Origin: a virus | DNA: 29,078 nucleotides | Reading direction: 5' to 3' (one strand) | Virus record (IMG/VR): IMGVR_UViG_3300047562_003209 | Span: 1-29,078 of that record | Shown: positions 1 through 29,078 of the stretch, one piece after another | Numbering within the stretch: position 1 is the first letter of the stretch | Layout: every line of letters starts with the position of its first letter | Made by a program: the position numbers and the translations under genes | Notes under the pieces: generated by a model | Databases searched by the model: none | The model's input: the letters and a program-made list of their open reading frames with translations, nothing else | Told to the model about the DNA's origin: nothing

Positions 1-1
1 A

Positions 2-127
2 TCCTCTTCTGGGCGCAAAGTTACAAGTCGTGCGCAAGCAATCGCAATTGCTGCTAGTGAAAGTGGGATGCGCAAGAAAAAAGAGGAAGACAGGAAAAAG
101 CGCAAGTACACCAGCAAGAAGCGCTAG
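2..127 (+). CDS. C-terminal end of a basic protein (partial)
   Basis: An open frame enters from the left edge and ends at the TAG at 125-127, leaving 41 residues. It contains an alanine-rich stretch (RAQAIAIAASESGMRKKK) followed by a strongly basic tail ending TSKKR. This resembles short Lys-rich phage proteins with an 'RxQAIAIAxSE' motif (DUF6496-like, from memory). It lies directly upstream of the capsid gene, where siphophages often carry small virion or scaffold-type genes, but nothing visible identifies its job. The start lies outside the window. Confidence 0.5.
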   Translation, partial: SSSGRKVTSRAQAIAIAASESGMRKKKEEDRKKRKYTSKKR

Positions 128-271
128 AGCCCTTACCTCTTGCTATTCTTTGACTGTTAGAGGCTGTGCCTCGTGAAGTCGAGCCTTGCTCGCATCGCGG
201 TTGTACCGCAACCCTTTGCTTGGCAGCTGTGCTGCTAGCACTCGTTCATACTTTCACTTGAGGCAAAGACA
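128..271 (+). promoter_or_regulatory. Structured leader of the capsid gene (four mini-hairpins)
   Basis: No gene fits in these 144 bases. They hold four short inverted repeats in a row: GAGGC-TGT-GCCTC (160-172), CGAGC-CTT-GCTCG (180-192), GCGGT-TGT-ACCGC (197-209) and CAGC-TGT-GCTG (224-234). Three have the same TGT triloop. A GAGG at 260-263 lies 8 bases before the capsid ATG and can serve as ribosome binding site. I found no convincing -35/-10 pair, so the promoter may be further upstream or of a phage type. The hairpins would sit in the 5' untranslated RNA and could affect its stability or translation. Confidence 0.45.
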
Positions 272-1255
272 ATGCTCATCGCTGGCATTCCTTTTATTCC
301 TCAGCTTTTCCTGGAATATCAGCAGGAGGAGCTGCAAAACCGTAACGCTCTTGTTACGTCCGGTCTGATGGTGACTAACTCTGCCATCCAGGCTGAGTTC
401 GCCAAGGGCGGCAAAACCGTTGATCTGCCGTTCTTCGGCGATCTGACTGGTGACTCTGAAATCCTTGATGACACTGTTGGTCTGACTGCCGCCACTCTGG
501 CTGGTGATGTGCAAACCGGCGTGCGCAACATGCGTGGTAAGGCTTGGAAGGCCTCGGACCTGGCCGGTGAACTGGCTGGTTCTGACCCCATGCAGGCCAT
601 TGCTCGTCGCACTGGTCAGTATTGGGTGCGCGACATGCAGGCCACTCTGATCTCCACGATCAAGGGTCTGTTCGCTACTGGCGGCCCCCTGGCTTCTTCT
701 CACGCCGTTGGCGGCACCTCCACTCAGCTCTCCCAGAGCGTGATGGTGGATGCCATTGCCAAGCTGGGTGATGCAGGTCAAGAACTTACTGGTGTGCTGA
801 TGCACTCCCGCGTGTACTACGCCCTGATGAAGCTGGATCTGATCGAGCCTGCCTCTACCACCTCTCAGCTTGACACCCGCCTGTCTGCTCAACGTCTTGA
901 GCTGGGCACCTATCTGGGTCGCCCGGTGTTCGTTGACGACGCCCTGCCTGTGGACGCTGGCGCTGGCACTGGCGGTGCTGATGTGCTGCACACCTACTTC
1001 TTTGGCCCTGGCGCATTTGCTTTTGCAACTGCTCCTGCCAAGACCCCGCTGGAACCAGACCGCGATTCCCTAAAGGACATCGACTATCTGATCAATCGGA
1101 CGCACTATCTGGTGCATCCGAATGGCATCAGCTGGACCGGCAACGCTGCTGGCAATGCTCCTACCAATGCTGAGCTTGCTACTGGCACCAACTGGGACAA
1201 GGTGTTCACCGATGACCGCAACATTCGGATCACGCAGCTTCGCTGCTACGTCTGA
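272..1255 (+). CDS. Major capsid protein
   Basis: This 327-residue protein is the likely shell subunit of the head (HK97 fold). The N-terminal part (PFIPQLFLEYQQEELQNRNA) is followed by VDLPFFGDLTGDSE near residue 50. Next come a segment with RGKAWKASDLA and the pattern DPMQAIARRTGQYWVRDMQ near residue 105. This order is typical of siphophage capsid proteins with a 'PFF..L.G' and 'G..W...DLA' signature. The C-terminus (NIRITQLRCYV) is the usual short beta strand. No protease or scaffold domain is fused to it. Codon choice is GC-rich and more uniform than in the flanking genes, as expected for a highly expressed protein. It has a structured leader before it and a hairpin after it. Confidence 0.85.
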   Translation: MLIAGIPFIPQLFLEYQQEELQNRNALVTSGLMVTNSAIQAEFAKGGKTVDLPFFGDLTGDSEILDDTVGLTAATLAGDVQTGVRNMRGKAWKASDLAGELAGSDPMQAIARRTGQYWVRDMQATLISTIKGLFATGGPLASSHAVGGTSTQLSQSVMVDAIAKLGDAGQELTGVLMHSRVYYALMKLDLIEPASTTSQLDTRLSAQRLELGTYLGRPVFVDDALPVDAGAGTGGADVLHTYFFGPGAFAFATAPAKTPLEPDRDSLKDIDYLINRTHYLVHPNGISWTGNAAGNAPTNAELATGTNWDKVFTDDRNIRITQLRCYV

Positions 1256-1272
1256 TCGCTGTTGTGATAACT

Positions 1273-1290
1273 GCCCCTCTTCGGAGGGGC
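1273..1290 (+). terminator. Hairpin with cTTCGg tetraloop after the capsid gene
   Basis: A 7-bp GC-rich stem (GCCCCTC / GAGGGGC) closes a TTCG loop, 17 bases after the capsid stop codon. The cTTCGg loop is exceptionally stable in RNA. The following bases (TTCAACTATC) are only weakly T-rich, so this may be a leaky terminator or an RNA 3'-end stabiliser that keeps capsid mRNA in excess over the connector genes. Confidence 0.6.
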
Positions 1291-1311
1291 TTCAACTATC
1301 AAGTAATCGTC

Positions 1312-1479
1312 ATGTCGATCACTACTTTCCGACTCGCACGTGAGCAAGAAGAGGCAAAGCTCAAGGCTGAGGCCAAAGTTGAAGCTGCTGCTTGCCCTGC
1401 TCCTGTTGAACCCGCTCCTGAGCCCAAGAAGGCCCCCGTGAGCGCCCCCAAGACCAAGACCACTACTGTCAAGGACTGA
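1312..1479 (+). CDS. Short Ala/Lys/Pro-rich protein
   Basis: Starting at ATG 1312 the frame gives 55 residues: MSITTFRLAREQEEAKLKAE, then alternating Ala, Pro, Glu and Lys, ending TKTTTVKD. The protein is low in complexity and probably disordered. An upstream in-frame ATG at 1264 lies before and inside the hairpin stem, so the later start is preferred. Its place between capsid and connector genes matches a family of small charged proteins found there in many siphophages, with no assigned function. Confidence 0.55.
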   Translation: MSITTFRLAREQEEAKLKAEAKVEAAACPAPVEPAPEPKKAPVSAPKTKTTTVKD

Positions 1480-1498
1480 GCCCTAGAGAGGCACGCGC

Positions 1499-2158
1499 AT
1501 GGCCTTCGTATCGACACTGGGAGCTGCTGACGCCAACTCCTTCCTGAGCGTTGCGAGGGCTACGTCGCTACTTGGGGATTTGCCCGCCAGTGCAGGCATT
1601 ACAGCTTGGCTTGCATTGACTAGCACTCAGAAAGAGCAGACGCTTGTTGCTGCAACAATGACAATCAACCCCCTGAAATGGAAGGGGCGAATCGTTGACG
1701 ATACGCAGTCTCTTTCTTGGCCGCGTTTGATCAAGGTTGATGGGCGTCAGCTTTCCACGGAAGAGCTGCCTATTGACTTTGAAATTGCCGTTGCCTACAT
1801 GGCGGCGTTTCTCGGAAGTGGGGGTGGATATACATCTGTCGCCGTAGATGATGGCGGCTCTTCGCTGCGTAGTACGAATCAGTACGAAGAAGTTGAGCTT
1901 GGCGATGGGGCGCTGCGTGTAAAGTTCAAGCAGGGTGACATCCCGCAGACGGGCGTTGATTACATTCCGCCGTTTGCGATGGATATTCTCTATCGTTACA
2001 TGATTGACCCGAGCTTCCATCAGCCGTATTTGTCACGCGATAGCGTCGCTCGCATTGATCCGTATTACGGGAATGCAGCATTCCGCCCGAGTCGTATTCG
2101 TTTTGCTGGCGGGCAGGTATTCCCCGCTCGTGGTGGGTGGTACAGCAATCCGCTGTGA
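1499..2158 (+). CDS. Head-tail connector (DnaT-like domain)
   Basis: This 219-residue protein opens with MAFVSTLGAADANSFLSVA and continues with a helical part (ITAWLALTSTQKEQTLVAAT). Next comes the hallmark WKGRIVDDTQSLSWPR near residues 62-76, and then an acidic helix (ELPIDFEIAVAYMAAFL). That order matches the family named 'DnaT-like ssDNA-binding', which in phages is usually the adaptor that docks on the portal ring at the base of the head. The C-terminal third is rich in Tyr, Pro and Arg and I do not recognise it. Its position after the capsid gene and before the closure and neck genes fits. The DnaT name reflects a domain label and not evidence for DNA replication. Confidence 0.7.
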   Translation: MAFVSTLGAADANSFLSVARATSLLGDLPASAGITAWLALTSTQKEQTLVAATMTINPLKWKGRIVDDTQSLSWPRLIKVDGRQLSTEELPIDFEIAVAYMAAFLGSGGGYTSVAVDDGGSSLRSTNQYEEVELGDGALRVKFKQGDIPQTGVDYIPPFAMDILYRYMIDPSFHQPYLSRDSVARIDPYYGNAAFRPSRIRFAGGQVFPARGGWYSNPL

Positions 2159-2164
2159 TAAGCC

Positions 2165-2542
2165 ATGGCACTTGTTGACAACATCTTTTCTTCGATTCCG
2201 GGGCCACTGATCTCTCAGTTTGGGATTAGTGCTGTCTACATTAAAGCGAGCGCCAATCAGAGCTATGATCCTGAGTCGGGTACGGTGCTTGGGATTTCAA
2301 CAGAGATCCCAGTGAAAATTATTGTATCTGCGCTGAAGCCCGAAGAAATGCAAGGGCTTTATCAGCAGACGGACGTAAAGATTATCATTTCCGCCGACTC
2401 TCTTTCTGGGTACTACCCGCAGACGACGGATTCTATTCGATATACGCAGAATGGCGTTGCAAGAACCGCAAAGATTATCGGAATGGAATCGTATCGAGGC
2501 GACAACGCTATTATGCACTCAGTTGTTGCGAGGCTGAGTTGA
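2165..2542 (+). CDS. Head closure (stopper) protein
   Basis: This protein has 125 residues. The middle (YIKASANQSYDPESGTV), followed by alternating short strands and ending in a region with a GD turn (YRGDNAIMHSVVARLS), is the pattern of small beta-barrel stopper proteins. These close the portal channel after DNA packaging. No catalytic motif is present. It starts 6 bases after the connector gene and ends 1 base before the next start, so it belongs to the same co-translated neck cluster. The call relies on order and fold pattern more than on a strong motif. Confidence 0.5.
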   Translation: MALVDNIFSSIPGPLISQFGISAVYIKASANQSYDPESGTVLGISTEIPVKIIVSALKPEEMQGLYQQTDVKIIISADSLSGYYPQTTDSIRYTQNGVARTAKIIGMESYRGDNAIMHSVVARLS

Positions 2543-2543
2543 T

Positions 2544-3128
2544 ATGGCCAAATTCAAGGGCGGTGGACTTGAAAAAGGAATAGCAAGTGACCTGATGAAA
2601 AAAGTTAACAGGCAGTTGGCTAGAGGTATTCAGAGTGCAGCGATAGAAACAATGAATGGACTAGCAAAAGAAGGACCAGCTTGGAGTGGTGAATTTTCTG
2701 CATCTTGGCGCTTCGTTCCAGAAGGGCAGTCGGGTGGTGGTCCCGGTCCATCTGGCGGTGTTTATGAATACAGCAAAAAAGATATTCGCATAACAACCGT
2801 TGAAAGGTATATCAATAGTGGCGTAAAAAAATTTCAGTTTATCAATACATCTGAACATGCTAATGTTGCTATCGACGGTGAGGCAAGCACCTTTAAGCAA
2901 GTTGGTGAACCCGTAAAGCCAAATAAGTTCACTGGTTGGAGGCCGACTAATGACAATGGCGATCAGACTTCGCACTTGAGAGGCGATCTCGATGGCGCTG
3001 GATTTGGAGATGGGAATCCCGGAACTGCTACCGCGCCATTGGATTGGTATATCAACTACACCCAAGGCGGAGGTCTAACAATTGATCTTCGTCGGGGTTT
3101 TTCGGCTGGCTTTGTGGGGAGATTCTGA
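2544..3128 (+). CDS. Neck / tail completion protein (gp10-like)
   Basis: This 194-residue protein has an N-terminal helix (DLMKKVNRQLARGIQSAAIE) followed by GPAWSGEFSASWRFVPEG near residues 44-61. 'W(S/T)GEF..SW' is the usual signature of the HK97 gp10 / lambda gpZ-type neck family, which joins the tail to the head. A flexible Gly/Pro/Ser loop follows, then strands. The gene is richer in A/T than its neighbours upstream, suggesting a separate history. Its TGA overlaps the next ATG (TGATG at 3126-3130), so translation is coupled. Confidence 0.6.
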   Translation: MAKFKGGGLEKGIASDLMKKVNRQLARGIQSAAIETMNGLAKEGPAWSGEFSASWRFVPEGQSGGGPGPSGGVYEYSKKDIRITTVERYINSGVKKFQFINTSEHANVAIDGEASTFKQVGEPVKPNKFTGWRPTNDNGDQTSHLRGDLDGAGFGDGNPGTATAPLDWYINYTQGGGLTIDLRRGFSAGFVGRF

Positions 3129-3556
3129 TGAACTATCAAGCCATTCGCGCCGTAATTGAAGCCCCGCTTCTCACTGCCTACAACACACAGGCGCCACCGA
3201 TCCCTGTCTACTTTGACAACATCACAGCGGTTCCGCCCGATCCACCAAAAGAGTACGTTCGCGTCAACGTAACTTTTGGACTGACGACAGAATCAACGCT
3301 TGACGGCTCTCTCGACTATGCAAGGGGCGCTTTGATCATTCGTTGCTTCACGCCTAAAAGCATTGGCCCGGCACGTTGTCAACAAATGATTCAGCTTGCG
3401 AAGCAAGTTATTGACACGTTGAACGCGACGCAAAAAACATCAACTTCAACTTACGTTCGGATTGGGCAAGTTACTGGTCCTTCTTTTGAGGCGCCTGACA
3501 ATTCTACTCACTTTATGGGGCGCATTAATGCTGGCTGGCAGGCGAGTGTGAAGTAG
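3128..3556 (+). CDS. Tail terminator protein (DUF4128-like)
   Basis: The 142 residues begin MNYQAIRAVIEAPLLTAYN, run through PVYFDNITAVPPDPPKEYVR, and continue with strands and one long helix (RCQQMIQLAKQVIDTLN). This layout (helix, 'P..yDN..f.PP....YVR', strands, helix, 'G.......R..aGW') matches the tail terminator family that caps the tail tube and attaches it to the neck, as lambda gpU does. It directly precedes the tail tube gene, as expected. The start ATG overlaps the previous stop. Confidence 0.7.
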   Translation: MNYQAIRAVIEAPLLTAYNTQAPPIPVYFDNITAVPPDPPKEYVRVNVTFGLTTESTLDGSLDYARGALIIRCFTPKSIGPARCQQMIQLAKQVIDTLNATQKTSTSTYVRIGQVTGPSFEAPDNSTHFMGRINAGWQASVK

Positions 3557-3576
3557 ATCGCTAGCCTGTGTGTAGC

Positions 3577-3589
3577 TGGGCAGTGCCCA
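3577..3589 (+). promoter_or_regulatory. Small hairpin in the tail tube leader
   Basis: TGGGC-AGT-GCCCA forms a 5-bp stem with a 3-base loop in the 58-base gap before the tail tube gene. Its size and triloop match the mini-hairpins before the capsid gene. On its own it is weak evidence for a regulatory element. Confidence 0.25.
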
Positions 3590-3614
3590 CTAAAGCCACT
3601 ACCCCCGAATTGTC

Positions 3615-4409
3615 ATGGCTACCGTTCTGTCCGGCATCTCCGGCGCGTTCTATTACAAGCCTGCGGGCACTGTTGATGGTTTTATCGAAACCGCTATCAA
3701 CACCACCACCGACACTATCTCCCTGGTTCCCGCTCTGAATTTCAAGGCGGGCGATCCTGTCAAGTTCCGCATTTACAATCCGAACACTGGCGCAACTGTG
3801 ACGCCGGATGCTTCCAATGTGATGCCGGCGCTCTCTGCTGGTTCGCTTGATCCCGCAGTCACTTACTATGTGCTGACTTATGACACCAGCACTGGTGCAA
3901 TGACTGTTTCCGCCTCACAAGGTGGTGCGTCGCTTGATTTCTCGGATGACGGTACTATTGCCGCTCCTAATAAGTTTGAAGTTTATTACGCTGATTATGC
4001 AGCAGTTGCAGAAGTACGTGACTGGTCCCTTGAGATTACACGTACTGAAATTGACGTTACCACTATTGGCAAGCAGCCCGGTCAGTTTGTTCCCTTCCGT
4101 ACCTTCATCGCCGGCTTTGGTGAAGCTACTGGATCTGCGACTGTCTATATGACAGACGAGGATGCTGCCAGTGCTAACCGCATGATTCAGGACGTGCTGC
4201 TTCGCAAGCAAGTGGGCGCCAGTGTTCGCCTGTACGTGGATCAGGTGTTCAGTGGCGGCGTTTTGAACGACACACTGAGCCGCTCGATCTACATGGAAGT
4301 GGCACTGACCTCTGCCTCCCTCGCGGTGAACCCCGACGATGGCCAGCAGATCAGCATCAACTTCCGCCCGCTGGATCAGCCCACCTTCGACCTGACGACG
4401 ACCGCCTGA
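3615..4409 (+). CDS. Major tail (tube) protein
   Basis: This 264-residue protein is largely beta strand. The first half resembles an added domain (strands rich in Thr, Val and Asp). The second half has YADYAAVAEVRDWSLEITR near residues 128-146 and then TEIDVTTIGKQPGQFVPFR, the typical tube-protein pattern '..W.l....ei.vT..g....fr.f..G...a.G...'. The end (GQQISINFRPLDQPTFDLTT) is the usual tube C-terminus. Subunits would stack as rings around the tape measure. The GC-rich, uniform codon choice matches the capsid gene and contrasts with the genes on either side. A strong terminator follows. Confidence 0.75.
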   Translation: MATVLSGISGAFYYKPAGTVDGFIETAINTTTDTISLVPALNFKAGDPVKFRIYNPNTGATVTPDASNVMPALSAGSLDPAVTYYVLTYDTSTGAMTVSASQGGASLDFSDDGTIAAPNKFEVYYADYAAVAEVRDWSLEITRTEIDVTTIGKQPGQFVPFRTFIAGFGEATGSATVYMTDEDAASANRMIQDVLLRKQVGASVRLYVDQVFSGGVLNDTLSRSIYMEVALTSASLAVNPDDGQQISINFRPLDQPTFDLTTTA

Positions 4410-4428
4410 TTCATCATGAGGCCAACAC

Positions 4429-4456
4429 GCCCCGCTTCGGCGGGGCTTTTCTTTTA
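4429..4456 (+). terminator. Rho-independent terminator after the tail tube gene
   Basis: A perfect 7-bp stem GCCCCGC / GCGGGGC (4429-4435, 4440-4446) closes a TTCG loop and is followed by TTTTCTTTTA. The stem, the cTTCGg loop and the T-tract are textbook. It starts about 20 bases after the tail tube stop and ends 13 bases before the next start codon. Confidence 0.85.
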
Positions 4457-4469
4457 TTCGTGAGCAATC

Positions 4470-5753
4470 ATGCCAGCCTCAGTCGTTCATGGCTCTCTCC
4501 CTACGGGCGCCGCTCAGCAAATTGATGCAACCAGTGACGGCAAGCTTGAAGTTGATGCAAGCTTCTCTGGGGTATCTGTCGATGCGTTTGGGCGACTCAG
4601 ATCTTCTAATCCGCTAACGCTTTTTGATTCAAGTCATCGTTATGCCGACAACGGGCGTTGGGTAACAAGTACCGCGAATAGCGGAGCTGCAACATTTTCC
4701 GCCAACGAAGGTTTGATGAATCTTGCTGTTACAGCAAATTCTGGATCGAAGGTCTATAGGGAGACAAAGCGCTGTTTTAGCTATCAGCCAGGTAAGTCGT
4801 TATTGGTGTTGAGCACCTTTGTGATGAATCCCGCCAAGGCTGGTCTTAGGCAGCGGATTGGATATTACGGGTCCGCCAATGGTGTTTACTTGGAGCTTGA
4901 TAACGAAACGCTTTCTTTTGTAGAGCGTAGTTCCGTAACAGGGTCTTTAGTTGAGGCAAGAATTGCGCAAGCGGATTGGAATGGTGACAAACTTGATGGA
5001 ACCGGCGAGTCAGGTTTAACCCTTGACATTACGAAGGCCCAGATTGTGTGGGCGGACATCGAGTGGCTTGGCCTTGGAACCGTTCGCCTTGGTTTTGTAA
5101 TTAACGGGACCTTTATTCTTTGTCACTCTTTCCATCATGCAAATTTTGTTACGTCAACTTATATCACAACCGCTTCCCTTCCTCTTCGGTATGAAATTGA
5201 AAATACCGCCGCTACAGATAGTGCTAGCACCTTGAAGCAAGTCTGTTCGACCGTTATTTCTGAGGGTGGTTACGAGCTGAATGGATTGCAGTTGGCTGCC
5301 AGCATTCCCGTTCAGCTACCTAGGACGCTTGGGACCGCTGGAACATTTTATCCAGTTGTTTCATTGCGTTTGAAAGCGGCGCGTCTTGATGCCGTGGTGA
5401 TTTTGAGCGCTTTATCCGTGATGGCAGTTTCAACGGGTAACTTTAATTGGCAGATTCGTGTCGCTGGCGTAACTACTGGCGGCACGTGGATAAGCGCTGG
5501 AGCTGATAGCGCTATTGAGTACAACATCAGCGGATCCTCTTACGCGGGTGGCACATCTGCCACGAGTGGGTTCATTAGCTCAACAAATCAGGCCGGGGCA
5601 AGTGTTGATATTTTCAAGGACAATCTTTTTAGGTTCCAGCTTGAAAGAAATTCATTTACCTCGACGCCTTATGAGTTGACCTTGCTCGTTGCTTCGGATG
5701 GTGCCGATGATCAGGTTGTGGCCTCAGTGGATTTTGAGGAGATTTCTCGCTGA
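4470..5753 (+). CDS. Cyanophage-type virion structural protein (427 aa)
   Basis: The protein is beta-rich with a short variable N-terminus, then FGRLRSSNPLTLFDSSHRYA (near residues 40-60), YQPGKSLLVLSTFVMNP, ADWNGDKLDGTGESGLTLD and WADIEWLGLGTVRLGF. I remember this conserved core from virion proteins of cyanophages with different tail types, where its role is unknown. It has no signal peptide or enzyme motif that I can see. A tail- or head-surface protein that contacts the host is a reasonable guess. Its codon use is less biased and more A/T-rich than the tail tube gene. It lies between a strong terminator and a possible promoter, and it interrupts the usual tube-chaperone order, which suggests a separately acquired gene. 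Confidence 0.6.
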   Translation: MPASVVHGSLPTGAAQQIDATSDGKLEVDASFSGVSVDAFGRLRSSNPLTLFDSSHRYADNGRWVTSTANSGAATFSANEGLMNLAVTANSGSKVYRETKRCFSYQPGKSLLVLSTFVMNPAKAGLRQRIGYYGSANGVYLELDNETLSFVERSSVTGSLVEARIAQADWNGDKLDGTGESGLTLDITKAQIVWADIEWLGLGTVRLGFVINGTFILCHSFHHANFVTSTYITTASLPLRYEIENTAATDSASTLKQVCSTVISEGGYELNGLQLAASIPVQLPRTLGTAGTFYPVVSLRLKAARLDAVVILSALSVMAVSTGNFNWQIRVAGVTTGGTWISAGADSAIEYNISGSSYAGGTSATSGFISSTNQAGASVDIFKDNLFRFQLERNSFTSTPYELTLLVASDGADDQVVASVDFEEISR

Positions 5754-5782
5754 TTGCGCTAAAGACCTATTTGATCTACAAT
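5754..5782 (+). promoter_or_regulatory. Possible sigma-70 promoter before the tail chaperone gene
   Basis: TTGCGC (5754-5759) and TACAAT (5777-5782) are separated by 17 bases, 22 bases before the chaperone ATG. The -10 matches 5 of 6 consensus bases and the -35 matches 3 of 6. It would restart transcription of the tail genes after the terminator at 4429. Such matches arise easily by chance. Confidence 0.3.
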
Positions 5783-5804
5783 TCACGTTGATCACGGTTT
5801 CTCT

Positions 5805-6185
5805 ATGGCCACCGCACCCACCCCTTCCTCTCCAATGAGAGCAATTGATCGCCTGCGCAAAGCGGCTAATTTTGAACCCATTCGCCAGTGTGTAACACTT
5901 TCAGATGAAACTGAGTTTGTGTTTTATGTAAAGCCTATGGTCGCTGCTGAGCGCGAAAAAGCTCAGAAAGACGCGAAAACTGATAGCGCAAACGATTTCG
6001 CCTATCAGCTTCTTGTTCAAAAAGCGCTTGACGAGAATGGGGAGCGTCTTTTCAAGGCGGGTGATATTCCCGTGCTTAGAAAAGAGGTGGAGGATGAGGA
6101 TCTGCAAAAGCTGATTCTCTGCGTTCTTAAGCCAAGGGGCGGAGAAGACGATGTTGATGTAGACATGAAAAGCGCTGAAGATTGA
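5805..6185 (+). CDS. Tail assembly chaperone (gpG-like)
   Basis: This 126-residue protein has a mainly helical C-terminal half (EREKAQKDAKTDSANDFAYQ) and a strand-rich start (PIRQCVTLSDETEFVFYVKP). It is a single acidic domain ending DDVDVDMKSAED. Size, charge and position just before the tape measure match the first tail assembly chaperone, which binds the tape measure until the tube forms. A second reading frame overlaps its last codons and carries the partner domain (6169-6372), so part of the product should be a longer fused protein made by ribosomal frameshifting. Confidence 0.7.
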   Translation: MATAPTPSSPMRAIDRLRKAANFEPIRQCVTLSDETEFVFYVKPMVAAEREKAQKDAKTDSANDFAYQLLVQKALDENGERLFKAGDIPVLRKEVEDEDLQKLILCVLKPRGGEDDVDVDMKSAED

Positions 6186-6372
6186 GTTTGATGCTGACAC
6201 AAGGCTTCAGTATCAACTAAGTCTCGCCGAAGCTCTTCATTGCACTCTGTATGAGTTGAAGTCAAGAGTCACAGAAGAAGAGATGATTTTGTGGAACTTG
6301 CACTTTCAGCGAAAGTCGGAGCTGCATGAAAAGCAGATGGAGAAAATCAAGCAAGACTCTCGCCGCCGCTAG
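6169..6372 (+). CDS. Tail chaperone C-terminal domain (gpT-like), frameshift extension
   Basis: This open frame lacks a usable early start codon (first ATG near 6283). It begins only after in-frame stops at 6160 and 6166. It encodes RLQYQLSLAEALHCTLYELK, then TEEEMILWNLHFQRKSELHE and a basic end. The pattern 'LA.ALh.t..EL...vt..E...W..h' is the conserved gpT-type domain of phage tail chaperones. Relative to the gpG frame it lies at +1 (equally -2), not the usual -1. A likely site is AAAA at 6168-6171 (Lys codon slipping forward one base), giving a fusion of about 188 residues. A slip near the TGA at 6183 is an alternative. Confidence 0.65.
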   Translation, partial: KALKIEFDADTRLQYQLSLAEALHCTLYELKSRVTEEEMILWNLHFQRKSELHEKQMEKIKQDSRRR

Positions 6373-6396
6373 CCGCCCGCCCTGGGCGGCTTTTTC
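6371..6396 (+). terminator. Rho-independent terminator after the chaperone pair
   Basis: GCCGCCC / GGGCGGC (6372-6378, 6384-6390) with a 5-base loop is followed by TTTTTC. The stem begins within the TAG stop codon of the gpT-like frame. It lies 40 bases before the tape measure start, so it should reduce transcription into that 6.5-kb gene. Confidence 0.75.
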
Positions 6397-6435
6397 GTGT
6401 CTGGCTAGACTGATTGGAATCCCAGGTCGATCAAA

Positions 6436-9400
6436 GTGGCTCAAGCAACCGCTGCTATCAATCTTGAAGTAAAGGGCGGTTCCAAGCTTGAAAGAATTAT
6501 TCAAAGCGTTAGTCGCCTTGAGTCTATTGTCAATAATATCAATGCCGTACCACTTAAGCTAGATATAAGGAAGGCGGATACTGCGTTTTCTGTAGCAACA
6601 AAGGGGCTATCAGACGTAAGACAAGGAATAAAGCAAGCACAAAAAGACTTTAATATCTATGACAGAGCTGTTAAAAATCTTGAAAAAGACTATGTATCTG
6701 CCAAACGAGCAGTATCCAAATTAACGGTTGGCAGCAAGGAGCACATTGACGCATTGCTCAATGAGATACAGCTAGAAGGTCGGTTAGGTGAGGCAACGAA
6801 AAAAAGAACACAGCTGGCAGAAAGACTGCAGAGACAAGAAAGCAAACTGCCCGGCGCTCAAAGATACTTAGAAGAAGCAGAGCGTGTTCGTAAATTAACT
6901 GTTGCACTTACTGATCTTTCTGATGAATACCTAAGACTTGGTAGATCTCAGACGAGAACACCCGTCACAGGAAAAGTTGCAGCAAGTCAAACGAGGGGAA
7001 GTATCGCTCAATTGCAAGGGCAGGCAGACGCACTTGCCCTTGTTGCAAATAACTCAGAAATTGCCTCAAGGCAATTTAATCGCTTTGTTGTTGCCTCGCA
7101 AATTGCTAATCAGAAAGTTTTTGAAGGGCGTCAACAACAGCTCAAGGCGCTTGCAGAAGGGCTTGCCTTGCCGAGTGGCACAGAAACAAGGCGGCAAGTC
7201 GGCCTGCGCATTGGGAGTCAGCAAGAGATTGTTGGTGCGAGGTCGCTGATTGGTGAGGTTATTGCTTCTTATGGTGGAATTGTAAAAAGTGAGGCCGCCT
7301 TAGGTTCTTATATCGAGCGACTTCGCTCACTGCAAAGCATTGTCCCGTTCGATAGCCAAGAATGGAGCTTGCTTGAGACAGCTATCAATGATGTAAATGG
7401 CGAGCTGCGTCAGCTTGAACAAAGATTTGCTGGGCTACGAGGTCAGTCATCTAGTCTTGCAAAGCCAATTGCGTCGCTGCTTCCTCAGTTCAGTGTTCAA
7501 TCTGCTGACAAGCAAGCAAGATATAAACAGGGTGTTCAGAAAAAACAAGAAGATCAACTAGAGAAGCTTGTTGACCTTGAATACGAAATTAGCAAAATAA
7601 AGCTAGATCAGAATGAAACGCTTGACCTGAGAAACAGGCTTGAAAAGATTTTCGACGACACCACTGCTGGCTCAATTGAAGCGGCCAAGAAACAAACAGT
7701 TGAACTGAAAAGACAGATTAGAGTCATTAAGGATAGAAACAAGGAAGCGGGCAGCGACAAGGTGGCTGGCGAGCGTCCGTTTGCAACCCCTCTTGGCGGG
7801 GGTGCTGAGTTAAAAGAAAGATTCAAGACATCTCGTTTAATCGCTGAAGCTCAAAAAGAAATTGCAGACGCAACTGAGCTTGCCGCGAACGCCGGGCAAA
7901 GGCTGATCGGGCTTGAAAATTCGCAGCAACTTCGATCTGCACTTGATGATTATACGAATGGCTTGAAAGCAATTGAAGAAGGTGCGGATAAGATCTTAAG
8001 CAAGAATAAAAAGCTTGAGCAGCAGTTTGACAGAAACCTCAAGCAAGCTCTTGCGTCCAAGAGAGAATCGCTGCGCGTGTCCGAGCAGTTTGACTCAGCC
8101 GTAGAAAGGGTATCTGGCGCTGAAACAAGAATTGAGATAGCCGCCGAAAAAGGTTTAATCAAGGAGGTAGACAAGAAAAAGCTACTTCTCGGTCTTGATG
8201 AAGCGCGTCTTGCTATTGATGAAAAACGCTTCACTCTTGCGAGAACAATTACCTCTGAGGTAGATCGAGAAAGAAAGAGTCTAGAGGGTAAGGTTCGCCC
8301 AGAAGTAATTAAAACTGGTCAAGTTTCGCCAATTGAAGGAAGAAGGAAAGTAGAAGGCGCAATTCGTTCTGCGCAAATTCTTGAAAAACAGCTTCTTGCT
8401 GCTGATAAAGAAGGTCTTAATGTCTCTAAAGAGCTTGCGGCTGTTAAGGATGCAATTGCTTCTGCGGGTTCTGACGATTATCAAAATACAAGAAAAACAC
8501 TTGGGGCGTTACTTGAGGCGAATAGCGCGGCATCTGATCGCCTGAGACTTGAAAAGCTAATTGCTAACGAGCAGAAGAAATCTGTAATCAAGGGCGGAAC
8601 TATCAGGGGTGGAGAAACCCTCGCCCTTGATACGCCTGGTCGTCTTCGGGGGATGCAAAGATCCGGCGCAATTCTTGAGCAATCCCTCATCAATCTTCGC
8701 GCTAAGGATGTTGACACCTCTGAAGAGCTTATCAAGCTTCAAGGCGCATTAAACAAAACGAAAGAAGACGGTTATCAAATTACGCAAAGAGAGCTTGACT
8801 TGCTAGGAGAGCAACTCGACTCTGCTAGGAAGTATGTCAAACTGCAGAAAGAGATACTTTCCGGGAAGTCTGGTGGTGGCGGAGCTGGCCTTGAGGAAGC
8901 GCTGAAGAACCTTCGTCAAGCTCGCCAAGCGCGTGAGCAATTTCTTGGCAACACTTCTCCTGCTGAAGCGATTGACAAGATTGTTCGTGAGTTTAATACA
9001 GGAAAATCCGAGGCTGGAGATGCTGCAGGAAATGTCGCCCAAACGTTTGCGGCGAACTTAAGAAAAGGTATTCCTGAAGCAGTTGCGGCATCCGCTGCTC
9101 TTGCAGGTGCCTCTATTGATGCCATTTTGAAAAAACTTGGCATCAAGAGCCCATCTCGCGTAATGATTGAAATCGCGAGGAACCTTGTTGATACTTACGT
9201 TAGTGTTCTTCAGGCCGCAATTCCAGAGATTCAGCAGGCAAGCCAAAGGGCTTTTGCCGCTCCCTCCAATCTTGATATTGTAAATACAACAAGTTTCCCT
9301 CTTCCTAAAAATGAAAATATTACTAGCGCAATAGCGCAGTCGGTTGCATCCTTTGTGGACCCAATGCAGTCCAGAGGGTTTGGCGAGTTTCAGGCATTTG

Positions 9401-12400
9401 ATTTAATAATGCAAAAGGGGCGAAGGCTTGAGCCCAGAAATGTTCCAGGCATTGATTATTCGGCGGCTGAGGATGCTGCAGTAAAAAAAACGTATGGCGA
9501 TCCAGAGTTTCAAAAAGTACGAAAAGCTTATGTTGAATTCTATAATATACCAAAGGAGTTTGCTCCAGATATTGAGCGAGCTAGTAACGCTGCTGGTCAG
9601 GCTTCCGAGGAGGCAAAAAGATTAGAAACTGAAGTCACGGGGTTGGTTTCTGGGCTGGAGCAAATCTCTAATCTGCTTCGCGGAACGGCGGACCTTGTTC
9701 GTGTCCCTTCAACAGCAGCTGAGCAAGCAGCGCTTCCTGTTCAACAAAAAACTGCCACTGACCTTGTTGGCGATTACTGGTCAAACGCTGCGGTTGACGC
9801 AAAAGAGCTTGACGAACGACTTAAGCGTGAGTTCTCTGGCCCTGGGGCAACTGGCCTCATGGCAATGGTTGACTTCTGGGATACATCGTTTGAGCAGGCT
9901 CAAAGAATTGCAAAACAAGCAGACGAAGCGGCGGCAGAAGCTCAAAAAGCCAAACAACAAGTCGCAGAGTCGTTTGCGCCTTCTGTGCAAAAAGCCGAGC
10001 AGCTTGACGAAGCGCGTCGCAGACAGGCGACTTTTGATGCCTTCGCAGTAGCAAGGCAGCAGGCGGAGGCTGATGCGAGGGCGGCCTCTGAGGCGATTGC
10101 ATCTCAAATCACTGAGCCAGTTAAGAAATCAGCGCCTCAGGGAGAAAGAAAAATCCAAGCAGCTATCAGCAGCTTGTTCGATCGAGTTTCTGAGATATTC
10201 AAGGGAATCGGCGGCTTTGGCGGTCGAGGTGGAGTTGGTGGCGGCGGTGGTCGCGGTGGCGCTGGAGGTGGCGGTGCAGGCGGTAGCGGGGACTTTGGCC
10301 GTCGCTTGGAGCAAGCTGTAGCCCAGGGTCCAGAAGCCCTGCTGGGGCTCAGGGAGCTAGCCAAGCCCGCTACTGCCTCCATCAGGGAACTGGAGGCTCT
10401 CAGCTCTGTCTTGAAGGAGTTCAGAGCTGTTCTCGATCCAACCGTTGAGGGCTTTGATCGACTGGAGAAGCAGCTCAGGGAGACGGCTGCGAATCTTGAT
10501 CGCCAGCTTGAGCGCCGTTCGCCTGATGCTGACTTCCTGACTCGTCGCTTTGGTCCTAGAGGTGGTCGTGCGGTCAGCGAGGGCCTGATTGGCGGCGCCT
10601 TCCCCTTGCTCTTTGGGCAAGGGATTGGCGCAGCTGCGCTTGGTGGACTTGGTGGTGCTGCTGGTGGCTTTGCTGGGGGCGGACTTGGCTTTGGTTTGTC
10701 GCTGGTTGGTACGGCGCTTGGTACTGCGTTTGACACACTCAATCAAGCCGCTCAAGAAACAGGTAAGTCGCTTCGATTCCCCGTTGAAAGCTTTGAACAG
10801 CTCAGGCAGGCTGGCTTGATAGCTACTCGTCAGCAAGAATACTACATTTCTAAGCTGATTGAAGCGGGGCGACTGACTGAAGCGGCTGGTGAAATTCAAG
10901 CGGAAATTATCAAAAAGATTGGCGTTGAGGGTGTTCAAGACTTGCAGCGCCTTGGGGATTCCTCCTCTCGCTTGAGCAAGGCTTGGGCTGAGTTCAATCT
11001 TCAACTTCAGGCAGCGCTTGCAGGTCCAATGGCCGGCCTTCTTGATTGGGTTGGAAGCATTGTCGCAGATGCAAACAAAGCAAATCGCCAGACTGCCGAA
11101 CTACGCGATTTCATGCAAGCTTTAACGCCAGAGCAGCGGCAAAGTTATCTCCAAAGAAGTATTGAGCTTCGCACTCAAAACAATGGCACTGTTGATCCCG
11201 CAGCACTGCAGCGTCTGCAGCGTGAATTCCTGCCCGGCGGCGTTCAACAGCCTCAAGCTGCGCTCACGCAAGAAGAACTAGACAAACAAAAGCAAGCGCA
11301 GGCTGTCACGCAAGAGCTTCAAGCGCAAGTTGCATTACAGGCTAAGCAGCTTTCTTTGACAGGATTGACGCTTGAGCGTGACGGCGCTCGCTATGTCAAC
11401 ACAGCCCGAGCTGTTGCACTCCAAGAATACGACAACAAGCTACTTGAGATTAAAAATGGCTGGATTGGGAAGATATTTAACGCAGAGCAAAACTTTGCTC
11501 AGGTTCGTGGCGCCAATCTTGAACTTGCCGCTCGTCTCAGGCAGATAAACGAAGAAATTGCGCAGCGACAGGAACAGCTTTATCAAAACTCGCTGCAGGC
11601 TGAAATTGCTCTCTATCAAGAAGCGCAGAAGAGAAATGACCTGATTGTGCGATTTGCCGCTTTCAACGAAGGGGAAGAAGCCGGACTGAAGAAAAGGCTT
11701 TCGCTTATGGAGAATATACGGCAGCAGAGACTTGCCGAATTTTATACAGAAGCCGAGCTTGCGATGATTCAAGCTCGCAAAAACGGAACCGCAGAGCAGA
11801 CTGCAGCCTTGTACGCAAGTAGGCTGATTACTCTGCAATCAGAGCTTGATCTTGAAGAGGGAATCACAAAACAGCAGCTAGCCCAGCTTCAGCTAAGCAA
11901 ATTCATTGCAGCCGAAGAAAGCAAGCGCCAAGCGGCTGACCCATTCGTTCAGTTTAGGGAAACGCAGCAACTTGAACAGCAATACGCAAAAACTTATTAT
12001 AGACTCCTGAAGGAGGGTGCAATTCCAGCCGAGGCGGAAAGGATTGCAGGTTTTGAGCGACTTGTCAGCGAAAGGCTCAGGGCAATTGACTCCGATATTG
12101 CATTCAATCAAGTCCTCTTGGATCAAGCAAGAAAAAGCGGTGTTGCGGCAAGCGAGATAAACAAACTCGTTGATTCAATTGAGAACCTCAATAAAGCTCG
12201 TGGGGCGGTTACTGAACAGGCTACTCTCGGCCCCGGCTCAGCCGTTGAAGAAATCCCTGGAGCAAAGATTCAAGGATTTATTTCAAACGCAGAGCAAGAG
12301 CTGAAGGATCTTGAATCTGTCGCCATTCGCGTATCTCAAGGTATCGGCGATGCCGTTGGAAATTCACTAACAAATGGCATCAATGGTTTGATTGAAGGCA

Positions 12401-12972
12401 CGGCAACTGCTAAGGAAGTATTTGCCGGATTCCTGAAGGATGTCAGTCAGATCCTGCTCGGTGAAGCTGCAAAAATGATTGCAACCTACATCGCGATTGG
12501 CATTGCAAAAGCGTTTGCATTTGGATCTAGTGGCTTCAGTGCGGCAACGGACTTTGAGATGCCAAGCGAAGCTTTCATCCCTAAGGGTGGATTTAAGTTC
12601 CCCGCCGCCAACGGCGCTTACTTCTCTGATGGAGTCGCTGCTTTTGCAAATGGCGGCATGTTCACTAATTCTATCGTTTCCTCGCCGACTCTCTTTAAGT
12701 TCGCTGATGGTGGTGTTACCCAGATGGGCGAAATGGGCGAGGCTGGCCCTGAAGCAATCATGCCTCTTAAGCGCGGTCCTGGTGGACGCTTAGGAGTGGA
12801 CGCAAGTGGTGTTGGCGGTGGCGACAGTATCAATGTTGTTGTTAATGTGGACGCAAAAGGCACAAACGTCCAAGGCAATGACCAACAAGGCAACCAACTG
12901 GGGCGCGCTATCTCAGCGGCTGTCCAATCTGAGCTGATCAAACAAAAGCGTCCCGGAGGCCTGCTTGCATAA
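6436..12972 (+). CDS. Tail tape measure protein (2178 aa)
   Basis: It sets tail length and sits inside the tube. The start is GTG 6436. Residues 1-880 are almost entirely helical and charged, with long coiled coils and at least two copies of a ~100-residue unit (starting near 631 and 732). KKLGIKSPSRVMIEIA near residue 900 is a motif seen in many tape measures. A glycine-rich linker (about 1256-1287) precedes a hydrophobic Gly/Ala segment (about 1384-1434) that could cross the host membrane. The C-terminus has QMGEMGEAGPEAIMPLKRG near residue 2100, the classic tape-measure ending. At about 0.15 nm per residue the tail would be near 325 nm. The TAA overlaps the next ATG. Confidence 0.93.
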   Translation: MAQATAAINLEVKGGSKLERIIQSVSRLESIVNNINAVPLKLDIRKADTAFSVATKGLSDVRQGIKQAQKDFNIYDRAVKNLEKDYVSAKRAVSKLTVGSKEHIDALLNEIQLEGRLGEATKKRTQLAERLQRQESKLPGAQRYLEEAERVRKLTVALTDLSDEYLRLGRSQTRTPVTGKVAASQTRGSIAQLQGQADALALVANNSEIASRQFNRFVVASQIANQKVFEGRQQQLKALAEGLALPSGTETRRQVGLRIGSQQEIVGARSLIGEVIASYGGIVKSEAALGSYIERLRSLQSIVPFDSQEWSLLETAINDVNGELRQLEQRFAGLRGQSSSLAKPIASLLPQFSVQSADKQARYKQGVQKKQEDQLEKLVDLEYEISKIKLDQNETLDLRNRLEKIFDDTTAGSIEAAKKQTVELKRQIRVIKDRNKEAGSDKVAGERPFATPLGGGAELKERFKTSRLIAEAQKEIADATELAANAGQRLIGLENSQQLRSALDDYTNGLKAIEEGADKILSKNKKLEQQFDRNLKQALASKRESLRVSEQFDSAVERVSGAETRIEIAAEKGLIKEVDKKKLLLGLDEARLAIDEKRFTLARTITSEVDRERKSLEGKVRPEVIKTGQVSPIEGRRKVEGAIRSAQILEKQLLAADKEGLNVSKELAAVKDAIASAGSDDYQNTRKTLGALLEANSAASDRLRLEKLIANEQKKSVIKGGTIRGGETLALDTPGRLRGMQRSGAILEQSLINLRAKDVDTSEELIKLQGALNKTKEDGYQITQRELDLLGEQLDSARKYVKLQKEILSGKSGGGGAGLEEALKNLRQARQAREQFLGNTSPAEAIDKIVREFNTGKSEAGDAAGNVAQTFAANLRKGIPEAVAASAALAGASIDAILKKLGIKSPSRVMIEIARNLVDTYVSVLQAAIPEIQQASQRAFAAPSNLDIVNTTSFPLPKNENITSAIAQSVASFVDPMQSRGFGEFQAFDLIMQKGRRLEPRNVPGIDYSAAEDAAVKKTYGDPEFQKVRKAYVEFYNIPKEFAPDIERASNAAGQASEEAKRLETEVTGLVSGLEQISNLLRGTADLVRVPSTAAEQAALPVQQKTATDLVGDYWSNAAVDAKELDERLKREFSGPGATGLMAMVDFWDTSFEQAQRIAKQADEAAAEAQKAKQQVAESFAPSVQKAEQLDEARRRQATFDAFAVARQQAEADARAASEAIASQITEPVKKSAPQGERKIQAAISSLFDRVSEIFKGIGGFGGRGGVGGGGGRGGAGGGGAGGSGDFGRRLEQAVAQGPEALLGLRELAKPATASIRELEALSSVLKEFRAVLDPTVEGFDRLEKQLRETAANLDRQLERRSPDADFLTRRFGPRGGRAVSEGLIGGAFPLLFGQGIGAAALGGLGGAAGGFAGGGLGFGLSLVGTALGTAFDTLNQAAQETGKSLRFPVESFEQLRQAGLIATRQQEYYISKLIEAGRLTEAAGEIQAEIIKKIGVEGVQDLQRLGDSSSRLSKAWAEFNLQLQAALAGPMAGLLDWVGSIVADANKANRQTAELRDFMQALTPEQRQSYLQRSIELRTQNNGTVDPAALQRLQREFLPGGVQQPQAALTQEELDKQKQAQAVTQELQAQVALQAKQLSLTGLTLERDGARYVNTARAVALQEYDNKLLEIKNGWIGKIFNAEQNFAQVRGANLELAARLRQINEEIAQRQEQLYQNSLQAEIALYQEAQKRNDLIVRFAAFNEGEEAGLKKRLSLMENIRQQRLAEFYTEAELAMIQARKNGTAEQTAALYASRLITLQSELDLEEGITKQQLAQLQLSKFIAAEESKRQAADPFVQFRETQQLEQQYAKTYYRLLKEGAIPAEAERIAGFERLVSERLRAIDSDIAFNQVLLDQARKSGVAASEINKLVDSIENLNKARGAVTEQATLGPGSAVEEIPGAKIQGFISNAEQELKDLESVAIRVSQGIGDAVGNSLTNGINGLIEGTATAKEVFAGFLKDVSQILLGEAAKMIATYIAIGIAKAFAFGSSGFSAATDFEMPSEAFIPKGGFKFPAANGAYFSDGVAAFANGGMFTNSIVSSPTLFKFADGGVTQMGEMGEAGPEAIMPLKRGPGGRLGVDASGVGGGDSINVVVNVDAKGTNVQGNDQQGNQLGRAISAAVQSELIKQKRPGGLLA

Positions 12973-13313
12973 TGGCTACATTCCCTGACTACGCCCCGGT
13001 TTATTCCGCCAACAAAAGAAGCGAACCAAAGATTCGCACGACGCAATTTGGCGACGGCTACCAACAGCGCGTCACCTTCGGTCTGGGTCAAAACCCAAAG
13101 GAGTGGAATCTTACGTTTGATGTAACCGACGCCGACGCCGACATCATCGAAGCGTTCCTTGATGCCCGCGCTACTGATGCCGCCAGCTTTGACTGGACGC
13201 CGCCAGATTCCGACACGTCGTACAAGTGGATTTGCCCGAGCTGGAACCGCGAAATGTATGAGTTTCAGCGCAGCAAGATTACGATAACATTCCGACAAGT
13301 ATTTGAGCCATGA
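12972..13313 (+). CDS. Minor tail protein, lambda gpM-like
   Basis: The 113-residue protein starts at the ATG overlapping the tape measure stop (TAATG). It contains the family hallmarks: FPDYAPVYSANKRSEPKIRT, then TTQFGDGYQQRVTFGLG, a 'W.l.fd.td.da..ie.Fld' helix, and FRQVFEP at the end. gpM joins the tail-tip complex that starts tube assembly. Length is close to lambda gpM. It overlaps the next gene by 4 bases (ATGA). Confidence 0.88.
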   Translation: MATFPDYAPVYSANKRSEPKIRTTQFGDGYQQRVTFGLGQNPKEWNLTFDVTDADADIIEAFLDARATDAASFDWTPPDSDTSYKWICPSWNREMYEFQRSKITITFRQVFEP

Positions 13314-13987
13314 CCGTACCAGTCTCAGCTTTACAGGAAGTTGCGCCCGGCGCAATCATCGAGCTGTTTGAATTGCAACTCAACACGGCGCAGCATGGCA
13401 CCAACGACCTCTACCGTTTCCACGCTGGCACGAGCCTGAACAATAACGGCAGCGTCTTCTGGGGCGGCAATGAGTACATCCCATTCCCAATTGAAGCCGA
13501 TGGGTTCGAGTACAGCGGCAACGGTCAACTGCCACGTCCGAAGATTCGCGTGAGCAACATCTTGAGCACAATCACGGCTCTGTTGCTGACCTTGCCTGAC
13601 GGGCTAGAAGGCGCCAAGGTAACGCGCATCCGCACACTGGCGCGCTACATCGACGCGGTTAATTTCCCTGGCGGCGTGAGTCCTTACAGCCCCGACCCTA
13701 CCGCTGAGTTTCCGCGTGAGATCTACACGATTGACCGCAAAACGGTAGAAAACCGCGACGTGGTGGAGTTTGAGCTTGCTGCCGCATTTGACCTTGCTGG
13801 TGTTAGCGCACCAAAACGCAAGTGCATCGCCAACATCTGCCAGTGGGTTTACAAGTCAACTGAGTGCGGTTACGCAGGAGCCTTGCCAACCTGCCTCAAA
13901 ACACTGACCGATTGCAAAGCGCATTTTGGCGCCACCGCTGGGCTGCCCTTTGGCAGCTTCCCTGGCATCGGAGCCTATTTCGTATGA
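13310..13987 (+). CDS. Minor tail protein, lambda gpL-like (Fe-S tail tip)
   Basis: The 225-residue protein has the gpL fold order: an N-terminal strand domain ([12 protein letters not shown], then [20 protein letters not shown]), PRPKIRVSN near residue 76, and a C-terminal cysteine-rich domain. The cysteines are at 172, 177, 186, 195 and 202 in [20 protein letters not shown] and after. In lambda the matching domain binds a [4Fe-4S] cluster, and four of these five could do the same. It overlaps its neighbours by 4 bases on both sides, so the tail-tip genes are translated as a coupled set. Confidence 0.88.
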
Positions 13988-14706
13988 CTTGGCGGACTGC
14001 TGCTCTTGATCACGCAAAGGTGGAAGATCCGCGTGAAGCGTGTGGTTTGCTGGTGATCATCAAAGGGCGCAAGCGTTACTGGCCATGCCGCAACCTCAGC
14101 ACCGGATCAGACCAGTTCATCCTCGATCCTGAAGACTATGCGGCTGCAGAAGACAGGGGCGAGATTGCTGCCGTCATCCATTCGCATCCGGTGACGCCAC
14201 CAGCACCAAGCCAGCCTGATTTGATGGCGTGCGAGGCCAGCGGTCTGCCGTGGTTCATCGTCAACCCCAAGACCGAGGCATGGGCAGAGTGCCGCCCGAG
14301 CGGCTACAAGGCGCCGCTGATCGGTCGGCAATGGACATGGGGTATCAGCGACTGTTGGACCCTGGCGCGTGATTGGTACGCCGAGCAGGGCCTCGAACTG
14401 CGCGACTGGGAGCGCCCGCTCACGCCCGAGCAGTTTGAAGTGGCGCCAATGTTTGAGGATTGCTGGCGCAGCACAGGCTTCCGTGAGCTGGAGGAAGATG
14501 AGCAGATGGAAAGGGGCGACCTTCTGCTGATGAACATCAGTGGCGCTGGTTTGAACCATTGCGGCGTTTATATCGGTGATGGCATGGTGCTGCATCACAT
14601 CCGCGGCCGGCTCAGCAGCAGAGATCTCTACGGCGGTGGCGGGTGGCTGCAGAAATGCACCGGACGTAGGCTGCGTCATCCCAGCTTTACAATGAGCGGA
14701 GGTTAG
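13984..14706 (+). CDS. Tail tip protease/peptidoglycan hydrolase, lambda gpK-like
   Basis: The chosen start is ATG 13984, overlapping the gpL stop as ATGA, giving 240 residues. An in-frame start at 13864 would extend far into gpL and is rejected. Residues 1-105 form a JAB/MPN metalloprotease-type domain with every metal-site residue visible: Glu18 in EACGLL, then HSHP...SQPD with His66, His68, Ser76 and Asp79. Residues 115-235 form an NlpC/P60 domain with Cys124 in [12 protein letters not shown], His192 in [10 protein letters not shown], and a third polar residue near His204/205. The second domain probably cuts cell-wall peptide during DNA entry. Confidence 0.9.
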
Positions 14707-14715
14707 AAGGTCGTC

Positions 14716-15318
14716 ATGCTGCGGAAGATCAAGCTGTATGGACGCCTTGCCAAGTTTGTAGGGCAGCGTGTATTTGAGGCGGACGTTGCCAGTGCTGCTG
14801 AGGCAGTGCGGTTTTTGCTGGTGAACTTCCCTCAGCTTGAGAAGCACATGGCGGATCAGCACTACCGCGTGAGTGTCGGCAAATACGCCTTAACGCTGGA
14901 TGAGCTGCATGATCCTACGGGACAGCAGGAGATCAGGATTGTTCCGGTGCTTGCTGGCGCTGGCGCAGTGGGGCGAATTATTGCTGGCGTTGCTTTGATT
15001 GCTTTTGCGATTGTTACTGCAGGTGCAGGCTTGATTCCAGGTTTAGGCCTGGGCTTTGGCGCAAGTACTGCTATTGGAATCGGGCTCGTTGGTGCCAGTC
15101 TTATTCTCGGTGGTGTCTCCCAACTCCTTACACCAGCACCCAAAATCAACGCACCCGGAACACCGGAAGACAATAACGACCCACGCAAAAGCTACAGCTT
15201 CAGCGGCATTCAACAAACAAGCCGGCAAGGCGTGCCAGTGCCGATTGTTTACGGTGAAACGATCGTTGGCAGTGTTGTGATCAGCGTCGGCATCGACACT
15301 GTGCAGGTAATGGCGTGA
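14716..15318 (+). CDS. Tail assembly protein, lambda gpI-like
   Basis: The 200-residue protein starts with LYGRLAKFVGQRVFEADV, a ubiquitin-like (beta-grasp) domain. A central Gly/Ala-rich hydrophobic stretch follows (about residues 77-135, including ALIAFAIVTAGAGLIPGLG). The end, SRQGVPVPIVYGETIVGSVV, is the standard gpI C-terminus. gpI is needed for tail-tip assembly in lambda but its precise role is unclear. Its stop codon overlaps the gpJ start. Confidence 0.87.
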   Translation: MLRKIKLYGRLAKFVGQRVFEADVASAAEAVRFLLVNFPQLEKHMADQHYRVSVGKYALTLDELHDPTGQQEIRIVPVLAGAGAVGRIIAGVALIAFAIVTAGAGLIPGLGLGFGASTAIGIGLVGASLILGGVSQLLTPAPKINAPGTPEDNNDPRKSYSFSGIQQTSRQGVPVPIVYGETIVGSVVISVGIDTVQVMA

Positions 15319-18300
15319 TGACTCGCATTGTTGGCGCTGGTGGTGGCGGAGGCAAAGGCAGTGCAGGCATGCGGCTGCTGGATGCCGGTACGCCAATAAT
15401 CGCTCGCGATAGCCTTGATTCCAAGCAATATGCAACTGTTCTGGACCTTGTTAGCGAAGGCGAAATTGAGGGACTGAAGGATGGCCTCAAAAGCATATTC
15501 CTGAACAATACACCGCTGCAGAATCAAAACGGCTCATACAACTTCCAAAACGTCACCATAGACACACGCACTGGGACGCAAGCGCAGTCTTACATCCCGA
15601 TTACAACTGGAGTTGAAGACGAAAAACCTGTAAATGTTGAGGTTCAGTACCTTGCACCTGTAACACGTCAGATCACTGATCCCAATGTTAACGCAGTGCG
15701 TGTCACTATTACAGTGCCGCAGCTGCAAACAAGCATATCAAATGGAGATCTTGAGGGGCAATCGGTTTCATTGTCTATCCAAGTTCAATATGACGGTGGC
15801 GGCTTTGCAACTGTTGTCACGGACACAGTTAGCGGGAGAACGACAGACCCTTATCAGCGCGATTATCTAATTAACCTGAGCGCAGGATTTACAACTGCTG
15901 ATATTCGCGTTGATCGCCTTACCGCGACCGACGCAGATAGAGTCGCAGGCTCTGGCGGGTATCTTCTTGACTCAATCAGTCGTTTCAACTGGACAAGCTA
16001 CACCGAAATTATCTACGCCAAACTGCGCTATCCCAACAGTGCGTTAGTGGCGCTGCGTGTTGATGCAGAACAATTCAGTTCCATCCCAGAACGCTCTTAC
16101 CTGATCCGTGGCATCAAAGTACAGATCCCAAGCAATGCCACGGTTGATAGCACCAACGGCAGGCTGATTTACAGCGGCATCTGGGACGGTACATTCAGCG
16201 CTGCTCAATGGTGTTCTGACCCTGCTTGGATCTTGTGGGATCTGCTGATCAACAGCCGCTACGGTTTTGGCGATCACATCCAAGCCGCACAGCTCGACAA
16301 GTTTGCTTTCTACAGCGCCAGTCAGTATTGCTCTGAATTGGTGCCTGATGGCTTCGGCGGCACCGAACCGCGATTCTCCTGCAACGTCAACATTCAGACA
16401 GCAGAGGGTGCGTACAAGCTGATTAACGATATGTGTTCAGTAATGCGGGTGATGCCGTATTGGAGCACTGGTGCGCTAACCATCAGCCAAGACAAACCAG
16501 CGGATACGGCATATCTGTTCACGCTGGCAAATGTCACAGAAGAGGGCTTCAGTTATCAAGGCGCAAGCCGCAAGACACGCCCTACTGTTTGCGTTGTTAG
16601 CTACCTTGATCTCGATACCCGCGACATCGCATACGAGGTAGTTGAAGATGCCGAGGGCATCCAGAAGTATGGTGTCGTCAAAACTGAGATCAGCGCCTTC
16701 GCTTGCACAAGTCGCGGGCAGGCGTATCGCATCGGTGAGTGGCTGCTCTATTCCGAGCGCTACGAGAGCGAGATCATCAGCTTTACCGCTTCGATTGATG
16801 CTGGCGTTGTCGTGCGCCCTGGTCAGATCATTGATTGCAGTGCTTGTGGCGCTCGTCGTGGTGGCCGCATCACAAGCGCCACAAGCACTGCAATCACAGT
16901 GGATGATGCCACAGGCTTGACCGCTGCCGGCGCTGACCTGTCCGTGATCATGCCTGATGGCACGGTTGAGACTCGCGGCATCACGTCTATTGCGGGCAAT
17001 GTGATCACGGTCTCTACTGCGTTCAACGTTGCACCGAATGCAAACAGCGTTTGGATTTACCAAACAAGCAACATCCAGACCTCAACGTGGCGCGTGCTAA
17101 CGGTCACGGAACAAGACGGCTCGCAATATGCAATTAGCGCCATTGCCTACAACGCCAGCAAGTATGACTACATCGAGCGCGGCACTGCGTTAGAGCAGCG
17201 TGACATCACCAACCTGAACATTATCCCTGATGCACCGATTAACCTTGCAGGCCAAGAGGTGCTGTTTGATGCCGGCGGGATTGCCAAAGCAAAGCTACTC
17301 ATTAGCTGGCAGCCAGTCTTAGGTGTTTCAACGTATCGAGTCGAATGGCGCAAAGACAGCGACAACTGGAACATCCAAACAGTTAGCCGTCCCGATTATG
17401 AAATCATCGACACGACTGAAGGACAGTATGAAATCAGGGTTTACAGCGTATCTCCTAATCTGCGTTCATCAACGCAACCTGCACAGCTCACCAAACAAGC
17501 CTTTGGCAAAACTGCACCACCGGCAACACCAACAGGCATCAGCATCATCCCAAACAGCGAAACAACGGCGATCCTGAGTTGGGATCGTTCAACCGAGCTA
17601 GACGTGCTGCTCGGCGGCAAGGTGATCATCCGGCATACCACGTTGCTGACTGGCGCAGTGTGGCAGGACAGCCAAAACATCGTGAGCGCTGCTGCTGGCA
17701 GCCAGACACAGAAGCAGGTGCCGCTTCTGGAGGGCACCTACCTAGTCAAGTTCGAGGATGACGGCGGCCGGCGGTCAACTGAGGCCGCTACGGCAGCCGT
17801 TGATCTGCCGACACCACAACCGCGTCTGCTGGTGCAAAGCTACCGCGAAGATCAGGAGACCCCACCATTCAGCGGCAACGTTACAAACATGATCTACAGC
17901 TTGGAACTGGACGGGCTGATCTTGAGCTTGGGCACCCTCATTGATGATCTTGCTACTGATGGCAACTGGGATGGGCTTGGCACCATTGACGGCCTAAGCG
18001 GCAGCCTTGGCAGCGGTGAATATGAGTTCGGCAGTACCTATGACTTTGGGGCTGTGTATGACGTAAATATGCGTCGATATTTCGTGACACGCCCATTTCT
18101 GCCTGGCGATCTCTGGGACGATCGGCAAGATCTGATTGACACATGGCCAGACATTGACGGCGACGTGATCGACCAGGTGAATGCTGCGCTGTACGTGCGT
18201 ACGACGCCAGACGATCCGGGCAGCTCCCCTGTTTGGAGTGACTGGCATGAGATGGTCAACGGTATTGTGCGAGGCCGAGCGTTTCAGTTCAAGACCATCG

Positions 18301-18611
18301 CCACCAGCTTTGCCGAGGCGCAAAACATCATCATTGACGAGCTGGGCGCCGAGCTGGAGCTGCAGCAGCGCACGGAATCGACTGGTTCGCTGACCAGTGG
18401 TGCCGGATCGTATGCCGTGACGTTTGATGAGGCGTTTTATCAAGCGCCTGCTGTTGGCATCACGGCTTACAATATGGCAACAGGCGACTACTACACGGTC
18501 GCTAGCCAGACCCGCACTGGCTTCACCATCACGTTCTACGACAGCACTGCCAGCGTGATCAGCCGAGACTTCACTTACATCGCCACTGGATACGGCAGGG
18601 AGATCGTCTAA
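15318..18611 (+). CDS. Central tail tip protein / host specificity, lambda gpJ-like
   Basis: This is 1097 residues from ATG 15318 (TGATG with gpI); an overlapping GTG at 15315 is possible. The N-terminus carries the gpJ signature ARDSLDSKQYATVLDLVSEG followed by GEIEGLKDGLKSIFLNNTPL. The hub domains with 'W.G.f' and 'DPAWILWDLLINSRYGFGD' then form the ring at the tail end. Two fibronectin type III domains lie at about residues 635-720 and 725-840. The last 250 residues are less conserved and would reach the receptor. The many Cys, Trp and Gly residues and the lambda order (M-L-K-I-J) leave little doubt. Its TAA overlaps the next ATG. Confidence 0.92.
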   Translation: MTRIVGAGGGGGKGSAGMRLLDAGTPIIARDSLDSKQYATVLDLVSEGEIEGLKDGLKSIFLNNTPLQNQNGSYNFQNVTIDTRTGTQAQSYIPITTGVEDEKPVNVEVQYLAPVTRQITDPNVNAVRVTITVPQLQTSISNGDLEGQSVSLSIQVQYDGGGFATVVTDTVSGRTTDPYQRDYLINLSAGFTTADIRVDRLTATDADRVAGSGGYLLDSISRFNWTSYTEIIYAKLRYPNSALVALRVDAEQFSSIPERSYLIRGIKVQIPSNATVDSTNGRLIYSGIWDGTFSAAQWCSDPAWILWDLLINSRYGFGDHIQAAQLDKFAFYSASQYCSELVPDGFGGTEPRFSCNVNIQTAEGAYKLINDMCSVMRVMPYWSTGALTISQDKPADTAYLFTLANVTEEGFSYQGASRKTRPTVCVVSYLDLDTRDIAYEVVEDAEGIQKYGVVKTEISAFACTSRGQAYRIGEWLLYSERYESEIISFTASIDAGVVVRPGQIIDCSACGARRGGRITSATSTAITVDDATGLTAAGADLSVIMPDGTVETRGITSIAGNVITVSTAFNVAPNANSVWIYQTSNIQTSTWRVLTVTEQDGSQYAISAIAYNASKYDYIERGTALEQRDITNLNIIPDAPINLAGQEVLFDAGGIAKAKLLISWQPVLGVSTYRVEWRKDSDNWNIQTVSRPDYEIIDTTEGQYEIRVYSVSPNLRSSTQPAQLTKQAFGKTAPPATPTGISIIPNSETTAILSWDRSTELDVLLGGKVIIRHTTLLTGAVWQDSQNIVSAAAGSQTQKQVPLLEGTYLVKFEDDGGRRSTEAATAAVDLPTPQPRLLVQSYREDQETPPFSGNVTNMIYSLELDGLILSLGTLIDDLATDGNWDGLGTIDGLSGSLGSGEYEFGSTYDFGAVYDVNMRRYFVTRPFLPGDLWDDRQDLIDTWPDIDGDVIDQVNAALYVRTTPDDPGSSPVWSDWHEMVNGIVRGRAFQFKTIATSFAEAQNIIIDELGAELELQQRTESTGSLTSGAGSYAVTFDEAFYQAPAVGITAYNMATGDYYTVASQTRTGFTITFYDSTASVISRDFTYIATGYGREIV

Positions 18612-19747
18612 TGGCCCAGCATGATTATGTGATTTCTAATCAGTCAGCTGCGGCATTCCGTGCCGATTTGAACAACGCACTGGCGGCGATCATCAGCCAG
18701 AACAGCGGCGCGGCAGAGCCCAGCGTCACCTATGCCTACATGCCGTGGGCGGATACGACAAACGGCCTTTTCAAGATCCGCAATGCGGCCAACAGCGGAT
18801 GGATCACGCTGTATCAACTGGATGGTGAGTGGAGCACGATTGGGCTAGAGGATGGCACGGCTGCTGCGCCATCGCTGTATTTCAAAAGCAGCGGTACCGA
18901 TACTGGCATCTACAGCCCTGGCGCTGATCAGGTTGCCATCTCCACTGGTGGTGTTCAGCGACTTAGGTTCAGCAACAGCGTAATTGTATTCAATGAAGGT
19001 GGTGGTGACGTTGATTTCAGGATTGAAGGCAACACTAATCCCGATCTGTTCAAGATTGATGCTGGCACTGACCAAGTGCGTGTTGCCAACCTGAACGGTG
19101 GGCCGCTTGCTGGCTTCCGTAACCTACTGATCAACGGCAACCCAATCATCAATCAGCGCGGCTACGTGTCGGGTACTGCGACAAGCGGCCCCAATCAGTA
19201 CACGTTAGACCGCTGGCGGGTGGTGGCATCTGGGCAGTCGATTACATGGACTGATAGCCAGAATGTGCGCACTGTCACGGCACCGGCTGGTGGTGTTGAG
19301 CAGGTGATTGAGGGATCAAACATCCTCAGCGGCAGCTACACGTTGGACTGGACTGGCACGGCTACGGCAACGGTAGACGGCAGCTCAGTTAGCAAAGGTG
19401 AAACCGTCACGCTTACTGGTGGCACCAACGCAACGGTGCGTTTCAGCGGCGGCACATTTGCATACGCGCAGCTGGAACCCGGCACCGTCGCCACACCGTT
19501 TGAACGCAGGAGCTACGGACAGGAGTTGGCGCTGTGTCAGAGGTATTACGGAACAGTTGCAACTCAAGTAACGGCTCTTTCAGCTTCTCCCACTAAAGGT
19601 ATTTTCTATAAAACTTCAATGAGAGCCACCGCTACTATCGCTGGTGGAGGCGCTGGATTTGCCGTAATCAATTCCACGACTGAGGGATTTGATTGTGGTC
19701 AAACAGCGGCAGCCAACCAAACACTGACGTTTTCTGCGGAGCTGTAA
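18611..19747 (+). CDS. Tail fibre protein
   Basis: The 378-residue protein begins MAQHDYVISNQSAAAFRADL, an attachment module common in cyanophage fibres, followed by YAYMPWADTTNGLFKIRN. The middle (GIYSPGADQVAISTGG, then NLLINGNPIINQRGYVSG and YTLDRWRV) is a fibre/carbohydrate-binding-like beta domain. The C-terminal third contains QLEPGTVATPFERRSYGQEL and then ALCQRYYG, a motif widespread at fibre ends. The final ~65 residues, after LCQRYYGTVATQ, are encoded by visibly more A/T-rich DNA. The protein probably binds cell-surface sugar. Confidence 0.8.
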   Translation: MAQHDYVISNQSAAAFRADLNNALAAIISQNSGAAEPSVTYAYMPWADTTNGLFKIRNAANSGWITLYQLDGEWSTIGLEDGTAAAPSLYFKSSGTDTGIYSPGADQVAISTGGVQRLRFSNSVIVFNEGGGDVDFRIEGNTNPDLFKIDAGTDQVRVANLNGGPLAGFRNLLINGNPIINQRGYVSGTATSGPNQYTLDRWRVVASGQSITWTDSQNVRTVTAPAGGVEQVIEGSNILSGSYTLDWTGTATATVDGSSVSKGETVTLTGGTNATVRFSGGTFAYAQLEPGTVATPFERRSYGQELALCQRYYGTVATQVTALSASPTKGIFYKTSMRATATIAGGGAGFAVINSTTEGFDCGQTAAANQTLTFSAEL

Positions 19748-19750
19748 TCC

Positions 19751-19984
19751 ATGACCTACCAACTTACTCAAGGCGATACCATTCTTCGCCTCTCTGACAA
19801 CGCCCTTATCCCGCCCGATTCTGCCAACATTGACTACCAGGCATATCTCGCTTGGCTAGCTGAAGGCAACACGCCCGAACCTGCCCCTGAACCCGAACCC
19901 GCTCCAGTGCTCACCACTGAGCAGAAGCTGGAAGCTGCTGGGTTGACCGTGGCTGAACTCAAAGAGCTATTCGGTCTCGCCTAA
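19751..19984 (+). CDS. Small fibre-associated protein
   Basis: This 77-residue protein starts 3 bases after the fibre stop. [20 protein letters not shown] is followed by [20 protein letters not shown], a Pro/Glu linker, and a helix ending [12 protein letters not shown] know the 'D.AN.DYQ.YLAWL..GN' pattern from small proteins directly downstream of phage fibres, including T4-like cyanophages. They are thought to help fibre assembly or attachment, but the role here is inferred from position. Confidence 0.65.
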
Positions 19985-20124
19985 TGGCTGTCAAGTCAAA
20001 GACCGGCACCGGCAGGCTGGAGCACCAAGCCGGTCGTCCGAAAACTAGCCGAGATGGTTATGGGCAGCATTCTCGCCCTCGCCGTAGAGGGAAAAAACCT
20101 CGTGTTGGACAAGGAAAAGGTTAA
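19984..20124 (+). CDS. Small basic protein conserved downstream of fibre genes
   Basis: The ATG overlaps the preceding TAA (TAATG) and the frame gives 46 residues, beginning [20 protein letters not shown]. The rest is Gly, Arg and Lys rich (HSRPRRRGKKPRVGQGKG). The strong positive charge suggests nucleic-acid or cell-surface binding, but no fold is evident. Similar short proteins with 'KTGTGR.EHQ.GRPKT' recur in cyanophages, from memory. It overlaps the end of the opposite-strand HNH gene by 4 bases. Confidence 0.55.
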   Translation: MAVKSKTGTGRLEHQAGRPKTSRDGYGQHSRPRRRGKKPRVGQGKG

Positions 20125-20582
20125 AGGCCTCTTTTTATTTGCCAAATTCGAGAGGGAGTAACACCGTACTGATTTGCCAATATATTTGCTGGCAGGTCCG
20201 ATTGCCTTATTTCTATCCCTTGCTCGTGCGATATTTTGTAAAATTTTTTTGCTCGTCCCTTTTTGTGCATATCATTCGTGTTGTCCTTATGAGTGCCCAA
20301 AAATAAATGATGCGGATTAAAGCATCTTGGGTTATCACAGCGATGGCACACTAGCAACCCTTCCGGTATAGGCTCTGCGTGATATGCTTCCCAGGCAAGT
20401 CTGTGTACAAATATTCTTTGTTTGTCATCTTTTCGTATGCGCACATGCCCAGCTCTTTGCGCGTCCTTGCCCCAATACTCCCAACACTCGTCATCTGAAT
20501 AGCCAGTGCTTTTTGCCCAAAGCCTTTCCAGGACATTTTTCGGCTGGATACGTCCAGCCGCAGTTCGTCCATAATGGATCAT
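20121..20582 (-). CDS. HNH endonuclease (free-standing homing type)
   Basis: The 153-residue protein has an N-terminal ERLWAKSTGYSDDECWEYWG module, then HRLAWEAYHAEPIPEG and the nuclease core VCHRCDNPRCFNPHHLFLGT. Cys79, His80, Cys82 and Cys87 plus His91/92 match the HNH_3-type site, where His80 acts as base and a His near 91 binds the metal. The end (ILANQYGVTPSRIWQIKRGL) is a helix-turn-helix of the kind homing endonucleases use for DNA recognition. The gene is A/T-rich, on the opposite strand to the late genes, and placed between tail and lysis modules, all signs of a mobile gene. GGAG lies 7 bases before its ATG. Confidence 0.85.
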   Translation of the reverse strand: MIHYGRTAAGRIQPKNVLERLWAKSTGYSDDECWEYWGKDAQRAGHVRIRKDDKQRIFVHRLAWEAYHAEPIPEGLLVCHRCDNPRCFNPHHLFLGTHKDNTNDMHKKGRAKKFYKISHEQGIEIRQSDLPANILANQYGVTPSRIWQIKRGL

Positions 20583-20606
20583 CGCCTATCTCCGGTAGGT
20601 GGTCGC

Positions 20607-20633
20607 GCTCTAGGGGTTGCCGCCCGCTAGAGC
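20607..20633. other. Strong inverted repeat upstream of the HNH gene
   Basis: GCTCTAG (20607-20613) pairs with CTAGAGC (20627-20633), with an inner GGG/CCC that can extend the stem. It lies in the 105-base gap between the divergent HNH and lysis genes. It could be part of an HNH target or insertion boundary, a regulatory hairpin, or an RNA processing site. No T-tract follows on either strand, so a simple terminator is unlikely. Confidence 0.4.
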
Positions 20634-20687
20634 ATCACAATTCTAGGCGGCCAAGGTCGCTAACCTAAACAGGTAGCCAGTGCTGCC

Positions 20688-20930
20688 ATGGTCGAAATCA
20701 TCGCCGCAGTGGCCGGCGCATCCATCTCTGTGGCAGCTATGGGCGCCATGGGTTTTAGCAAGCGCAATGATGAAGCACGCGATGCTGTAATCAGGCTTAC
20801 AAGCGCCGTAGAGCACATAGCCTCACAACTGGAGGTGTTGCACGTCGATATGAAGGAAGGACACAGGGAGACCTTTGCTCGCCTTGGCAGCGTTGAACAG
20901 CGCGTAGCTAAGCTGGAAGCAAAGCCATGA
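20688..20930 (+). CDS. Small membrane protein with coiled coil, lysis cassette
   Basis: The 80 residues begin with a hydrophobic segment (IIAAVAGASISVAAMGAMGF). A charged helix of heptad type follows (AVIRLTSAVEHIASQLEVLH, then FARLGSVEQRVAKLEAKP). One membrane segment plus a coiled coil, next to a holin-like gene and an endolysin gene, suggests a holin partner or XhlA-type accessory protein, although XhlA has its membrane part at the other end. It overlaps the next gene by 4 bases (ATGA). Confidence 0.6.
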   Translation: MVEIIAAVAGASISVAAMGAMGFSKRNDEARDAVIRLTSAVEHIASQLEVLHVDMKEGHRETFARLGSVEQRVAKLEAKP

Positions 20931-21082
20931 TTCCAATGGACAACATGAGCCCCGAAACTCTCGCTATCTTTGCCATTATCGTGGCTGCTGGTTCTGAGAT
21001 CATCACGCTGCTGCCGATCAAAGAAAACAGCTGGGTGCAACTGGTGATCAAAGCGCTGAAAGTCATCTTCCCAAAGAAGTGA
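20927..21082 (+). CDS. Putative holin
   Basis: The ATG overlaps the previous TGA and the frame gives 51 residues. One hydrophobic helix (TLAIFAIIVAAGSEIITLLP, residues 11-30) is followed by an amphipathic stretch (WVQLVIKALKVIFPKK) with a basic tail. I recall similar short proteins with 'SEI....PIK.NS..Q....ALK..FP' in cyanophages before the endolysin. A holin or pinholin that opens the inner membrane is the natural reading, with the single membrane segment as a caveat. Confidence 0.55.
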   Translation: MIPMDNMSPETLAIFAIIVAAGSEIITLLPIKENSWVQLVIKALKVIFPKK

Positions 21083-21339
21083 TCTGGTTGGTTCGCTTCG
21101 GCGATCCGACCTGGCAGCAACAGTTGCAGCAGTGGGCGCGAGATTTCAAGTTTCGCGCCACGCTTGCGCCACGCCTTGACCGCGAGGAAGAGCGATGGCA
21201 CGCTGCGCAGCCGCAGCAGTCGGAGCCTGTTGTCACGCATCACGCGGTTGACGACACGCTGCAAACCGGCAACAGCCGTCTACTGAGCGGCGCAATGCAG
21301 ATCAAAGCACCCTGGGTGAATGACGATTCAACTCCGTAA
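21079..21339 (+). CDS. Unknown protein in the lysis cassette
   Basis: GTG 21079 overlaps the preceding TGA (GTGA) and the frame runs 86 residues. It starts MIWLVRFGDPTWQQQLQQWA and is rich in Gln, Arg and Trp, with no signal peptide or membrane segment. It overlaps the endolysin start by 20 bases. Frame conservation through tight overlaps on both sides argues that it is real. The function is unknown. A spanin role is not supported, because I see no lipobox or export signal. Confidence 0.5.
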   Translation: MIWLVRFGDPTWQQQLQQWARDFKFRATLAPRLDREEERWHAAQPQQSEPVVTHHAVDDTLQTGNSRLLSGAMQIKAPWVNDDSTP

Positions 21340-22372
21340 CGCAGCCAAGCATGACAAGGGGCTGTCGCATCAGCTAGCGGCTTGGGATTGGCTGCAAGAG
21401 CAACTCAGCGCTGAGGTGCTGGAGCAATTTGCGGAGATGTATCGCGCCGACCCGCTACCGAAGCAACCGCTGCCGCCAGCATGGCTAGAGCGGACGCTGG
21501 CGATCATCAAGAAGTGGGAAGGTTGCCGGCTTGAGGCTTATCTGTGCCCCGCTGGTATTCCAACAATCGGCTATGGGTCTACCAGGCTGATTGACGGCCC
21601 TGTGAGAATGGGCGACAAAATTACACAAAAGATGGCAGACGAGATGCTTCAAAATGAAGTGGAGCATCTTTTTGCACCCGGCGTATTCACGCTGCTGCCT
21701 ATGGCTAAAAAGTGGCGCGGTGAACAGCAAGCTGCAATCATTAGCTTCGCCTATAACGTTGGATTGGGCGCATTAGAGGAATCGACACTGAGAAAAAGAT
21801 TACTTGCGGGTGAAAGCGCAAATAAAGTCGTCATTGAAGAACTGCCTAAATGGGTAAAGGCAAATGGTAGGCCGTTAGAAGGACTAATCAATCGTAGAAA
21901 AGATGAAGTCGCTTTGTTTGTAGGGAGCCAGCAAGCTGAGCAACAACCTGGCAGAGTTCGTCCAACCTCACCTTTTACCACGCATGTCACCCCTCATATA
22001 CAGCTTGGGGAGTTTGCATTATACGAAGAAGAGCGTCGATTTGCCGCCGACTATCAAATTGCCATAGCAGCTGAACTTGCCGCTTTCCTGGAGAGAGTTC
22101 GCGTTCAATTTGGTAGCAAGCCAATTATTGTTACAAGTGGCTATCGTCCAAAAGCAATTAACAGAATGGTTGGTGGCGCTAGCAGTAGTGAGCACTTATT
22201 CGACGCGCCTGATGTTGGAGCGGTTGATTTTTATGTGAAAGGAGTTGATATTTACAAAGTTCAGGAGTGGTGCGACAAGAACTGGAAGTACAGCTTGGGC
22301 TACGGCGCACCCAAAGGATTTGTTCATTTAGGAATACGTCGTGGGCGTCCACGTGTTAGATGGGACTATTGA
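21320..22372 (+). CDS. Two-domain endolysin: GH24 lysozyme plus M15 peptidase
   Basis: This 350-residue enzyme degrades cell wall at the end of infection. Residues 55-205 are a phage lysozyme (GH24): KKWEGCRLEAYLCPAGIPT then IGYG, with Glu67 and Thr82 in place but Cys76 where the usual triad has Asp. Residues 230-350 are a D-Ala-D-Ala peptidase-like domain (M15): SGYRPKAIN, SSSEHLFDAPDVGAVDFYV (His292, Asp303) and FVHLGI (His336) supply zinc ligands. The His-Asp spacing is about 4 residues longer than usual. A Gln/Pro-rich linker (about 204-225) joins the domains. One domain should cut sugar bonds and the other peptide bonds. No signal peptide is visible, so export would need the holin. Confidence 0.88.
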   Translation: MTIQLRNAAKHDKGLSHQLAAWDWLQEQLSAEVLEQFAEMYRADPLPKQPLPPAWLERTLAIIKKWEGCRLEAYLCPAGIPTIGYGSTRLIDGPVRMGDKITQKMADEMLQNEVEHLFAPGVFTLLPMAKKWRGEQQAAIISFAYNVGLGALEESTLRKRLLAGESANKVVIEELPKWVKANGRPLEGLINRRKDEVALFVGSQQAEQQPGRVRPTSPFTTHVTPHIQLGEFALYEEERRFAADYQIAIAAELAAFLERVRVQFGSKPIIVTSGYRPKAINRMVGGASSSEHLFDAPDVGAVDFYVKGVDIYKVQEWCDKNWKYSLGYGAPKGFVHLGIRRGRPRVRWDY

Positions 22373-22379
22373 GACAAAA

Positions 22380-23267
22380 TTACAACTCAAATCTATTTTT
22401 GATTCTTAGTAAAAGCGCACAGCGTTGCAGCGCTGTTTTCTCCATCGACTGAAGCTTGCCCCTGCTAAGTCCAGTGGCAGTCGATATGTCTTTCCAAGGT
22501 GTTGGAGGGTCTTTCATTCGCTCAAGAACGATGAGCTTACTTGTATTGTCCAGGTATCTGTCTATTGCATCATAGGCGTCTTCTATTTTTATTCTATTTT
22601 CCGCGTCTTCAATTGTATTTGAATGCTTGTCGTCGGGAATCAGCTCAACCATTGGGCTTGAGCCTTCAGAATCGTTCGCCTTTCTGTCTAAACTTGTAAT
22701 TACTTTTGGCGCAGTAGCTGTAAGCTTGATTTCTTCAATGCTTAAGCCGCTCCATTCTGATACTTCCAAAACAGTTGGCTCTCTGCCAAGATTTTTAGAT
22801 AAAATTTCAACCGTCTTGGCTATCTTTGCGGCTGAATCATGAGTATTTATTGAAAGCCGTATTACTGAATCATTAAACTGCATTGATCTTTGTATTGACT
22901 GCCTGATCCACCAATATGCGTAAGTGCTCATTGCGTATCCGCGAGTTGGGTCAAACTTTTCAACTGCTCTAGCCAAGCCAACATTGCCTTCTTGAACTAG
23001 ATCCATCAGCTCAAGAGTGCTGCATCTTGGGACGTATTTTCGTGCGATATTGACGACTAAACGAAGATTGCATTTAATAAATTTCTCTCTTGCTCTTTTT
23101 CCCGCCCTTGCAATTCTCTTCTCTTCTTCTGTGTATTCGTTTTCGTCTTTATCTTTTATGTTCATCCATGCCTGCACTTGTGTACCAAGCATGACCTCCT
23201 GCGCTTTTGTTAAAAGCGGGTAGCGTCCTATTTCATTGAGGTATGCTTGTGTCGCGTCGCGGGCCAT
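22380..23267 (-). CDS. RNA polymerase sigma factor, sigma-70 group 2-like (phage-encoded)
   Basis: The 295-residue protein has region 1.2 (ATQAYLNEIGRYPLLTKAQE), region 2 (NLRLVVNIARKYV, then LMDLVQEGNVGLARAVEKFD and GYAMSTYAYWWIRQSIQRS), region 3 (about 135-185) and a region 4 (PWKDISTATGLSRGKLQSME). Region 1.1 is absent. The first part reads like cyanobacterial SigB-E proteins. Region 4.2 is divergent: the recognition helix reads LSRGKLQSMEK where host factors have about VTRERIRQIEA. It probably directs host polymerase to phage promoters. ATG 23267 is chosen because homology starts there; the in-frame upstream extension to 23402 does not look like sigma sequence. Confidence 0.88.
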   Translation of the reverse strand: MARDATQAYLNEIGRYPLLTKAQEVMLGTQVQAWMNIKDKDENEYTEEEKRIARAGKRAREKFIKCNLRLVVNIARKYVPRCSTLELMDLVQEGNVGLARAVEKFDPTRGYAMSTYAYWWIRQSIQRSMQFNDSVIRLSINTHDSAAKIAKTVEILSKNLGREPTVLEVSEWSGLSIEEIKLTATAPKVITSLDRKANDSEGSSPMVELIPDDKHSNTIEDAENRIKIEDAYDAIDRYLDNTSKLIVLERMKDPPTPWKDISTATGLSRGKLQSMEKTALQRCALLLRIKNRFEL

Positions 23268-23427
23268 TTTGGTTGGCTGTGTCTTGAGAGACTTGCAAGT
23301 AGTGGAGCTTCCATCGGGCCTGCCACTCCTGAGCATGATGCCACACCATGCCGATTCCGTAAACGCGCCACTTCCACTGATTTTCTTCGCATGGACTTTC
23401 AAGCCAGGGTTCGTTACGCTCAGTCAT
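23233..23427 (-). CDS. Possible small Trp-rich protein upstream of the sigma gene
   Basis: A 64-residue frame runs from ATG 23427 to a stop 35 bases inside the sigma gene, in another frame. It has an unusual number of Trp residues (WLESPCEENQWKWRVYGIGM then VWHHAQEWQARWKLHYLQ). That composition looks protein-like, whereas the competing frame here (the sigma upstream extension) does not. No ribosome binding site stands out. If real, the sigma gene would be translationally coupled to it. It could equally be an accident of composition. Confidence 0.35.
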   Translation of the reverse strand: MTERNEPWLESPCEENQWKWRVYGIGMVWHHAQEWQARWKLHYLQVSQDTANQNGPRRDTSIPQ

Positions 23428-23442
23428 AATCGTCTGTCCATC

Positions 23443-23682
23443 ATGTCATCACCAAGCTATCGCCCTGAAGACCAGTTCCAAGAGCGGCTTAATGCAGAAC
23501 GCTTGAAGGAATTGTTTGGCAATCGTGACTATCGCGGGCTTCTGGAGTTTGCTCTGCTCCTGAATCATCAAGCGTCGTTCAATAACAGCAGAGCGCACTG
23601 GGCGATTATGGAGGCGTGCAAGAACATGAGCGAAGAGTTTTCGCTTGACAAATACACAAAAATGCTAGAGGATTTAGCTTAG
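23443..23682 (+). CDS. Small conserved-type phage protein, lone + strand gene
   Basis: ATG 23443 gives 79 residues: MSSPSYRPEDQFQERLNAER, then FGNRDYRGLLEFALLLNHQA, NNSRAHWAIMEACKN and an acidic helix. It is fully helical and soluble. 'D...LL..AL.L..Q..F...R..W....A' recurs in small cyanophage proteins, from memory, without known function. The frame is open upstream to 23236, but the ATG at 23443 gives the sensible product. It ends 6 bases before the convergent dCTP deaminase gene and is the only + strand gene in the - strand block. Confidence 0.55.
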   Translation: MSSPSYRPEDQFQERLNAERLKELFGNRDYRGLLEFALLLNHQASFNNSRAHWAIMEACKNMSEEFSLDKYTKMLEDLA

Positions 23683-23688
23683 AATCAA

Positions 23689-24207
23689 TCAATTCCAAAT
23701 GCTAGGCATTACAGTTTCGTTCATGTTGTAGTGCCCCTTTTTCTTATAGCTGACAAGCGGGGTAGCAAACATGCGATGAAAGACAATCTGCCCGATCAAC
23801 ATTCCTGGATAGAGGGGGATGGGGTGGACCTGCCTGATGTTGTGCAGCTCCAGCGTGAGCCGGCTCCCGTGGAAGCCTGGGTCAATGAAGGCACTGAGGG
23901 CATGAGAGTAGCCTTCACGCCCCCTGCTGGACTTCAGAGCGAACTGTCCGGCCACATCCTCCGGCATGTTTAGCAGCTCCTCTGTGGAGGCCAAGCAGAA
24001 CTGCCCAGGGCGCAGCAACCAGGGATTCTCTTTTGTGAATCCATTGATGGGAGTGCGTACAAAGTCAGAAGACGCAACTGACTCGATCATGATCTGATCC
24101 CCGAGTCGCACGTCATAGCTCGCCGGATTGAGCTGATCGGGCGAAAAAGGAAGAACCATCGCTTGCTCTTTACACAAGCGTTCGATCTCTAAATCGTTAA
24201 GAATCAC
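23689..24207 (-). CDS. dcd: dCTP deaminase
   Basis: The 172-residue enzyme converts dCTP to dUTP, feeding dTTP synthesis during phage replication. DQLNPASYDVRLGDQI near residue 24 and KSSRGREGYSHALSAFIDPG then GSRLTLELHN near residue 92 are the family motifs. Ser93/94, Arg97 and catalytic Glu120 are in place. Length is near normal (E. coli about 193). The start is GTG 24207, which overlaps the preceding gene's stop as GTGA. A bifunctional deaminase/dUTPase cannot be excluded from sequence alone. Confidence 0.88.
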   Translation of the reverse strand: MILNDLEIERLCKEQAMVLPFSPDQLNPASYDVRLGDQIMIESVASSDFVRTPINGFTKENPWLLRPGQFCLASTEELLNMPEDVAGQFALKSSRGREGYSHALSAFIDPGFHGSRLTLELHNIRQVHPIPLYPGMLIGQIVFHRMFATPLVSYKKKGHYNMNETVMPSIWN

Positions 24208-24362
24208 TGATCCTCTGCTTCGCGTAGTGCTTCTACTTGCATGATCGCATATTGAGCAAATGCAACATGCGATGCAGCGCTTTGTTTGTTAGCCGGCGCA
24301 AAAGGAAAAGACTCTTTCCAGTAGCTCTGAAAGAGTTCTTCAAGGTTGATTGACTCAAGCAT
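24204..24362 (-). CDS. Small protein coupled to dcd
   Basis: This 52-residue frame starts at ATG 24362 and ends 4 bases inside dcd (TGA/GTGA). It reads MLESINLEELFQSYWKESFP, then FAPANKQSAASHVAFAQYA and an acidic end. Overlap with both neighbours and a sensible helical composition support translation. I do not recognise a family. It may be a small regulator or an accessory protein of nucleotide metabolism, but only position suggests that. Confidence 0.55.
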   Translation of the reverse strand: MLESINLEELFQSYWKESFPFAPANKQSAASHVAFAQYAIMQVEALREAEDQ

Positions 24363-24504
24363 CGCCTTGCTCCTCTTTCATGTACTTGTCAGCAAGACCA
24401 GTGTAAAGAGCGTGCATTGGATGACGCCTGCTACCGCGCCCATCTTTTTTGTACCAAGCATCCATGCGATCTTGTCGTTTTTGTTCTTCGATGGGATTGA
24501 CCAT
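24355..24504 (-). CDS. Small charged protein
   Basis: ATG 24504 lies 2 bases after the stop of the preceding gene and gives 49 residues: MVNPIEEQKRQDRMDAWYKK, then DGRGSRRHPMHALYTGLADK. An upstream GTG at 24558 would add 18 residues but would overlap the previous gene deeply, so the coupled ATG is preferred. The protein is hydrophilic and rich in Arg, Lys, Asp and Met. Function is unknown. Its end overlaps the next gene by 8 bases. Confidence 0.5.
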   Translation of the reverse strand: MVNPIEEQKRQDRMDAWYKKDGRGSRRHPMHALYTGLADKYMKEEQGDA

Positions 24505-24506
24505 GC

Positions 24507-24662
24507 TCAGCGCGTTGAGTGTTTGTTGATCCAGTGAGCCGCTTGAGCGCACCGCCACCCGTAACAGGCAGCGGCACGCACCAGGGCTCTGAGATTGACG
24601 CTTAGGGGCTCCCCTGAGCGCCAGACAGCATCAATGATGGCATCTACCTCAGCGTCCGTCAT
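24507..24662 (-). CDS. Small helical protein
   Basis: A 51-residue frame from ATG 24662 reads MTDAEVDAIIDAVWRSGEPL, then SVNLRALVRAAACYGWRCAQ and AAHWINKHSTR. It starts with a clear helix and contains two Cys and three Trp. It overlaps the end of the preceding frame by 14 bases and is followed 2 bases later by the next ATG, which suggests a compact operon. I know no family for it. Confidence 0.5.
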   Translation of the reverse strand: MTDAEVDAIIDAVWRSGEPLSVNLRALVRAAACYGWRCAQAAHWINKHSTR

Positions 24663-24801
24663 CCGTCCCGAGCAAGACGGCTTGACCGTAGTACGGGGCG
24701 AGCGGACTATTGATCAACTGATGCCTTGCGTCAAGCTCTGAGGCTGCGCGGAAGGCTGCAAGTTGATTGATGAGCGGGAAATGAAAAAAGAACTTCGTCA
24801 T
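24649..24801 (-). CDS. Small protein, possibly the 3' part of a broken gene
   Basis: From ATG 24801 the frame gives 50 residues: MTKFFFHFPLINQLAAFRAA, then SELDARHQLINSPLAPYYGQ and AVLLGTDDGR. It may be an independent small gene. It may also be the C-terminal part of a longer protein whose upstream pieces lie in two other frames (see 24649-25217). A run of six T (- strand, 24784-24789) sits exactly where the frame would change. Confidence 0.4.
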   Translation of the reverse strand: MTKFFFHFPLINQLAAFRAASELDARHQLINSPLAPYYGQAVLLGTDDGR

Positions 24802-24881
24802 TGATCAGAATGCAAATTGCGTTGTTGATGTAGTTGGGATTGCTGCCGGCATTGATTGCAGCTGCCAGCGGGCCGTGGAAG

Positions 24882-25217
24882 TCAGCCCCTAAGCCATTTA
24901 GGCGGCCACGAAAAGCGGCTGCCAATGTGCCATTTGGGTAAAACGACGCCCCATTTTTGCGAGAAATAAAACTCAATAAGCTCGCGGTTTGTGGGCCAGG
25001 ATTTCTCCCAGCCAATTACGCCAGCTACGTTGTCCCATATCAGCCGCCCGATTCGGCCGCCCTTGTCTGTGACATCAATGAATGCCGAAGGACACTCGTA
25101 CATGTTGTGCTTGCTGATAATTTCCAAACAATGACCATTGGATGAGCGTTTGGTGCATCGTGAATCGTTGGCGTCAAACCAAAAACTTGTATTTTGAATG
25201 TCATGCGGTGTCCACAT
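24882..25217 (-). CDS. Unknown protein, N-terminal part of a possibly broken gene
   Basis: ATG 25217 opens a 111-residue frame. Residues 10-90 look like a real protein (NTSFWFDANDSRCTKRSSNG, then PSAFIDVTDKGGRIGRLIWD and EKSWPTNRELIEFYFSQK). The last ~20 residues (PKWHIGSRFSWPPKWLRG) look like out-of-frame translation. The better continuation is in the next frame (NGASFYPNGTLAAAFRGRLN), reached by a one-base shift at a run of five A. No family is recognised. The 5' flank (25218-25277) is open in the same frame but Pro-rich and lacks a start. Confidence 0.45.
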   Translation of the reverse strand: MWTPHDIQNTSFWFDANDSRCTKRSSNGHCLEIISKHNMYECPSAFIDVTDKGGRIGRLIWDNVAGVIGWEKSWPTNRELIEFYFSQKWGVVLPKWHIGSRFSWPPKWLRG

Positions 25218-25277
25218 GTGCAGCGATGGTGATGGGAATGGATGCCAGATAGGCTCCGGCGGGCCGCGAGGCGATGG

Positions 25278-25448
25278 TTAGTCGCGTGGACTCCATTCGC
25301 CGCACCAGTCGTCATAGGTAACACTAGGCCAATGCCACATGCAATCTTCGCCGGAAGATCGTGGTGCATAGCGGTGACATGTAAGAACGTCGCGCAGGAA
25401 ATACCTGCAGTTGCCGCACTTCTGTTCATCAAGCGGGGGGTAGGTCAT
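25278..25448 (-). CDS. Small Cys-rich (zinc-finger-like) protein
   Basis: The 56-residue frame starts at the ATG overlapping the preceding TGA (ATGA, 25445-25448). It reads QKCGNCRYFLRDVLTCHRYA, then SVTYDDWCGEWSPRD at the end. Cys11, Cys14, Cys24, Cys36 and Cys49 plus His residues give a likely zinc site. The 'CGnCryf......C.ry.......W.p......DWCGEw' pattern is one I know from small phage and prophage proteins, function unknown. Confidence 0.65.
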   Translation of the reverse strand: MTYPPLDEQKCGNCRYFLRDVLTCHRYAPRSSGEDCMWHWPSVTYDDWCGEWSPRD

Positions 25449-26158
25449 TGCTGGGTTGGGACTGGCAGGGCGTAGTGGGGGAGCACCCAGTCATCTTGAG
25501 AACACGGCTCTCGCAGCTCCCACGACGCAGGCATCTCCACGGGCATATCTCCTGTTTCATCAATAAAACCTCCGCTACCACACCAACAACGCCCATCGGC
25601 ATCATTGAAATCACTGGCCTTGAGGATTGGCCGTTCGCTCACCGGGATGGGAGTAATGAGCCGAAGAGCATTACTCTCGATCAAGGTGGCCGCACGTTCT
25701 ATTGCGTCGAGAGCCTTGGCCCAGCCGCATCCCCCTTGCAGGTATTCGGCTGTTTTGCGGAGTTCGTACGCCAGATCAACTAGATCATTTACCGGCACCA
25801 GCTCCACAGCAGGGCGGCCCCCGCGGGCGAAAACGGCACGACCGTAGGCAATCAATTCGCTCCCATAGGCGTGAACAGTTCGCTCGGTTTCTGGTTCGTA
25901 TTCACCAATAGCAATGCCGCTGTCTTCGTATGGCTCAATCGAAGCGGCAGCGATAGCCAACAGCTCCTCATCCGTCGGCTCCTCCGGCTCGGGCTGGGCG
26001 AGGACGGCGCGGGCCTCATCGGCCAAGGCGCGAAAATTGGCCAGTGCTGTAAAGCCATCCATGGCTTGCCCTTGAGCCGAGACAAGGGGCTTTCTGCCAT
26101 CAAGGGCATCGTCTATATCAGCCAGCCGCTTGATCAGATCGCGTGGGTTTGTAGTCAT
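25445..26158 (-). CDS. Unknown protein with DUF551-like C-terminus
   Basis: ATG 26158 gives 237 residues (MTTNPRDLIKRLADIDDALD); the frame is also open upstream through the hexanucleotide repeat but that part is not credible. The N-terminal half ends FRALADEARAVLAQPEPEEP, followed by TDEELLAIAAASIEPYEDSG and YGSELIAYGRAVFARGGRPA, an organisation I associate with a multigene family in Synechococcus and its phages. Residues 175-237 (PVSERPILKASDFNDADGRC, then ASWELREPCSQDDW and LPHYALPVP) resemble DUF551. No enzyme motif is seen. It overlaps the following small gene by 4 bases. Confidence 0.65.
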   Translation of the reverse strand: MTTNPRDLIKRLADIDDALDGRKPLVSAQGQAMDGFTALANFRALADEARAVLAQPEPEEPTDEELLAIAAASIEPYEDSGIAIGEYEPETERTVHAYGSELIAYGRAVFARGGRPAVELVPVNDLVDLAYELRKTAEYLQGGCGWAKALDAIERAATLIESNALRLITPIPVSERPILKASDFNDADGRCWCGSGGFIDETGDMPVEMPASWELREPCSQDDWVLPHYALPVPTQQ

Positions 26159-26169
26159 GAGTTCAGTGC

Positions 26170-26256
26170 CTACTTGTGAGCAAAAGAAGCTACGGCCATG
26201 CCAAACAGGCAGCCGATGACAAAAAACATTCCGAGTGATTGAACGGGAACCATCAT
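26170..26256 (-). CDS. 28-residue membrane peptide with a strong ribosome binding site
   Basis: The frame reads MMVPVQSLGMFFVIGCLFGM then AVASFAHK. It is a single hydrophobic helix (residues 8-26) with short polar ends, ready for the inner membrane. AGGAGG at 26262-26267 lies 5 bases before the first ATG (8 before the second), the best Shine-Dalgarno site in the window. Its ATG overlaps the stop of the Gly-Tyr repeat gene (ATGA). The overlap, site and composition together make translation likely. Confidence 0.6.
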   Translation of the reverse strand: MMVPVQSLGMFFVIGCLFGMAVASFAHK

Positions 26257-26540
26257 TCACTCCTCCTGCTGCGGCTTGGTGAGCAAGTGCCATAGCCATC
26301 GCCATAGCCATCGCCATAGCCATCGCCATAGCCATCGCCATCGCCATAGCCATGGCCATGGCCATAGCCATTGCCATTGCCATCGCCATAGCCGTAGCCG
26401 CAGCCGTAGCCGTAGCCGTAGCCGTCGCCGTTTCCATAGCCATAGCCATAGCCATTGCCATAGCCATAGCCATAGCCATCGCCATAGCCATAGCCACAGC
26501 CATGGCCAGAGCCATCGGCATAGCCGATTGGTCTAAACAT
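26253..26540 (-). CDS. Gly-Tyr dipeptide-repeat protein
   Basis: The 95 residues begin MFRPIGYADGSGHG. About 39 Gly-X pairs follow, where X is Tyr, Asp, Asn, His or Cys (for example GYGDGYGYGYGNGYGYG). The end is TCSPSRSRRSE. The DNA is a hexanucleotide repeat, so other frames are also open. This frame is favoured because its ATG overlaps the preceding TGA (TGATG) and its TGA overlaps the next ATG, and both neighbours are - strand genes. It should be disordered, aromatic and sticky; self-association or a surface role is possible. I recall similar repeats near DUF6948-type genes in other phages, unverified. Confidence 0.6.
   Translation of the reverse strand: MFRPIGYADGSGHGCGYGYGDGYGYGYGNGYGYGYGNGDGYGYGYGCGYGYGDGNGNGYGHGHGYGDGDGYGDGYGDGYGDGYGTCSPSRSRRSE
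26289..26525. repeat. Hexanucleotide repeat array (GCCATA/GCCATC type)
   Basis: About 39 units of six bases, mostly GCCATA, GCCATC, GCCATT and GCCATG on the + strand, run without interruption. In the middle (about 26391-26433) the units change to GCCGTA, GCCGTC and GCCGCA. On the coding strand this changes the X codon from NAT to NAC, which is synonymous for Tyr, Asp and Asn. It could expand or contract by replication slippage in steps of two residues without breaking the frame. Confidence 0.9.
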
Positions 26541-26836
26541 CAGCCAATCCCCCAGTTGTCAGAGACTGGTACGCAGAAAATTTCTGCTCCAGTAGGCATG
26601 TCCACATCAGCAATCGGACGAAGATCCGCTTGCTCTGTTTCGATCATTTTGGCGAAACCAATAGATTCCCATTTGAACACATGTACGGCACGGGATAGCT
26701 TGATGCGCCCATCTTCCCTGATAATATCACCAGCAAAGATCCAGCCGCGATCAACTACTACTACAGCTCGATTACCAGTGGGAACGGAATCAGCGCGGAC
26801 GTAAGTAACGCCGTTGATTTGTACAGAATTTTCCAC
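26540..26836 (-). CDS. Small conserved-type phage protein (DUF6948-like)
   Basis: The start is GTG 26836; 98 residues follow. MENSVQINGVTYVRADSVPT precedes the best-conserved part, RAVVVVDRGWIFAGDIIRED, and then SRAVHVFKWESIGFAKMIET and GAEIFCVPVSDNWG. I remember this 'RavVV.DRGWIfaGD' family from many phages, catalogued as DUF6948. It is small, beta-rich and of unknown function. Its stop overlaps the start of the Gly-Tyr repeat gene. Confidence 0.6.
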   Translation of the reverse strand: MENSVQINGVTYVRADSVPTGNRAVVVVDRGWIFAGDIIREDGRIKLSRAVHVFKWESIGFAKMIETEQADLRPIADVDMPTGAEIFCVPVSDNWGIG

Positions 26837-26892
26837 GGTTAAGGAATGAAGAAATGCAAGGCATGGTTAGCGACTCAGCCTTAATCGTCGAA

Positions 26893-27231
26893 TCACCTCA
26901 CCTCCATCCGCAGCCGCGTTGCAGCGATGTGAAGCTCTTGCTGATAGAGCCAGTCGGAAACAGCAAGGATGGCGGCGCGGGTTTCTTCTTTGTAGGGGTG
27001 CCCGGCAGGGAGATTTGCTGTCATTCCCCATTTGCTGTAGATGGCATCCGCCACCCGCCCCACCAGTGAATCGGCGGGAACCGTCAAGGAATCCTTGACA
27101 GTTGGCCGCTGCGCAGCCTCCAGCGCCTCCACGCGGTCGCGGAGTTCAATTAAGCAAGAGTCATCGTTGAAGTGTTGAGCCTGTAGCTCAATCTGAGCCC
27201 ACTGCTCGGGCGTTGCTTTGTGTTTAGTCAT
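26893..27231 (-). CDS. Paralogue family member A (coiled coil + WLYQQ module)
   Basis: ATG 27231 overlaps the previous TGA (ATGA) and follows GGAGG by 4 bases, giving 112 residues. The order is an N-terminal part (MTKHKATPEQWAQIELQAQH), a coiled coil and linker (ELRDRVEALEAAQRPTVKDS, then VPADSLVGRVADAIYSKWG), and a C-terminal module (RAAILAVSDWLYQQELHIAA). The linker and the C-terminal module recur in the upstream paralogue. I associate such repeats with Synechococcus/cyanophage multigene families of unknown function. Confidence 0.65.
   Translation of the reverse strand: MTKHKATPEQWAQIELQAQHFNDDSCLIELRDRVEALEAAQRPTVKDSLTVPADSLVGRVADAIYSKWGMTANLPAGHPYKEETRAAILAVSDWLYQQELHIAATRLRMEVR
27045..27137. 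repeat. 93-bp direct repeat, copy 1
   Basis: This is base-for-base identical to 27623-27715. It encodes the coiled coil and linker (RVEALEAAQRPTVKDSLTVP and on to VGRVAD) in both paralogues. The flanks differ at once on both sides. Confidence 0.95.
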
Positions 27232-27848
27232 TGGGCCTCCTGCCGCAGCCGCTTTGCAGCGACGCGCCATCCTTGCTGATAGAGCCAGTCGGAAACGGCA
27301 AGGATGGCGGCGCGGGCTTGTCTGTGAACGCCAAACGCTGCGTTGCCGTAGATGGCATCCGCCACCAGCTCCACCAGCGAATCAGAAGATTCCGGCGCGT
27401 TGGATTCCACTGGCTTGGCGGCAGCCTCTAAGTGCTTCAGGGATCGCTCCTTCAATCTCGGCGCCTCCAGCTCCTGGTCTGCGCTCCATTGGGCGGCGCG
27501 GTTGGCGATGTGCTGTTCGCAGCACCAACCGCAAACTGCGTCCGTGTAATGTGCCTCGTGATACCACTTTTGCACCAGCTCAGGCGGTGGGGTGATGGGA
27601 TGCTGCTGTTTCATTGGGCCTCCATCCGCCACCCGCCCCACCAGTGAATCGGCGGGAACCGTCAAGGAATCCTTGACAGTTGGCCGCTGCGCAGCCTCCA
27701 GCGCCTCCACGCGGTTTTCAAGTTCGGCGATCAGCCCTGCTGTAGTCAATGCCCCTGCGCAGGTGGGTGTTTCGGACCCCAGAGGGCCGTAGACACGAAC
27801 CTCGATTTCCTTGTAAATGGAACTTGCGCGATCAAAGGGTTTAGTCAT
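27228..27848 (-). CDS. Paralogue family member B, apparent fusion of a truncated copy and a full gene
   Basis: AAGGAG lies 6 bases before ATG 27848 and the frame gives 206 residues. Residues 1-76 (MTKPFDRASSIYKEIEVRVY then the shared linker ending VGRVAD) stop where member A continues into its C-terminal module. Here the frame runs on through GGP into MKQQHPITPPPELVQKWYHE. That Met (ATG 27614) has its own GGAGG 4 bases upstream, so a second start giving 128 residues is likely. This part has VCGWCCEQHIANRAAQWSAD and ends with RAAILAVSDWLYQQGWRVAA. The pattern suggests deletion between two genes that kept the frame open. Confidence 0.6.
   Translation of the reverse strand: MTKPFDRASSIYKEIEVRVYGPLGSETPTCAGALTTAGLIAELENRVEALEAAQRPTVKDSLTVPADSLVGRVADGGPMKQQHPITPPPELVQKWYHEAHYTDAVCGWCCEQHIANRAAQWSADQELEAPRLKERSLKHLEAAAKPVESNAPESSDSLVELVADAIYGNAAFGVHRQARAAILAVSDWLYQQGWRVAAKRLRQEAQ
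27623..27715. repeat. 93-bp direct repeat, copy 2
   Basis: This is identical to 27045-27137 over 93 bases. Its downstream edge (in reading direction) lies at the fusion point inside paralogue B, next to CATTGGGCCTCC (27612-27623), which also occurs at the start of paralogue A (27229-27240). Confidence 0.95.
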
Positions 27849-27894
27849 CGGAGTCTCCTTGGATAATGATGAGGTGATAGATGGAAAACTTCAT
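27841..27894 (-). CDS. Possible 17-residue leader peptide
   Basis: ATG 27894 lies 2 bases after the stop of the preceding gene and reads MKFSIYHLIIIQGDSDD. It ends 8 bases inside the next gene, covering that gene's ribosome binding site. It could couple translation across the gap. Its size makes it easy to arise by chance. Confidence 0.25.
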   Translation of the reverse strand: MKFSIYHLIIIQGDSDD

Positions 27895-27896
27895 GG

Positions 27897-28289
27897 CTAG
27901 GCTTGATCAAAGTTCACAAGTCGGTAATAGCCGTGCCTGGCGGCTCTTTCTATAGGTGCAGGCCATTTAGCAAGGGCGCTTTGCACTTGTGATTCAAAAC
28001 GAGTCACCGGATTGCCTGCCCTGCCTTGTGGCATCAGCTCTTTGTCGTGTGCGGTGAGTTCTGTTTTCAGCTTCAAGAACGAGGCCAGTGTGGCTATGTG
28101 AAACTCATCGCCAAAACAAAAGTCCCTGAACTCTTCTAGGTATTCAACGATGAGAAACCTGATGTCCTTGATGGTGTGAAAATCGCGCATCCGGCTCTGT
28201 TGGCGATCTGGCTGCGCGTGATGCGCGATTCGATCATCAATGAGCTGGTTGATGAAGTTGATCTGATCTTGAGTGAACATGTCTTGCAT
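27897..28289 (-). CDS. Unknown protein with possible winged-helix C-terminus
   Basis: ATG 28289 gives 130 residues (MQDMFTQDQINFINQLIDDR); a start at 28310 adds 7 residues and one at 28280 removes 3. The middle is helical (FLIVEYLEEFRDFCFGDEFH). The end (NPVTRFESQVQSALAKWPAP then IERAARHGYYRLV) resembles the winged-helix of Mrr-N type domains, where a helix is followed by 'lIer..rG.yrl'. That would fit a DNA-binding role, but the match is short. No catalytic residues of a nuclease are visible. Confidence 0.5.
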   Translation of the reverse strand: MQDMFTQDQINFINQLIDDRIAHHAQPDRQQSRMRDFHTIKDIRFLIVEYLEEFRDFCFGDEFHIATLASFLKLKTELTAHDKELMPQGRAGNPVTRFESQVQSALAKWPAPIERAARHGYYRLVNFDQA

Positions 28290-28318
28290 GGCTGTGTGTG
28301 TAACTACCAAAAGATCCA

Positions 28319-28336
28319 GCCGGCTAAAAAGCCGGC
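28319..28336. terminator. Hairpin after the MazG-like gene
   Basis: GCCGGCT-AAAA-AGCCGGC forms a 7-bp stem with a 4-base loop in the short gap between two - strand genes. A third GCCGGC lies at 28350-28355. In the - strand direction the stem is followed by TGGATCTTTT, a weak T-tract, so it may attenuate transcription or mark an RNA end. Confidence 0.4.
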
Positions 28337-28355
28337 GCCAAAGATCGGGGCCGGC

Positions 28356-28751
28356 TCATTGCTCAACCCTCACGACAAGATCATCAAGTACAGGCGGCTT
28401 GTAATTCGGTCCCTTCAGCACTTTCCCGTGCTCATTCCTGATCGGGCGCCCGTTGTCATCCAGCTTGCTCAAGTTGCTATCAAATACTCTGCGCATCGTT
28501 TCATCAAGATCCCAGCCCATGTTCTCCGCCGCTTGATAGCAAACGAAAACAAGATCAGCCAGTTCCTTTAGAAGTGCGACATGCGTTGATAGATCATTTT
28601 GCTTGAATGCGTCATACGCTTCGATGACTTCCGTGTACTCTTCAATGATCAATTTGAGCTGCAAATTGTACTGAAGGCTACCTCGCTCGTTATCGCTTTT
28701 AACTTCAAACGCCTCTCTCCATAGCTTTGCCTGTTTCTGCAGTGATGTCAT
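28356..28751 (-). CDS. MazG-like nucleotide pyrophosphohydrolase
   Basis: The 131-residue protein starts at ATG 28751; an upstream in-frame ATG (28799) adds a stretch that does not look conserved. The MazG/PRA-PH metal site is clear: EE-YT-E (Glu37, Glu38, Glu41) followed by ELAD (Glu63, Asp66), the EExxE...ExxD pattern. A C-terminal tail (NEHGKVLKGPNYKPPVLDD) follows. The enzyme should hydrolyse nucleoside triphosphates to monophosphates. In phages this may clear non-standard nucleotides or alter ppGpp-related signalling in the host. It fits with dcd in a nucleotide-pool module. The gene symbol is left blank because phage versions are only distantly related to E. coli mazG. Confidence 0.85.
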   Translation of the reverse strand: MTSLQKQAKLWREAFEVKSDNERGSLQYNLQLKLIIEEYTEVIEAYDAFKQNDLSTHVALLKELADLVFVCYQAAENMGWDLDETMRRVFDSNLSKLDDNGRPIRNEHGKVLKGPNYKPPVLDDLVVRVEQ

Positions 28752-28816
28752 TGCTGTGAGCTGATGAAGGAAAAGAAGCCCCAGCTTTTGCCAGGGCATT
28801 GAACGTGATGCGCTGA

Positions 28817-29078
28817 TCAGAGATCCAGATCGTCGCCGCTGTCTTCCGTAGAAGCAGCTTCGTCAGTGCAGGGGGTCAGGATGATCTTGCCCTCCTCTGC
28901 CGCAACACTCACCTTGCTACCGGGCTCAAAGCCAGCGATAGCGGCATGACGAGAGCCAACAACGCAGTTGCCGGTCTTGCCCACGGTGATGATCGGGGCA
29001 CGGCCACGACGAGCGGTGTAGGCACGCTTGGCGGGCACAAAGGCAATGCCAGTGCTGGCTTCAGTGACGGCCTTGAAG
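28817..29078 (-). CDS. Small AbrB-like protein (partial at window end)
   Basis: The frame is open to the right edge, so the start is outside the window. A GTG at 29038 is possible, but the 13 codons before it (KAVTEASTGIAFVPAK) read well. RRGRAPIITVGKTGNCVVGS, then GFEPGSKVSVAAEEGKIILT, has the short-strand pattern of an AbrB/SpoVT-type swapped-hairpin barrel, where 'kitvtk.Gnvvip' and 'G...G..v.v..e.g.iil.p' are typical. An acidic tail (DEAASTEDSGDDLDL) ends the protein. A DNA-binding regulator is plausible. The match is moderate and the usual Arg residues of AbrB are not obvious. Confidence 0.5.
   Translation of the reverse strand, partial: FKAVTEASTGIAFVPAKRAYTARRGRAPIITVGKTGNCVVGSRHAAIAGFEPGSKVSVAAEEGKIILTPCTDEAASTEDSGDDLDL

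Follow-up and report, generated by a model that had tools for sequence, protein, structure and literature searches.

A hypervariable Gly-X repeat gene and its DUF6948-superfamily neighbour look like an undescribed early module of tailed phages

A viral DNA of 29,078 nucleotides (IMG/VR record IMGVR_UViG_3300047562_003209, analysed over its full length and referred to as the window) contains a gene built almost entirely of six-base units, in which glycine alternates with a second, variable residue (X). This raises the question of whether such an array is a genuine protein-coding gene and, if so, with which partner its product works and what it might do. The features concerned are the following.

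26253..26540, minus strand: Gly-X repeat gene (N-terminus MFRPIGYADGSG, 39 Gly-X units, C-terminus GTCSPSRSRRSE)
26289..26525, minus strand: hexanucleotide array GGCNAY, 39.5 copies (TRF and repeat search)
26540..26540, minus strand: base shared by the TGA of the DUF6948-type gene and the ATG of the Gly-X gene (TGATG)
26540..26836, minus strand: DUF6948-superfamily protein of 98 amino acids, beta-rich, near-constant partner of Gly-X genes (profile links, structure model)
26169..26257 (approximate to a base or two), minus strand: 28-amino-acid ORF MMVPVQSLGMFFVIGCLFGMAVASFAHK with one hydrophobic segment

The Gly-X ORF comprises 95 codons (95 amino acids), and TRF assigns the array a period of 6 with 84% matches. 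In line with the original prediction, about 39 Gly-X pairs (39 units) fill nearly the whole gene, which overlaps both neighbours. It begins at the stop of the DUF6948-type gene, where the TGATG overlap is expected to couple translation of the two genes, while its own TGA overlaps the ATGATG of the 28-amino-acid ORF. The latter is well conserved in L249, the nearest relative of the window, and an AGGAGG stretch sits within the C-terminal codons of the Gly-X gene. The 39 Gly codons of the array are GGC with a single exception (38 GGC, 1 GGA), compared with a GGC share of 43% in the other genes of the window, and there are 10 occurrences of a 24-base core pattern, against 0.00 expected in shuffles. 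The X codons (TAT 16, GAT 7, TAC 4, CAT 3, AAT 3, the rest single) specify Tyr, Asp, Asn, His, Ser or Cys. Gly makes up 41% and Tyr 21% of the protein, and its four Arg residues are grouped at the C-terminal end without periodicity. A PHROGs search returned no match for the pair, and Pfam TrAA12 and NCBIfam serine-rich matches to the Gly-X protein were rejected as low-complexity and below cut-off.

The other frames of the window array are also open, yielding Ala-Met, His-rich and Ile-Ala versions. Since a repeat of this kind is trivially open in most frames, frame openness alone proves nothing, and coding was therefore judged by other tests. Of 209 arrays, 200 have a start codon close to the DUF6948 stop in the Gly-X frame, whereas 73 and 14 do so in the two alternative frames. 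A stop codon no more than 6 nt from where the array ends is found in 41% of cases for the Gly-X frame and in 14-17% for the others. In 93% of 184 loci, the start codon of the Gly-X gene and the stop codon of the DUF6948 gene overlap. Relatives were also checked for stops or frame breaks, which had been named as evidence against translation, and an internal stop codon was found in 1 of 196 arrays.

Codon usage is equally informative. Within most arrays the Gly codon is near-uniform, but it differs between arrays, being mostly GGC and otherwise GGT, GGG or GGA (all GGA in L401). X residues are nevertheless alike in arrays dominated by each of the four codons (Y 40%, D 22%, S 21%, N 8%), with Y, D, S and N together accounting for about 92% of units. 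His and Cys each stay below 1% of X, although one transition away from Tyr, whereas D, S and N dominate besides Tyr in spite of the transversions needed. That the Gly codon varies between arrays while the X residues stay alike indicates that the peptide is conserved and excludes a fixed GGY motif. The ends of the window protein (MFRPIG...GTCSPSRSRRSE) follow the pattern of its subfamily, an (F)RPVG start and a GT.S..R.RR tail, which is shared by its relatives (MFRPVG.., GTCSPHRNRRVE and others). A tail with at least 3 Arg is found in 36 of 46 distinct tails of this subfamily, encoded by varied Arg codons that double as a Shine-Dalgarno-like stretch in 25 of the 46, and is mostly absent outside it. 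As far as such coding signatures go, the array encodes a genuine protein and forms the second gene of a two-gene module.

The original prediction had read a mid-array switch from NAT to NAC codons as a sign of selection. The switch is present. However, the third bases of the X codons run, in order, 14 T, 7 C and 18 T, and since a single contiguous block is more suggestive of one segment having spread than of numerous separate synonymous substitutions, the argument is weak on its own. Better grounds come from the overlap with the DUF6948 gene, from ends that are conserved and from the interchangeable use of GGC, GGT, GGG and GGA between arrays.

A survey of the neighbours of similar repeats, which had been proposed as a check, reveals two things missed at the time: a near-constant DUF6948 partner and a wide spread. 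The upstream ORFs of array loci from other contigs resemble one another, and A3-type partners match DUF6948 (Pfam PF22253) with E values of about 1e-22 to 1e-28. No direct Pfam match was found for the window's own upstream protein; its type is linked to DUF6948 through profile comparisons (A1-A2, E 4.5e-14, 98.2%; A2-A3, E 1.4e-7, 94%; A3 being PF22253), and we place it in the DUF6948 superfamily by way of these intermediate profiles rather than a direct match. Searching with DUF6948-type proteins in three scans that took no account of the array identified 240 viral loci, 228 of which have a GGN-xxx array just downstream of the DUF6948-type gene. The other 12 consist of nine that end at a contig edge, two without array (L400, L426) and one with a short Gly-X stretch of 5 units (L438). 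In the reverse direction, a DUF6948 gene lies within 1.5 kb upstream in 91 of 103 assessable array loci. Named phages carrying the pair infect Rhodobacter, Rheinheimera, Iodobacter, Pectobacterium, Dickeya and Vibrio; cultured carriers include Rheinheimera phage Barba1A (gp018/gp017) and Rhodobacter phage RcapNL (gp47/gp46).

For the window DUF6948-type protein, AlphaFold2 gave a confident model (65 sequences, mean pLDDT of 88.7) of five strands, a helix and three strands (bbbbb-a-bbb), an order that does not look RRM-like. A PDB sequence search with the DUF6948 alignment detected no relative among solved structures. In the open-access literature, we found no mention of DUF6948 and nothing relevant on phages combined with lamprin or Gly-Tyr repeats; the paper on the Barba phages mentions neither the repeats nor gp017. 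Judged by these genomic comparisons, the two genes appear to form a hitherto undescribed early module, present in many kinds of tailed phages. The two-gene module itself is well supported, while its mechanism, discussed below, is what we infer.

Several variations on this arrangement were observed. A few arrays stand behind or inside DUF7666 proteins (L029, L046, L111), a second partner domain. In others (L412, L413, L416, L418, L435, L438), the array is fused to a C-terminal domain, IDGxxTII...FAHGxTLxEA...WHHxLTGSC, with no Pfam match. Tandem Gly-X genes, at least two per phage and sometimes in different frames, occur in L003, L013, L028, L049, L059, L074, L084, L094, L261 and L274. Several contigs, among them L250, L278, L337 and L342, end at or just past the DUF6948 gene, where the array is expected; such repeats are probably points at which assemblies from short reads break.

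The repeat changes much faster than the neighbouring genes. In the Pectobacterium phages Ymer, Abuela and Amona the DUF6948 genes are identical, and that of Taid is 99.7% so, yet the arrays measure 222, 222, 204 and 258 nt, respectively, and differ in unit order. Across Pectobacterium phages, the Gly-X genes span 162-270 nt in steps of 6 and keep their ends, bearing out the expectation that length would change two residues at a time with the frame kept. The Barba phages of Rheinheimera show one N-to-Y unit change and the gain of one unit, and in one Rheinheimera phage the array is entirely different although the adjacent DUF6948 gene differs by a single base. Many close metagenome pairs behave likewise, and such scrambling extends to phages of one host strain. 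Slippage had been proposed as the source of variation; changes in length agree with this, but unit order and X content change too, which the original prediction, on the whole partly supported, had missed.

Within arrays, entropy is 1.11 bits at the first and 0.83 bits at the second X position, versus 0.23 and 0.29 bits at the silent third positions of the Gly and X codons. Because silent sites are homogeneous, the spread of units must be recent and the pattern partly mutational. Our reading of these values is that units spread fast, erasing neutral variants, while selection would retain a mixture of X residues. In bacterial microsatellite contingency loci, gain or loss of repeat units rapidly changes a coding sequence, as it does here, but since the unit is a multiple of three, the Gly-X repeat would tune a protein and not act as an on/off switch. 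Diversity-generating retroelements concentrate variation at positions one and two of NNY codons. Variation in the X codons has the same location but is largely of whole units and limited in alphabet. Such an element was rejected, as no reverse transcriptase (RVT_1) match was found in the 29-kb record, possibly a fragment.

In a random sample of 128 ORFs within 4 kb of arrays, most of them matchless, the neighbours that could be matched include helicases, recombination exonucleases, annealing proteins and HNH enzymes, with RecE, YqaJ, Sak, ERF and NinB/G among the families, as well as the anti-defence proteins Lar (anti-restriction) and Acb3 (anti-CBASS); no capsid or tail families are among the matches listed. 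In the window, the pair sits with a sigma factor, a dCTP deaminase and MazG, on the strand opposite the structural genes. Recombination and replication neighbours, together with this gene group, suggest that the pair is expressed early. The sigma-70-like factor (22380-23402, minus strand; regions 1.2, 2 and 3) is phage-encoded and lies beside a lysis gene. DNA of the region has a weak match to Synechococcus phages, making a cyanobacterial host likely. Small ORFs near the Gly-X gene contain an exact 93-base direct repeat (27045-27137 and 27623-27715) and an 86% repeat of 84 bases (26901-26984 and 27236-27319), which we read as a segment shuffled between two hypothetical genes. Finally, a Gly-rich repeat linker in a putative tape-measure protein (10222-10288, plus strand) has a unit unrelated to the Gly-X array.

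The best explanation, put forward tentatively but with a real chance of being right, is that the Gly-X gene encodes an early, disordered, self-associating Gly-[Tyr/Asp/Asn/Ser] polymer that works with the DUF6948 protein. Six-base units would be gained, lost and reshuffled, altering the polypeptide by two residues per step, while selection would hold its composition and ends. Judged from its composition, the early product is probably disordered: Gly with Tyr, Asn, Ser and Asp and an Arg-rich tail is the make-up of disordered self-associating proteins. Self-association, plausible by analogy, would proceed through Tyr with Gly, Asn, Ser and Asp as spacers, the Arg-rich tail adding to it in the window subfamily. 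The resulting condensate or mesh, which the DUF6948 protein would contact to nucleate, recruit to or regulate it, may act during DNA metabolism or counter-defence, presumably to the benefit of the phage. The closest parallels are FUS-type low-complexity domains and tick-GRP77, a Gly-rich protein of the tick-cement kind with Arg and aromatic residues that phase separates through both (PMC11794139); they likewise mix Gly with Tyr, Ser, Asn and Asp and few Arg. The window protein has the Gly, aromatic and Arg residues of phase-separating Gly-rich proteins, but its Arg are clustered at the end rather than periodic, and it differs in being a near-perfect dipeptide repeat of phage origin, for which condensation is a prediction.

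The main rival, which we consider unlikely, makes the polymer a variable bait, inhibitor or identity tag, carried by DUF6948, whose sequence changes let it evade a host sensor or a competing phage; self-association would not be needed. Fast scrambling of arrays between phages with identical flanks, even on one host strain, the presence of Lar and Acb3 nearby and the tandem paralogous genes of some phages would fit such a counter-defence or inter-phage factor. However, an alphabet limited to Y, D, S and N is unlike escape from a specific binder, PADLOC yielded no defence-family match, and hypermutable repeats scramble without selection for change. It is improbable, though related, that the assembly of DUF6948 and Gly-X proteins tells self from other phages, the scrambled array serving as a lineage identity code for a viral condensate or a co-infection exclusion system.

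Equally doubtful is a virion or adhesive component, a silk- or polyglycine-like fibre or coat. The composition resembles that of adhesive Gly/Tyr proteins, one record names the Gly-X protein lamprin, and in Pectobacterium phages the gene is located between tail genes; outside these phages, however, the neighbours are early DNA genes, and the window gene runs opposite to the structural genes. That the array is a by-product, a slippage-grown repeat in a dispensable frame behind DUF6948 encoding a functionless protein, is highly improbable: such repeats expand easily and the silent sites are homogeneous, but the array is retained in about 95% of loci and three diverged subfamilies, the four Gly codons share one X set, and ends and overlap are conserved.

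The strongest non-coding rival, also disfavoured, has the array act as RNA: together with the DUF6948 protein it would make up a ribonucleoprotein and serve as its hexanucleotide guide, comparable to the vrRNAs of VIPR (alternating GGY/NN). It was considered because the layout is similar to that of VIPR (PMC13142463): a small phage-borne protein beside a tandem repeat in which GG is fixed and other bases vary, and related consensus motifs are reportedly found among the VIPR types (PMC13142463). In VIPR, a non-coding RNA of pentanucleotide repeats, free at its NN positions, is paired with a 20 kDa RAMP, whereas here a coding hexanucleotide with four main X residues adjoins an 11 kDa beta-rich protein. 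The YNNGG pentanucleotide is absent (the period is 6, not 5, and relatives have pure GGG and GGA arrays), as is a free-alphabet NN: TA, GA, TC and AA make up more than 90% of X dinucleotides, too poor a set for a target code. With start, stop and ends kept as protein and a strand order in the DUF6948-type model (only the window ORF was modelled) that appears to differ from that of an RRM, a guide RNA is the least probable of these readings.

Should the pairing hold experimentally, hundreds of environmental and cultured phages would share an undescribed two-gene early module. If this is true, its second product would be among the most repetitive and fastest-changing of phage proteins, and phages would have a low-complexity protein that assembles by itself and can be tuned through slippage of its repeat. 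The genomes of 115 Rheinheimera and 8 Pectobacterium/Dickeya phages constitute a natural series of array variants in length and order.
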